A stretch of DNA of 55,941 nucleotides, from positions 1 through 55,941 of the forward strand of contig NZ_JAFRGN010000052.1 of NCBI RefSeq assembly GCF_017433805.1. Reading direction: 5' to 3'. This stretch comes from Butyrivibrio sp. (lineage in GTDB: Bacteria > Bacillota > Clostridia > Lachnospirales > Lachnospiraceae). Position 1 is the first letter of the stretch, and every line of letters starts with the position of its first letter. The notes below the pieces were generated by a model. The model saw only the letters and a list, made by a program, of their open reading frames with translations. It did not search any database and was not told where the DNA came from. A program made the position numbers and the translations under genes. Of the stretch, positions 1-55,941 are shown in pieces.

Positions 1-2
1 AA

Positions 3-119
3 GAAAAGGAAGAAAAAGAAGATATAGCAGAGGCTTCTGAAAAGGCTGATAATACTGAAGAAAATGCGGATCAGAAACCAGAGAATAAGAAAAAGAAAAA
101 GTCTAGAAAAAACAACTAA
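3..119 (+). CDS. C-terminal end of an unidentified protein (partial)
   Basis: An open frame enters from the left edge and ends at TAA 117-119, giving 38 residues. The visible tail is first acidic (Glu/Asp/Ala-rich) and then strongly basic, ending in a run of lysines followed by Ser-Arg-Lys-Asn-Asn. This is a low-complexity, probably disordered tail and gives no basis for naming the protein. A promoter-like sequence follows about 15 bases later, so it probably ends the preceding transcription unit, although no clear terminator hairpin lies between it and speA. Confidence 0.6.
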   Translation, partial: EKEEKEDIAEASEKADNTEENADQKPENKKKKKSRKNN

Positions 120-133
120 AAGTTACTCATATT

Positions 134-161
134 TTGCTTTAATATTAAGAAGTTTTATAGT
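134..161 (+). promoter_or_regulatory. Candidate promoter of the polyamine operon
   Basis: TTGCTT (134-139) and TATAGT (156-161) are separated by 16 bases, close to the sigma-A consensus. It lies about 100 bases upstream of speA, leaving a 5' UTR that contains the hairpin at 194-228. Assigned by pattern only. Confidence 0.5.
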
Positions 162-193
162 ATGATTACATTACTGTGTAATTAGATAATAAG

Positions 194-228
194 AGGGGGT
201 AGCATGTCAGTATGGCATGCCACTCCTT
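194..228 (+). promoter_or_regulatory. Hairpin in the speA 5' leader
   Basis: GCATG (202-206) pairs with CATGC (216-220) across a 9-base loop. The stem extends outward through GGGGT (196-200) and ACTCC (222-226), with an A.C mismatch at 201/221 and a G.U wobble. No run of T follows directly, so it does not look like a plain intrinsic terminator. It sits between the likely promoter and the speA ribosome binding site and could affect leader stability or attenuation; that role is inference. Confidence 0.4.
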
Positions 229-264
229 TACTTGTGTGTAAGGATTTTTTTGGAGGGTAGTTAG

Positions 265-1713
265 TTGGATCTTAATAGACAAAAAAAGGCTCCGGTATAT
301 GAAGCTTTGGAGAGGTTTAGGAAGCAGCGCGTTGTTCCATTTGACGTGCCTGGTCATAAAAGAGGAAGAGGTAACCCAGAGCTCGTAAGCTTTTTGGGTG
401 ACAGATGTGTTGGCATAGATGTTAACTCTATGAAGCCTCTTGATAATCTCTGCCATCCTGTTTCTGTTATCAAGGAAGCAGAAGAGCTTATGGCTGATGC
501 TTTTGGCGCAGCTCATGCTTTTATGATGGTTAATGGTACTACAAGTGCTGTTCAGGCTATGGTTTTATCCCATGTCAAGAAGGGTGAGAAGATCATTATG
601 CCCAGAAACGTGCATAAGAGTGCTATCAATGCTCTTATTCTGTGTGGTGCTATTCCTGTATATATTGATCCCAAGGTAGATACTAATCTTGGTATTCCTC
701 TTGGAATGGAGCTTGCGGATGTTAAGAAGGCTATTGAGGAGAACCCAGAAGCTAAGGCTATTCTCATTAATAACCCTTCATATTACGGTATCTGTTCTAA
801 TCTGAAGGCTATTGTTGATCTTGCTCACGAGAATGGTATGAAGGCCCTTGTTGATGAGGCTCATGGAACTCATCTTTACTTTGGACCTAACCTTCCACTT
901 AATGCCATGGCAGCAGGCGCAGATATGGCAGCTATCAGTATGCACAAATCTGGCGGAAGTCTTACTCAGAGCTCAATCCTTCTGTGTGGACCAGATGCTA
1001 ATATTGGATATATCAGTAGAATCGTTAACCTGACTCAGACCACAAGTGCCAGCTACCTTCTTCTTGGAAGTCTTGATATTTCCAGGAGAAACCTTGCTCT
1101 TAACGGAGCATCCAGCTTTGAGAAGGTTACCAAGATGGCTCAGTACGCAAGAGAAGAGATCAATGACATTGGTGGCTATTATGCTTATGGTAATGAGCTC
1201 AAAAATGGCGGAAGCATCTACGATTTCGATGAGACCAAGCTTGTAGTTAACACCAGAAAGATTGGTCTTACAGGTATCGAGGTTTACGACCTCCTTAGAG
1301 ATGAATATGACATTCAGATGGAGTTTGGTGATCTGTCTAATGTTATGGCATATATATCAATTGGTGATAGACTTCAGGATATTGAGAGACTTGCAGGAGC
1401 TCTTGCTGATATCAGAAGACTTTATGCTAAGCCTGAGCAGAGCTTTTTCTCTGCAGAGTATGTGACTCCTATTGTTAAGGCAACTCCACAGGAAGCCTTC
1501 TATGCAGAAAAAGAGTCACTTCCTATCGATCAGACTGTAGGCAGGATCAGTGCAGAGTCAGTAATGTGCTATCCACCTGGAATTCCAATTCTGTCTCCAG
1601 GAGAAGTTATTACAGAAGAGATTCTTGATTATATCAAGACTGCAATGGCTAAGGGCTGTTCAATGCAGGGCCCTGAGAGTGAAGATATTTCAGAGTTATT
1701 TGTGTTAAAATAA
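265..1713 (+). CDS. speA: Arginine decarboxylase, PLP fold-type I (SpeA type)
   Basis: Decarboxylates arginine to agmatine, the first step of the polyamine route encoded by the following genes. The 482-residue protein matches the compact Orn/Lys/Arg decarboxylase family of Firmicutes (B. subtilis SpeA is of similar size). The N-terminal VPGHKRGRG motif, DEAHGTH (197-203) and the PLP-lysine motif SMHKSGGSLTQ (Lys228) are all visible. The start is a TTG at 265, preceded by GGAGGG at 252-257; no in-frame ATG has a comparable ribosome binding site. speE follows after 22 bases. Lysine or ornithine could be alternative substrates by family membership alone, but the downstream agmatine deiminase and N-carbamoylputrescine amidase make arginine the natural one. 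Confidence 0.9.
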   Translation: MDLNRQKKAPVYEALERFRKQRVVPFDVPGHKRGRGNPELVSFLGDRCVGIDVNSMKPLDNLCHPVSVIKEAEELMADAFGAAHAFMMVNGTTSAVQAMVLSHVKKGEKIIMPRNVHKSAINALILCGAIPVYIDPKVDTNLGIPLGMELADVKKAIEENPEAKAILINNPSYYGICSNLKAIVDLAHENGMKALVDEAHGTHLYFGPNLPLNAMAAGADMAAISMHKSGGSLTQSSILLCGPDANIGYISRIVNLTQTTSASYLLLGSLDISRRNLALNGASSFEKVTKMAQYAREEINDIGGYYAYGNELKNGGSIYDFDETKLVVNTRKIGLTGIEVYDLLRDEYDIQMEFGDLSNVMAYISIGDRLQDIERLAGALADIRRLYAKPEQSFFSAEYVTPIVKATPQEAFYAEKESLPIDQTVGRISAESVMCYPPGIPILSPGEVITEEILDYIKTAMAKGCSMQGPESEDISELFVLK

Positions 1714-1735
1714 TAGATGTGTAGGAGGAAATAGC

Positions 1736-2608
1736 ATGGCTGAGATGGATTATTGGTTCAGTGATATGCACACTGGAAATGTTAAGATAAGTATCAGGCT
1801 GGCTAAACAGCTCTTTTCCGGAACAAGTGAGTTCCAGAGAATAGACGTGTTTGATTCCCCTGAGTTTGGCAAGTTCCTTGCTTCAGATGGTAATATCATC
1901 TTTTCTGAGAAGGACGAGTTCACATATGACGAGATGATCGTTCACGTGCCTATGGCTGTTCATCCCAAGGTTCAGAGAGTACTGGTTCTTGGTGGTGGTG
2001 ACGGAGGCGTAGCAAGAGAGCTGTGTCACTATGATGAGATCAAGGTTATTGATGTAGTAGAGCCTGACAACATGTTTGTGGATGTATGTAAGCAGTACTT
2101 CCCTGATAATGCCGTTGGTCTTGAGGATGACAGAGTTCACATCTATTATCAGGACGGACTTAAGTATCTTCGTAAATGTGAGGATATGTACGACCTTATT
2201 ATCAATGATGCTACAGAGCCTCTTGGTCATGAGGCAGGTCTTTTTACAAAAGAGTTCTACGGAAGCTGCTACAAGGCACTTCACGATGATGGAATCATGG
2301 TTTATCAGCACGGAAGCCCATTCTATGATGAGGATGAGGAGAGCTGCAGAGCCATGCACAGGAAGGCTTACAGAGTATTTCCTGTTAATAGAGTTTATCA
2401 GGCGCATATTCCTACATGTCCTGCTGGATACTGGCTGTTTGGATTTGCCAGCAAGAAGTATCATCCGCTCAAGGATTTCAACCCTGATAGATGGGATGAG
2501 AGAGGAATCAAGACTTGGTATTACACTACGCACCTTCACAAGGGAGCGTTCATGTTGCCTAAATACGTAGAGGATCTTCTTCAGGAAGAGGAAGATATGT
2601 CTAGATAA
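1736..2608 (+). CDS. speE: Spermidine synthase family aminopropyltransferase
   Basis: A 290-residue member of the spermidine synthase family, which transfers an aminopropyl group from decarboxylated S-adenosylmethionine to putrescine. The nucleotide-binding GGGDGG (86-91) and the following VEPD acidic motif are present, as is the catalytic-loop Asp158. Two active-site motifs differ from the usual form: YHEM or YQEM reads Tyr64-Asp65-Glu-Met, and the loop normally DxTDPxGP reads D158-A-T-E161-P-L-G-H165. AGGAGG at 1723-1728 sets the ATG start. No speD (the enzyme that makes decarboxylated AdoMet) is in the window, while a carboxyspermidine route follows directly. The family is clear, but the true substrate is open. 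Confidence 0.85.
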   Translation: MAEMDYWFSDMHTGNVKISIRLAKQLFSGTSEFQRIDVFDSPEFGKFLASDGNIIFSEKDEFTYDEMIVHVPMAVHPKVQRVLVLGGGDGGVARELCHYDEIKVIDVVEPDNMFVDVCKQYFPDNAVGLEDDRVHIYYQDGLKYLRKCEDMYDLIINDATEPLGHEAGLFTKEFYGSCYKALHDDGIMVYQHGSPFYDEDEESCRAMHRKAYRVFPVNRVYQAHIPTCPAGYWLFGFASKKYHPLKDFNPDRWDERGIKTWYYTTHLHKGAFMLPKYVEDLLQEEEDMSR

Positions 2609-2611
2609 CAT

Positions 2612-2669
2612 GGTCATAAGTGATTGCCAATGCAAGCTTGCTTGCGAATTGGCATATTACTTCATGACC
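2612..2669 (+). repeat. Long intercistronic hairpin with CUUG tetraloop
   Basis: Arms pair from the outside in: GGTCAT (2612-2617) with ATGACC (2664-2669), AAGT (2618-2621) with ACTT (2659-2662), TGCCAAT (2625-2631) with ATTGGCA (2648-2654), and GCAAG (2632-2636) with CTTGC (2641-2645), closing a CTTG loop (2637-2640). No T run follows, so it is not a typical terminator. It separates speE from the next pathway gene. It shares the G(CUUG)C cap and a terminal CATGACC with the hairpin at 38504-38541, so it may be one copy of a small repeated element or an mRNA processing/stability signal. Confidence 0.6.
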
Positions 2670-2709
2670 TGATCCGATGTTATCTATAGTGAAGAAAAGG
2701 AGAAATAAA

Positions 2710-3972
2710 ATGGGAAGATTATTGGTTATTGGCTGCGGCGGCGTAGCACAGGTAGCAATTCAGAAATGTGCACAGAATAGCGCTGTATTTACAGAGATGT
2801 GCCTTGCGAGCAGAACTGTTAGCAAGTGTGATGCACTCAAGGACAAGCTTGAGAAACAGGGAACACCTGTTAAGATCACAACAGCTACTGTAAATGCTGA
2901 TGATGTTAACGATGTTATCAAGCTTATCAAGGAGTATCAGCCTGACGCTGTTCTTAACGTAGCACTTCCTTATCAGGATCTTACAATCATGGACGCATGT
3001 CTTGCGTGCAAGGTTGACTATATTGATACAGCTAACTATGAGCCAGAGGATACAGATGAGCCTGTATGGCGTGCAGCTTATGAGAAGCGCTGCAAGGAAA
3101 AGGGCTTTACAGCTTACTTTGATTACAGCTATCAGTGGGCATATATGGACAAGTTCAAGGAGGCTGGTATCACAGGTCTTCTTGGAACAGGTTTTGACCC
3201 TGGTGTAACAAGTGTATTCGTAGCTTACGCTAAGAAGCACTATTTTGATGAGATTCATACAGTTGATATTCTTGACTGCAATGGTGGTGACCATGGTTAT
3301 GCCTTTGCAACCAACTTCAATCCTGAGATCAACCTTCGTGAAGTAAGTGCTAACGGCAGTTACTGGGAGGATGGCCACTGGATCGAGACTAAGCCTATGG
3401 AAATTAAGAGAGTATATGATTTCCCTCAGGTTGGTCAGAAGGATATGTACCTTCTTCATCACGAGGAGATTGAGGCACTTGGCCGCAACTTCCCTGAGAT
3501 CAAGAGAATTCGTTTCTTCATGACATTTGGTCAGAGCTATCTTGATCACATGAGATGTCTTGAGGATGTTGGTATGCTTTCAACAAGCCCTATCATGTTC
3601 GAAGGTAGAGAGATCGTTCCTATTCAGTTCCTGAAGGCTCTTTTACCAGATCCTGCAAGTCTTGGACCTAGAACTGTTGGTAAGACAAACATCGGATGTA
3701 TCTTCCGCGGAATCAAGGATGGCAAAGAGAAGACACTCTTCATTTACAATGTTTGTGATCACCAGGAATGCTACAAGGAGCTCGGCAGCCAGGCTATCAG
3801 CTACACAACAGGTGTTCCAGCTATGATCGGTACAGCTCTTGTACTGTCAGGCAAGTGGAAGAAGCCAGGTGTATTCACAACTGATGAGTTTGATCCAGAT
3901 CCATACATGGAGATGCTTAACGAGTATGGTCTTCCATGGGTTGTTGATGAGAATCCAGTTCTTGTGGACTAA
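2710..3972 (+). CDS. Carboxy(nor)spermidine dehydrogenase, saccharopine dehydrogenase family
   Basis: A 420-residue saccharopine dehydrogenase-family protein with an N-terminal nucleotide-binding motif VIGCGGVAQVA. In this family the enzyme condenses putrescine (or diaminopropane) with aspartate beta-semialdehyde and reduces the imine with NADPH, giving carboxyspermidine (or carboxynorspermidine). Placement next to the decarboxylase at 4112 and between arginine decarboxylase and agmatine deiminase supports this role over lysine metabolism. I chose ATG 2710 because AAGGAG (2697-2702) lies 7 bases before it; an upstream in-frame start at 2677 would place that site inside the gene. A strong terminator follows at 3991. 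Confidence 0.87.
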   Translation: MGRLLVIGCGGVAQVAIQKCAQNSAVFTEMCLASRTVSKCDALKDKLEKQGTPVKITTATVNADDVNDVIKLIKEYQPDAVLNVALPYQDLTIMDACLACKVDYIDTANYEPEDTDEPVWRAAYEKRCKEKGFTAYFDYSYQWAYMDKFKEAGITGLLGTGFDPGVTSVFVAYAKKHYFDEIHTVDILDCNGGDHGYAFATNFNPEINLREVSANGSYWEDGHWIETKPMEIKRVYDFPQVGQKDMYLLHHEEIEALGRNFPEIKRIRFFMTFGQSYLDHMRCLEDVGMLSTSPIMFEGREIVPIQFLKALLPDPASLGPRTVGKTNIGCIFRGIKDGKEKTLFIYNVCDHQECYKELGSQAISYTTGVPAMIGTALVLSGKWKKPGVFTTDEFDPDPYMEMLNEYGLPWVVDENPVLVD

Positions 3973-3990
3973 TAAGTAAGTAGATATATA

Positions 3991-4025
3991 GGTGGAAGTT
4001 TGTGAAAATGAACTTCCACCTTTTT
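3991..4025 (+). terminator. Intrinsic terminator after the dehydrogenase
   Basis: GGTGGAAGTT (3991-4000) and AACTTCCACC (4011-4020) form a perfect 10-bp stem with a 10-base loop, followed by TTTTT (4021-4025). It splits the polyamine genes into two transcription units. Confidence 0.9.
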
Positions 4026-4046
4026 AATGCATGTTTAAGGGCGTGT

Positions 4047-4075
4047 TTGCATCTTAACAATTCGATTGATATGAT
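4047..4075 (+). promoter_or_regulatory. Promoter of the nspC-aguA-aguB unit
   Basis: TTGCAT (4047-4052) and TATGAT (4070-4075) are 17 bases apart, and a TGA just before the -10 gives an extended -10 (TGn). It lies right after the terminator at 3991-4025 and 37 bases before nspC. Confidence 0.7.
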
Positions 4076-4111
4076 AGATATGTACATTCACTTTTTTATG
4101 GAGGAATGCCT

Positions 4112-5320
4112 ATGAAGCTTACAGAGGTGAGAACACCCGCGTATGTTATAGATGAAAAAAAGCTAAGAGAAAATCTTGAGATTCTAGATAGAGTACAGAA
4201 GGAGTCAGGAGCTAAGATACTTCTTGCTCAGAAAGCATATTCTGTATATCAGACTTACCCACTTATAGCTAAATATCTTACTGGTGCTACGGCGTCAGGC
4301 TTATATGAGGCGAGACTTGCTCACGAAGAGCTTAAGGTTCGGGAAGGCATAGAGAATCATGTATATGAGCCTGCCTTTGAAGATGATGAGATGGCGGAGT
4401 TGTGCCAGATATGCGATCACATCGTATTTAATTCCCTCAACCAGCTTGAGCATCACAGGAAAACCTGGGAACAGCCTGTAAGAGAAGGTAAGATTTCTGT
4501 TGGGCTTAGAATCAATCCTGAGTTCAGTACTCAGGAAGAGCATGAGATATACGATCCTTGTTCTGAAGGATCAAGACTTGGAATTAAGCTTGCTGATATG
4601 CCAGCTGAGCTTCCTGAGGGCGTTGAGGGAATACATTTTCATACTCTCTGCGAGCAGGATTTCGAGCCGCTTCGTCAGACCTTCCATCATGTAGAGGAGA
4701 ACTTTGGAAGATTCTTTCCTCTTAAGAATGAAGGACAAGAGCCTTCAGGCGATATGGCTGTAAATGGTGCTGGTCGCAAGATCAAATGGATAAACCTTGG
4801 CGGCGGACACCATATTACAAGAGAAGACTACAATGTGGATGGCCTTATCACCTTTATTAAAGAGATAAAGAGCAAGTATGATATGGAAGTGTACCTTGAG
4901 CCTGGAGAAGCCATTGCGCTTGATGCGGGCTATCTTGTTACAACAGTAATGGATATCGTACATACCCAGAGAATGCCGGTTTTGGTACTTGATACATCAG
5001 CTGCCTGCCACATGCCGGATGTACTGGAGATGCCATACAGGCCACCACTTCGTGACTCAGAGCAGCCAGGAGAGCTGGAGTTCAACTATAGATTGTCTTC
5101 CCGAACTTGCCTTGCTGGAGATGTCATTGGTGATTATAGCTTTGTCCATGAGATAAATATTGGAGATAAGCTTATCTTTGAAGATATGGCTATCTATAGT
5201 ATGGTCAAGAACAATACCTTTAATGGCATGCCACTTCCTGATATTGATATTATGCATGAGAACGGGGAAGTAGAAGTAATCAAAAAGTTTGGTTATCAGG
5301 ACTTTAAGATGAGACTGTGA
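4112..5320 (+). CDS. nspC: Carboxy(nor)spermidine decarboxylase
   Basis: A PLP-dependent, alanine-racemase-fold decarboxylase that removes the carboxyl group from carboxyspermidine or carboxynorspermidine to yield the polyamine. The PLP lysine is in LLAQKAYS (Lys41) and the C-terminal active-site motif CLAGDVIGDYSF starts at Cys333, both typical of this family. At 402 residues it is slightly longer than the usual 370-385 because of a linker around residues 195-220 before the INLGGGHH motif. I chose ATG 4112 over 4106 because GGAGG (4100-4104) is 7 bases from 4112 but almost touches 4106. aguA begins 12 bases downstream. Confidence 0.9.
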   Translation: MKLTEVRTPAYVIDEKKLRENLEILDRVQKESGAKILLAQKAYSVYQTYPLIAKYLTGATASGLYEARLAHEELKVREGIENHVYEPAFEDDEMAELCQICDHIVFNSLNQLEHHRKTWEQPVREGKISVGLRINPEFSTQEEHEIYDPCSEGSRLGIKLADMPAELPEGVEGIHFHTLCEQDFEPLRQTFHHVEENFGRFFPLKNEGQEPSGDMAVNGAGRKIKWINLGGGHHITREDYNVDGLITFIKEIKSKYDMEVYLEPGEAIALDAGYLVTTVMDIVHTQRMPVLVLDTSAACHMPDVLEMPYRPPLRDSEQPGELEFNYRLSSRTCLAGDVIGDYSFVHEINIGDKLIFEDMAIYSMVKNNTFNGMPLPDIDIMHENGEVEVIKKFGYQDFKMRL

Positions 5321-5332
5321 AGGAGAATAGAA

Positions 5333-6610
5333 TTGTCAGGGATTACAAATTCAGTTCCTATAAAAGATGGTTTTTACATGCCTGCTGAGTATTCAAGGCA
5401 TGATGGCACAATAATGATCTATCCTGTAAGACCAGGAAGCTGGAGGAAGGACAGAGCTGGTGCCTTATATTCTTTTGCTAATGTATTTATAGAAATCCTC
5501 AAGAGAGAAAATCTCTATCTTATCGCAGATAAGGCCCACTGGAAGGAAGCAAGGGACTTCATGGATGAGATAATTACAGATTATGTACAGGGAACAGGAC
5601 GTTTAGTAGCGCCTATGACCAAAGAGGAAGAGGACAGGATCATTGCAGAGGGTGAGAGTCTTTTTGCAAATGAAGATACTCTTTATACTGTATCTGATGT
5701 TCTCGAGAACAGATGTCTTATTCCACCTATTGATTCAGATGATGCCTGGGCCAGGGATGTTGGACCTACATTTGTTGTAAGGGATAATGCCGGTTCTAAG
5801 GCTGAAATTCGTGGAATCAACTGGTCTTTTAATGCCTGGGGCGGAGAAGTCGATGGACTCTATGCTTCCTGGGATAAGGATGATAAGGTTGCAAGTAGTT
5901 TTTGCGATCTGATAGAACTTCCATTTTACGATGCTCAGCCTTTTGTGTTGGAAGGTGGTTCCATCCACTGCGACGGCGAAGGAACAGCCATGGTCACAGA
6001 GAGTTGCCTTCTTAGCGAAGGTAGAAACCCAGCCATGAGCAGAGAAGAGATAGAAGAAAAACTCAGAGAATATCTGAATGTAGAGAAGGTACTGTGGCTT
6101 CCACGAGGTATATATAACGATGAGACCAACGAGCACGTTGATAATGTGTGCGCGTTTGTGGCTCCGGGTGAAGTAGTTCTTGCCTGGACAGACGATGAGA
6201 ATGATCCACAGTATGAACTTTCAAGAGCTGATCTTGAGTATCTTGAAAAAGAGACAGATGCCAAGGGCAGGAGCATTGTTGTACATAAGCTCCCCATCCC
6301 TGATCATTCGGTTCTTGTTTCAGAGGCTGACCTTGCCAACTATGAGTTTGAAGAGGGCGAAGATTTCAGAGAAGTAGGCGAGAGACTTGCTGCAAGTTAC
6401 GTGAATTTCTACTTTATAAATGGAGCAGCCTTGGTTCCTCAGTTTGGCGGCGAGAACGAAGAAAGTGATGAGAGAGCTCTGGATATCTTAAGTGAGCTGT
6501 GTCCTGACAGAGAAATCATCGGCATACCAGCAAGAGATATACTTCTGGGAGGCGGTAATATTCATTGTATTACCCAGCAGATACCAGAGAATAATTTGGG
6601 AGAAAACTAA
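5333..6610 (+). CDS. aguA: Agmatine deiminase
   Basis: Hydrolyses agmatine to N-carbamoylputrescine and ammonia; guanidine-group-modifying (PAD-like) fold. The N-terminal [16 protein letters not shown], the [13 protein letters not shown] substrate motif and the C-terminal GGGNIHC motif with catalytic Cys412 are all recognisable. At 425 residues it is about 50 longer than typical AguA (360-380); the extra length is mainly a charged segment before DDAWARD, roughly residues 85-125. The start is TTG 5333, with AAGGAG overlapping the nspC stop codon and 7 bases of spacing. aguB starts 2 bases after its stop, so the two are probably translationally coupled. Confidence 0.92.
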
Positions 6611-6612
6611 GA

Positions 6613-7512
6613 ATGGGAAACATGGTTAAAGTTGCCTGTGTGCAGTTTGCCTGCGGCGAAGTGGCTGCATCAGATGCTGAGCAGGTTAAAAGAAATATAG
6701 AAAAGGCAGATAAGCTTACAAGAGAGGCAGCGGCTAATGGTGCTAAGATAATTCTTTTGTCTGAGCTGTTTGAGCGTAAGTACTTCTGCCAGGAGCGAAG
6801 ATATGACTACTATGAGCTTGCACTTCCTCTGTCTGAGAATCCGGCTGTAGCACACTTTAAAAAGCTGTGTGCTGAGCTTAAGGTGGTTATGCCTATCTGT
6901 GTATATGAGAAGGATGGCAATGTATTTTACAACTCAGTTGTGATGATAGATGCTGATGGAAGTGACCTTGGAGTGTACCGCAAGACTCATATTCCAGATG
7001 ACCATTATTATCAGGAGAAATTCTATTTTACTCCAGGTAATACAGGCTTTAAGGTGTTTGATACAGCTTATGGCCGCGTGGGCGTTGGCATCTGCTGGGA
7101 TCAGTGGTTCCCGGAGACTGCAAGGTGCCTTACACTTGGAGGTGCCGACATTATTCTTTATCCTACAGCAATTGGCTCGGAGCCTATTCTTGATGTGGAT
7201 AGTTCAGGACACTGGATGCGCACAATGCAGGGACATTCAGCAGCTAATATTATTCCAGTGGCTGCAGCCAACAGAATTGGAAGAGAGGATGTTGAGCCAT
7301 CCGAGGAAAACGGCGGACAGAAATCCAGCCTTACTTTCTATGGTAATAGCTTCCTTACTGATGTTACTGGCGATTGTATTACCAGAGCCAGCAAGGATAA
7401 GGAAGAAATAATCTACGCAGAATATGATTTTGCAGAGAATGGAAAAATGAGAGCATCCTGGGGACTTTTCAGAGATCGCAGACCAGAGTGTTACAGACAG
7501 ATTACTGATTGA
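6613..7512 (+). CDS. aguB: N-carbamoylputrescine amidase
   Basis: A nitrilase-superfamily amidase that hydrolyses N-carbamoylputrescine to putrescine, CO2 and ammonia, finishing the agmatine route. The catalytic triad is visible as Glu51 (LLSELFERKYFCQ), Lys124 (YRKTHIPDD) and Cys161 (GVGICWDQWFPE). The 299-residue length fits the family. ATG 6613 has a weak GGGAG 10 bases upstream; a second ATG three codons later is possible. It directly follows aguA, and the next gene starts within a few bases. Confidence 0.93.
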   Translation: MGNMVKVACVQFACGEVAASDAEQVKRNIEKADKLTREAAANGAKIILLSELFERKYFCQERRYDYYELALPLSENPAVAHFKKLCAELKVVMPICVYEKDGNVFYNSVVMIDADGSDLGVYRKTHIPDDHYYQEKFYFTPGNTGFKVFDTAYGRVGVGICWDQWFPETARCLTLGGADIILYPTAIGSEPILDVDSSGHWMRTMQGHSAANIIPVAAANRIGREDVEPSEENGGQKSSLTFYGNSFLTDVTGDCITRASKDKEEIIYAEYDFAENGKMRASWGLFRDRRPECYRQITD

Positions 7513-7520
7513 GGAATGTC

Positions 7521-8336
7521 ATGACAATAGAAGCTTATTTGAATCCAGACTTTACGATTATCAAGAAACTGATTTTTTTATGCCTGACCTTGGCGCTTAG
7601 CGGCGTTTGTATAGGAATTATCTTTCTTTTTTCTAAGGCTTATGGCAAGAAATATGACGAAAGATGCAGGGAGGATTATACAAAAGAAGACTTTGAAGTG
7701 AGACTTCAGAAGTTCTTTGAGATGATAATATCAGGAACCTGCGTAATGTCTTTTTCCTGTGCTTATGTCATCATCAACCATGTGTATGAGCTTGTGGAGA
7801 CGGGAAAGGCCGTTAACCTTACGCCGTTTGAGACGTTTCTGACAACTACCTGGGCAGATGGTAAGGATTTTGTTCTGCTGTTTTTGATATGCTTTTCATG
7901 TGTTCTTAATTCCATACTGGATACCTTTATTATTCCGCTCAAGATACTAAAGAGCGAAGAGAAGGCTACCATGAGAATGCTTGGCATGTTCTTTGCCATC
8001 ATAACTCTGATGTACCTTAATACTATAGGTGATGAGAGTCAGTATGGGCCTGTTATGATGTATTACTTTGGACTAATGATAGGTAGATTCGTGTACTTTG
8101 ATGCTTCCTTCAAGGATTTCCTGGCAAATATGAAGAAGGTTATAGAAAATTCGCCGATTCTTCTGATGTACGTCATATACACCTGGATATTGGTGTTTAC
8201 AGGATTTAAGCTGGAATATTTTCTTGAGAGAAATTACTACATTGTTGGTATATTCCACTCTCAGCTATTTATGATATTTGTTGTGTTAATAGTTTTCTGG
8301 ATAGACAGGATAATAAATAAAACCGCGGCCAAGTGA
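7521..8336 (+). CDS. Unknown 7-TM membrane protein co-transcribed with aguB
   Basis: I do not recognise a named family. The 271-residue protein has about seven hydrophobic segments, roughly at residues 15-36, 70-92, 115-140, 148-168, 176-196, 212-232 and 240-262, with few soluble domains. A short charged loop follows the first segment. It begins 8 bases after the aguB stop, with GAGGA overlapping that stop codon and ATG 7521 five bases later; a TTG at 7509 is in frame but less well placed. It ends inside the terminator at 8319-8347, so it is the last gene of the polyamine operon. A role in polyamine or precursor transport is possible from context only. Confidence 0.75.
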   Translation: MTIEAYLNPDFTIIKKLIFLCLTLALSGVCIGIIFLFSKAYGKKYDERCREDYTKEDFEVRLQKFFEMIISGTCVMSFSCAYVIINHVYELVETGKAVNLTPFETFLTTTWADGKDFVLLFLICFSCVLNSILDTFIIPLKILKSEEKATMRMLGMFFAIITLMYLNTIGDESQYGPVMMYYFGLMIGRFVYFDASFKDFLANMKKVIENSPILLMYVIYTWILVFTGFKLEYFLERNYYIVGIFHSQLFMIFVVLIVFWIDRIINKTAAK

Positions 8337-8347
8337 CCGCGGTTTTT
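8319..8347. terminator. Bidirectional terminator containing a stop codon
   Basis: AAAACCGCGG (8319-8328) pairs with CCGCGGTTTT (8337-8346) around an 8-base loop that contains the TGA stop of the 7-TM gene (8334-8336). A T tail follows on the + strand, and the - strand also reads out into T-rich sequence, so the hairpin can end both the polyamine operon and the convergent hslO transcript. Confidence 0.88.
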
Positions 8348-8361
8348 CTATGTACATTGAA

Positions 8362-9249
8362 TTATTTGGCTTTTTCTTTGATTGCCTTAAGCTCATCTAC
8401 TGAGAAGGTGTAAGCTTTATTGCAGAAGTGACACTTTATCTCGATTTCTTTGCCATCATCTATCATGTCCTGAATATCTTTTTTACCAACAAGCATAAGA
8501 GCACGCTCTACGCGGTCCTTGTCGCAGTTGCAGTAGAAGTTAAGGTCTACTGTATCTGTAAATTCGATATCAAATCCATCAAGAACAATCCTAAGCATAT
8601 CCTCTGGTGTCTTGCCTGCCTTGAGAATGTCTGTGACGGATGAGAACTTACCGAGATTGAACTCGAGATGTGTGATTGTCTGTTCATCAGCAAAAGGCAT
8701 GAGCTGAACAATGAAGCCACCAGCTGCGATTACTGAAAGGTTTTCTCTTTCTACGAGAACTCCGAGACCAACGGAGGAAGGTGTCTGCTCAGATTTGGTG
8801 AAGTAGTAGGTAAGGTCTTCAGCAACTTCTCCTGTGTAGAGAGGAACCTGGCCGACATATGGCTCTTTTAATCCCATGTCTCTGATAACTGTAAGAGTTC
8901 CCTCGCCGATTCCGCCGCCTACATTAAGATGGCCGGCAGCGTTAGGCTCCATGATAACGTATGGATTGCTGACATAGCCCTTAACGTTGCCTTTATTATC
9001 AGCTGTAGCGAGAACGCCCTTAAGTGGGCCATCACCGTCCATCTTGACTGTGATCATATCGCTGTCATTATCCATCATCTGACCCATCATAACTGTTCCT
9101 GTCATGAGCCTTCCAAGAGCTGCTGTAGCGATTGGAGATAGGCCGTGAGCCTTTCTGCCATAATCAGCAAGATCCCTGGTGGTAGCTGCGAATGCTCTTA
9201 TCTGTGCGTTGCCTGCTGTGGCACGTACCATGTAATCTTTGTATCCCAT
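8362..9249 (-). CDS. hslO: Hsp33 redox-regulated chaperonin
   Basis: Cytosolic chaperone activated by oxidation: zinc release and disulfide formation in its C-terminal switch expose a client-binding surface. The 295-residue protein carries the expected C-terminal zinc motif CxC-X30-CxxC (NFYCNC ... CHFC) and the conserved N-terminal MVRATAGNAQIRAFAATT region. The start chosen is ATG at 9249-9247 (MGYKDYMVRA), with AGGAG (complement of 9262-9266) 12 bases upstream. A longer open frame extends to 9369, but its extra N-terminus does not resemble the family. It is transcribed alone, towards the shared terminator. Confidence 0.94.
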   Translation of the reverse strand: MGYKDYMVRATAGNAQIRAFAATTRDLADYGRKAHGLSPIATAALGRLMTGTVMMGQMMDNDSDMITVKMDGDGPLKGVLATADNKGNVKGYVSNPYVIMEPNAAGHLNVGGGIGEGTLTVIRDMGLKEPYVGQVPLYTGEVAEDLTYYFTKSEQTPSSVGLGVLVERENLSVIAAGGFIVQLMPFADEQTITHLEFNLGKFSSVTDILKAGKTPEDMLRIVLDGFDIEFTDTVDLNFYCNCDKDRVERALMLVGKKDIQDMIDDGKEIEIKCHFCNKAYTFSVDELKAIKEKAK

Positions 9250-9309
9250 GTATATATATTTCTCCTTGTTTCTGAAAATCGATTGTATCAAGTTTTTTAA
9301 CTCAACAAT

Positions 9310-9338
9310 ATTATACGAAAAAAACATATATGTAAACA
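9310..9338 (-). promoter_or_regulatory. Candidate hslO promoter
   Basis: On the - strand TATAAT lies at 9315-9310, with TGTTTA (9338-9333) 17 bases upstream, or TTTACA (9336-9331) at 15 bases. The -10 is perfect but the -35 is weak. No CIRCE heat-shock operator is visible. Confidence 0.45.
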
Positions 9339-9516
9339 CTTGGACAAAAATACAATATTTACTGGTCAAAAAAGACTATGCATATATATAAAATGTGCGT
9401 AATAAGCGCTTGTTTTCAGATAATTTGAAATGGTCAAAAATGCAAAACATTATGCTGAAAATGCAATGCCAATTTCCGACAAAATGCCTAAAATATGTTA
9501 TTAGATAAATTATTAT

Positions 9517-9576
9517 TTGTAACATTTTTATGTCTGCGATCTTGAGGGGGATTGCTAAGTAAGGAAATGTTAACAA
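9517..9576 (+). promoter_or_regulatory. Structured 5' UTR of the large pectinase gene
   Basis: TTGTAACATTT (9517-9527) can pair with AAATGTTAACAA (9565-9576), with one bulged base. Inside, GCGATC (9536-9541) pairs with GATTGC (9550-9555) across a loop carrying the purine-rich GAGGGG. The structure ends about 17 bases before the AAAAGGAGG ribosome binding site. I do not recognise it as a known riboswitch class. The rest of the 358-base gap between hslO and this gene (9250-9607) holds the hslO promoter and AT-rich sequence in which I could not fix a convincing + strand promoter. Confidence 0.4.
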
Positions 9577-9607
9577 AAAGGGGAAAGGAAAAAAGGAGGT
9601 TGTTGGG

Positions 9608-12600
9608 ATGTATAAGGGTAGTAACCGACGCTCCAAGGCGCTAGGCAGAAGTCTTGCACTTGGTATGAGCGCCATTATGGCTGCGTCAACTATTGCTGCT
9701 GGTACAGGAAGCATCACAGCATTTGCGGAAGAGGGGGTAAGTTCTCTTGATTCTTCAGATGTGGTCGTTTTTGACGAGGAAGCTTCTGAGGCTGGTAGCG
9801 ATTCTAGTAGTGAAGCTACTTCATTAGAATCTGACACAGAAACTGATGAGGCCAAAGAGGATACTTCTGAAGATGAAGTAGTTCTTTTTGATGAGGCAGA
9901 GGAAGGAGATTCTCTTGATTCTGAGCTTGATGAGCTTGAACTTGAAGAAACTCAGGCTGAGGCTTTGGATGAAGAAACCAAGGTTACAGCTAATCTTCTT
10001 GCTACTACAGCAAATGTAAATGCTTCTGAGGATGGAGTTATTGCAGATCAGGGAGATGATGGCTTTGATAATTTCCATGAAGATCTGACTGTTGCAGATA
10101 TCAGATTCGGTACAAATGGTAACGTTTCATCTGCAAGTGTTTATAGTAAGGATAATGGATACGGTTTTAGCGATGTTGATTATAGCCAGGCAGCTGCCGG
10201 CTGGGTTAGCAACGTTTATTATCCAAGAGTTCCTGCTGTTTCTGCAGGAGCTGGCAATGTAGTTGATGCTGAAGACTATGTTGCTATTGCCAGCAAGATT
10301 TGGACAGAAACTGAATCTACAGGCTATGGCGTTTATACATATGAGAGTACATCTACTTTTGATGTAGATCTTTATAATGCTGATTACAAGGTTGAGGTTA
10401 CATTTGTTAACCCTACTGATAACGGCTATACTGCAGCTCTTGAGGCTGAGGACATTACCAAGGTTACTGGTATCTCAGTTCCCGCTGGCGGAAGTCAATC
10501 AGCTAGCTTTGAGGCTAACCTTGTAGATGGCAATCTTAATCTTAAGTTCCTTGGCACAAGTAGTGCCACATCTATGAGTGATGCGCAGACTACAAAGGTT
10601 TATGTTTCCAGAGTCAAGATCACAAGACTTGCTACTGAGGAAAGAGGTGATAAGCCTACAATCTTTGTTGCTTCTGACTCAACTGTTCAGACTTATGATT
10701 CCTATTATTATCCACAGACTGGATGGGGCCAGGTCCTTTCTTCATACTTTGGTGATTTCGTAGAGGAAAGAGAGTGTGACGACTGCGGATACAGCCAGTC
10801 ACAGGTTTACGAGACAGCAAATGTAATTGTAGAGAACCGTTCAATTGGTGGACGTTCATCCAAGTCCTTTATCGACGAGGGTAAGTTTGATGATATCCTT
10901 GAGGACATCAAGCCAGGTGACTACCTCCTTGTACAGTGGGGACACAATGACGCTACTTACTCAAGACCAAACAGATATGTTTCTGCTGATGATTTTGAGA
11001 AGTGGATGATGGTTTATGTAAATGGTGCTATAGAAAGAGGTGCAACACCTGTACTTGTTACACCAGTTGCCCGCTATAGCTACACAACTAACCCAGATGG
11101 AAGCCTTAATTCTTTTGCAAGTAACTTCGAAGCATACAGACAGGTAATGCTGAGATTATCTGCACAGTACGACATTCCTTATGTTGATCTTACACAGCGT
11201 TCTATCGATGTATGTAACAGCTTTGGAATCGAAGGCTCCAAGATGCTTTTCCTTAAGCTTGCAGCCGGTGAGGTATCTACAGGCGCATATGCAGGTGGCG
11301 TTGATGATTCTACACACCTTCAGTACTATGGAGCACTTAAGTTTGCTCAGTGTGTAGCAGAAGGTATTGTTGATTATGCTAGTGGTAAGGTTGAGGGTGC
11401 TTCAGACAAGCTTGATGATCTGGCTGGTCTTGTAGTTATCAATGCAGCTTCAGAAGCTCCGGCTAAGCCTCAGGGTCTTAAGACAACTTCAATTGGTGCC
11501 ACAAGCATTTCACTTGAGTGGGAAGCTGCTGAGGGCGCAGAGCTTTACTATATTTACAGAGCAGCACTTTCAGAGGGACAGACAATTGATGATGTAGATT
11601 TTTCAAAGGCTGATAAGTATTCTGTTTCAGGTAAGACAACTTATGTTGATCCAAGCTGTGGAGGTGGCGTTACATATGTATATGCCGTAGCAGGCTTTAA
11701 CAGCTATGGTGTAGGAGAAGTATCTGACAAGCTTGCAGTTTCTACTAAGACAGCAGGACTTCGCTTTGACTTTAACTACAACAATTCTCCTACAATGGAA
11801 GGTTGGACTGGTGTTAACCAGAATGAGATGTACACTGCTGAAAAAGGCTATGGATGGATCACAGCTCCTAACAATGGCCGTTACAGAGGTGGAAATGGCA
11901 AGGCTGATTCATCAGCTATGGCAGATGACTTTAACCTTGGTGCCGGAGAATTTGCAGTTGATCTTCCAAACGGTAAATATGAAATTACAGTATATGCTGC
12001 AGATCTTTTAAATGGAACAAGTACAATTAAGCCTGCATATTCTGCTGAGGGAATTTCAATCGGATCAATTGCCTGCAAGCAGTCTCTTGGAAGCTGCACA
12101 GGAACAGTAAGTGTTACAGATGGTCAGCTCAATCTGACAGTAGAAGGTGCTAATCAGTACATCAACGGTGTTACTATTACATCTCTTTTACCAGCTCCTG
12201 GAAACCTTGCTATTACAGAGCTTTCATTCGGTAAGACCACAGCAACATTCCTTCTGTCATTCACTAAGGTAGAGGATGCTGTATCCTACAGAGTTTACCA
12301 GAAGGGTGAGTCTGATAAGACCTTCAATCTGGTTAAGAGCTACACAGCACAGGAACTTATCGACAACGAGCTTGACTGCCGCGCTATGACAGCAGCTCTT
12401 GGTGAAACTTATTCATACTATATGACATGCGTTGTTGCAGACGGTTCTGAGTCAGCAGCAAGTAATATCGTTACTCAGTCAATGCTTGATAGCAGCGTTG
12501 CAGTACCTGCAGCAGTTCGTGGCCTTAAGTGCACAAGCCCTGAGGAAGGCCAGGAAGAGCTTCAGACAACAATTACTCTTGCATGGGATGAGAGCCCAGC

Positions 12601-15600
12601 TGATGAGAATGTTATCAAGTACATCATCTATCGTTCTGCTAAGGCAGAGAGCGATAAGGGCTTCAAGGAGTTTGTTAAGGTTGGAGAATCCTTTACAAAT
12701 TCATTTACAGATGAAGATCCTGAGATAGCTACAAATATTCACTATTACTACAAAGTTGCTGCTATGAATGCAGGTGGAATCGGTGAGCAGTCTGAGACTG
12801 TTGTAACCCCTATCGCTGGTTCACTTGTAGCAGGCGGACTTGAGTCTTATGCTACACGTGCTCTTGTAGTAATGAACCTTGCCGGAGATGCTGGAGCAGA
12901 GATCAAGGTTTCTGCAACAGATAGAGATGGCAATCCTATTACCAGAGGAAATTACCTCTCATGGAGAAGCTTCCCTGGTGACTTCAATGGCAAAGAACTT
13001 ACAACAACATTCAATGTATACAGAAATGGTACATGTATTGCACATGATATCAGTGCAACCAACATGATCGATGAGGGTGGCCTTCCATCCAATGTTTATA
13101 CTGTAGTTGGCTCCAATGATTCTTCTCTTGGCCTTACAGCAAAAGAAACAACTGTATGGGCTAACCAGTACATTGAGCTTAGCCTTAATAAGCCTGCAGA
13201 TGAGACAATGCCAGATGGTTCAACCTGTTCATATACTGCTAATGATATGTCCGTTGGAGATCTTGATGGCGATGGAGAGCTTGAACTCATCGTTAAGTGG
13301 TATCCAAGTAATGCCAAAGATAACTCAGGTTCTGGCTACACAGGAAAGACCTTCCTTGATGGATATGAGGTGGATTTTAGCACAGGTGCTGTAAGCCAGC
13401 TCTGGAGAATTGATCTTGGTGTTAACATCAGATCTGGTGCTCACTATACACAGTTCCAGGTTTGGGACTACGATGCAGACGGTATTGCAGAGATCGCAAT
13501 GAAGACTGCAGATGGTACAACAACTTACAAGAATGAGAATGGAAGTCTTGTTGAGACTGGATTTGTAGGCGCTTGCAACAGCGATGCACTTCCTACAGAT
13601 GTTATCAGTTCCAAGAACGATTACAGAAATACATCTGGTTATGTTCTCGATGGGCCAGAGTACTTCTCAATGTTCAAGGGCAACACTGGTGAACTTATTG
13701 ATACAACTAATTACGTTCCTGCTAGAGGATCAGTATCAGCATGGGGCGATGGCTATGGTAACAGAGTAGACAGATTCCTTTCTGCAACTGCTTACCTTAA
13801 CGGAACAACTCCTTTCGCAGTATTTGCTAGAGGATATTACACAAGAACAGCTCTTACAGCTTATTATCTCACAAAGACAACAGATGATGAGGGCAAAGAA
13901 GTAGAGCAGATCGGTGTTTACTGGAAGTTTGATACAGACAACATTGAAAATGGTTCAGCTTATACAGCTCAGGGTAACCACGGCCTTTCTGTCAACGATG
14001 TTGATGGCGATGGCAAAGATGAGATCGTTTACGGTTCACTTACTATCGACAACGATGGAACAGCTCTTTACTGCACAGGCCTTGGTCACGGCGATGCAAT
14101 GCATGTAAGTGACTGGATTCCTTCTAATCCTGGTCTTGAGGTTATGGATGTTCACGAGCATGACAATGCTGCATACCATGTAGAAATCCATGATGCTGAG
14201 ACAGGTGAGATGATCACTGGTTACTACACAGGTAAGGATACCGGACGTGGAATGGCATCAGATATCGATCCTACAGCAGAGGGAGCAGAGTACTGGTCAA
14301 TTGCTAACCCTAACTACAAGGGCAATGATGAGCCAGCATGGAATTCCAGAAATGCTGATGTATTTAGCTCACTTTCAGGACTTGTTGGAGCTTCAAATGG
14401 ATCAGTAGATTCAATGATCGCACTTTCAGATGGTGCTACACCAGCTGTTAACTTCTCAATGTTCTGGGATGGAGACCTTCTTGCAGATATGCAGGATCAC
14501 ACCTTCAACCAGGCTGCATATGCACCACTTACAACAACTATTGAGAAGTGGGATTATGAGAACCAGAAGTCAATAACACTCTTTGAGTCATCACAGGTTC
14601 TTACAAGTAACGGAACAAAGGGCAACCTTGGTCTTGTTGCAGATATTCTTGGTGATTACAGAGAAGAAATCATCGCAAGATGCGCTGCTGATGACAGCAG
14701 AATTAGAATTTACTCAACAACAATTCAGACTGATTATGTAGTTCCTTGCTCGCTTACAGACCTTGCTTACAGAGAAGGTGTTGCTTGGCAGAACGTTGGC
14801 TACAACCAGCCTGCACATACAAGCTATCTCATCTCTGAAGGCATTATCACTTCCAAGGTTTCAGAGGGAAGCGTTGATGCAAGTAGCGTAACAATCAACT
14901 TCACACAGGCAAATGACGGTGTATATGGTCATGATATTCAGGGCTATGTTGTTAAAAGAGCTGACGTAACAGTTGACGAAAACGGCAACCAGGTAATTGG
15001 CGATTACGAGACAGTAGGAGAGCTTGATGCTAAGGGTGTTGTAACAAGTGAAAGCCCAGTACCTCAGACAGAAAAAGTTCTCGTTGGTTATGCAGATGCA
15101 GGAGTATTCAGAAAGTTTGACTTTGGATACAAGAGCTCAAATGCTACAGGCTTTGAGAGAATCCTCGCAGATGACTATAGCTCGGCAAGAGGCTTCGGAT
15201 GGGAAGAAGGCACAGGTTCAACTGTTAACTGGAATAAGGTTGGCGTAGGAATTGAGAATGCTGGTGATACTCAGACACCTATCGAGAAAGCATGTTGCGA
15301 TCTTGACAGAAGAGACAATGAGCTTAAGTTCTTTGTAGATGCACCTTCGGGAGCATACAGAGTTGATGTTTATGCTGGTGCTGCTTATAACAACAGAGCT
15401 TATAACGATACAACAATTTATGTAAATGGTACAGATCTTGGACAGGTATCACAGTCTCCACTTGTTTCAGATATCGTTAAGTCAACAGTTGTTACTATTG
15501 GCGAAAATGACAAGATTGAAATTGTAGCTTCTAACCCAGGAAATCTTGCAATTCTCAATGCAGCTGTTATTACAAGAGTTAACCCTGTATATGAAGAAGT

Positions 15601-17629
15601 GCCTATAAATGTAGATCCTTCTGGAGCTTATTGCTTTACAGATGCTACTGTTAAGGGCGGTAAGTTCTACTCATATAAGGTTGTTTCAGTAGTAGATAAA
15701 AAAGAGAGCTACGCAAGTGCTCCTCTTACAGTTCAGACTACAGTTGCAATTGATACACTCAATGAAGAGCTTACAGCTATGGAGCTTGTTCAGGATACAC
15801 CTCTTTCTGAGGGTCAGACAGTAGCAGATCTTCTTGCAGCTCAGAAGCAGTACATTTCTGTTACAGACAGTGAAGGTGTAGAGCAGACAGTACTTATCAC
15901 ATGGAATGCTGATGATGTAGATATTCATACAGTTGGTGAATATACAGCTCATGCTTATATTCGTGGATATTCAGAGAATCCTGTTGATGTAACAGTAAGA
16001 GTAATTGCAAATGTTCCTACAGGCTATGAAGCACTTTCAGACATTAAGGTTATCCTTGGAAATGAAGTTGTTCTTCCTGCTACAGTTAAGGCAACATTCT
16101 TAAATGGAAGCACCAAGGACGTTAAGGTTACATGGAATACTGATAAGCTTGATGTAACAAAGGTTGGTGATTATACACTTACAGGTTCTATAGAAGGAAC
16201 TGAGGATACAGTAACTGTAACAGTTCATATTGTTGCAGACTACATTGTAAAGGTAGCTGATTCTTTTGCAGAGATTGAGTACCTCAATAAGAAATTTACT
16301 CTCCCAGAGACAGTTACAGCTACATATGCAAGTGGAGCAACAACAGCAGCTGCTGTAACATGGAATACTTCTGACATTGATGTATCAAGCCTTGGTACAA
16401 CCTTCAATGTAGAAGGTACAGTAGAGGATTATGAGGGCAAGGCAAACCTTAAGGTTACAGTAAATTACCCTGCACTTTATAAGTTTGACTTTGGTATCAG
16501 CACAAACCGTGTTGCTGATGGATGGACAGGTATCACTGTCAACCCTAAGAACGGCAAGCAGACTATGGAAGCTCTTGGAAGTGCCTATGCTAAGGAAAAA
16601 GGCTTTGGCTTCCAGAATAAGGATTCAGCTATTCAGGGACGTACAGAGGAATTCACATTTGATGGAACACTTCCATGGCTTGTTTACACAGACTTTGCTC
16701 TTCCTGCAGGCGAGACATTCCTTGTAGATGTAGAGAATGGTAATTATCAGGTAGAGTTCCTTAGTAACTCAGTCTACAAGAGCACAGTATCTGGAACAGT
16801 AGAAGATAAGAGCTTTACTATCAGCAATGCAGCTAATACTTATGCATCTGTTGCTGTAGATGTAGAAGTAGCAGATGGTCAGCTTACAATGACCTTTGGA
16901 ACTAACACTCCAAGACTTGGTGCTATCGTAGTTCGTAAAGCTATTACAGATGCTTCATACTATGGACCAGTAGAAGAAGAGAAAGAAGTTCCAGCTGGTA
17001 CAATAGTTAACAAGTATGGCACATACTTCTACATACTTGAAGATGGCAGCAAGTACTCAGGATGGCTTACTCTTGATGGCGAGACCTATTACTTCGATGA
17101 AAATGGTAAGATGCTCAGAGGTAAGTATCTGACAACTGATGAAGGCAAGTACTATTTTGATTCAGAAGGTCATATGCTTAAAGGAGAGTTCCTTACAAAG
17201 TATGGTTCAACCTTCTACTTCAATGAAAAGGGTATTATGCTTGTAAGCACACTTGTTGTTGCAAATGATGGCTATAAGTACTATGTGAATGCAAAGGGTC
17301 AGGTAATGCACAATAATTTCGCTGATGTTGATGATAAGAGATACTATTTTGGCGAAGATGGACGCATGCTTGTTTCACAGTTTGTAACCAAGTATACCAA
17401 GACCTATTACCTTGCTGAGGATGGATCTGTACAGTATAGTTCACTAATAGACGATGGAGACTACGTATACTATGTAGATGATAGAGGTGTAGTGATCAAG
17501 AACAGAACTCTTACTCGTGATGATGGCATCCGCTACTTTGATGGAGATGGACATATGGTAAGAAACGCTACTGTATCTATCTATGGCAAAAAATACTTCT
17601 TTGATGAGAATGGTATTCGTGTAAACTGA
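9608..17629 (+). CDS. Giant secreted CE12 acetylesterase-PL11 rhamnogalacturonan lyase
   Basis: A 2673-residue exported enzyme for rhamnogalacturonan I, the pectin backbone. Order of parts: signal peptide with likely cleavage after Ala40; acidic linker (41-160); beta-rich module (160-345); SGNH acetylesterase of CE12 type (350-590; Ser358 in ASDST, GHND 445-448, Asp567/His570 in DSTH); Fn3 (616-715); malectin-like module (716-860); two Fn3 (861-1070); PL11 lyase (1071-1750) with DLDGDG-type calcium loops; an Fn3 split by a second malectin-like module (1834-1995); three Ig-like repeats (2047-2288); a third malectin-like module (2288-2448); and about nine aromatic cell-wall/glucan-binding repeats (2462-2673). 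There is no LPXTG anchor, so the repeats probably hold it at the surface. Strong AAAAGGAGG site before ATG; own terminator. Domain calls are by motif and boundaries are approximate. Confidence 0.88.
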   Translation: MYKGSNRRSKALGRSLALGMSAIMAASTIAAGTGSITAFAEEGVSSLDSSDVVVFDEEASEAGSDSSSEATSLESDTETDEAKEDTSEDEVVLFDEAEEGDSLDSELDELELEETQAEALDEETKVTANLLATTANVNASEDGVIADQGDDGFDNFHEDLTVADIRFGTNGNVSSASVYSKDNGYGFSDVDYSQAAAGWVSNVYYPRVPAVSAGAGNVVDAEDYVAIASKIWTETESTGYGVYTYESTSTFDVDLYNADYKVEVTFVNPTDNGYTAALEAEDITKVTGISVPAGGSQSASFEANLVDGNLNLKFLGTSSATSMSDAQTTKVYVSRVKITRLATEERGDKPTIFVASDSTVQTYDSYYYPQTGWGQVLSSYFGDFVEERECDDCGYSQSQVYETANVIVENRSIGGRSSKSFIDEGKFDDILEDIKPGDYLLVQWGHNDATYSRPNRYVSADDFEKWMMVYVNGAIERGATPVLVTPVARYSYTTNPDGSLNSFASNFEAYRQVMLRLSAQYDIPYVDLTQRSIDVCNSFGIEGSKMLFLKLAAGEVSTGAYAGGVDDSTHLQYYGALKFAQCVAEGIVDYASGKVEGASDKLDDLAGLVVINAASEAPAKPQGLKTTSIGATSISLEWEAAEGAELYYIYRAALSEGQTIDDVDFSKADKYSVSGKTTYVDPSCGGGVTYVYAVAGFNSYGVGEVSDKLAVSTKTAGLRFDFNYNNSPTMEGWTGVNQNEMYTAEKGYGWITAPNNGRYRGGNGKADSSAMADDFNLGAGEFAVDLPNGKYEITVYAADLLNGTSTIKPAYSAEGISIGSIACKQSLGSCTGTVSVTDGQLNLTVEGANQYINGVTITSLLPAPGNLAITELSFGKTTATFLLSFTKVEDAVSYRVYQKGESDKTFNLVKSYTAQELIDNELDCRAMTAALGETYSYYMTCVVADGSESAASNIVTQSMLDSSVAVPAAVRGLKCTSPEEGQEELQTTITLAWDESPADENVIKYIIYRSAKAESDKGFKEFVKVGESFTNSFTDEDPEIATNIHYYYKVAAMNAGGIGEQSETVVTPIAGSLVAGGLESYATRALVVMNLAGDAGAEIKVSATDRDGNPITRGNYLSWRSFPGDFNGKELTTTFNVYRNGTCIAHDISATNMIDEGGLPSNVYTVVGSNDSSLGLTAKETTVWANQYIELSLNKPADETMPDGSTCSYTANDMSVGDLDGDGELELIVKWYPSNAKDNSGSGYTGKTFLDGYEVDFSTGAVSQLWRIDLGVNIRSGAHYTQFQVWDYDADGIAEIAMKTADGTTTYKNENGSLVETGFVGACNSDALPTDVISSKNDYRNTSGYVLDGPEYFSMFKGNTGELIDTTNYVPARGSVSAWGDGYGNRVDRFLSATAYLNGTTPFAVFARGYYTRTALTAYYLTKTTDDEGKEVEQIGVYWKFDTDNIENGSAYTAQGNHGLSVNDVDGDGKDEIVYGSLTIDNDGTALYCTGLGHGDAMHVSDWIPSNPGLEVMDVHEHDNAAYHVEIHDAETGEMITGYYTGKDTGRGMASDIDPTAEGAEYWSIANPNYKGNDEPAWNSRNADVFSSLSGLVGASNGSVDSMIALSDGATPAVNFSMFWDGDLLADMQDHTFNQAAYAPLTTTIEKWDYENQKSITLFESSQVLTSNGTKGNLGLVADILGDYREEIIARCAADDSRIRIYSTTIQTDYVVPCSLTDLAYREGVAWQNVGYNQPAHTSYLISEGIITSKVSEGSVDASSVTINFTQANDGVYGHDIQGYVVKRADVTVDENGNQVIGDYETVGELDAKGVVTSESPVPQTEKVLVGYADAGVFRKFDFGYKSSNATGFERILADDYSSARGFGWEEGTGSTVNWNKVGVGIENAGDTQTPIEKACCDLDRRDNELKFFVDAPSGAYRVDVYAGAAYNNRAYNDTTIYVNGTDLGQVSQSPLVSDIVKSTVVTIGENDKIEIVASNPGNLAILNAAVITRVNPVYEEVPINVDPSGAYCFTDATVKGGKFYSYKVVSVVDKKESYASAPLTVQTTVAIDTLNEELTAMELVQDTPLSEGQTVADLLAAQKQYISVTDSEGVEQTVLITWNADDVDIHTVGEYTAHAYIRGYSENPVDVTVRVIANVPTGYEALSDIKVILGNEVVLPATVKATFLNGSTKDVKVTWNTDKLDVTKVGDYTLTGSIEGTEDTVTVTVHIVADYIVKVADSFAEIEYLNKKFTLPETVTATYASGATTAAAVTWNTSDIDVSSLGTTFNVEGTVEDYEGKANLKVTVNYPALYKFDFGISTNRVADGWTGITVNPKNGKQTMEALGSAYAKEKGFGFQNKDSAIQGRTEEFTFDGTLPWLVYTDFALPAGETFLVDVENGNYQVEFLSNSVYKSTVSGTVEDKSFTISNAANTYASVAVDVEVADGQLTMTFGTNTPRLGAIVVRKAITDASYYGPVEEEKEVPAGTIVNKYGTYFYILEDGSKYSGWLTLDGETYYFDENGKMLRGKYLTTDEGKYYFDSEGHMLKGEFLTKYGSTFYFNEKGIMLVSTLVVANDGYKYYVNAKGQVMHNNFADVDDKRYYFGEDGRMLVSQFVTKYTKTYYLAEDGSVQYSSLIDDGDYVYYVDDRGVVIKNRTLTRDDGIRYFDGDGHMVRNATVSIYGKKYFFDENGIRVN

Positions 17630-17661
17630 TTTATTTTATCAAAATTTAATAAAGCAATAAG

Positions 17662-17692
17662 AATCCCAGACAGAAATGTCTGGGATTTTTTT
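17662..17692 (+). terminator. Intrinsic terminator of the pectinase gene
   Basis: AATCCCAGACA (17662-17672) and TGTCTGGGATT (17677-17687) form an 11-bp stem capped by a GAAA tetraloop, followed by a T run to 17692. Confidence 0.93.
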
Positions 17693-17769
17693 GTATAATA
17701 ACTATAAACGGTAAAAAGTTAATGAATTAATTAATATATCGATTTGACTCAGTAAGGAGGTCTGATTGC

Positions 17770-19491
17770 ATGAAGCCCAAAGAATTTAACGGTAAACTGG
17801 TTCAAAAGCTTATTATTGCGGCAGTTATAGCTATCTTTGTTGTGGCGACAGTACTCACTATTGTAGGTGGTTACCAGATCAATAAGATATATAGTGAGAT
17901 GGTTAGAGAGGAACTTCGTGTTGCTGCTAATCATATACAAAGTGAGATGTCTAACGTCTGGGATGGTGACTGGGCTTATGAAGGTGGAGTCCTTACAAAA
18001 GGCGAAGAAGTAGTAGCTGAGGAATATCAGGAAATCATAGATAATCTGAAAAACGAGACAGGCCTTGAGTATTCAGTTTTCTATGGAAAAGAAAGAGTGC
18101 TTACTACACTTGTATCTAACGGCAAAAGACTTGTTGGCTACAATGCTTCTGATGCGGTTGTGGATGCAGTAATTAACAAAAAGGGCGAGAAATATACTCC
18201 TAATGCAGTTCCTGCCGGATCAGACAAAGCAATATACTGCTACTATTGTCCACTTCTTCAGAGTGATGGCACTGTTGCTGGAATGGTATTTGCAGGTAGA
18301 AACGGAGAGGATGTAGCTAATGCAGTAAGAACAGTCATTATACTTATGGTTATCATTTCGATAATCATGACTGTAGTAACTTCTACAATCGGTATAGTTG
18401 TTGCAAATACAGCATCCGTTAAGATGAGGAAGATTGCTGATGAGTTTGGTCATCTTTCACAGGGTGAGTTAAAGCTTTCTATCGATGAGAGATTGCTTAA
18501 TAGAAATGATGAGATCGGACTTCTTGCTGATGGCGCCAAGACTCTTATGGAAAAGCTTGGTTCCGTTATTGGCGATACCATGGAAATGTCTAATGAGCTT
18601 AAGAGATCTGGCGCTGAGCTTGCTGAGTCAGCTAATCAGGCTTCAAATGCATCCACTCAGGTAAGCGAAGCTGTTGATGATATTTCACGCGGCGCTGTAA
18701 ATCAGGCTGAGAGTGTAGAGACTGCAGCTGGTAATACTCAGGATATCGGAAGAGATATTGAAGAAGTTGCAGATAACGTAGAACAGTTAAATTCCTATGC
18801 TGGTGAGATGAAGACATCCTGTAACGCAGCTATGGATGCTCTTGAAAAGCTTATTAAGCAGAGTGAAGATGTTCAGGCCTCTGTAAAAGATATTGGTGAT
18901 ACGATCAGTTCTACTAATGAATCTGCAAAAGAGATTTCCAAGTTCTCTCAGGCTATCACAGAGATTGCTTCTCAGACCAATCTTTTGTCACTTAATGCAA
19001 GTATTGAGGCTGCCAGAGCAGGTGATGCTGGCAAGGGTTTTGCTGTTGTAGCTACTGAGATTGGACAGCTTGCTGTACAGAGTAGCAATAGTGCAGAAGA
19101 AATCAAGAAGATTGTAGAACAGCTTGTTGCTGATTCAGAGTCCTCTGTTGCGGTTCTTCAGAGACTTAATGAGAGCTTTTCACAGCAGGCAGAGCAGCTT
19201 GATGAAACCCAGTCTAACATGCGTAGCATGGTTGTTAATGTAGATAATGTTTCTGAGAGTACAGACAGCATTTCAGGACATATCAATAAGCTGAATGATG
19301 CTAAGGATAAGCTTGTAGAAATCATCAGTGATCTGTCAGCAATATCTGAGGAAAATGCAGCATCTACAGAAGAAACCAATGCTTCTATGCAGGAGCTTAA
19401 TGCTACATTCTCTATTATTACAGAGTCTGCGAATAAGCTTCAGAAACTGGCAGAAGACATGACTGATACAATTAGTTACTTCAAGCCATAA
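17770..19491 (+). CDS. Methyl-accepting chemotaxis protein
   Basis: A 573-residue membrane chemoreceptor. TM1 is at about residues 14-36, followed by a periplasmic-type sensor region of about 150 residues resembling a single Cache domain, TM2 at about 188-212, a HAMP segment, and a long signalling coiled coil whose tip (around 398-420, [21 protein letters not shown]) is highly conserved for CheA/CheW contact. AAGGAGG at 17754-17760 sets ATG 17770. It appears monocistronic, with a hairpin after it; no chemotaxis or flagellar genes lie in the window. Its placement after the secreted pectinase suggests, without proof, sensing of a sugar or breakdown product. The ligand cannot be read from the sequence. 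Confidence 0.93.
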
Positions 19492-19525
19492 TATCTTTTT
19501 CTGTGAATGGATAATGGTGCCAAAA

Positions 19526-19565
19526 CGGCCCTTGAATAGCCGAAAAATGGCTCTTTCAAGGGCCG
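19526..19565 (+). terminator. Hairpin terminator after the chemoreceptor gene
   Basis: CGGCCCTTGAA (19526-19536) pairs with TTCAAGGGCCG (19555-19565); AGCC (19538-19541) and GGCT (19549-19552) extend the stem inward. The following tract (CTATTTAATT) is only partly T, so termination may be imperfect. Confidence 0.7.
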
Positions 19566-19573
19566 CTATTTAA

Positions 19574-19603
19574 TTGACATTTATTTAACGTATGGGGTAT
19601 AAT
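19574..19603 (+). promoter_or_regulatory. rex promoter
   Basis: TTGACA (19574-19579) and TATAAT (19598-19603) both match the sigma-A consensus exactly, with an 18-base spacer. The expected start of transcription lies in or next to the Rex-box sequence at 19609-19626. Confidence 0.85.
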
Positions 19604-19608
19604 TATAA

Positions 19609-19626
19609 TTGAGAATTAATTAACAA
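19609..19626 (+). promoter_or_regulatory. Rex operator (autoregulatory Rex box)
   Basis: TTGAGAA-TTAA-TTAACAA matches the 18-bp Rex-box form TTGTKAA-N4-TTAACAA, with one mismatch in the left half and a perfect right half. It begins 5 bases after the -10 of the rex promoter, so bound Rex would block initiation and release would follow a rise in NADH. Pattern-based, but the location makes chance unlikely. Confidence 0.75.
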
Positions 19627-19681
19627 TTTAAGATTCAGATTATAATATAAAAGCGTTAATTGCGCAGGATTGGAGCTCAAA

Positions 19682-20317
19682 ATGGCAGATAAAGAGATTT
19701 CTCAGGCGGTTATAGGGAGACTCCCCCGCTATTTTAGATATCTGGGAGATCTGAAAGAGAAGGGCGTTGAAAGAATATCCTCTCAGGAGCTTTCAGATAT
19801 TATGAAGGTTACAGCTTCTCAGATCAGACAGGACTTTAACAATTTTGGAGGGTTTGGCCAGCAGGGATATGGATATAATGTCAATTATCTCTACGATGAG
19901 ATCAGTAAGATATTAGGCATTGATAAACAGCATAGCCTCGTTATTATCGGTGCAGGTCATCTTGGTAAGGCTATTGCAGGTTACACCAATTTTACCAGAA
20001 GAGGCTTTGTTTTTAAGGGAGCTTTTGATTGTAACCCAGAGCTTTATGGAACTAAGATTCGTGACGTAGAAGTTCGTCCAGTGGATGAAATGGAGGAATT
20101 TGTCAAAAAGAATCAGATTGAAATAGCTGTTCTGACTATTCCTAAGGAACAGGCTGTTCCAATGGCTCATAAGCTCGCTGAATGTGGAATCAAGGCTATA
20201 TGGAACTTTGCGCATGTTGACCTTGAAGTTCCTAACAATATTCAGGTAGAAAATGTACATTTATCTGACAGTTTGATGAAATTATCGTATAATATTAACA
20301 GGTACGAAAATACATAA
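19682..20317 (+). CDS. rex: Redox-sensing transcriptional repressor Rex
   Basis: Binds DNA when NAD+ is high and lets go when NADH rises, controlling fermentation and redox genes. The 211-residue protein has the N-terminal winged-helix (IGRLPRYFRYL ... QIRQDFNNFGGFGQQGYGY) and the C-terminal Rossmann motif IIGAGHLGKA (Gly90-Gly95). ATG 19682 has GGAG 6 bases upstream. It sits behind a consensus promoter and a Rex box, which implies autoregulation. An unknown coiled-coil gene follows after 23 bases, probably in the same transcript. Confidence 0.95.
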   Translation: MADKEISQAVIGRLPRYFRYLGDLKEKGVERISSQELSDIMKVTASQIRQDFNNFGGFGQQGYGYNVNYLYDEISKILGIDKQHSLVIIGAGHLGKAIAGYTNFTRRGFVFKGAFDCNPELYGTKIRDVEVRPVDEMEEFVKKNQIEIAVLTIPKEQAVPMAHKLAECGIKAIWNFAHVDLEVPNNIQVENVHLSDSLMKLSYNINRYENT

Positions 20318-20340
20318 ACTGATGATTGTGAGATTATCTG

Positions 20341-20997
20341 ATGGCAAAAAACGATGAAGTTTATATGTCTGCGCTGCAGGGAAAGAGTATCCCTATTTTG
20401 ACGCTGGATAATAAATGGCATCAATTGTTTACGCAGACAGACATGACACCTGAAATAGAACAGCTCGCAGATGAGCTTAACGCCCTCGTTGAGAAGGATG
20501 GTAAGCTCAGGAGCCAGACCAAGGATATCAAGAAGCTCAAGAAAAAGCTTCTTGGTGAGATTGTGCCCCTTAGAGATAAGGCCAACAAGCTTGGTAATGC
20601 CCCCAATATAGAAAAAGAGATTTCAGAGCGTACAAGGCTGATCAATGAATGTAATGAGAAGATAGATAGCCATCAGGATGAACTTCTCGATTTATCCAAG
20701 CAGATTTATGACGTTGATTATAAACTCATGATAGAGACCATGAAGGTCTGCTATGAACGACTTTATGACAACACAACTGATATCAATGCTCTTGATGAGT
20801 GGATCAAGAGAGCGAGAATAGAACTTAAAAAGAATGTTATAAGACTTCAGGAAGCAGAAATGGAGAATTATAATCTTTATTCATATATGCATCAGATTTT
20901 TGGACCTGAAGTGGTTGATCTTTTCGATATGAAGTATGATCCGGATAAGAGGCATCCAATAAGGCGGCCTTTATCTGGTGAAGAGTATGTTGAATGA
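20341..20997 (+). CDS. Unknown coiled-coil protein downstream of rex
   Basis: I do not recognise a named family. The 218-residue soluble protein is mostly charged helix: residues 40-85 and 90-130 are rich in Lys/Glu/Leu heptads and look like coiled coils, and a second helical block (140-185) ends in a short, less charged tail with DMKYDPDKRHP. The start has only a weak GTGAGA upstream, which suggests translation coupled to rex. A terminator follows at 21003. Position between rex and nnr hints at an NAD-related or general function, but nothing in the sequence proves it. Confidence 0.75.
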   Translation: MAKNDEVYMSALQGKSIPILTLDNKWHQLFTQTDMTPEIEQLADELNALVEKDGKLRSQTKDIKKLKKKLLGEIVPLRDKANKLGNAPNIEKEISERTRLINECNEKIDSHQDELLDLSKQIYDVDYKLMIETMKVCYERLYDNTTDINALDEWIKRARIELKKNVIRLQEAEMENYNLYSYMHQIFGPEVVDLFDMKYDPDKRHPIRRPLSGEEYVE

Positions 20998-21002
20998 TTT
21001 AC

Positions 21003-21029
21003 GGGCTGCCTTGATGGGCAGCCCTTTTT
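21003..21029 (+). terminator. Intrinsic terminator of the rex unit
   Basis: GGGCTGCC (21003-21010) pairs with GGCAGCCC (21017-21024) over a 6-base loop, then TTTTT (21025-21029). Confidence 0.93.
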
Positions 21030-21060
21030 GCTTTAGTTTTACATAATAAGGGGGAGTACT

Positions 21061-22623
21061 ATGAGATATGCTGTAAATAGTCAGGAGATGAAGGTGTATG
21101 ACAGGAACACTTCTGAATACTTTGGTGTTCCAAGCATCGTTCTTATGGAAAGAGCATCGCTTAAGGCTTCTGAGAACATTTTTAAATGGCTGGGGGCAAG
21201 GCACCTGGACAGAAAAGTGAGAGCCCTTGTGGTTTGCGGTGTTGGCAACAATGGAGGAGATGGAGCGTGCATTGCAAGACTACTTAAACAGAAGGGAATC
21301 AAGGTCAGTATATGCGTAATTGGGGATTATACTAAGTGCTCTGACCTTCTTTTGCAGCAGCTTAAAATCCTGGAAAAGTATTCAGTCACTCCGGACACTT
21401 TTTCCAATATAAGAGACAACAAAAGCCCTGCCGAGTGGGATATTATAGTAGATGCAATGTTCGGAATAGGATTGTCACGTCCTGTATCCGGAGATTATGC
21501 TGATGCTGTTAAGTACATAAATAGTTGTAAGGCGGAGAGAGAATCAGATCTTCTCGTGGCAAGTGTAGATATTCCATCGGGAATCAATGCTGATAATGGC
21601 AAAGTGATGGAAAATGCCGTAAGAGCAGATATGACTATTACCTTTAATCAGGTCAAGCTTGGCCATATTTTGTATCCTGGGTGTGAATACACTGGTAAGC
21701 TGCTTGTAGAAGATGTTGGTATTACGGAAGATAGCTTTTTATCCAAGGAACCAGGAGCTTTCTACTATGATGAGGATATCAGGGAGCTTTTGCCGGAAAG
21801 AGTACTTGATGGCAACAAGGGAACCAACGGGAAAGTTCTTATCATTGCAGGCTCTAAGGATATAAGCGGAGCGTGTCTTCTTGCAGCTAATGCATGTATG
21901 AAGGCAGGAGCTGGTATGGTCAAGATATTTACTGCTTTTGAAAATGCAGAGGTAATGAAATCTCTTTTACCAGAAGCTATGCTTGTTACCTACGAAGACT
22001 TTGAACCTTTTAATGATAAACTAAGGCTTTGCTTTGAATGGGCAAGTGCAGTGGTTCTTGGACCAGGCATAGGAACTACTCAGAGCGGTTATGAGCTCAC
22101 AAGACAGACTCTTGAGGAGTATACTGGTAATCTTGTGGTTGATGCGGATGCGCTCAATCTTATAGCAGGAGATCATGAGCTTAGAGATCTTTTATCGAAT
22201 TATGCCAGAAGTAGCAGGAAGCTTGTTATTACGCCTCATCTTGGAGAGTTTGCGAGGCTCTTTGACAGAGATATCAGAGATTGCAAGGAACATATTCTGG
22301 AATATCCAAGGGAACTTGCTTCTAACCTGCACTGTACAGTAGTCTGCAAGGATGCCAGAACTGTTATTGCTGACAGCAAAGAGAAAAAGATATATATTAA
22401 TATGAGCGGTAACGATGGAATGGCTACAGCAGGTAGCGGAGATGTTCTTGCGGGAATTATGGGAGCTTTCATGGCTTTTGGTAAGACATCCTTTGAAATT
22501 GCCTGCCTGGCAGTTTATCTTCACGGTCTAAGCGGTGATAAGGCTGCAGAGGATAAGGGTAAGCATTCCATGGTGGCTTCAGACATCATTCTTGGAATGG
22601 AAGACATTCTGAGACAAATATAG
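21061..22623 (+). CDS. nnr: Bifunctional NAD(P)H-hydrate epimerase/dehydratase
   Basis: Repairs damaged NADH and NADPH. The N-terminal half (about 1-215) is the YjeF_N-type epimerase with GNNGGDG (62-68), which interconverts R- and S-hydrates. The C-terminal half is the ADP- or ATP-dependent dehydratase of the ribokinase-like fold, with VLGPGIGT, VVDADALN, TPHLGEFARL and the GSGDVLAG motif (Asp461). At 520 residues both halves look complete. A GGGGGAG site precedes ATG 21061. It follows the rex terminator, and alr starts 20 bases after it, a pairing common in Firmicutes. Confidence 0.93.
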   Translation: MRYAVNSQEMKVYDRNTSEYFGVPSIVLMERASLKASENIFKWLGARHLDRKVRALVVCGVGNNGGDGACIARLLKQKGIKVSICVIGDYTKCSDLLLQQLKILEKYSVTPDTFSNIRDNKSPAEWDIIVDAMFGIGLSRPVSGDYADAVKYINSCKAERESDLLVASVDIPSGINADNGKVMENAVRADMTITFNQVKLGHILYPGCEYTGKLLVEDVGITEDSFLSKEPGAFYYDEDIRELLPERVLDGNKGTNGKVLIIAGSKDISGACLLAANACMKAGAGMVKIFTAFENAEVMKSLLPEAMLVTYEDFEPFNDKLRLCFEWASAVVLGPGIGTTQSGYELTRQTLEEYTGNLVVDADALNLIAGDHELRDLLSNYARSSRKLVITPHLGEFARLFDRDIRDCKEHILEYPRELASNLHCTVVCKDARTVIADSKEKKIYINMSGNDGMATAGSGDVLAGIMGAFMAFGKTSFEIACLAVYLHGLSGDKAAEDKGKHSMVASDIILGMEDILRQI

Positions 22624-22643
22624 AATTAGGATGGTTTTAGGAA

Positions 22644-23807
22644 ATGCTTGAAGAGTATTCAAGAGTATACGCCAGGGTTGATCTTGACGCTATCAGATAC
22701 AATTTGGAATCAATGAAAAAGAATATTCCCGATGGGACAAGGATCATGGCTGTTGTTAAGACAGATTCCTATGGACATGGGGCTGTTGAAATAGCTGGAA
22801 ATCTCGAGAAGCTGGATTATATTTGGGGATATGCGGTGGCAACTGCTGAGGAAGCTTTTGAACTTCGAGACAGTGGAATTAAGAAGCCTATTTTGATTTT
22901 GGGCTATACATTCCCATATGCGTATAAGAGAATGCTCCTTGAGGGCATCAGACCTACAGTATTCAGACTTGATATGGCCAAAGAGCTGTCTGATTGTGGC
23001 CAGGAGCTTATGAATAATGGTGAACTTAATGAGGCTCCGCACATTCATATTGCTGTTGATACCGGTATGAGCAGAATCGGAATTACACCAGACGATAAGG
23101 GCATTGAATTTGCCAGAGAAGTAATGGATATGCCAGGCATTCAGGTAGAAGGTATCTTTACTCACTTTGCTAGAGCGGATGAAGCCGACCTGTCTAATGC
23201 AAGAGAAAGAGAGAAGGTTTTTGCTGATTTCGTAGCTGCTATAGAAGCGCAGACAGGACACAAGATTCCTCTTCATCACTGCGCTAACTCAGCCAGCATC
23301 ATTTCTGTTCCAGAGTCTTCTATGGATATGGTAAGAGCTGGCGTTACAATGTATGGCATGTGGCCATCAGAGGATGTTCCAAGAGATATTGTGGATCTGA
23401 AACCTACGATGGAACTCATCAGTCATATTGTTATGATTAAAGAGGTTCCAGCTGGAACACCAGTAAGCTATGGAGGAACCTTTGTAGCAGAAAAAGAGAC
23501 CAAGATTGCCACTATTCCTGTGGGATATGGTGATGGGTACCCCAGAAGTCTTTCTAATAAGGGCTATGTTCTCATAAACGGACATCATGCTAATATTCTT
23601 GGAAGAGTATGCATGGATCAGTTTATGGTAGATGTAACAGATATTCCTTATGTTAAAGAGGGAGATGAAGTTGTTCTTATGGGGCGTGATAAGAACACAG
23701 GAGAAGAAATATCTGCGGAAGCTCTCGGGGAAATGAGCGGCAGATTTAACTACGAACTTACATGTGACATTAACAAAAGAGTACCAAGAGTATTTGTGGG
23801 AAAATAA
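22644..23807 (+). CDS. alr: Alanine racemase
   Basis: PLP enzyme making D-alanine for peptidoglycan. The 387-residue protein has the PLP-lysine motif VVKTDSYGHG (Lys39) in the N-terminal barrel and the second catalytic residue Tyr276 (VSYGGTF) in the C-terminal beta domain, plus CMDQFMVDVT. The start at ATG 22644 is supported by AGGATGG about 9 bases upstream. It is the last gene before a bidirectional terminator. Confidence 0.95.
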   Translation: MLEEYSRVYARVDLDAIRYNLESMKKNIPDGTRIMAVVKTDSYGHGAVEIAGNLEKLDYIWGYAVATAEEAFELRDSGIKKPILILGYTFPYAYKRMLLEGIRPTVFRLDMAKELSDCGQELMNNGELNEAPHIHIAVDTGMSRIGITPDDKGIEFAREVMDMPGIQVEGIFTHFARADEADLSNAREREKVFADFVAAIEAQTGHKIPLHHCANSASIISVPESSMDMVRAGVTMYGMWPSEDVPRDIVDLKPTMELISHIVMIKEVPAGTPVSYGGTFVAEKETKIATIPVGYGDGYPRSLSNKGYVLINGHHANILGRVCMDQFMVDVTDIPYVKEGDEVVLMGRDKNTGEEISAEALGEMSGRFNYELTCDINKRVPRVFVGK

Positions 23808-23810
23808 ATA

Positions 23811-23846
23811 AAAAGATTAGGAGGCTGTAATACCTTCTAATCTTTT
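23811..23846. terminator. Bidirectional terminator between alr and the J-domain gene
   Basis: AAAAGATTAGGAGG (23811-23824) pairs with CCTTCTAATCTTTT (23833-23846), 14 pairs including one G.U wobble, with T-rich exits on both strands. Confidence 0.85.
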
Positions 23847-23849
23847 CTT

Positions 23850-24878
23850 TTATCCAAAACGTTTCTTGGCTTCTGTATATTGAACGTTTATTTCCTGAAG
23901 AGCAGCTGTGTCGCCGTCCATATTGTCAGGGTGATAGAGCTTAACTAGAGATTTGTATTTCTTGTCGACGCTTTCTCTGGAGCTGCAGCCAGCAAAGAAA
24001 TCAAAGGTGGTTGCTGCTGAAGCTTTATCCTCTATAGTGTCATCTTCTTCGTCGTCATAGTCGTCTTCGTAATATTCATCATCTTCGTAGATTTCATCGT
24101 CTTCGTATTCGTCTACATCATAATCGTCATTATCTTCGTCATAATCTTCATCGCCATACTCGTCTTCTTCATAGTACTCATTATCTTCATAGTACTCGTC
24201 ATCATAGTCATCATCGTACTCATCGTCTTCATAAAAGTCTCTTGCTGACTTTTTGCGAGGCTTATAGTCTTCGTCGTCCTCTTCGAAATCTTTATGATGC
24301 TTTCGCAGCCACTTTTCGTAGTTTTTCTCGTAATGTCTTTTGCCGGCATCAGGGAAAAGACGGTAGTATCTGTCCAAGAACTGCGCTGCAAAGGATTTCT
24401 GAAAAATAGCTCTAAGTAAGTATACGACAATATCTATGCATGCTGCATAGAATAAAAACTGTCCGAAGGATAGGAAAACACCTATGCATAGGACGGCTAA
24501 AAGAACAGGAATAGCCATTATCACTGAAAGGATGATCAAAAGGACAAAGGTGATAGTCCCGCGTGTTGGATAGATGTTTAGTACCCACCAGATTCTGAGA
24601 TCACGGAATAGCTTTACTGAAGTAGCGACATCTTTTTCCAGTATATCTTCGTATTCGGTGAAGGCTTCGATTTCAGGAATGCCCTTAAATACCAGAAATG
24701 CATTGAAAAGCAGTAAACACACAAATGCTATACAGGTAAGTGGGAAAGCACAGAAGAAGAGCTTAAATACCTTGTAAAGACTCTTTACTACAAAAGCCAG
24801 CATAGAGAAAAAGGCCCTGAGAACATATAAAAGAAAGCTGATAACAGCGTTTAATACCATCGAAAAAAGTGAAACCAT
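23850..24878 (-). CDS. Membrane protein with acidic linker and C-terminal J domain
   Basis: A 342-residue protein in three parts. Residues 1-165 contain about four hydrophobic segments in two clusters. Residues about 190-290 begin with a basic patch and then become an extreme Asp/Glu/Tyr-rich stretch with almost no other residues. Residues 290-342 form a compact J domain with an intact His316-Pro317-Asp318 motif, the part that stimulates DnaK ATPase. The J domain being C-terminal and joined through an acidic tether to a membrane anchor is unlike DnaJ itself, but membrane J proteins are known. The start has a GGGGGAT site. It likely recruits DnaK to the cytoplasmic face of the membrane (inference); the client is unknown. 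Confidence 0.8.
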   Translation of the reverse strand: MVSLFSMVLNAVISFLLYVLRAFFSMLAFVVKSLYKVFKLFFCAFPLTCIAFVCLLLFNAFLVFKGIPEIEAFTEYEDILEKDVATSVKLFRDLRIWWVLNIYPTRGTITFVLLIILSVIMAIPVLLAVLCIGVFLSFGQFLFYAACIDIVVYLLRAIFQKSFAAQFLDRYYRLFPDAGKRHYEKNYEKWLRKHHKDFEEDDEDYKPRKKSARDFYEDDEYDDDYDDEYYEDNEYYEEDEYGDEDYDEDNDDYDVDEYEDDEIYEDDEYYEDDYDDEEDDTIEDKASAATTFDFFAGCSSRESVDKKYKSLVKLYHPDNMDGDTAALQEINVQYTEAKKRFG

Positions 24879-25062
24879 AAATATCCCCCAAATTATCTTT
24901 CACCAAGTTATTTTACTATGAAAAGTGCTCTATATAAAGATTTATTGATTGAAACAGTTAAAAATGGTAAGGTTTAAAAGGGTTTGCAATTATTTATGGT
25001 TTCTTATTGTTATTAAGATAGGACTATAAATTTGCTTACTTATGATTTGTGAGGGAGAGACT

Positions 25063-26535
25063 ATGAAAATATTTGCCAGAATAAAAGAGAAATACCCATG
25101 GATATCATATGTTTTCGGGCTTATTCCATTTACTGCAGCCTGCATAGGATATGGATATTATGGGAGGCTTCCAGTATGGGAGACTATCTATGCGTCTGTT
25201 GCGCTCTATTTTGTAAATCCCGTTGTTGATTTTGAAAATTCACTTATTGTGTTTGCAGAGATTACTGCCGTTATCGTTACTGCAGGTATTATTCTGAGTG
25301 TTGTTCGATATGCTTATGCCAAAGTGGACCATTTTTTTACAAGATTAAGTGGAGATGCCACGGTAGTTTATACAGACAATGATCTGGGGCAAGAGGTTGG
25401 TTCCAAACTCAGCCATGGCTATACAATTTATAACAATCCTGATGATGACAGAGATAATCTCAAAAAGTTCAGGGTAGAAAAGGTTAAGAATCACATCCTT
25501 ATGTTTGAAAATGACATGGATAACGTGAGCTTTTTTACAGAAAATGAGAAAAAACTGTCTGGTTCCAATGTGTTCATGATGCTAAGAGACATTGATCCAT
25601 CACTGTTGGATGCAGCCAGTAAGGAAACATCCGGACTTCATTTCTTTAATATTTATGATGTTATGGCCAGAGATTACTGGAAGAAGAATAATTTCTATGA
25701 CAGGAGAAACGAGAAGCTCAAGGTAGCTGTTATTGGCTATGGTAGAGTTGGAAAAGCAATCTTTAAGTATGGCTATCTGAATAACATTTATGGGCTTAAC
25801 CAGGAAATTGAATATCATATATGGGGATGTTCTCCATCAGAGGCTTCATTTGTGGGTGGTCTTCACACTATGAATGGTGACAGTATAGTGATTCATGAAA
25901 CGCCATGGGAAGAGGAAATGGATGTTCTTTCTCAGATGAGCAGAATTATCTACACACTGGAAGAACAGAGTATTGCGCTTGTTCAGAAGGTTCTGTATGT
26001 GAATCCTGATGCTGAGATACATTGCTATTCTGAGAATCAAGCAGGCCTTGCGCAGCTTTATATCTCTAATAAGATGCTGGCTTTTGGCGATCTGAGTGAT
26101 ATCCTCACAGAAGACAACATCAAAAAAGAAAAGCTCTACAGGCAGGGAAAGCTCTTTAACTACGATTATTATCTCAGATACAGTAACGGACAGGTGCCTG
26201 ATGATTTTGAAAGGGCGGCTGATGAAGAGTGGAAGAAGCTCAACGGCTTTTTCAAGAGCTCTAATATTGCCAGAGCAGATCATTACTGGATAGAGAAAAA
26301 ACTTATGGCAGACGGAGAGCTTGAAGAGAATTCTGAGGATGCCTGGAAGATCGAGCATATCAGATGGAGCAGGTTCTACTATGCTAATCACTGGACCTAT
26401 GATAAGGTGAGGGACAACAGTGCTAGGAAACACAACCTTTTGGTGCCATACGAGGAACTGGATTATAAAGAAAAGTCCAAAGATGGCATATATAGTGATG
26501 TTTTAAGGGCAGAAATTGATAAGCTGGTGCTGTGA
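25063..26535 (+). CDS. Membrane protein with TrkA-N-like Rossmann and RyR-like domain
   Basis: A 490-residue protein. Residues 1-90 hold two or three hydrophobic segments. A soluble region follows with a dinucleotide-binding motif VIGYGRVGKA (Gly225-Gly230), like the TrkA-N/RCK domains that gate K+ channels. The C-terminal 90 residues resemble the prokaryotic RyR domain: E431-H-I-R-W435, then a W-T-Y-D turn and an LVPYEEL-KEKSKD tail. Such proteins may couple a bound nucleotide or other small ligand to membrane function; the pore selectivity filter of K+ channels is not visible. ATG 25063 has GGGAGAG 6 bases before it. The 184-base gap upstream carries the divergent leader of the J-domain gene and no clear promoter. 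Confidence 0.7.
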   Translation: MKIFARIKEKYPWISYVFGLIPFTAACIGYGYYGRLPVWETIYASVALYFVNPVVDFENSLIVFAEITAVIVTAGIILSVVRYAYAKVDHFFTRLSGDATVVYTDNDLGQEVGSKLSHGYTIYNNPDDDRDNLKKFRVEKVKNHILMFENDMDNVSFFTENEKKLSGSNVFMMLRDIDPSLLDAASKETSGLHFFNIYDVMARDYWKKNNFYDRRNEKLKVAVIGYGRVGKAIFKYGYLNNIYGLNQEIEYHIWGCSPSEASFVGGLHTMNGDSIVIHETPWEEEMDVLSQMSRIIYTLEEQSIALVQKVLYVNPDAEIHCYSENQAGLAQLYISNKMLAFGDLSDILTEDNIKKEKLYRQGKLFNYDYYLRYSNGQVPDDFERAADEEWKKLNGFFKSSNIARADHYWIEKKLMADGELEENSEDAWKIEHIRWSRFYYANHWTYDKVRDNSARKHNLLVPYEELDYKEKSKDGIYSDVLRAEIDKLVL

Positions 26536-26548
26536 GATTTAGCCCCAC

Positions 26549-26577
26549 TGGATAAGCTACATAAAATATGGTATAGT
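26549..26577 (+). promoter_or_regulatory. Candidate promoter of the CBS-domain gene
   Basis: TGGATA (26549-26554) and TATAGT (26572-26577) are 17 bases apart. The -10 is good and the -35 moderate. Confidence 0.4.
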
Positions 26578-26611
26578 GTAAGTTGACTTTTTATGTATAG
26601 GAGGAACTACT

Positions 26612-27979
26612 ATGGACGAAGGCTTGCCTTCTGTCAGTATTCTTATCTTTTGCATCATCCTGATAATGGATGTTCTGGTGCATGGTTTTGGTGTTGCACT
26701 GGGGCATGTCAGAGAGGAAGAAATCGAGAAAAAGGCACTTGAGAACAAGGATAAGCTTAGTGCCAAGGTCTTGGCTGCCATCAGGGACGATGCCAAACTG
26801 ATCAAGTGTATCCAGTATTTTAATATTGTAGTTAATATGATTTTAGGCGGTATGGTCACAATTGACATTTCTAATGCTATTGTCATGGCTGCAGGAATGG
26901 ATGTGAATAGCGCCGATTATTCGCGCAGTATTATATTTTTGTGTACTGGTCTGATTATCAGTCTTTTGATAATGTGCTTTGGAGTTCTGATTCCCAGAAA
27001 GCTGTCCGCAAGATATCCGGAGAAATGGATTTATGTATGTTATTATCCAGTGAGTATCATACTCAGCATATGCTATCCATTTGTTTTCGTATCTAATGCT
27101 CTTTCAGCAGGTCTTTTATATCTGTTTGGGATTCGCGGAGAAGCGGATGAATCTGATGTTACTGAGGAGGAGATCAAGTCAATGGTTTCAGAAGGTCAGG
27201 AACAGGGTGTTCTCCAGGAAACAGAAGCTGATATGATCACTAATATCTTTGAGTTCTCTGATAAAGAGGCCAGAGATATCATGACCAACAGAAAGGCTAT
27301 GGTGGCTATTGATGCCAATATGAGCCTTAAAGAGGCTGTTGGCTTTATGATGGATACGAATAATAGCAGATTCCCAGTATACCTTGATGATATTGATCAT
27401 ATCATCGGTATCATGCATATAAGAGATGCTATGAAGAAGCTCTCTGAGGAGACAGATGAGGCTCTTCCAATCAGGAAGATCAAGGGTCTGCTTCGTCAGC
27501 CCAAGTTTGTTCCAGAGACAAGGAATATTGATTCTCTTTTCCATAGCATGCAGTCTACCAAGACTCAGATGGTTATAATCATCGACGAGTATGGACAGAC
27601 AGCTGGCCTTGTATCCATGGAGGATATCCTCGAGGAAATCGTAGGTAATATCATGGATGAGTATGATGAGGATGAGAACTTCATCAAACCTACCAAGAAT
27701 TCCGGCGAATATATAGTTGAGGGTAAGACTCCTCTTGAAGTTCTTGAGAAAAGATTTAAAATATCTTTCGGCGAGAGCGAATTTGAGACGCTAAACGGTT
27801 ATATGATATCTCAGCTTGACAGGATTCCTGAGGCTGACGAGGAGTTTAGCACCACAGTTGATGGCTATAGTTTCAAGATTCTTTCTGTAGACAATCATAT
27901 GATTCAGAGTGTTTTGGTTAACAAGCTCCCTGATGAGGAGGTTGTTCAGGAAGAAAAAGAATTAGAAATAGCAAATTAG
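26612..27979 (+). CDS. CNNM/CorC-type membrane protein with CBS pair
   Basis: A 455-residue member of the hemolysin C/CNNM group: an N-terminal DUF21 (CNNM) membrane domain (about 1-180, four hydrophobic stretches), a tandem CBS pair (about 200-340) starting at IMTNRKAMVAIDANM, and a C-terminal CorC_HlyC domain. Members are tied to Mg2+ or other divalent cation efflux, with the CBS pair sensing adenine nucleotides. AGGAGG precedes ATG 26612. yebC begins 26 bases later. The hemolysin label sometimes given to this family is historical; cation transport is the better guess. Confidence 0.88.
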   Translation: MDEGLPSVSILIFCIILIMDVLVHGFGVALGHVREEEIEKKALENKDKLSAKVLAAIRDDAKLIKCIQYFNIVVNMILGGMVTIDISNAIVMAAGMDVNSADYSRSIIFLCTGLIISLLIMCFGVLIPRKLSARYPEKWIYVCYYPVSIILSICYPFVFVSNALSAGLLYLFGIRGEADESDVTEEEIKSMVSEGQEQGVLQETEADMITNIFEFSDKEARDIMTNRKAMVAIDANMSLKEAVGFMMDTNNSRFPVYLDDIDHIIGIMHIRDAMKKLSEETDEALPIRKIKGLLRQPKFVPETRNIDSLFHSMQSTKTQMVIIIDEYGQTAGLVSMEDILEEIVGNIMDEYDEDENFIKPTKNSGEYIVEGKTPLEVLEKRFKISFGESEFETLNGYMISQLDRIPEADEEFSTTVDGYSFKILSVDNHMIQSVLVNKLPDEEVVQEEKELEIAN

Positions 27980-28005
27980 ATATATCTAAAGGAAGGAAGT
28001 TTTTT

Positions 28006-28743
28006 ATGTCAGGACATTCAAAATTTGCAAACATCAAGCATAAGAAAGAAAAGAATGATGCTGCAAAGGGAAAAATTTTCACTATCATTGGTAAGGAAAT
28101 TGCAGTAGCAGTTAAAGAGGGCGGCCCAAACCCTGCTAATAACTTCAAGCTTGCTACAGTAATTGCCAAGGCTAAGGCTAACAATATGCCTAACGATACT
28201 ATCGAGCGTGGTATCAAGAAGGCATCAGGCGCTGATGGAGCAGTTGATTACAAGAGCATCACATACGAAGGATATGGCCCAGGCGGTACAGCTATCATCG
28301 TTGAGACTCTTACAGATAACCAGAACAGAACAGCAGCTAACGTTAAGAGCGCATTCACAAAGGGTAACGGTAACGTAGGAACTCCTGGTTGCGTATCTTA
28401 TATGTTTGATAATAAGGGACAGATCCTTATCGACAAGGAAGAGTGCAAGATGTCATCTGATGATCTTATGATGCTTGTTCTTGATGCTGGTGCTGATGAC
28501 TTCAATGAGGAAGATGACAGCTATGAGATCCTTACAACTCCAGATAATTTCCAGGCAGTTGTAGAGGCTCTTAATGAGGCTAAGATTGAGACAGCTTCTG
28601 CTGAGGTTACTATGATCCCTCAGAACTATGTTTCAGTAACTGATCCTGAGACTGTTAAGTACCTTACAAGAATCCTTGATCTTCTTGATGAGGATGATGA
28701 TGTTCAGGCTGTATATCATAACTGGGATGAGCCTGAAGAGTGA
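28006..28743 (+). CDS. yebC: YebC/PmpR family protein
   Basis: A 245-residue member of the universal YebC family, starting MSGHSKFANIKHKKEKNDAAKGKIF, the characteristic N-terminus (here with Phe-Ala where SKWANI is common). Members were first described as transcriptional regulators; recent work links them to helping ribosomes through difficult sequences such as proline runs. The three-domain layout and acidic C-terminus are intact. AAGGAAGG lies before ATG 28006. It may share the transcript of the CBS-domain gene. Confidence 0.95.
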   Translation: MSGHSKFANIKHKKEKNDAAKGKIFTIIGKEIAVAVKEGGPNPANNFKLATVIAKAKANNMPNDTIERGIKKASGADGAVDYKSITYEGYGPGGTAIIVETLTDNQNRTAANVKSAFTKGNGNVGTPGCVSYMFDNKGQILIDKEECKMSSDDLMMLVLDAGADDFNEEDDSYEILTTPDNFQAVVEALNEAKIETASAEVTMIPQNYVSVTDPETVKYLTRILDLLDEDDDVQAVYHNWDEPEE

Positions 28744-28747
28744 TTAT

Positions 28748-28776
28748 TTCACAATATAAAATGATTTATCTATGAA
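28748..28776 (+). promoter_or_regulatory. Candidate promoter of the 12-TM protein gene
   Basis: TTCACA (28748-28753), 17 bases, TATGAA (28771-28776). Moderate match; no terminator is visible after yebC, so read-through is also possible. Confidence 0.35.
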
Positions 28777-28832
28777 AAAAGTCTTGTATATAAATCTATA
28801 AAACAAAATAGTAAACGTGGGGGAGTCCTGAA

Positions 28833-30635
28833 ATGAAACTAAAACGTATGTGGCCAGGTTTGTGCATCTTGATTATGTTTATGATTTTTGATGTGATAAT
28901 GGTAGCGAGTTCTAGTTTCTTTTCAGGACTTTTTCCGTCTGGAGATATGAAGCTTGCTTATTCTGCAATATTGACGGTGCTGGGAGTGCTCATTATGAGT
29001 GTCCTGACATTTTTACTTGGCAGAATATGTGATCATATCGAACTGGAGAGTTTGGCACATACTGTAGGCGTCAGAGTAATTTATGCTTTGATGCTTATTG
29101 CTATTTTTGCAGGTGGAATATTCTATAGATTGGATATACTGGGACGAACAACCTATGCACCTTCTGGCAAACTGTCTTTATTTGAGAATGCTCAGGTAGG
29201 AGCAGTTGGTGCTTCTACTGAATACAATCTTTTATCTGCGGTTTATACAGATATTCTTAGATTTGTAATGTATTTTACAGGCAATAAGATTATCGTAGCT
29301 TATGGCCTTCAGATAGCTCTTTTCATGCTTTTTGTTATGCTTGGCACTATTACCTGCAAGGTGGTTTTAGGGAAAGCTGCTTCTGTAATATTTGCTGCCT
29401 ACGTTTCTTTCATGCCTGTTTTTACAGAAGGACTTAGTAAGGCAGTTATTGGCACTGATGAATTGTTCCTTGTAATGTTGGGACTTGAGCTTCTCATTAT
29501 TGGTATTTACCTTAGAGATGCATCTGATGGCAACTATACATCCAAGTGGTTCATTATCTGGTATGTGATAGTTGGAATGGTTGTTGGTTTCATGGCCTAT
29601 CTTGATGCGGGAACAATTGTTGTAGCTGTTCCGCTTCTTTTGTCTGTTATGTTTATGGCAGGAGATAAGGACCATGTTGGCGCATTTAGTTTGATATTTG
29701 TTGTTCTGGCCGGGGTTATCACATTCTTTGGAATGATAGCTCAGGAAGCCGGCTTCATGCAGATGGGAGCAGTTCTTCATAACTGGTCAGGATATTATTT
29801 CCGCAACCTGAATACCTTTAGCATGTTCTGGACCTACACTAATTACAAGCTCGTTTATGTTATTACATTTATTGCCATGTCCGGAGTGCTTGTTGGATAC
29901 TTCAGAAACAAGAATTTTGGAAGAATCTCTCCATGGCTTATGGCTACAATTCTGGTATTTATTGCGACTCCTTTCTTTGGCGCTACCAGAATGAATGATC
30001 AGAATGTTGTCACCGTATTCTTTGCATTTGTACTTGCCTGTGTAGTATCACTTATTACGCTCACAAGGCAGGAAGAGGTGTTCAAAGAGCTACCAGAGGA
30101 AGATTATTTGGACGATGGAGATGAAGAGGACAGCATTGGACCTAAGTCTAATGAGATGATAAAAGAGGTTGTCAAGCCATTCGGCGACGAAGATGCTGAA
30201 TATGTTCCTCTTGAGAAGAAAGCCTTCAGACTTCCAGAAGAAACCAGATCAGAAGAGAAGATAGAAGTAGAAGAAAAAGTAGAAAAGACTGACGAAGAAA
30301 AGCCTCGCTTTGTTCCTGAGGGAATGATTCTCCCAACTGGGGCTGAGGATGAGATGGATATTGATAAGTCCAAGATGAGAATGCCTAAGTTCGAAGGCAA
30401 GATTGGTCTCGACAGGAAGAAGACAGAAGAACCTAAGGTAGAAGAACCTAAGGTAGAAGAGCCTGAGGCAGAAGAACCTCAGATAGAAGAACCTCAGAAA
30501 ATTAAGGATTCTGAGCGCAAGGTTGTGTTCAGAAAGCGAACAGAGTACAAGACTGCGCATGTTGAAGTTCCTGTTCAAAATAAAAAAGATGATTTTGATA
30601 TTCCTTACAAAAGTGGGGACGATTTTGATATTTGA
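28833..30635 (+). CDS. 12-TM membrane protein with long charged C-terminal tail
   Basis: The 600-residue protein has about 12 hydrophobic segments in residues 1-410. After the third there is a large loop (around residues 105-140), a layout like GT-C glycosyltransferases or other polytopic lipid-linked-sugar enzymes, though no catalytic motif is certain. Residues 410-600 are hydrophilic: an acidic stretch, then tandem EEPKVEEP-type repeats (nucleotides about 30425-30495), and a C-terminus in which DDFDI occurs twice, the second time as the last five residues. GGGGGAG precedes ATG 28833. The M16C protease gene follows after 40 bases. Function unknown; a short linear docking motif at the tail end is a plausible reading. 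Confidence 0.7.
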   Translation: MKLKRMWPGLCILIMFMIFDVIMVASSSFFSGLFPSGDMKLAYSAILTVLGVLIMSVLTFLLGRICDHIELESLAHTVGVRVIYALMLIAIFAGGIFYRLDILGRTTYAPSGKLSLFENAQVGAVGASTEYNLLSAVYTDILRFVMYFTGNKIIVAYGLQIALFMLFVMLGTITCKVVLGKAASVIFAAYVSFMPVFTEGLSKAVIGTDELFLVMLGLELLIIGIYLRDASDGNYTSKWFIIWYVIVGMVVGFMAYLDAGTIVVAVPLLLSVMFMAGDKDHVGAFSLIFVVLAGVITFFGMIAQEAGFMQMGAVLHNWSGYYFRNLNTFSMFWTYTNYKLVYVITFIAMSGVLVGYFRNKNFGRISPWLMATILVFIATPFFGATRMNDQNVVTVFFAFVLACVVSLITLTRQEEVFKELPEEDYLDDGDEEDSIGPKSNEMIKEVVKPFGDEDAEYVPLEKKAFRLPEETRSEEKIEVEEKVEKTDEEKPRFVPEGMILPTGAEDEMDIDKSKMRMPKFEGKIGLDRKKTEEPKVEEPKVEEPEAEEPQIEEPQKIKDSERKVVFRKRTEYKTAHVEVPVQNKKDDFDIPYKSGDDFDI

Positions 30636-30675
30636 TTTGTTTAATATATAGAAACCTGAAAGGTAAGCATACTAA

Positions 30676-33606
30676 ATGAGATTAGAAGATTTAACTACCT
30701 ACGAGATTATAGAAAATCGCAGAATTGATGATCTTAATTCTGACAGCTATATTCTCAGGCACAAAAAGACCGGAGCAAGAATAACACTTTTATCTAATGA
30801 TGATAATAACAAGGTGTTTGCTATTGGCTTCAGAACTCCACCCAAGAACTCTACTGGTGTAGCTCATATTATCGAGCACACGGTTCTGTGTGGTTCCAAA
30901 GAGTTCCCAATCAAAGATCCATTTGTAGAGCTGGTCAAGGGTTCTCTTAACACATTTTTAAATGCTATGACATTCCCTGACAAGACGGTTTATCCGATTG
31001 CCAGTTGCAACGATACAGACTTCCACAATCTGATGCATGTATATCTTGATGCAGTTTTTTATCCTAATATCTACAAGACTGACAAGATATTCAAGCAGGA
31101 AGGCTGGCACTATGAGATGGAAGATAAGGACAGTGAACTTACCATCAATGGTGTTGTATATAATGAGATGAAGGGTGCGTTTTCTTCAGCAGATGACGTG
31201 CTTTCAAGAGAAATCCAGAATTCTCTTTATCCTGATATTACTTATGGAATTGAATCTGGTGGCGATCCGGACGTTATTCCTGAGCTTTCATACGAGGAAT
31301 ATCTTGATTTCCATAGAAAGTATTATCATCCATCCAACAGCTATATTTATCTTTATGGCGATATGAATATGGCTGAAAAGCTTGATTATATCGACAAGAA
31401 CTATCTTTCAGGCTTTGATTATCTTGAGGTGGATTCTGAGATACAGAGGCAGGAAGCTTTTACTGCTCCCAGAGAGATACATAAGCCATACTCAATCATG
31501 GAGAGCGAGCCACTTGAGCAGAATACATATCTGTCCTATAACTGCAGCGTAGGATCAACACTTGATAGAAAGCTGTATGTGGCATTCGATATTCTGGATT
31601 ATGCGCTTTGCTCAGCTCCTGGAGCGCCTATTAAGAAGGCCCTTATCGACAAGGGTATTGGACAGGATGTTTACAGTGAGTATGACAATGGACTTCAGCA
31701 GCCTGTATTTTCTATTATTGCCAAGAATGCTGATGCTTCCCAAAAGGAAGAATTTGTTAATACTATCAGAGAAGTCCTTGAGAAGCAGGTAAGAGATGGA
31801 ATTGATAAGAAATCTCTTTTAGCAGGACTTAATTTCGATGAATTCAAATATAGAGAAGCTGATTTTGGAAGATTCCCTAAGGGACTTCTGTATGGCCTTC
31901 AGATATTTGACAGCTGGCTCTACGACGATAACAGCCCATGGATAAATGTTGAGGCCAACAATACTTTTGCAGAGCTCAAAGAGGATGCTAAGGGCAGATA
32001 CTTTGAAGACCTGATCCAGAAGTATCTTTTGGACAATACTCATAAAACAATCCTTCTTCTTGAGCCTGAGCAGGGACTTACAGAGAAAAAGGATGAAGAG
32101 CTTAAGGATAAGCTTGCTAAGTATAAGGAATCTCTTTCTGCTGATGAGATAGACAGAATCGTGAGAGAGACCAAAGAGCTTAAGGAGTACCAGGAACAGC
32201 CTGATGATCCTGAGGACCTCAAAAAGATTCCTCTTTTAAAGCTCGAGGATCTCAAGAAAGAAGCTGATAACTTCATTTATGAGCTCAAGGAGTATCAGGG
32301 CGTTAAGATTCTTCATCACGATGTGTTTACCAATGGAATCGACTACGTTTCCTTTGTTTTTGATCTCAAGAATATTGATGCCAAGTATCTTCCATATGCT
32401 TCAGTGCTCAAAAAGGTTCTTGGAATGCTGGATACAGCCAATTATACATATGGTGACCTCTACAATGAGATCAACATTTATACCGGCGGACTTTCAGGCG
32501 CAATCAGTACTTACACTGATTCCAATGATGTATCCAAATTTGAGACAGCCTTTGAAATAAGCGTCAAGGTGCTTCATAGCAATCTGGATAAAGCATTTGA
32601 GCTAGTTCAGGAGATTATTACATCTACTAAGTTTGATGATGTTAAGAGGCTGAAAGAGATATTTGGTGAGCAGTATGCAAGACTTCAGTCTGACCTTGCT
32701 TCTTCCGGACATCAGACAGCAGCTCTTCGCGCTATGTCTTATATATCACCAGCAGCGTATGTTTCTGACTGCGTAAGCGGAATTGGATATTTCAGACATT
32801 TAGAGCAGCTTAACAAGGATATAAATACCGAGGAGGGAGCTAAGGAAATTGTCGATACTCTGGTTATACTGAGTAAGGCTATTTTCAGAGCAGACAACCT
32901 TTTGGTTGATATTACTGGAACTGATAAGGAATATCAGGGAATTCCAGAAAATAGCAAGAAGTTTGCAGCTTCTCTTTATACTGAGAACATTGACCTTGGA
33001 AGACTTGATATCAAGACCTCTAAGAGAAATGAGGCCTTCAAGACTGCAGGACAGGTTCAGTATGTATGCAGAGCAGGTAACTTTGCATCCAAGGGACTTA
33101 AGTACAACGGAGCACTGCGCGTTCTCAAGGTAATGATGGGGTACGATTATCTTTGGAAAAACATAAGAGTTATTGGCGGCGCTTATGGATGTATGAGCAG
33201 TTACGCTAAAAATGGTGACAGTGCATTTGTTACCTATAGAGATCCTAATCTTAAGAATAGTATTGATATATTTGAGAAGGCTGCGGATTATCTCAGAAAC
33301 TTTGATGCTGACGACAGAACAATTCTGCAGTATATAATAGGTGCTATTTCTGATCTGGATACACCTAAGACTCCTTCTGGAAAGGGAGCATATGGCCTTA
33401 CAGCTTATCTTTGCAAGGCTAAGATGGAGAATATCCAGAGAAATCGAGATGAGCTTCTTGGAACAACCAAGGAAACTATAAGAGGTCTTGCGGATTATGT
33501 TGATGCATTTATGCAGGATGAGTGTCTTTGCGTAATTGGTACTAATGACAAGATCGATGAGGAGAAAAATCTGTTTGACAACGTTGAGCAGCTTGTAAAC
33601 AGATAA
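30676..33606 (+). CDS. M16C zinc metalloprotease (presequence-protease/insulinase family)
   Basis: A 976-residue peptidase of the M16C group, which degrades peptides inside a closed chamber formed by two halves. The inverted zinc motif HIIEH (His64, Glu67, His68) and the distal zinc ligand Glu164 (NEMKGAFSS) are present in the N-terminal half; the C-terminal half has lost the zinc site, as usual. No signal peptide is seen, so it is cytosolic. Full family length (about 970). It sits between the 12-TM protein and a DUF4349 lipoprotein with short gaps, probably one operon. Confidence 0.93.
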   Translation: MRLEDLTTYEIIENRRIDDLNSDSYILRHKKTGARITLLSNDDNNKVFAIGFRTPPKNSTGVAHIIEHTVLCGSKEFPIKDPFVELVKGSLNTFLNAMTFPDKTVYPIASCNDTDFHNLMHVYLDAVFYPNIYKTDKIFKQEGWHYEMEDKDSELTINGVVYNEMKGAFSSADDVLSREIQNSLYPDITYGIESGGDPDVIPELSYEEYLDFHRKYYHPSNSYIYLYGDMNMAEKLDYIDKNYLSGFDYLEVDSEIQRQEAFTAPREIHKPYSIMESEPLEQNTYLSYNCSVGSTLDRKLYVAFDILDYALCSAPGAPIKKALIDKGIGQDVYSEYDNGLQQPVFSIIAKNADASQKEEFVNTIREVLEKQVRDGIDKKSLLAGLNFDEFKYREADFGRFPKGLLYGLQIFDSWLYDDNSPWINVEANNTFAELKEDAKGRYFEDLIQKYLLDNTHKTILLLEPEQGLTEKKDEELKDKLAKYKESLSADEIDRIVRETKELKEYQEQPDDPEDLKKIPLLKLEDLKKEADNFIYELKEYQGVKILHHDVFTNGIDYVSFVFDLKNIDAKYLPYASVLKKVLGMLDTANYTYGDLYNEINIYTGGLSGAISTYTDSNDVSKFETAFEISVKVLHSNLDKAFELVQEIITSTKFDDVKRLKEIFGEQYARLQSDLASSGHQTAALRAMSYISPAAYVSDCVSGIGYFRHLEQLNKDINTEEGAKEIVDTLVILSKAIFRADNLLVDITGTDKEYQGIPENSKKFAASLYTENIDLGRLDIKTSKRNEAFKTAGQVQYVCRAGNFASKGLKYNGALRVLKVMMGYDYLWKNIRVIGGAYGCMSSYAKNGDSAFVTYRDPNLKNSIDIFEKAADYLRNFDADDRTILQYIIGAISDLDTPKTPSGKGAYGLTAYLCKAKMENIQRNRDELLGTTKETIRGLADYVDAFMQDECLCVIGTNDKIDEEKNLFDNVEQLVNR

Positions 33607-33629
33607 ATATTATTGGGGAGGACAATAGT

Positions 33630-34541
33630 ATGAAAAAATGTATTGGGGTTAAGGTTTTAACAGGAGTATTAACAGCAGCATTTCTTTTATCAGGCTGTGG
33701 CAGTAGTAAAAGCGACTCAGGCTATATGGAAGCGGCGGCTACAGAAGAAGCCTATGATTCTAATGGCGTATATGAGTACAAGACAGCAGATTTTGCTGAA
33801 GAACCTGTTAATGCATCCGGAACAGAGAGCCAACAGGTTGTAGATACTTCCAGAAAACTCATTACCACCATGAACATTTCTGCGGAAGCGGAGAATCTTG
33901 ACGATGTTCTTGGCTCAGTTAATAACAAGATAAAAGAGCTTGGTGGCTATGTTGAATCTAGCAATATCTACAACGGAAGCAGATATTCAGGCAGAACCAT
34001 CACAAGAGATGCAAGCCTTACTATCAGGATTCCAGCCAATAAGCTTGACTCATTCCTTGAGACCGTCGAGGGAGTTACGAACATTACCAACAAATCTCAG
34101 AATGTTGAGGATGTAACTCTTCAGTATGTAGATACAGAGAGCAGGAAGAAAGCTCTCAGGGCTGAGGAAGACAGACTTCTTGAGATTGTAGAGTCAGCTG
34201 AGACGGTTGAGGATATCATCACTGTAGAGAGCAGACTTTCAGAAGTGAGATACGAACTTGAGAGCATCGAATCCAAGCTTCGTACCTATGACAACAAGGT
34301 TAACTACAGCACAATCTATCTTGATATCACAGAGGTTACCAAGTTCACTCCTGTTGAGGAGAAGAGCGCAGGAAAGCGTATGGCAGAGGGCTTTATTGAT
34401 AGCTGCAAGTCAGTGCTTCATGCTATTTCAGAGCTGTTTATCTGGATCGTTATCCATATTCCTCAGCTGTTTATTCTTGCAGTATTTGTGACAGTAATTA
34501 TTCTTGTGGCTAGGAAAGCTTCCAAGAAAAAGAAAAGTTAA
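33630..34541 (+). CDS. DUF4349 lipoprotein with C-terminal TM helix
   Basis: A 303-residue lipoprotein: signal peptide with lipobox LSGC (Cys23), a low-complexity acidic linker, a DUF4349 domain (about 65-255) with a central coiled coil (KKALRAEEDRLLEIVE region), and one C-terminal hydrophobic helix followed by a lysine-rich end. Lipid anchor plus TM helix would tether it to the membrane at both ends with the domain outside. GGGGAGG precedes the ATG. Function of DUF4349 is not established. era starts 17 bases downstream. Confidence 0.85.
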   Translation: MKKCIGVKVLTGVLTAAFLLSGCGSSKSDSGYMEAAATEEAYDSNGVYEYKTADFAEEPVNASGTESQQVVDTSRKLITTMNISAEAENLDDVLGSVNNKIKELGGYVESSNIYNGSRYSGRTITRDASLTIRIPANKLDSFLETVEGVTNITNKSQNVEDVTLQYVDTESRKKALRAEEDRLLEIVESAETVEDIITVESRLSEVRYELESIESKLRTYDNKVNYSTIYLDITEVTKFTPVEEKSAGKRMAEGFIDSCKSVLHAISELFIWIVIHIPQLFILAVFVTVIILVARKASKKKKS

Positions 34542-34558
34542 TGAATTGAAAGGACAAG

Positions 34559-35653
34559 ATGAAGGATAATTTTAAAACAGGCTTTATAACACTTATAGGA
34601 AGGCCAAATGTAGGCAAATCTACCCTCATGAATCACATGATAGGACAGAAGATTGCCATAACCTCTAACAAACCACAGACTACAAGGAATAAGATCATGA
34701 CAGTTTATACGGATGATGACTGTCAGATGATCTTCCTTGATACTCCTGGTATACATGATTCCAAGAATAAGCTTGGAGAGTATATGACCAAGGTTGCCAA
34801 GAGTACTCTTGAAGAGGTTGATGTTGTACTGTGGCTTGTTGAGCCAAGCACATTCATTGGCGCTGGTGAGAAGTCTATCATTGAGGAACTTAAGAAGTGC
34901 AAAAAGCCTGTGATTCTTGTCATTAACAAGATAGATACGGTATCCAAGGACAACCTTGATAAGTTCGAGAATGCCTACAGGGCAGAAATGGACTTTGACA
35001 GTGTTGTTAAGGTAGCTGCCCTTAAGGGACAGAATATTGATGAGCTCATGGATACAATAAAAAAGCTCCTTCCTTTTGGACCTCCATTTTATGACGAGGA
35101 AACTCTTACAGATCAGCCAGAGAGGCAGATTGCGGCTGAGATCATCAGAGAGAAGGCGCTTCGTCTTTTACAGGATGAGGTTCCTCATGGAATCGCTGTT
35201 ACTATTGAGACCATGAGAATGAGAGAAAAGATTGTAGAGGCTCCTAAGCCCAAGAAAAAGAGACATCAGCATCCGCCTAAAAAGAGTAAGCTCGAAGCTA
35301 TGGAAAAAGAGGCTTTGGAAGCTCAGAATACGGCAGATGATATGGATGATGATTTTGACGGCCCTATGGTTTTGGATCTTTCTGGGATTCAGCAGCCGGA
35401 AGAAGTTTATGATCCCGATGGAATCATGGATATAGATGCTACGATCATCTGTGAGAGGGATTCTCACAAGGGAATCGTTATTGGTAAGGGCGGAGCAATG
35501 CTCAAAAAGATTGGCTCAGCTGCCAGAAAAGATATTGAAGAGCTCGTTGGCTGTCAGGTTAATCTCCAGATATGGGTTAAAGTCAGAAGAGACTGGAGAG
35601 ATGACAAGACTCAGATGAAGAGCTTTGGCTATGATATCAGAGATCTCAAGTAA
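34559..35653 (+). CDS. era: GTPase Era with an insertion in the KH domain
   Basis: Essential GTPase for 30S ribosome assembly; the KH domain binds the 3' end of 16S rRNA. G1 GRPNVGKST (from Gly14), G3 DTPG and G4 NKID are intact. The C-terminal KH domain is recognisable on both sides (PHGIAVTIE and GIVIGKGGAMLKKIG) but is interrupted by about 65 extra residues (226-290) just before the DIDATIICERDS strand: a basic, Lys/His/Pro-rich half followed by an acidic, Asp-rich half. Total length is 364 against about 300 for typical Era. The reading frame is open throughout, so this is not a frameshift. recO follows after 29 bases, the usual Firmicute neighbour. Confidence 0.94.
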   Translation: MKDNFKTGFITLIGRPNVGKSTLMNHMIGQKIAITSNKPQTTRNKIMTVYTDDDCQMIFLDTPGIHDSKNKLGEYMTKVAKSTLEEVDVVLWLVEPSTFIGAGEKSIIEELKKCKKPVILVINKIDTVSKDNLDKFENAYRAEMDFDSVVKVAALKGQNIDELMDTIKKLLPFGPPFYDEETLTDQPERQIAAEIIREKALRLLQDEVPHGIAVTIETMRMREKIVEAPKPKKKRHQHPPKKSKLEAMEKEALEAQNTADDMDDDFDGPMVLDLSGIQQPEEVYDPDGIMDIDATIICERDSHKGIVIGKGGAMLKKIGSAARKDIEELVGCQVNLQIWVKVRRDWRDDKTQMKSFGYDIRDLK

Positions 35654-35682
35654 TTATTTAACAGCGTTTATCAGGATGTGAC

Positions 35683-36336
35683 ATGGAAGATTTTGTAATA
35701 GTCCGCGGAATAGTATTAAAGCATGCGCCTGCAGGAGACTATGACTGGGTTGCTACTATTTTTACCGCCGAGAGAGGTAAGATAACAGCTTTTGCCAGAA
35801 GTGCCAGAAAGCCTTCTGCCAAACTATCAGGTATGGTAGAACCCTTTTGCTTTGGAACGTTCAAGCTATTTGCAGGTAAGAATTCCTATACTATTGTTGA
35901 AGCGGATATTGAAAACTATTTTGAAGGCTTCAGAACAAAACTGGAAGGTGCCTGTTATGGCACCTTTTTTCTTGAGCTGTGCAGTTTTTATACGAGAGAA
36001 AATAATGAGGATAAGGAACTTCTTAATCTTCTTTATCTTTCGCTTAAAGCTCTTTTAAAGGACAGTATACCTAATAAACTGGTCAGGTGTATATTTGAAC
36101 TTAGAGCACTTCAGATAGAAGGAGAATATCCTGGAATACCAGAAGGAAGGAACCTGCTGGAATCTACAAAATATGCGATGGAATATATCAGTAGTAGTCC
36201 TTTGAACAGACTATTTTCTTTTTCTCTTACAGAAGAAGTCCTCGATGAGCTGGACAGAGTAACTAAAGAGTATCGCAGAAAGTACATCGACAGGTCTCTT
36301 AAGAGCCTTGAGATGCTAGAAACCTTTGAGTATTGA
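35683..36336 (+). CDS. recO: DNA repair protein RecO (short, zinc-less form)
   Basis: Helps load RecA at gaps and anneals SSB-coated strands in the RecFOR pathway. The 217-residue protein has the N-terminal OB fold (VIVRGIVLKHAPAGDYDWVATIFT ... GKITAFARSARKP) and the helical C-terminal part, but the Cys quartet that binds zinc in many RecO proteins is absent: the region around residues 140-165 contains EGEYPGIPEG with no cysteines. It is also shorter than the usual 240-260. Placement after era is conserved. Identity is based on the OB-fold sequence and gene order. Confidence 0.88.
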   Translation: MEDFVIVRGIVLKHAPAGDYDWVATIFTAERGKITAFARSARKPSAKLSGMVEPFCFGTFKLFAGKNSYTIVEADIENYFEGFRTKLEGACYGTFFLELCSFYTRENNEDKELLNLLYLSLKALLKDSIPNKLVRCIFELRALQIEGEYPGIPEGRNLLESTKYAMEYISSSPLNRLFSFSLTEEVLDELDRVTKEYRRKYIDRSLKSLEMLETFEY

Positions 36337-36401
36337 AAAAGAAAAGCTATTTGGATATAATAACTTTGTTTGTATTTTTTTAGCTAAATAGAGGGGAAAT
36401 A

Positions 36402-37028
36402 GTGAAAATACATAGTATTAAAGAGAATAAATTATTACATAGATATGCGATTTCTTTTGCTGGAGCAGCATGTGTATGTGCGATGACACTTACTGGATGT
36501 GGTGGGGACAAACAAAAAGATACGAGCCTTAGTATCAGCAAAGATGGCAAAGTTACCAATACCATCTTCGAGGCTTTTGATCAGGAATATTATGATATAG
36601 CCGAGTTGTCAGATATGGCTGCGGAGGAGATTTCTTATTATAATTCCGAGTATGATACACCAAGAATAGAGATTGCAGAAGCTGAGGTCATTGAGGATGA
36701 GCCTGTTGCCAAGCTCGTTATGACTTTTGAGAACTCTTCTGATTATTCACATTACAATCAGACAAGATTATTCTATGGCACTGTTCAGGAGGCTATGGAC
36801 AATGGTTACGAGCTTTCAAGTGCGCTCGTTGACAAGAATGGCAACAAAATTGATCTTGGAAGTGATGATTTTTTGGATAAACATATTGTCATAACCAGTG
36901 AGAAGACAGTAATATATACACCATATAATATTGAATATATGACAAGTGGTGTTGCACTTAGAGATAAAAAGGAAGCTGATCTTACTAATGTAACTAACGA
37001 GTTAGTACAGATGCTTCTTTCAAAATAA
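36402..37028 (+). CDS. Unknown lipoprotein
   Basis: A 208-residue protein with a long basic N-terminus, hydrophobic core and lipobox LTGC (Cys33), so a membrane-anchored extracellular lipoprotein. The mature part is acidic and has no motif I recognise; it contains a Tyr-rich segment (EYYDIAEL) and beta-rich stretches. Translation starts at GTG 36402 after AGAGGGGAA. It stands between recO and glyS with no visible terminator on either side. Confidence 0.78.
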   Translation: MKIHSIKENKLLHRYAISFAGAACVCAMTLTGCGGDKQKDTSLSISKDGKVTNTIFEAFDQEYYDIAELSDMAAEEISYYNSEYDTPRIEIAEAEVIEDEPVAKLVMTFENSSDYSHYNQTRLFYGTVQEAMDNGYELSSALVDKNGNKIDLGSDDFLDKHIVITSEKTVIYTPYNIEYMTSGVALRDKKEADLTNVTNELVQMLLSK

Positions 37029-37076
37029 AATATAAGTTATAAACGTCTGCAGTTAGCAGTCGCAGAATGGAGGATT

Positions 37077-38486
37077 ATGGAAGCAAGCGCAAAAACAATG
37101 GACAAAATCGTAGCCCTGGCCAAGGCAAGAGGATTCGTATACCCAGGATCAGAGATCTATGGAGGTCTTGCCAATACTTGGGACTATGGTAATCTGGGCG
37201 TTGAATTCAAGAATAATGTCAAGAAAGCATGGTGGCAGAAATTCGTACAGGAGAACCCTTACAACGTAGGTGTTGACTGCGCGATTCTTATGAATCCACA
37301 GACATGGATTGCTTCTGGACATCTTGGTGGCTTCTCTGATCCACTTATGGACTGTAAAGAGTGTCACGAGAGATTTAGAGCTGACAAGATTATCGAGGAC
37401 TTTGCTGCAGAGAATAATATTACACTTGAGACATCAGTTGATGGATGGTCACACGAGGAGATGGAGAACTTCATCAAGGAGCACAGCGTTCCATGTCCAT
37501 CATGTGGCAAGCACAACTTCACAGGCATCAGAGAGTTCAACCTGATGTTCAAGACATTCCAGGGCGTTACTGAGGATGCTAAGGATACAGTGTACCTTCG
37601 TCCAGAGACAGCTCAGGGTATTTTCGTAAACTTCAAGAATGTGCAGCGTACATCTCGTAAGAAGGTTCCATTTGGTATCTGCCAGATCGGTAAGAGCTTC
37701 CGTAACGAGATCACACCTGGTAACTTCACATTCCGTACAAGAGAGTTCGAGCAGATGGAGCTTGAGTTCTTCTGCAAGCCTGGCACACAGACAGAGTGGT
37801 TCGAGTACTGGAGAAAGACATGCTATGAGTGGCTTCTTTCACTTGGTATCAAGAAAGAGAACCTTCGTCTTCGTGACCATGATCCAGAGGAGCTTTCATT
37901 CTACTCAGATCATACAACAGATATTGAATATGCATTCCCATTCACAGATTGGGGCGAGCTTTGGGGTATTGCTTCCAGAACTGACTATGACCTTACAAGA
38001 CATCAGGAGACATCAGGTCAGCCTATGGATTACTTCGATGATGAGACAAACGAGAAGTATATCCCATACGTAGTTGAGCCATCACTTGGTGCAGACCGTG
38101 TTACACTTGCATTCCTTTGCGAAGCATATGACGAGGAGAACATCGGAACTGAGGACAAGCCAGATATGCGTACTGTTCTTCATTTCCATCCAGCACTTGC
38201 ACCTGTTAAGATTGGTATTCTTCCTCTTTCCAAGAAGCTTAACGAGGGTGCTGAGAAGATTTATGCTCAGCTTTCCAAGAAGTACAACTGCGAATTTGAT
38301 GATCGTGGAAATATTGGTAAGAGATATCGTCGTCAGGATGAGATCGGAACTCCATTCTGCGTAACATATGACTTTGAGTCTGAGAACGATAACATGGTTA
38401 CTGTTAGATTCAGAGACAGCATGGAGCAGGAGAGAATCGCTATCGATCAGCTCGATGCATTCTTTGCTGATAAGTTTGATTTTTAA
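37077..38486 (+). CDS. glyQS: Glycyl-tRNA synthetase, dimeric (alpha2) class II
   Basis: Charges tRNA-Gly. At 469 residues it is the single-chain archaeal/eukaryal-like type rather than the two-subunit bacterial type. Class II motif 2 is clear ([21 protein letters not shown]), motif 3 appears as [10 protein letters not shown], and the anticodon-binding domain ends the protein. GGAGG immediately precedes ATG 37077. Only 48 bases separate it from the lipoprotein gene, with no T-box leader in that gap. The symbol glyS is also used. Confidence 0.96.
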
Positions 38487-38503
38487 TGATATAGGGATTC
38501 AAA

Positions 38504-38541
38504 GTCATGCATATATGTGCTTGCACAAATATATGCATGAC
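38504..38541 (+). repeat. Perfect hairpin with CUUG tetraloop in the alaS leader
   Basis: TCATGCATATAT (38505-38516) is exactly complementary to ATATATGCATGA (38529-38540); inside it GTG and CAC close a CTTG loop (38520-38523), with two bulged A residues at 38527-38528. The same G(CUUG)C cap and CATGACC end occur in the hairpin at 2612-2669. No T tract follows. Confidence 0.65.
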
Positions 38542-38553
38542 CTTGAAGACCGA

Positions 38554-38640
38554 ACATACATGAGGAAAAAAGAATCACGAAGTATGAGTGATTCGATTTC
38601 CGAATGTATGTAGGATTGCGAGAACGAAGTGAAGCAATCC
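38554..38640 (+). promoter_or_regulatory. Two further hairpins in the alaS leader
   Basis: ACATACAT (38554-38561) pairs with ATGTATGT (38604-38611), enclosing GAATCAC (38572-38578) with GTGATTC (38588-38594). A separate stem, GGATTGC (38613-38619) with GCAATCC (38634-38640), ends 20 bases before the alaS ribosome binding site. No T-box core sequence is evident. Possibly an alaS control region or part of a small repeated element. Confidence 0.5.
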
Positions 38641-38673
38641 GTATATCATGTTATATAAATGGAGGAAATATTT

Positions 38674-41331
38674 ATGAAACAGTTTACTGCTAGCGAACTG
38701 CGTAAAGCATGGAAGCAGTTTTATATCGACAGAGGCCATGTAGATTGCGGCGCTGTATCACTTGTATCAGATGGTTCTACAGGAGTTATGTTTAACGTTG
38801 CTGGTATGCAGCCACTTATGCCATACCTTCTTGGTAAGAAGCATCCTATGGGAACACGTCTTTGCAATGTGCAGGGATGCGTTCGTACTAACGATATTGA
38901 TTCAGTTGGTGACAAGAGCCATGGTACTTTCTTTGAAATGATGGGTAGCTGGTCTCTTGGAGATTACTTCAAGAAAGAGCGTTGCCAGTGGAGTTATGAG
39001 CTTCTTACACAGCTCTTCGGATTTGATGCTGATCACCTTGCTGCAACTGTATTTGCAGGTGACGAGAATGCACCAAGAGATGAAGAGGGTGCTAAGTATC
39101 GTATTGAGTCTGGATTTAAGCCTGAGAATATTTACTATCTTCCTGCAGAGGACAACTGGTGGGGACTTGAATATGGTCCATGCGGTCCTGACAGTGAGAT
39201 GTTCTATGTAAAAGATGATGTTCCACCATGCGGACCTGACTGTAAGCCAGGCTGTCATTGTGGTAAGTATACTGAGATTGGTAATGACGTATTCATGCAG
39301 TACGAGAAGCATCATGATGGTCATCTTACACCACTTGCTCAGAAGAATGTTGATACAGGTTGGGGACTTGAGCGTATTCTTGCATTCCTTAACGGAGTAG
39401 ATGACGTTTACAAGATCGACCTTCATGCTCCTGTTATCGCTTATATTGAAAAAGAGAGCGGAATCAAGTACGAGTCAGATGAGAAGACAACAAGATCTAT
39501 GAGAATTCTTGCTGATCACACTCGTACAGCAGTTATGCTTATTGGAGATGAGGCTAAGCTTCTTCCTTCTAATACAGGTGCTGGATATATCCTCAGAAGA
39601 CTTATCAGAAGAGCTGTAAGACATGCAAGAACACTTGGCCTAAACAAGGAGCAGATCCTTGGTGTAGCTAAGATCTATATCAGCGAGTATGTTGACAGCT
39701 ACGAGCACCTTAACAAGAATCAGAAGTTCGTTCTTACAGAGCTTGAAAGAGAGATCACTCGTTTCGAGGCTACTCTTGAGAATGGTATGAAGGAGTTCAA
39801 AAAGATTCTTGATGCTACTTCAGCAGCTGGCAAAAAGGAAATCGAAGGAAAGGATGCATTCTTCCTTTATGATACATTTGGTTTCCCTGTAGAGCTTACA
39901 GCTGAGCTTGCAGAGGAAGAGGGACTTACAGTTGATGAGAAGGGCTTTGCTGCTTCTATGGAAGAGCAGAAGCAGAAGGCTAGAGAGAACCAGAACTTCT
40001 CAGCTAACCTTACAACTGGAGCTGGTGTATTTGACAATCTTGAGGAGTCTGTAACAACGCAGTTCCTTGGCTATGATGCAATTACATGCGATGGTACTGT
40101 TGTAGCTATGGCTGGCGCAGATGCTCTTGTATCTGAGCTTGCAGAGGGACAGCAGGGAACTATCCTTACAGATAAGACTACATTCTATGGCACAATGGGT
40201 GGTCAGGTTGGAGATATCGGTGAGATCGTTTCTTCTGACGGAGCTAAGTTTGTAGTATCAGAGGCTATTAAGGTAGCTGGTGGCAGAACAGCACACGTTG
40301 GTAAGGTAGTAGCTGGAAGCTTCAAGGTTTCTGATAAGGTATCACTTAATGTTGATGCTGATAACAGAGCTAAGACTTGTCGTAACCACTCAGCAACTCA
40401 CCTTCTTCAGAAGGCACTTCAGCAGGTTCTTGGTGATGGCGTTGAGCAGGCTGGTTCATATCAGGATCCAGACAAGACAAGATTTGATTTTAGCTATCAT
40501 CAGGCTATGACAGCAGAAGAAATCCAGAAGGTTGAAGAGATTGTTAATGCCAAGATTCTGGAGGCACTTCCAGTTGTAACTAAGGAGATGTCTATAGAAG
40601 AGGCCAAGAAGACAGGTGCTATGGCACTGTTTGGCGAAAAGTATGGCGAGACAGTAAGAGTTGTTAACATGGGCGACTTCTCTATCGAGCTTTGTGGTGG
40701 TACTCATGTAGCTAACACAAGCCACATCGGTCTTTTCAAGATCCTTTCAGAGAGCGGTGTTGCTGCAGGTGTTCGTCGTATTGAGGCTCTTACAGGAGAC
40801 AACGCAAGAGCATATTACAAGAATGTTGAGGCTAATCTTGGAGATGCAGCTAAGGCTCTCAAGACTACACCAGCAGATCTTGTTGATCATATCAAGAAGC
40901 TTCAGGAGGAACTCAAGGCTCTCAGAAGCGAGAATGAGTCACTTAAGAGTAAGGAAGCTCAAGCTGCTCTTGGTGATGTAACTGATCAGGTTGTTGAGGT
41001 TAAGGGAGTTAAGCTTCTTGCTACAGCTGTTAAGGGTGTAGACATGAACGGACTTCGTGATCTTGGCGATCAGATGAAGACCAAGCTTGGAGAAGGCGTT
41101 GTTGTTCTTATCTCAGAAGCTGATGGCAAGGTTAACCTTGTAACTATGGCTACTGATGGAGCAATGGCTAAGGGAGCTCATGCTGGTAACCTTGTTAAGG
41201 CAATTGCACCTAAGGTTGGCGGTGGCGGCGGTGGTCGTCCAAACATGGCTCAGGCTGGTGGTAAGAATCCTGCAGGTATTCAGGATGCACTTGCTGAAGC
41301 GAAGGCTGTTCTTGAAACTCAGATAAATTAA
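38674..41331 (+). CDS. alaS: Alanyl-tRNA synthetase
   Basis: Charges tRNA-Ala and edits mischarged Ser or Gly. The 885-residue protein has the catalytic N-terminal domain (SELRKAWKQFYIDRGH), the editing-domain zinc ligands HSATH and CGGTH, and a C-terminal oligomerisation/C-Ala domain ending in a glycine-rich segment. ATG 38674 is chosen since GGAGG (38661-38665) lies 8 bases upstream; an ATG at 38659 overlaps that site. Preceded by a 187-base hairpin-rich leader. Confidence 0.97.
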   Translation: MKQFTASELRKAWKQFYIDRGHVDCGAVSLVSDGSTGVMFNVAGMQPLMPYLLGKKHPMGTRLCNVQGCVRTNDIDSVGDKSHGTFFEMMGSWSLGDYFKKERCQWSYELLTQLFGFDADHLAATVFAGDENAPRDEEGAKYRIESGFKPENIYYLPAEDNWWGLEYGPCGPDSEMFYVKDDVPPCGPDCKPGCHCGKYTEIGNDVFMQYEKHHDGHLTPLAQKNVDTGWGLERILAFLNGVDDVYKIDLHAPVIAYIEKESGIKYESDEKTTRSMRILADHTRTAVMLIGDEAKLLPSNTGAGYILRRLIRRAVRHARTLGLNKEQILGVAKIYISEYVDSYEHLNKNQKFVLTELEREITRFEATLENGMKEFKKILDATSAAGKKEIEGKDAFFLYDTFGFPVELTAELAEEEGLTVDEKGFAASMEEQKQKARENQNFSANLTTGAGVFDNLEESVTTQFLGYDAITCDGTVVAMAGADALVSELAEGQQGTILTDKTTFYGTMGGQVGDIGEIVSSDGAKFVVSEAIKVAGGRTAHVGKVVAGSFKVSDKVSLNVDADNRAKTCRNHSATHLLQKALQQVLGDGVEQAGSYQDPDKTRFDFSYHQAMTAEEIQKVEEIVNAKILEALPVVTKEMSIEEAKKTGAMALFGEKYGETVRVVNMGDFSIELCGGTHVANTSHIGLFKILSESGVAAGVRRIEALTGDNARAYYKNVEANLGDAAKALKTTPADLVDHIKKLQEELKALRSENESLKSKEAQAALGDVTDQVVEVKGVKLLATAVKGVDMNGLRDLGDQMKTKLGEGVVVLISEADGKVNLVTMATDGAMAKGAHAGNLVKAIAPKVGGGGGGRPNMAQAGGKNPAGIQDALAEAKAVLETQIN

Positions 41332-41354
41332 TAATAAAATTATCAAAAATGTGC

Positions 41355-41382
41355 TTGACAGACATGAGATATGTGTTAAAAT
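41355..41382 (+). promoter_or_regulatory. rpsU promoter
   Basis: TTGACA (41355-41360), 16 bases, TAAAAT (41377-41382) preceded by TGT (extended -10). It leaves a leader of nearly 100 bases before rpsU, with a small hairpin GCTTA/TAAGC at 41407-41419. Confidence 0.8.
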
Positions 41383-41479
41383 TATTCATGTTATGTGAGT
41401 TAATGGGCTTAGTATAAGCATAATAAATAACCCAATCAGTCATGTACTTGAAGGGACTGAAGGGAGGGTAAGAGTAGAG

Positions 41480-41656
41480 ATGTCAACAGTAGTAGTAAAA
41501 GAAAACGAGACTTTGGATAGCGCACTGCGTCGTTTTAAGAGAAGTTGTGCAAAGGCTGGTATCCAGCAGGAGATCCGTAAAAGAGAGCACTACGAGAAGC
41601 CTAGCGTAAGACGCAAGAAGAAGTCTGAAGCAGCAAGAAAGCGCAAATATAACTAA
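41480..41656 (+). CDS. rpsU: Small ribosomal subunit protein bS21
   Basis: A 58-residue basic protein of the 30S subunit, near the anti-Shine-Dalgarno region. The sequence begins [25 protein letters not shown] with a Lys/Arg-rich C-terminus ([15 protein letters not shown]), a full-length typical bS21. GGGAGG lies 12 bases before ATG 41480. Own promoter and terminator make it a single-gene unit. Confidence 0.96.
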
Positions 41657-41668
41657 ATCAAATTTATG

Positions 41669-41701
41669 AAAAGTCCTTGGAGTTTCTCCGGGGACTTTTT
41701 T
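41669..41701 (+). terminator. Intrinsic terminator of rpsU
   Basis: AAAAGTCC (41669-41676) pairs with GGACTTTT (41692-41699), and GGAG (41679-41682) with CTCC (41686-41689) over a TTT loop, joined by two G.U pairs; a T run follows. Confidence 0.92.
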
Positions 41702-41703
41702 CT

Positions 41704-41731
41704 TTGTAATATTACAAGTCTGTGATAGAAT
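41704..41731 (+). promoter_or_regulatory. Candidate promoter of the phosphoesterase-scpAB unit
   Basis: TTGTAA (41704-41709), 16 bases, TAGAAT (41726-41731) with TGA just before it (extended -10). It starts at the end of the rpsU terminator T run. Confidence 0.6.
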
Positions 41732-41770
41732 TATGTTTGTTACGTTTAAGATTCTAGGCGAGCTGACTTT

Positions 41771-42634
41771 ATGTGGATATATATTTTGATTGCTATTTTA
41801 ATACTGGCTATTTTATCGGCGGCCGTGATCTATCATGACACTCATAGCTTTGTGGTGAGAAGGTATGATATAGATTCTGATAAGGTGAGTAGAGATTATA
41901 CATTTGTTCTTTTATCAGATCTTCACGGATACGTTTTTGGTAACAACAACGATAAACTGATAGATGCTGTGGTGGCTGAGAATCCTGATGCCGTATTGTG
42001 TGCAGGTGATATGTTTACCGCTCACAGAATCAAGGGAGAGATCAGGTATCAGGCTGGATTTTATGTCCTGACTGAACTGGCAGCCAAGTTCCCTGTATAT
42101 ATGGGAAATGGCAATCATGAACACAAGATCAAGACCTTTACTAATGAGTTTGGAAATCTTTTTTCCAGATATAGAAGTGGTCTTCAGAAAGCGGGAGTAG
42201 TAGTGCTTGAGAATGATAGTACGAATATTGAAGATGCAAATATTCGTATTACTGGCCTTGACCTTAAACATGATTATTTTCGTAAGGTTGTTAAGCTTGA
42301 AATGGAAAAAGGCTATGTTGATAAGCTTGTAGGACATAGCGACAAGAATGCATTTCAGGTTTTGATAGCACATAATCCACAGTACTTTAATGAATATGCA
42401 AGCTGGGGAGCTGATCTTACAGTATCAGGTCATGTGCATGGAGGTATCATAAGACTTCCACTTCTTGGAGGTGTTATTTCTCCGGCAATAGCTCTTTTCC
42501 CTAAATATGATGGTGGTAAATTTGTAGAAAATGGCAGAACTATGATCCTGAGCAGAGGCTTAGGTACACATAGTATCCATGTCAGAATGTTTAACCCTGG
42601 AGAAGTTGATGTTATCAGGGTTCATAAAAAGTAA
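41771..42634 (+). CDS. Membrane-anchored calcineurin-like metallophosphoesterase
   Basis: A 287-residue protein with one N-terminal TM helix (about 3-21) and a metallophosphoesterase domain carrying the dinuclear metal motifs DLHG (from DxH), GDMF, GNGNHEH and GHVHGG. This is the YkuE/YaeI-like group, whose substrates vary (phosphodiesters, possibly lipids). The ribosome binding site is weak (AGGCGAG region). scpA follows 27 bases later. Confidence 0.87.
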   Translation: MWIYILIAILILAILSAAVIYHDTHSFVVRRYDIDSDKVSRDYTFVLLSDLHGYVFGNNNDKLIDAVVAENPDAVLCAGDMFTAHRIKGEIRYQAGFYVLTELAAKFPVYMGNGNHEHKIKTFTNEFGNLFSRYRSGLQKAGVVVLENDSTNIEDANIRITGLDLKHDYFRKVVKLEMEKGYVDKLVGHSDKNAFQVLIAHNPQYFNEYASWGADLTVSGHVHGGIIRLPLLGGVISPAIALFPKYDGGKFVENGRTMILSRGLGTHSIHVRMFNPGEVDVIRVHKK

Positions 42635-42661
42635 GAATTATCGTTTTTTATGAGGTAGGAA

Positions 42662-43411
42662 ATGTCACTGGAAGTTAAACTACAGGTGTTTGAAGGTCCA
42701 CTGGATCTTTTGCTACATCTGATTGATAAGAACCAAATAGATATCTATGATATTCCGATTGCTACTATAACTGATCAGTATCTGGAATATATTAATGCCA
42801 TGCAGAGCGATGATATGGATGTTACAAGTGAAGTCCTTGTTATGGCAGCGACACTGATCGATATTAAGTGCAAGATGCTTCTTCCTAAAGAGGTTAACGA
42901 AGAGGGAGAAGAAGAGGACCCAAGAGCAGAGCTCGTTGAAAAGCTTCTTGAATACAAGATGTACAAGTATATGGCCTATGAGCTTAAGGACAGGCAGATG
43001 GATGCCGGGCTTTCCTGGTACAGAAATAAGAATATTCCACAGGAAGTCAAAGAGTATGAGATGCCTGTTGACCTGACCGGACTTATCGGTGATGCAACAT
43101 TATCCAAGCTTAATGAGATTTTCCAGGAGCTATTAAAGAGGCAGGAAGACAAGGTCGATCCTATTCGTAGTAAGTTCGGTAACATTGAAAAAGAGGAAAT
43201 CGACATGGATGCCAAGACCTTGTACATCAAGGCCTATATCCGTGAACATTCACGTTTTAGTTTCAGACAGCTCCTTGAGAAACAGCATAGCAAGACGGAA
43301 ATCATTGTTACGTTCCTTGTAATGCTGGAGGAGATGAAGCTCGGAGAGATTGAAATCGAGCAGGAAACAACATTTGGAGATATTATAATTACGTCCAGGA
43401 AGGCAAGCTGA
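42662..43411 (+). CDS. scpA: Segregation and condensation protein A
   Basis: Kleisin subunit that bridges SMC heads in chromosome condensation. The 249-residue protein starts with the typical VKLQVFEGPLDLLLHLIDKNQIDIYDIPIA and ends with a winged helix. GAGGTAGG precedes ATG 42662. It sits 1 base from scpB, the usual pairing. Confidence 0.96.
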   Translation: MSLEVKLQVFEGPLDLLLHLIDKNQIDIYDIPIATITDQYLEYINAMQSDDMDVTSEVLVMAATLIDIKCKMLLPKEVNEEGEEEDPRAELVEKLLEYKMYKYMAYELKDRQMDAGLSWYRNKNIPQEVKEYEMPVDLTGLIGDATLSKLNEIFQELLKRQEDKVDPIRSKFGNIEKEEIDMDAKTLYIKAYIREHSRFSFRQLLEKQHSKTEIIVTFLVMLEEMKLGEIEIEQETTFGDIIITSRKAS

Positions 43412-43412
43412 T

Positions 43413-43982
43413 ATGACAAGAGAAGAGGGAGCAGCTGTAGTAGAAGCTATTCTATTTACTATGGGGGATTCTGTAGAAATTAGCGCACTTGCTAAGGCTA
43501 TGGAGACTGATGCAAAAGAAGTAAAGAAGTATATTGAATACTTAAAAGAAAAATATGAAAAGTCCGATAGCGGAATTGGTTTAATAGAGCTGGAAAAGGC
43601 AGTTCAGTTATGCACCAAAAAGGAAATGTATGAATATTTAGTCAAAATTGCCAAGGCGCCTAAAAAGGCAGTTCTGACTGATTCACTTATGGAAACTTTG
43701 TCTATTATCGCCTACAAACAGCCTATTACAAGGCTTGAAGTAGAAAAGATAAGAGGAGTTAACAGTGATCACGCTGTGAACAGACTTGTGGAATTTGGAC
43801 TGGTACAGGAACTTGGAAGATTAGATGCTCCAGGAAGACCACTTTTGTTTGGAACAACTGAAGAGTTCCTTAGAAGCTTTGGCGTCAGATCGCTCGATGA
43901 GCTTCCAGCTATAGGAACTGTGCAGGTTGAGGAGTTTAAGGCTCAGGCTGAAGAGGAGATAAATGTCAAGCTTGACATTTAA
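43413..43982 (+). CDS. scpB: Segregation and condensation protein B
   Basis: Winged-helix partner of ScpA in the SMC condensin. 189 residues; signature regions KQPITRLEVEKIRGVNSDHAVNRL and GRPLLFGTTEEFLRSFG are present. The start is coupled to the scpA stop. A terminator lies about 80 bases downstream. Confidence 0.96.
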   Translation: MTREEGAAVVEAILFTMGDSVEISALAKAMETDAKEVKKYIEYLKEKYEKSDSGIGLIELEKAVQLCTKKEMYEYLVKIAKAPKKAVLTDSLMETLSIIAYKQPITRLEVEKIRGVNSDHAVNRLVEFGLVQELGRLDAPGRPLLFGTTEEFLRSFGVRSLDELPAIGTVQVEEFKAQAEEEINVKLDI

Positions 43983-44060
43983 TTAACAGATACTATTTTA
44001 TCAATTTGCAGTTAATGGTTTTCGCCAGAACAATTAATAATATACAATTCATAAAATAAT

Positions 44061-44100
44061 AGGAAAAATGCGCAAATTTTTATGCATTTTTCCTTTTTTT
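44061..44100 (+). terminator. Intrinsic terminator of scpAB
   Basis: AGGAAAAATGC (44061-44071) pairs with GCATTTTTCCT (44084-44094), then a T run to 44100. Confidence 0.88.
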
Positions 44101-44112
44101 TGCCATTTTTTA

Positions 44113-44121
44113 TGATACAAT
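44113..44121 (+). promoter_or_regulatory. Candidate extended -10 promoter of the decarboxylase operon
   Basis: TGA-TACAAT (44113-44121) forms an extended -10; upstream is T-rich with no strong -35. It lies just after the scpAB terminator, leaving a leader of about 90 bases. An overlapping TTGCCA (44100-44105) with TATATT (44121-44126) at 15-base spacing is an alternative. Confidence 0.5.
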
Positions 44122-44218
44122 ATATTCTGACTTATGTTGTGAAAATAGCAGATTTCTGCGTTTTTACAATTCATTTGTGCATATATTATTCATTATAAAA
44201 AATTTCGGAGGTAAACAA

Positions 44219-45649
44219 ATGAGTAGTTCTTCACAAGCGAGACAAAGAATCAATGCTTTGCTCGACGAAAACAGTTTCGTTGAAATTGGTGCTCTTGTGA
44301 CAGCCAGAAACACAGATTTCAATCTGAAACAGGAAGAAACACCATCAGACGGCGTAGTTACTGGCTATGGTGTTATTGACGGTAATCTGGTTTATGTTTA
44401 CAGCCAGGATGCGTCAGTACTTGGCGGATCTATCGGTGAGATGCATGCCAAGAAGATCGTTCGCCTGTACGAACTGGCAATCAAGACAGGATCTCCTGTA
44501 ATCGGACTTATCGATTCAACAGGACTTCGTCTTCAGGAGGCAACAGACGCCCTTAACGGCTTTGGCGAAATCTATCTTAAGCAGGTGGAGGCTTCTGGAG
44601 TTGTTCCTCAGATCACAGCCATCTTTGGTGCCTGTGGTGGTGGACTTGCGATCATTCCTTCTATCACAGACTTTACATTCATGGAGTCTGAGAAGGCTAA
44701 GCTTTTTGTAAACTCACCTAACGCTCTTGATGGCAACTACAAAGAGAAGTGTGATACATCATCTGCTAAGTGGCAGGCTACAGAGACAGCTAATGTTGAT
44801 GTAGTTGCTGATGAGGCTACAATTTATGCTCAGGTTAGAGAACTCGTATCTATTCTTCCTTCTAACAACGAGGATGGAGATACATATCAGGAGTGTGCTG
44901 ATGACCTGAACAGAGCATGCGAGAATTTGGATGGCGCAACAGCTGATCCTTCACTTATCGCTAGACATATCTCAGATAATGGCATCTTCTTTGAGACAAA
45001 GAGAGAGTATGCAAAGGAGATGGTAACAGGATTTATCAGACTTAACGGTGCAACAGTTGGTCTTGTTGGTAACCGTACAGCTGTATTTGATGAGAATGGC
45101 AAGGAAGCAGAGAAGTTTGCTGACAAGCTTACAGCTCACGGCTGTGAGAAGGCAGCTGAGTTCATTAACTTCTGTGATGCTTTTGATCTTCCAGTTCTTA
45201 CACTTACAAACGCAACAGGATTTGGCGCATCTAAGTGCGATGAGAAGCATGTAGCTAAGGCTGCAGGCAAGCTTGTTTATGCACTTGCTAATGCTACAGT
45301 TCCTAAGGTTAACCTTATCACTGGTAAGGCATTTGGTAGCGCATATGTCATCATGAACTCCAAGGCAATTGGTGCTGATGTTACTATCAGCTGGCCAGAT
45401 GCTCAGGTTGGAACTATGGATGCTAATCTTGCTGCCAAGATCATCTGCGACGGTAAGGATGCTGAGACAGTATCTAAGGCTGCTGCAGAATATGCTGCAC
45501 TTCAGAACAATGTTAAGAGTGCTGCAGCTAGAGGATATGTAGATGAAATCGTTGAGCCTGCAGATACTAGAAAGTATGTTGTAGGTGCATTCGAAATGCT
45601 TTTTACAAAAAGGGATGAGCGTCCTGCCAAGAAACATGGCACAGTTTAA
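44219..45649 (+). CDS. Acyl-CoA-type carboxyltransferase subunit (MmdA/PccB family)
   Basis: A 476-residue crotonase-fold carboxyltransferase with N and C lobes, the subunit that in methylmalonyl-CoA or malonyl decarboxylases and in transcarboxylase passes the carboxyl group between an acyl-CoA and biotin. It is shorter than MmdA (about 510) and diverges at usually fixed places: the C-lobe VPGF reads Thr333 before Gly-Phe (NATGF, 331-335), and KAYGGAY reads GKAFGSAY with Ser374. The C-terminus ends PAKKHGTV, as in the family. ATG 44219 has GGAGG 7 bases upstream. First gene of a five-gene operon with OadG, biotin carrier, OadB and a second carboxyltransferase. The acyl-CoA substrate is unclear. 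Confidence 0.82.
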   Translation: MSSSSQARQRINALLDENSFVEIGALVTARNTDFNLKQEETPSDGVVTGYGVIDGNLVYVYSQDASVLGGSIGEMHAKKIVRLYELAIKTGSPVIGLIDSTGLRLQEATDALNGFGEIYLKQVEASGVVPQITAIFGACGGGLAIIPSITDFTFMESEKAKLFVNSPNALDGNYKEKCDTSSAKWQATETANVDVVADEATIYAQVRELVSILPSNNEDGDTYQECADDLNRACENLDGATADPSLIARHISDNGIFFETKREYAKEMVTGFIRLNGATVGLVGNRTAVFDENGKEAEKFADKLTAHGCEKAAEFINFCDAFDLPVLTLTNATGFGASKCDEKHVAKAAGKLVYALANATVPKVNLITGKAFGSAYVIMNSKAIGADVTISWPDAQVGTMDANLAAKIICDGKDAETVSKAAAEYAALQNNVKSAAARGYVDEIVEPADTRKYVVGAFEMLFTKRDERPAKKHGTV

Positions 45650-45666
45650 TGAAGGGAGCACTCAAA

Positions 45667-46494
45667 ATGAAACGAAAAATGTTGGTTTTGGGCGTAATGC
45701 TTAGCTGCCTTCTGGGACTGACAGCCTGCGGTGAAGATGCTAAATCCAATACCGTAGAAGGAAGCAGGTATTCGTCTGATATATTCACACAGGAAAGCCT
45801 GAAGGGCTATGCAGAGGCACTCGAAGATAACAATTTCGAAGCGTGGTATTTACAGGGTATTACTCCTGATAACTTCGAAGAGAAGATGTACTTCGATATT
45901 GCACTGAGCACTTCAGATGAGCGTTATGAGGTCCTTGCCAGTGGATATGAGAGCTGGTACAAGGCACTTAATGATCTCGGATACAAATCAGTTGAGACAC
46001 TTCCTGGTGATCTTTTTGTAAAAGAGATCAGCTATGAAGTTAATAAAGATGGTAAATTAGTAGTAGATGCTGTAATTCAGGGAACCAAGCACGCTGCTGA
46101 TATGGAGATTTACCTTTCAAACAGAGGTGAGCCTACTGATATCGGCGTAACTGTTCAGAAGACTACTGGTGAGAAGCTTGAGAATGCTGGACTTAATACT
46201 CTTCTTGGAATGGGTATGGCGTTCGCAATTCTTATCCTTATTTCACTTATCATTTCTCTTTTCCCAATGCTCTTTGGTGGCAACAAGAAAAAGAAAGAGA
46301 GTGACAAGGAAATCGCTCAGAAGGCAATGGATAACACAATCAATCAGATTGCTGAGCAGGAAGATCTCTCAAGCGATGCAGAGCTTGTTGCAGTTATCGC
46401 TGCTGCAATTGCTGCATACGAGGGAAGCGCTGGTACAGATGGATTCCGTGTAAGATCTATCAGAAAAGTAAATAATAACTGGAAAAAACACTAA
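45667..46494 (+). CDS. OadG-family gamma subunit with lipoprotein-like N-terminus
   Basis: A 275-residue protein: signal peptide with lipobox LTAC (Cys21), an extracellular domain of about 155 residues, one TM helix (about 181-203, LGMGMAFAILILISLIISLF, typical of OadG), a Lys-rich turn and a cytoplasmic tail with an Ala-rich helix (VIAAAIAAYEG). OadG anchors and assembles the Na+-pumping decarboxylase. Classical OadG is about 80-100 residues and lacks the outer domain. I chose ATG 45667 because AGGGAG lies 8 bases before it; an ATG at 45649 overlaps the previous stop but has no such site. Confidence 0.8.
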   Translation: MKRKMLVLGVMLSCLLGLTACGEDAKSNTVEGSRYSSDIFTQESLKGYAEALEDNNFEAWYLQGITPDNFEEKMYFDIALSTSDERYEVLASGYESWYKALNDLGYKSVETLPGDLFVKEISYEVNKDGKLVVDAVIQGTKHAADMEIYLSNRGEPTDIGVTVQKTTGEKLENAGLNTLLGMGMAFAILILISLIISLFPMLFGGNKKKKESDKEIAQKAMDNTINQIAEQEDLSSDAELVAVIAAAIAAYEGSAGTDGFRVRSIRKVNNNWKKH

Positions 46495-46544
46495 TATAGG
46501 GGATCGAGCACGGTAACATCCATGCTCATCGAAAGGAGATATAA

Positions 46545-46904
46545 ATGAAGAACTATACAATAACCGTTAACGGAAACGTATATGATGTAACTGTAGAAGA
46601 AGGCGCGGGCTCAGGAGTTGCTCCTGTAGCTTCAGCTCCTGTAGTTAAGGCTCCTGTAGCTCCTGCTAAGAAGGCAAGTGCTGGCGCAGGTGCTGTTAAA
46701 GTAGAGGCTGGTGCAGCTGGTAAGGTTCTCAAGATCAACGCTAGCGTTGGACAGGCTGTTAAGAAGGGTGACACAGTTGTTACTATCGAGTCTATGAAGA
46801 TGGAGATCCCTATGGTTGCTCCTCAGGACGGAACAGTTGCAAGCATCGATGTAGCTGCTGGTGATTCTGTTGAGGCTGGAACATGCCTTGCTACTCTTAA
46901 CTAA
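46545..46904 (+). CDS. Biotin carboxyl carrier protein
   Basis: A 119-residue carrier: short N-terminal domain, Ala/Pro-rich flexible linker, then a biotinyl domain with the modified Lys85 in ESMKMEIP. It shuttles the carboxyl group between the carboxyltransferase(s) and the membrane subunit. AAAGGAG precedes ATG 46545. It is the only biotin carrier in the operon, so both carboxyltransferases would have to use it. Size and layout match the gamma/1.3S-type carriers of Na+ decarboxylases and transcarboxylase. Confidence 0.94.
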   Translation: MKNYTITVNGNVYDVTVEEGAGSGVAPVASAPVVKAPVAPAKKASAGAGAVKVEAGAAGKVLKINASVGQAVKKGDTVVTIESMKMEIPMVAPQDGTVASIDVAAGDSVEAGTCLATLN

Positions 46905-46955
46905 TAGAGACGTCAGAGTAATTAGTTTTCATTAAAACAGAAATGAGGATAAAAA

Positions 46956-48098
46956 ATGGATTACATAGTTAATACATTATCTAATCTCTGGCAACAGACA
47001 GCATTTACTACAATGACACCTGGTAACTACGTAATGGTCGGTGTTGCTCTTGTGTTCTTGTATCTTGCAATTGCTAAGGGATTTGAGCCTTTGCTTTTAG
47101 TACCAATTTCATTTGGTATGCTTCTTGTTAACATTTATCCTGAAATCATGGCTGAGCCAGTTGGCGATTCTGCTGGTGGTCTTCTCCATTATTTCTACAT
47201 TTTGGATGAATGGGCAATTCTTCCTTCACTCATTTTCTTGGGTGTTGGTGCCATGACTGACTTTGGTCCACTTATTGCGAACCCTATCAGTTTCCTTATG
47301 GGAGCTGGTGCTCAGTTTGGTATTTTCTCAGCATACTTCATGGCTCTTGCATTTGTATTCAATGATCAGCAGGCTGCTGCTGTATCAATCATCGGTGGAG
47401 CAGATGGCCCTACATCTATCTTCCTTGCATCCAAACTGCATCAGACATCTATTCTGGGACCTATTGCGGTAGCTGCTTATTCGTACATGGCTCTCGTGCC
47501 TATGATTCAGCCACCTATTATGAAGCTTCTTACAACAGATAAAGAGAGAAAGATCAGAATGCAGCAGCTTAGAGAAGTATCCAAGCTCGAGAAGATTCTT
47601 TTCCCTGTAATCGTTACTATCGTTGTAAGTTTGATCCTTCCTACAACAGCTCCTCTTATTGGTATGCTTATGCTTGGTAACCTCTTTAGAGAGTCTGGAG
47701 TAGTTCGTCAGCTTCAGGAAACAGCTTCTAACGCACTTATGTACATCGTAGTTATCCTTCTTGGAACATCCGTTGGTGCTACAACAAGTGCTGAGGCTTT
47801 CCTTAACACAACAACAATCATCATCGTTGTACTTGGACTTATTGCATTTGCATTTGGTACAGCCGCTGGATGTCTTCTTGGTAAGCTTCTTTGCCTGGTA
47901 ACAGGTGGCAAGATCAATCCACTTATTGGTTCAGCAGGCGTTTCTGCCGTACCTATGGCTGCCCGTGTATCACAGAAGGTTGGTGCTGAATATGATCCAT
48001 CAAACTTCCTGCTCATGCATGCTATGGGACCTAACGTTGCCGGAGTTATCGGTACAGCCGTAGTTGCTGGTACATTTATGGCGGTATTTGGAGTATAA
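46956..48098 (+). CDS. Na+-pumping decarboxylase beta subunit (OadB/MmdB)
   Basis: The 380-residue integral membrane subunit decarboxylates carboxybiotin and drives Na+ out. The conserved GGADGPT motif (Asp150, likely equivalent of the essential Asp of OadB) and the C-terminal NPLIGSAGVSAVPMAARVSQ with NFLLMHAMGPNVAGVIG are present. About nine or more TM helices. ATG 46956 follows GAGGATAA. Identity as the beta subunit is firm; whether it serves oxaloacetate or an acyl-CoA is set by the partner carboxyltransferase. Confidence 0.94.
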   Translation: MDYIVNTLSNLWQQTAFTTMTPGNYVMVGVALVFLYLAIAKGFEPLLLVPISFGMLLVNIYPEIMAEPVGDSAGGLLHYFYILDEWAILPSLIFLGVGAMTDFGPLIANPISFLMGAGAQFGIFSAYFMALAFVFNDQQAAAVSIIGGADGPTSIFLASKLHQTSILGPIAVAAYSYMALVPMIQPPIMKLLTTDKERKIRMQQLREVSKLEKILFPVIVTIVVSLILPTTAPLIGMLMLGNLFRESGVVRQLQETASNALMYIVVILLGTSVGATTSAEAFLNTTTIIIVVLGLIAFAFGTAAGCLLGKLLCLVTGGKINPLIGSAGVSAVPMAARVSQKVGAEYDPSNFLLMHAMGPNVAGVIGTAVVAGTFMAVFGV

Positions 48099-48141
48099 AT
48101 TGATTATAAGTAGAACAATAAATTCGAAAGGATAAAAAGAT

Positions 48142-49554
48142 ATGGCAGAATTACAGAAAAAACCAGTTCGTATCAATGAGACTGTACTTCGTGATGCACA
48201 TCAGTCACTTATTGCGACCAGAATGCCTACAGAAGTTATGCTCCCTATCATTGAGACAATGGATCAGGTTGGATATAACGCAGTTGAGTGCTGGGGCGGT
48301 GCTACATTCGATTCCTGCATGAGATTCCTTAAGGAAGATCCATGGGAGAGACTTCGTCAGCTTCGTGCAGGCTTCAAGAATACTAAACTTCAGATGCTTC
48401 TTCGTGGACAGAATATCCTCGGATACAAGCATTATCCAGATGACGTAGTAGAGTACTTCGTTCAGAAGTCTATTGCTAACGGTATCGATATTATCAGAAT
48501 TTTCGACTGTCTTAACGACCTTAGAAACCTTGAGGCTTCTGTTAAGGCTTGTAAGAAAGAGGGCGGACATGCTCAGATCGCTCTTGCTTACACACTTGGT
48601 GATGCATACACAGAAGAGTACTGGATGAACATCGCTAAGGATATTGAGAACATGGGAGCAGATTCTATCTGTATCAAGGATATGGCTGGACTTCTTCTTC
48701 CTTATGAGGCAGAGAAGCTTGTTAAGGCTCTTAAGAGTGCTACAAGCCTTCCTATCGACCTTCATACACACTACACATCAGGTGTTGCCAGCATGACATA
48801 CATGAAGGCAGCTGAGGCTGGTGTAGATATCATCGACTGTGCTATTTCTCCATTCGCTCTTGGAACATCACAGCCTGCTACAGAAGTTATGGTTGAGGCC
48901 TTCAAGGGACAGCCTTTCGAGACAGGTCTTGATCAGAAGATTCTTGCTAAGATTGCAGATCACTTCAGACCATATAGAGAAGAGTGCCTTGCTAGCGGAC
49001 TTATGGATGCTAAGGTTCTTGGTGTTAACATCAAGACTCTTATGTATCAGGTACCTGGCGGAATGCTTTCTAACATGGTTAGCCAGCTCAAAGAGCAGAA
49101 TGCTAGCGATAAGTACAATACAGTTCTTGAGGAAATTCCACAGGTTCGTAAGGACTTCGGTGAGCCACCTCTTGTAACACCTTCATCACAGATCGTTGGA
49201 ACACAGGCTGTTATGAACGTACTTATGGGTGAGAGATATAAGGTTGCTACTGACCAGACTAAGGACCTCCTTGCTGGTGAGTATGGTAAGACAATTAAGC
49301 CTTTCAACCCAGAAGTTCAGAAGAAGATCATTGGCGACAGAGAAGTTATCACATGCAGGCCTGCAGATAGGCTTGAGCCAGGACTTGCTAAGTTCGAGAA
49401 GGAAGTTGCTCAGTGGAAGCAGCAGGATGAGGATGTTCTCTCATATGCATTGTTCCCACAGGTTGCTACAGACTTCTTCAAGTATCGTATGGCACAGCAG
49501 ACATCAGTTGATGTTTCAGCTGCTGATACCAAAAATGGAGCATATCCTGTTTAA
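48142..49554 (+). CDS. Pyruvate/oxaloacetate carboxyltransferase subunit (OadA/PycB/5S type)
   Basis: The 470-residue TIM-barrel carboxyltransferase moves a carboxyl group between oxaloacetate/pyruvate and biotin. RINETVLRDAHQSLIATRM at the start, the metal-site region IKDMAGLL and DLHTHYTSG, and the C-terminal post-barrel domain are clear. It lacks the fused biotinyl domain of classical OadA (about 590 residues), consistent with the separate carrier at 46545. GAAAGGA precedes ATG 48142. Last gene of the operon; terminator at 49574. It could make the complex an oxaloacetate decarboxylase, or half of a transcarboxylase with the first gene. Confidence 0.9.
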   Translation: MAELQKKPVRINETVLRDAHQSLIATRMPTEVMLPIIETMDQVGYNAVECWGGATFDSCMRFLKEDPWERLRQLRAGFKNTKLQMLLRGQNILGYKHYPDDVVEYFVQKSIANGIDIIRIFDCLNDLRNLEASVKACKKEGGHAQIALAYTLGDAYTEEYWMNIAKDIENMGADSICIKDMAGLLLPYEAEKLVKALKSATSLPIDLHTHYTSGVASMTYMKAAEAGVDIIDCAISPFALGTSQPATEVMVEAFKGQPFETGLDQKILAKIADHFRPYREECLASGLMDAKVLGVNIKTLMYQVPGGMLSNMVSQLKEQNASDKYNTVLEEIPQVRKDFGEPPLVTPSSQIVGTQAVMNVLMGERYKVATDQTKDLLAGEYGKTIKPFNPEVQKKIIGDREVITCRPADRLEPGLAKFEKEVAQWKQQDEDVLSYALFPQVATDFFKYRMAQQTSVDVSAADTKNGAYPV

Positions 49555-49573
49555 TTAGTTAAAAATGTACTAT

Positions 49574-49607
49574 AAGATGGCGAGGTTTTTACCTCGCCGT
49601 CTTTTTT
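49574..49607 (+). terminator. Intrinsic terminator of the decarboxylase operon
   Basis: AAGATGGCGAGGT (49574-49586) pairs with ACCTCGCCGTCTT (49591-49603) around a TTTT loop, with a T run to 49607. Confidence 0.93.
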
Positions 49608-49648
49608 ATTTCACAGAAAATTTATCAATAATGTGTTAATATATTAAT

Positions 49649-51826
49649 ATGAACGAGTTTAGAAGACATAGACAGAGCAGAAAACCTATAGAGATCGGAG
49701 AGCGGCATGGGCGAGAACTAAGGAAAAGCGATCTTAACAGACAGATGCTTGCTCTAGATGAAATATCAGGCTTCCGTGTGAGGCCTGGTTTTTATGGCAT
49801 TAATGGTGCAACTATGCTCACTGATGGCGTAAATTTCACCGTATATTCTAACGGCGCTACATCGGTGACTCTTTTGCTATACCATCGCGGCGAAGAAAAG
49901 CCATTTGCCCAGATCCCTTTTCCTGAGAGCTATAAGATCGGTAAAGTATACTCCATGATTGTTTTCGGACTTGATATAGAAAATCTGGAGTACTGTTATA
50001 GCGTTGATGGGCCTTGGGATCCCGAGAAAGGTCTTTTGTTCAATAAGAATAATGTTTTGCTTGATCCTTATGCCAAGGCTGTTTCTGGACAGAGAATCTG
50101 GGGACAGAGGCTTAATAAGAATGGGCAGTACAGAGCCAGAGTTGTTAGAGACAACTTTGAGTGGAATGCAACTTCCAGCCTTGAAATCCCTATGTGCGAT
50201 TCAGTTATATATGAAATGCATGTAAGGGGATTTACAATGGACCCTTCTTCTGGCGTTAAGTGCAGAGGAACCTTTGAAGGAATCAAGGAAAAAGTTGAAT
50301 ACCTAAAGAGACTTGGCGTAACAGCGGTAGAGCTTATGCCAATCTTTGAATTTGATGAAACAAGGGATAAACGAGAAGTTAATGGCAAAACGCTTCTTGA
50401 TTATTGGGGTTATAACACCATAAGCTTTTTTGCTCCAAATACGAGCTACGCCTATCAGAGTGAGTATAACAAAGAAGGCGTTGAACTCAAGCATATGATC
50501 AAAGAACTTAAGGATAACGGAATTGAGGTTATCCTTGATGTCGTGTTCAATCATACAGCAGAAGGTAATGAGAATGGTCCTTTTATTTCCTTTAAGGGCT
50601 TTGATAATAATATCTATTATCTTTTAACTCCTATGGGACAATATTACAACTTCAGCGGATGTGGTAATACTATGAACTGTAACCATCCCATGGTTCAGGA
50701 GCTCATTGTTGAGTGCCTTAGATACTGGGTTGAACAGTACAGAGTTGATGGATTCAGATTTGATCTTGCTAGTATTCTTGGAAGAGATCAGGATGGATCC
50801 CCTATGGAAAGACCACCACTTATTCAGCGTCTTGCCTACGACCCAATCCTTGGTAACGTCAAGCTCATAGCAGAGGCTTGGGATGCAGGCGGAATGTATC
50901 AGGTTGGTAATTTCCCTGCATGGAAGAGATGGGCTGAGTGGAATGGCAAATATAGGGATGATATCAGATCCTTCTTAAAGGGCGATATCTGGGCTGCACC
51001 AGAAGCTGTTAAGAGAATTACAGGCTCCATGGATCTATACGGCGGAGCTTATATGGGATATGAATCCTCTGTAAACTTTATTACCTGCCATGATGGCTTC
51101 ACTTTATATGATCTGTATGCATATAACAGCAAGCACAATGAAGACAATGGCTGGAACAATACTGATGGAGCTAATGATAACAGAAGCTGGAACTGCGGTG
51201 CAGAAGGAGAGACTTCAGATGTTGGTATCAATGACCTGAGATTCAGGATGATGCGAAATGCTATCACTGTTCTAATGTGCAGCAGAGGAACTCCTATGAT
51301 CTACTCAGGAGATGAATTTGGCAACACTCAGTTTGGTAATAACAATGCGTATTGTCAGGATAATGAGATATCCTGGCTCAACTGGGAACTGCTTAATAAG
51401 AATAAAGAGTTTTTTGATTTTTACAGACGTGTTATCCAGTTTAGAAGAAAGCATCCTTGCATCAGAAAAGACCTACAGCCAGCAGCATGCGGATATCCTA
51501 ATATATCACTTCATACGGAGAATCCGGATAACCACAATATTACTGGCGAATCCAGGGTTGTATGTGTCAGATATGCTGGCTTTTATAACAAAAAAGGCCA
51601 TGACGATATAGTATACATCGCGATCAATGCATATTGGGAGGATATACAGATCATGCTTCCAAACCCTCCAGAAGGTACATACTGGGCACTTTGCATTGAT
51701 ACAGGTGATGACGAAGGCAAATACTTTTTTAACAGACCAAAACCTCTTACCTGGAGGAATAAAACCCTTAAGGCCAGAAGTGTAAGTGTATTCATTGCAG
51801 CTAACGGAGCAGAATATGGCGGCTGA
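49649..51826 (+). CDS. glgX: GH13 glycogen debranching enzyme (GlgX/isoamylase type)
   Basis: Cleaves alpha-1,6 branches of glycogen or limit dextrins. A 725-residue protein with an N-terminal CBM48-like domain (GFYGINGATMLTDGVNFTVYS) and a GH13 barrel with DVVFNHT, nucleophile Asp372 (GFRFDLA), acid/base Glu409 (AEAWDAGG) and Asp482 (TCHDGFTLYDL). No signal peptide, so intracellular. No Shine-Dalgarno precedes ATG 49649, and a -10-like TAATAT overlaps it; the true start may be later, or the mRNA leaderless. The next gene overlaps its end by 11 bases. Confidence 0.9.
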   Translation: MNEFRRHRQSRKPIEIGERHGRELRKSDLNRQMLALDEISGFRVRPGFYGINGATMLTDGVNFTVYSNGATSVTLLLYHRGEEKPFAQIPFPESYKIGKVYSMIVFGLDIENLEYCYSVDGPWDPEKGLLFNKNNVLLDPYAKAVSGQRIWGQRLNKNGQYRARVVRDNFEWNATSSLEIPMCDSVIYEMHVRGFTMDPSSGVKCRGTFEGIKEKVEYLKRLGVTAVELMPIFEFDETRDKREVNGKTLLDYWGYNTISFFAPNTSYAYQSEYNKEGVELKHMIKELKDNGIEVILDVVFNHTAEGNENGPFISFKGFDNNIYYLLTPMGQYYNFSGCGNTMNCNHPMVQELIVECLRYWVEQYRVDGFRFDLASILGRDQDGSPMERPPLIQRLAYDPILGNVKLIAEAWDAGGMYQVGNFPAWKRWAEWNGKYRDDIRSFLKGDIWAAPEAVKRITGSMDLYGGAYMGYESSVNFITCHDGFTLYDLYAYNSKHNEDNGWNNTDGANDNRSWNCGAEGETSDVGINDLRFRMMRNAITVLMCSRGTPMIYSGDEFGNTQFGNNNAYCQDNEISWLNWELLNKNKEFFDFYRRVIQFRRKHPCIRKDLQPAACGYPNISLHTENPDNHNITGESRVVCVRYAGFYNKKGHDDIVYIAINAYWEDIQIMLPNPPEGTYWALCIDTGDDEGKYFFNRPKPLTWRNKTLKARSVSVFIAANGAEYGG

Positions 51827-52442
51827 TGATAAAAGTAATGCTGACAACTTCATAGTAGAAGGCTTTCAGTTTACTTCCGAGGCTGATACTCAGAAGGCTA
51901 CTATGGATGCGTCCAAGATAAGGCTTCTGCAGTCCAGAGTAAAGTCCAGTAAACCGACTGATATAAAGGCTGTATATGAGAAGTCTATTGAGAATAAGAT
52001 ATTCAAAACCCCCATTGGCTGGTGCTATCTTATCGGACTCAGGATAAGGCTGATTGAAAGCGGATATAGTGAGGAGGATATAATTCCTATTCCTGTAGGT
52101 GTATCTTTTTCCAGGCACTCTGCAATTGAGAGCCTTTCTGTGAAACAGAGGATAAAACCTGAAAAAAAGGGGAAAAAGGTAGATTTTACCAAGATACTAT
52201 CGATTATATGCAATATAGTGCTTGTGATACTTGTGATTCTTCTTTTTGTAATTGCTGCAACAGCCGAAAACGACAACATTATCAACTACAAGAGTAATGT
52301 GACAAACAGATATGCATCATGGGAACAGGACCTTAAAGAGAGGGAGAAAAAAGTCAGAATAGCTGAAAAAAGGCTTGGCATCACTGATACTTCAAGTTAT
52401 TATGAGGATACAGAAAATATAGACGACAATCAGGAGGACTGA
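51816..52442 (+). CDS. Unknown single-TM protein overlapping glgX
   Basis: A 208-residue protein, not recognised. Residues 1-115 are hydrophilic and contain a conserved-looking segment FKTPIGWCYLIGLRIRLIESGYSEEDIIPIPVG written here in parts: FKTPIGWCYL, then LRIRLIESGYSEEDI. A basic stretch leads to one TM helix (about 127-149), then a short outer coiled coil and acidic tail. ATG 51816, inside the glgX 3' end, has GGAG 7 bases upstream, so it is translationally coupled to glgX; the response regulator follows with its site inside this gene. A link to the two-component pair is possible by context. Confidence 0.75.
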   Translation: MAADDKSNADNFIVEGFQFTSEADTQKATMDASKIRLLQSRVKSSKPTDIKAVYEKSIENKIFKTPIGWCYLIGLRIRLIESGYSEEDIIPIPVGVSFSRHSAIESLSVKQRIKPEKKGKKVDFTKILSIICNIVLVILVILLFVIAATAENDNIINYKSNVTNRYASWEQDLKEREKKVRIAEKRLGITDTSSYYEDTENIDDNQED

Positions 52443-52446
52443 CACA

Positions 52447-53124
52447 GTGGAAGATCTTAAAATATTAGTAGTTGATGATGAGAGCAGGATGCGTAAACTC
52501 GTCAAAGACTTTTTAGTAAAAGATGGATATCTCGTAGTTGAGGCTGAGGATGGACAGCAGGCTCTTGATATTTTTTATGAAGATAAAGAGATATCACTGA
52601 TTATTCTTGATGTTATGATGCCTAAGAGAGATGGCTGGGAAGTGTGCAGAGAAATCAGAGCCAATTCTAAGGTTCCGATCATTATGCTCACAGCTAAGGC
52701 GGAGGAAAGAGATGAGCTTTTAGGCTTTGAGCTTGGTGTTGATGAATACATTTCCAAGCCATTTAGTCCCAAGATACTTGCAGCAAGAGTTTCTGCTATT
52801 TTGCGCAGAACTAATCAGACGGCAAATAATCAGATCATGGAGATTGGCGGAATTGTAGTTAATAAAGTTGCTCATAGCGTTCTTGTTGACGGTAAAGAGA
52901 TTGATCTTAGCTATAAGGAATTCGAACTCTTATCATTTTTCTTTGAGAATAAGGGCGTAGCTCTTTCCAGGGAAAAGATTCTTAATAATGTTTGGAACTA
53001 TGACTATTTTGGCGATGCCAGAACCATTGATACTCATGTTAAAAAACTTCGTGGCAAGCTTGGCAAGAAGGGCGATATGATCAAGACTATCTGGGGAATG
53101 GGCTACAAGTTTGACGCAGAATAA
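52447..53124 (+). CDS. OmpR/PhoB-family response regulator
   Basis: A 225-residue regulator with receiver domain (Asp10/Asp11 acidic pair, phosphoacceptor Asp55 in LDVMMP, Lys104 in SKPF) and a C-terminal winged helix (YKEFELLSFFFENKGVALSREKIL). Starts at GTG 52447 after AGGAGG (52432-52437). It is directly followed by its histidine kinase. Target genes are not visible in the window. Confidence 0.95.
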   Translation: MEDLKILVVDDESRMRKLVKDFLVKDGYLVVEAEDGQQALDIFYEDKEISLIILDVMMPKRDGWEVCREIRANSKVPIIMLTAKAEERDELLGFELGVDEYISKPFSPKILAARVSAILRRTNQTANNQIMEIGGIVVNKVAHSVLVDGKEIDLSYKEFELLSFFFENKGVALSREKILNNVWNYDYFGDARTIDTHVKKLRGKLGKKGDMIKTIWGMGYKFDAE

Positions 53125-53138
53125 TACGGGGAATTGGT

Positions 53139-54659
53139 TTGGCTGTAGATATGGGAAATGATAAAAAGTTTAATAAGACCCATTCCATACGCTTTGAAAT
53201 AAGCGTTGCTTTCATTGCAACCATAATTGGTACCTTTACCTTTTGTCTTGTCATGAATCTTTTGTTCATGGAAAGCTTTTATGTACAAAATAAGAGAGAA
53301 GCTATCATCGAAGCGTATAGAAGTATAGATCGTGCTACCTCTACAGGTGATATTACATCAGAAGAGTTTGATCAGGAAATCAGGCATATCTGTGAGAGAT
53401 ATGATATTGAAATGATAGTCCTTGATGGTGATTCCAAGACTATCAAGTCGTCAACCAGTAACGCAGAGCTTTTGGCCAAGATTCTGTGGGAGAATATGAT
53501 CAACACCTCTGGTGGAGAGTACGAAATAGAGCATAGAGTTATTTTGGATGTTGGCGAGAACTATACTCTTCAGAGGGAAGAAGATAAAAACGGCAGACAA
53601 TATCTGGAGATGTGGGGAGTAGTAGGAAATGGAAACCTGGTTTTGGTGCGTTCTACAATGGAGAGTATCAAAGACAGTGTAGCTATTTCCAATACTTTCA
53701 TGATATATGTGGCTATCGTTGCCATCGTCGCAGGATCCATGGTAATCCTGTACATTTCCAAGAGAGTAACAGATCCTATCAAGAGACTGTACTTTATATC
53801 TGATGATATGAAAAAGCTTAATTTCGAAGCTAAGTACGAGTCTACCGGTGATTACCACAGTGAGATTGATGCCCTTGGCTCTAACATGAATGAACTGTCT
53901 GAGACACTTGAGTTCACGATCAAAGAACTCAAGAATGCCAATATAGCGCTCAAACATGATATTGCTAAAAAAGAAGAAATTGACGAGATGCGTAAGGAAT
54001 TTTTATCCAATGTATCTCATGAACTTAAAACCCCAATAGCTCTTATTCAGGGATATGCAGAAGGTCTTAAGGAAGGCATTAATGATGATGAAGAGAGCAG
54101 GAACTTTTATTGTGAAGTAATCATGGATGAAGCCAACAAGATGAACATCATGGTTAAAAAGCTCCTTACTCTTAATCAGCTGGAATTTGGCAACGAAAAT
54201 GCCAATATGGAGAGATTTGATATCGTTGATATGATATCAAACTACATTAAATCTGCAGATCTTTTAGCGAGACAAAAAGATGTTACTATCAAGTTTGATG
54301 AATATGAGCCGATATTTGTATGGGGTGATGAATTCAAAATTGAAGAAGTATTGCAGAATTATTATAGCAATGCTCTTAACCATATAGATGGCGAGAGAAT
54401 CATAGAAATCAAGCTTACCCAGAAAGATAGTCATGTAAGGGTATCTGTCTTTAACACTGGTAAACCTATTCCAGATGACAGTATCGGTCATATATGGGAG
54501 AAGTTTTACAAGGTTGATAAAGCCAGAACCAGGGAATACGGTGGAAGCGGCGTTGGATTATCCATTGTTAAGGCAATTATGGAAGGCATGCATCAGGAAT
54601 ATGGCGTCAAGAACTATGATAATGGAGTAGAATTCTACTTTGAATTAGAGACCAAATAA
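53139..54659 (+). CDS. Sensor histidine kinase
   Basis: A 506-residue membrane kinase: TM1 (about 22-45), an extracytoplasmic sensor region of about 140 residues, TM2 (about 188-210), HAMP, HisKA with His294 (SHELKTP), and a HATPase_c domain with the N-box (YYSNALNHI) and GGSGVGLSI. Start is probably TTG 53139, since GGGGA lies 6 bases upstream; ATG 53151 is an alternative. It partners the response regulator at 52447. Signal unknown. Confidence 0.94.
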   Translation: MAVDMGNDKKFNKTHSIRFEISVAFIATIIGTFTFCLVMNLLFMESFYVQNKREAIIEAYRSIDRATSTGDITSEEFDQEIRHICERYDIEMIVLDGDSKTIKSSTSNAELLAKILWENMINTSGGEYEIEHRVILDVGENYTLQREEDKNGRQYLEMWGVVGNGNLVLVRSTMESIKDSVAISNTFMIYVAIVAIVAGSMVILYISKRVTDPIKRLYFISDDMKKLNFEAKYESTGDYHSEIDALGSNMNELSETLEFTIKELKNANIALKHDIAKKEEIDEMRKEFLSNVSHELKTPIALIQGYAEGLKEGINDDEESRNFYCEVIMDEANKMNIMVKKLLTLNQLEFGNENANMERFDIVDMISNYIKSADLLARQKDVTIKFDEYEPIFVWGDEFKIEEVLQNYYSNALNHIDGERIIEIKLTQKDSHVRVSVFNTGKPIPDDSIGHIWEKFYKVDKARTREYGGSGVGLSIVKAIMEGMHQEYGVKNYDNGVEFYFELETK

Positions 54660-54681
54660 TCACTCCTAGAGAGGATAGCTT

Positions 54682-55593
54682 ATGAGGGCAAAAAAGTATT
54701 TGGGAATAATGACAGCTATATGTATTGCATTTAGTTTGGCTGGCTGTGGCGAAGCTTTTCCTGAGATGACTGAGGATGAGTATAACCAGACAGTTGAATT
54801 TGCTGTTGGCCTTTTGATGAAGTATTCCAACAATGGTCAGGCTAAGCTGACATATGTTGATGCCAAGGAAGTAGCCAAGCAAAGAGCAAAAGAAGAAGCT
54901 AAGGCAGAAAAAGAAAAGGCGAAAGCGGAGAGCGCTCAGACTACAACTCCTGCTCCTACGCCTGCTCCAGAACCTGAGCCAGAACCAGTTCAGCCTGAAG
55001 AACCAACTACTGATATATCCATTGAAGAAGTGATCCCAGTGGAAGATGATGCAGGAAACATGCAGACTTCTGACAGTTCCACAGAAACAAATACCAGTGA
55101 AACGCAGCCAGAGGAGCAGACTGATACTCCATCAGAGACACCAAGTAAGGTAGCAGAAGATCCTGATGCGATAGTTTTATCTACAGAAGAAACACAGGAA
55201 ATTATTGATGACATATTCTTATCCTACGAGGGATATTCTGTATCCAGTACATACCCAGAAAGCTCTAAGAGTTATGTCATAAATGCTGAAAAAGGCAAGA
55301 AGCTTCTGGTGCTGAGATTTGATCTGTACAATGGATCAGACGGAGCCAAGAAGGTAAATATTCTCGAAAAGAATATAAAGTTCCAGGTTATATTAAATGG
55401 CAAGAATCTAGGATATACTCCAGTTACATTCCTCCCTAATGATCTTTCATCTTTCGTGGGAACAATTGATTCCAGAGCTCATGAGAGTCTGGTTGTGCTT
55501 ACAGAGATAGATAAAGAGGCTGCTACATCTATTCAGACGTTGGAAATGATAGTGAGTATTAATGGAGCTGAGCAGAAGGTATCACTTAAATAA
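54682..55593 (+). CDS. Unknown lipoprotein with Pro/Glu-rich linker
   Basis: A 303-residue lipoprotein with lipobox LAGC (Cys22). An N-terminal helical part (QTVEFAVGLLMKYSNN) leads to an Ala/Lys/Glu coiled segment, then a long Thr/Pro/Glu-rich linker (about 90-160) and a C-terminal beta-sandwich of about 130 residues that resembles DUF4352/DUF5067-like immunoglobulin-type domains (KLLVLRFDLYNGSD). It follows the histidine kinase by 22 bases and may be in the same regulated unit. GAGAGG precedes the ATG. Terminator at 55626. Confidence 0.8.
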   Translation: MRAKKYLGIMTAICIAFSLAGCGEAFPEMTEDEYNQTVEFAVGLLMKYSNNGQAKLTYVDAKEVAKQRAKEEAKAEKEKAKAESAQTTTPAPTPAPEPEPEPVQPEEPTTDISIEEVIPVEDDAGNMQTSDSSTETNTSETQPEEQTDTPSETPSKVAEDPDAIVLSTEETQEIIDDIFLSYEGYSVSSTYPESSKSYVINAEKGKKLLVLRFDLYNGSDGAKKVNILEKNIKFQVILNGKNLGYTPVTFLPNDLSSFVGTIDSRAHESLVVLTEIDKEAATSIQTLEMIVSINGAEQKVSLK

Positions 55594-55625
55594 TAAGTAA
55601 CTTTATAAAAAGTTTATAGACTGAA

Positions 55626-55658
55626 AGGCTGGCAAATACTGGGTTTGCCAGCCTTTTT
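55626..55658 (+). terminator. Intrinsic terminator before the rRNA operon
   Basis: AGGCTGGCAAA (55626-55636) and TTTGCCAGCCT (55644-55654), then TTTT. Confidence 0.94.
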
Positions 55659-55690
55659 ATAAAAAACTCAAAAAAAATTGAAATTTGTTG

Positions 55691-55719
55691 TTGACACTTA
55701 TATTACCGAGTGATATATT
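55691..55719 (+). promoter_or_regulatory. rRNA operon promoter
   Basis: TTGACA (55691-55696), 17 bases, TATATT (55714-55719), with TGA just before it (extended -10). Near-consensus and placed about 190 bases before 16S. Confidence 0.9.
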
Positions 55720-55735
55720 TATATTCGTTGCTGAT

Positions 55736-55907
55736 GCGGACACAAACACCGCAAACGCAGCAGTGGAGCGGATTCTAGGCTCCTGTACCTTGACAAATAA
55801 ACAGTAATGCAACCCTGAAAAATTCCAAGAGAATTATTCAGAACAAAAATTAGTAAATAACGGACAGAACAAAAGCCAAGCTTGAGTTCTGGCCAGATCA
55901 AACTTTT
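55736..55907 (+). other. 16S rRNA leader with hairpins and a boxA-like element
   Basis: GCGG (55736-55739) pairs with CCGC (55749-55752), and GGAGC (55765-55769) with GCTCC (55779-55783). Next comes TACCTTGACAAATAAACAG (from 55786), similar to the CTTTGAAAACT-type leader motifs in Firmicute rRNA operons that act in antitermination or processing; it contains TTGACA but no -10 at proper spacing. The rest is the pre-16S flank. No open reading frame. Confidence 0.6.
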
Positions 55908-55941
55908 AAACGTGAGAGTTCGATCCTGGCTCAGGATGAAC
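55908..55941 (+). rRNA. rrs: 16S ribosomal RNA (5' end only)
   Basis: AGAGTTCGATCCTGGCTCAG at 55915-55934 matches the universal 27F region (E. coli 16S positions 8-27), followed by GATGAAC as in Clostridia. The 5' end at 55908 is placed by alignment to E. coli numbering. One base differs from the usual AGAGTTTGATC (C at position 14). The gene continues beyond the window. Confidence 0.95.

Follow-up and report, generated by a model that had tools for sequence, protein, structure and literature searches.

A single-chain fusion of a CE12-type esterase and a PL11 lyase in Butyrivibrio, most likely a cell-surface enzyme for rhamnogalacturonan I

Introduction

Does one very long open reading frame of Butyrivibrio truly join an esterase and a lyase for rhamnogalacturonan I (RG-I), is such a joining peculiar to this organism, and what might it serve? 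The question is raised by a window of 55,941 nucleotides, the whole stretch of DNA analysed here (Butyrivibrio sp., assembly GCF_017433805.1, contig NZ_JAFRGN010000052.1). A preliminary description proposed that a CE12-type acetylesterase and a PL11 lyase lie there in one chain with several binding modules, regarded the pairing as new, and called the product a free-standing, self-contained pectin machine. Our analysis indicates that the fusion is real, ordinary in kind and well conserved, and that its product is most likely a bifunctional RG-I enzyme at the cell surface.

Results

The gene is a single open reading frame with an ATG start and no internal stop in the window, and it is likewise uninterrupted in the whole-genome copy. 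Its features are listed below by window coordinates.

9608..17629, + strand: whole gene, CE12-PL11 fusion, probable Est12B orthologue, 2673 aa
9608..9730, + strand: likely signal peptide region, residues 1-41 (translation read by eye)
10124..10543, + strand: galactose-binding-like domain (GBD) 1, AGA-YXIM_GBD, residues 173-312 (25.2 bits, below the cut-off of 27; model; Foldseek 2o14)
10643..11407, + strand: CE12-type SGNH esterase domain, residues 346-600 (Ser358, Gly415, Asn447, Asp567, His570)
11408..12937, + strand: spacer between the modules, residues 601-1110 (fn3-like part and GBD 2; length conserved)
12941..13159, + strand: RGI_lyase beta-sheet domain of PL11, residues 1112-1184 (Pfam, 35.0 bits against a cut-off of 27.8)
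13169..14851, + strand: PL11 beta-propeller domain RGL11_C, residues 1188-1748 (Pfam, E 5.9e-175)
14297..14449, + strand: 51-residue stretch at the position of YesX loop 439-447, residues 1564-1614 (alignment)
15113..15394, + strand: weak GBD 3, residues 1836-1929 (18.6 bits, below the cut-off of 27)
15590..16327, + strand: stretch with three Big_4 Ig-like matches, residues 1995-2240 (best match 2146-2198)
16478..16891, + strand: GBD 4, residues 2291-2428 (24.5 bits, below the cut-off of 27)
17012..17626, + strand: choline-binding/cell-wall-binding repeats, residues 2469-2673 (Pfam and PDB sequence matches; predicted anchor)

As judged from Pfam and PDB matches and from the frame itself, this layout confirms the outline proposed: one chain unites an esterase of CE12 type with a PL11 lyase and ends in anchor-type repeats. 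By eye, the likely signal peptide is followed by an acidic stretch rich in Glu, Asp and Ser, up to about residue 145. A Pfam scan of the whole protein gave four AGA-YXIM galactose-binding-like stretches, three Big_4 matches and the choline-binding repeats. When the small modules were rescanned singly, GBD 2 (residues 720-847; 45.8 bits) lay above the Pfam cut-off, and GBD 1, 3 and 4 and the fn3-like part of the spacer (residues 620-709; 21.1 bits against 25) lay below theirs; the remainder of the spacer gave no clear assignment. The several binding modules that had been described are present, some of them weakly identified, and their binding role is a prediction. With the tail scanned alone, PF01473, PF19127 and PF19085 all exceeded their cut-offs; the protein has the form of a large secreted CAZyme with C-terminal PF01473-type repeats. 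By sequence, these repeats resemble pneumococcal choline-binding proteins, glucosyltransferases and the repeat region of large clostridial toxins. No toxin domain was found in the Pfam scan of the whole protein.

The esterase matched the GDSL lipase/acylhydrolase family PF00657 over residues 357-582 (30.7 bits, cut-off 23.6); PF13472 fell just below its cut-off of 32.9 on the whole protein (31.1 bits) and reached 36.6 bits with the esterase domain alone. Its PDB sequence matches were the rhamnogalacturonan acetylesterase of Aspergillus aculeatus (1deo) and YxiM of Bacillus subtilis (2o14), with which it shares the SGNH fold and the motif blocks at 24% and 31% identity, respectively, over the structural alignment, so that the assignment as CE12-type rests on an SGNH/GDSL fold near that of RG acetylesterase and on motifs. 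GBD 1 precedes the esterase, as a like domain does in YxiM; unlike the window protein, neither the 1deo nor the YxiM chain carries a lyase. Five residues (Ser358, Gly415, Asn447, Asp567 and His570) are invariant in all 35 fusion members described below. We take Ser358, Asp567 and His570 to be the catalytic Ser-Asp-His and Gly415 and Asn447 to form the oxyanion hole. Foldseek also related the GBD-CE12 model to a CBM35 with unsaturated galacturonic acid (2w47, E 5.4e-5), a likeness that we set aside as too weak (TM 0.48 by target, rmsd 12.5).

CE12-like SGNH enzymes act on acetylated xylan and other esters as well, and the RG-I specificity of this module is for that reason deduced from its lyase partner. 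We consider it quite unlikely that the CE12 module serves chiefly to deacetylate xylan, or pectin in general, and that the protein works on several polymers where they meet in the wall.

The best PDB sequence matches of the lyase were YesX, YesW and 4cag. The beta-propeller domain scores above its curated cut-off and takes a solved PL11 fold, the one found in the B. subtilis PL11 RG lyases YesX and YesW (47-49% identity over 551-566 aligned residues), which, unlike the window lyase, are not fused to an esterase. The Z of the lyase model to these two structures is tied. The ligand site of YesW presumably comprises H363, H399, D401, R452, N532, G533, T534, K535 and Y595. All nine residues are identical in the window lyase, as His1458, His1494, Asp1496, Arg1547, Asn1668, Gly1669, Thr1670, Lys1671 and Tyr1732. 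A dead module, a possibility raised at the outset, was rejected: both catalytic modules are present with conserved active-site residues and, judged from sequence, both look active.

We then asked how widely the fusion occurs. Among 79 genomes of the genus, 14 gave a match to the full protein (E <= 1e-60), and 12 of these encode the two modules in a single frame; in the remaining two, the frame stops at an apparent contig end (L022) or the modules are separate neighbouring genes (L023). At the level of the family, 9 of 397 genomes (the source genome included) gave one match spanning both modules and one more a match split over two contigs; across 391 genomes of the class, only the source genome had a both-module match among the matches listed. 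A pattern scan of named genomes, whose patterns derive from the window protein and favour its kin, found 53 loci, of which 27 join the two modules in a single ORF. These covered Butyrivibrio, Lachnotalea, Anaerobium, Konateibacter, Galacturonibacter, unnamed Lachnospiraceae, others and one Enterococcus lemanii. A frameshift or assembly artefact was rejected on the 12 one-frame genomes of the genus and the occurrences in other genera, and a fusion unique to this genome on its relatives in genus, family and other genera.

The opposite order, PL11 then CE12, was present in seven fetched loci (L142, L143, L144, L154, L155, L156 and L157), four of them encoding compact proteins of 1035-1088 residues. 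Within the genus, some loci encode PL11 and CE12 in two adjacent genes (L023, L028, L145, L147 and L148). Such pairs lie at L145:1031-4054, L148:981-5099 and G067:C22:50325-52865; L145 and L148 have stop-to-stop frames in register, parted by one stop codon, and the G067 match crosses one TGA. Neighbouring genes of this kind look like the raw material of fusions in both orders.

For a tree of the lyase, the best matches fetched (143 modules) were reduced to 121 by removing near copies and to 119 by removing two of fewer than 520 residues; with YesX and YesW this gave 121 rows, with the insert columns left out. The CE12-PL11 proteins formed one group of 38 rows (SH-aLRT 94), mostly Lachnospirales, comprising 35 fused proteins, two Roseburia proteins without CE12 and one row cut at the 5' end. 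L150, which also bears the CE12-PL11 label, falls outside this group; it is another kind of giant protein, and its CE12 match is weak. The reverse fusions occupy three or four other places in the tree (4 changes of label), and in a CE12 tree of 65 rows the CE12 modules of the two orders likewise lie apart. Both trees were built quickly under LG+G4, with SH-aLRT as the sole branch support, and carry long-branch warnings, above all near the reverse fusions. A change on a tree may be a gain or a loss, which leaves the count of fusion events uncertain. The two uncultured Roseburia members (L107 and L112) have the lyase and no CE12 in the ORF. They look like a natural loss of CE12 inside the clade and offer a comparison; the fusion is thus not indispensable.

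Three members stood out individually. In a record titled Enterococcus lemanii, L073:3236-8542 encodes a 1769-aa CE12-PL11 fusion that falls within the clade, where its partner is Eubacterium sp. UBA5416 (L085); either horizontal transfer or a mislabelled contig would account for it. A record titled Candidatus Gastranaerophilales (L070) holds a fusion protein nested among those of Lachnospiraceae and is possibly a mis-binned contig. Konateibacter massiliensis (L078:5017-17718) has two CE12-PL11 genes in tandem.

The fused members are 44-93% identical to the window protein, and the stretch from CE12 to PL11 measures 488-514 residues in 34 of the 35, the exception being the second copy in L078 with a spacer of 296. 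The part before CE12 varies from 217 to 441 residues, and the part after PL11 from 175 to 1652 (26 members with an uncut ORF). A domain scan of ten tails found choline-type repeats like those of the window in the Butyrivibrio protein L076, a dockerin with FIVAR in L085, FIVAR in L070, Flg_new in L072 and L082, Big_2 in L071, L072 and L073, and Big_4 or GBD only in L075, L081 and L086. By eye, six members (L070, L074, L075, L077, L081 and L084) finish with a sortase-like or membrane tail; the Butyrivibrio member L064 is without repeats at its end. The clade proteins resemble a constant catalytic unit whose ends can be swapped.

This pattern bears on whether the two activities cooperate. The modules might be linked only for joint anchoring and expression, acting on different chains or at different times, without channelling or distance-dependent synergy. 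Neither order nor fusion is needed, as the seven reverse loci and the separate neighbouring genes (L145, L147 and L148) indicate, and the Roseburia members dispense with CE12 in the ORF; a spacer held to nearly constant length across such divergent sequences, while the part before CE12 and the tail vary, argues the other way. We regard linkage for anchoring alone as a real possibility that falls short of an even chance.

A second contrast between the two orders concerns an insert in the lyase, measured as the residues from a conserved Trp up to the NF..WDGD motif. It spans 51 residues in the window, 30 in YesX and 21 in YesW; the window stretch is both longer than that of YesX and of other sequence. 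Of the 36 rows labelled CE12-PL11, 35 have 32-51 residues and L150 has 24, compared with 19-22, the YesW length, in 7/7 reverse-order fusions. At least 32 residues also occur in 8 of 76 unfused PL11 rows, including the two Roseburia proteins (32 residues) and the cut row of the fusion clade (L087). A pairs test of fusion against long insert on the tree found 3 independent pairs, one for, one against and one without difference (p 1).

The PDB title of YesX carries the word 'exotype'. We take its extra loop to be PPGNDGMSY (439-447), absent in YesW and lying before the NF..WDGD motif; Ochiai et al., in 2009, are said to have named this loop as the cause of exo action. Our literature search, of limited reach, found no paper that treats YesX, YesW, exo and loop together. 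The window lyase may by analogy be exo-acting, attacking chain termini as YesX does and not the interior as YesW does; this is a tentative prediction, not statistically supported and on balance somewhat doubtful. Against it count the greater length and other sequence of the window stretch, the long inserts of some unfused rows, the outcome of the pairs test and the tied Z. Alternatively, with nearly an even chance, the insert would help an endo-acting lyase to recognise side chains or acetyl groups, or would touch the spacer. Its length and good order in the predicted model (pLDDT blocks 85-94) exceed what copying YesX would need, and long inserts are found in unfused lyases too; against this, it sits where the exo-type YesX departs from YesW, if the reported role of the loop is right. 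On potato RG-I, according to an excerpt of PMC8787155, the unsaturated disaccharide is the primary product of both YesW and YesX, and an exo/endo contrast would therefore show at best in early products.

Turning to the genomic surroundings, of the 50 window ORFs with at least 150 aa, 30 were scanned with Pfam, the nearest neighbours included. The fusion gene is flanked upstream by Hsp33 on the other strand and downstream by a methyl-accepting chemotaxis protein, beyond which lie a Rex-like regulator, YjeF and alanine racemase and, farther out, polyamine and housekeeping genes. About 32 kb off, a GH13-type protein is the lone other carbohydrate enzyme among the ORFs scanned. On these 30 ORFs we rejected a surrounding cluster of pectin genes, and the gene is, as had been suggested, free-standing. 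The chemotaxis protein directly downstream (17770-19491) has an sCache_3 sensor, and a link to the sensing of pectin products is possible. In the genome as a whole, estimated to be 98% complete, the fusion gene's lyase is the sole PL11 found; there are two more CE12-like places and five GH88/GH105-family matches.

Finally, we compared the fusion with known systems. Butyrivibrio proteoclasticus B316T has an orthologue 84% identical over the full length, which holds that genome's only PL11; of the three CE12 matches there, in frames of 2687, 241 and 580 aa, it alone is long. In the passages available, Est12B (bpr_I1204) is a family 12 carbohydrate esterase (PMC5716241) and one of nine proteins of >1000 aa with wall-binding repeats, large and cell-associated, listed in 2010 (PMC2914790, PMC5716241); neither 'PL11' nor 'rhamnogalacturonan' appears in the available main text of PMC2914790. 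From these descriptions, the full-length identity and the uniqueness of the match in B316T we infer the locus, and the window protein is very probably the Est12B orthologue. Tables 4 and 5 of PMC4081043 list PL11-Doc-CBM35-CE12 from Ruminococcus flavefaciens (FD-1, by its place in the table) and PL11-CE12-CBM13-CBM13-CBM37 from R. albus 8. Compared by tabulated architecture, these unite the same two catalytic families in one polypeptide but in the opposite order, with dockerin or CBM37 in place of wall repeats. The fusion as a kind is already known, and given these tabulated proteins and the B316T orthologue, very probably Est12B itself, the novelty claimed for the pairing finds no support. 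A literature search of limited reach found no characterised (assayed) CE12-PL11 fusion.

Discussion

Taken together, we consider it highly probable that the protein is a secreted, cell-wall-tethered, bifunctional RG-I deacetylase-lyase. This reading draws on sequence and models, namely both modules, their active-site residues, the spacing, the anchor-type repeats and the GH88/GH105-type genes, from which we infer the activities, the order of steps, the tethering and the uptake. The N-terminal GBD-CE12 unit would take acetyl esters off RG-I, a spacer of about 500 residues would keep the PL11 propeller at a set distance, and the lyase would cut the freed backbone by beta-elimination. With the C-terminal repeats holding the enzyme at the Butyrivibrio surface, unsaturated RG oligosaccharides would arise beside the cell, where GH88/GH105-type hydrolases might finish them. 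Weighing against this reading are the breadth of CE12-like esterases, the Roseburia lyases that lack CE12 and the repeat-free end of L064. That acetyl groups block the lyase is plausible, and the logic of deacetylation beside the cleavage site gains some support from the occurrence of fusions in both orders. To speak of a self-contained pectin machine is to overstate the case: the catalytic modules recognised address the RG-I backbone and acetyl esters only, and a Pfam scan of the whole protein found no homogalacturonan, galactan or arabinan module.

A bolder extension, which we hold to be unlikely as it stands, is that the clade consists of surface-held, end-acting deacetylating RG-I lyases that work at fixed spacing in disaccharide steps, having gained an exo loop independently of YesX, and that the reverse fusions are endo-acting. 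If such a class exists, one chain end would be cleared of acetyl groups and then shortened by disaccharides at the cell surface.

What is added here to the known fusions is that CE12-then-PL11 proteins form one clade with the reverse order elsewhere, that a fixed spacer is set against a variable tail, and that the two orders differ in insert length, a comparison which predicts exo action here and endo action in the reverse fusions. RG-I is a hard, acetylated part of the plant wall, in whose breakdown rumen Butyrivibrio share. An esterase and a lyase at fixed spacing, beside reverse-order fusions and other anchors, would allow a test, within a single molecule, of whether deacetylation limits RG-I cleavage.
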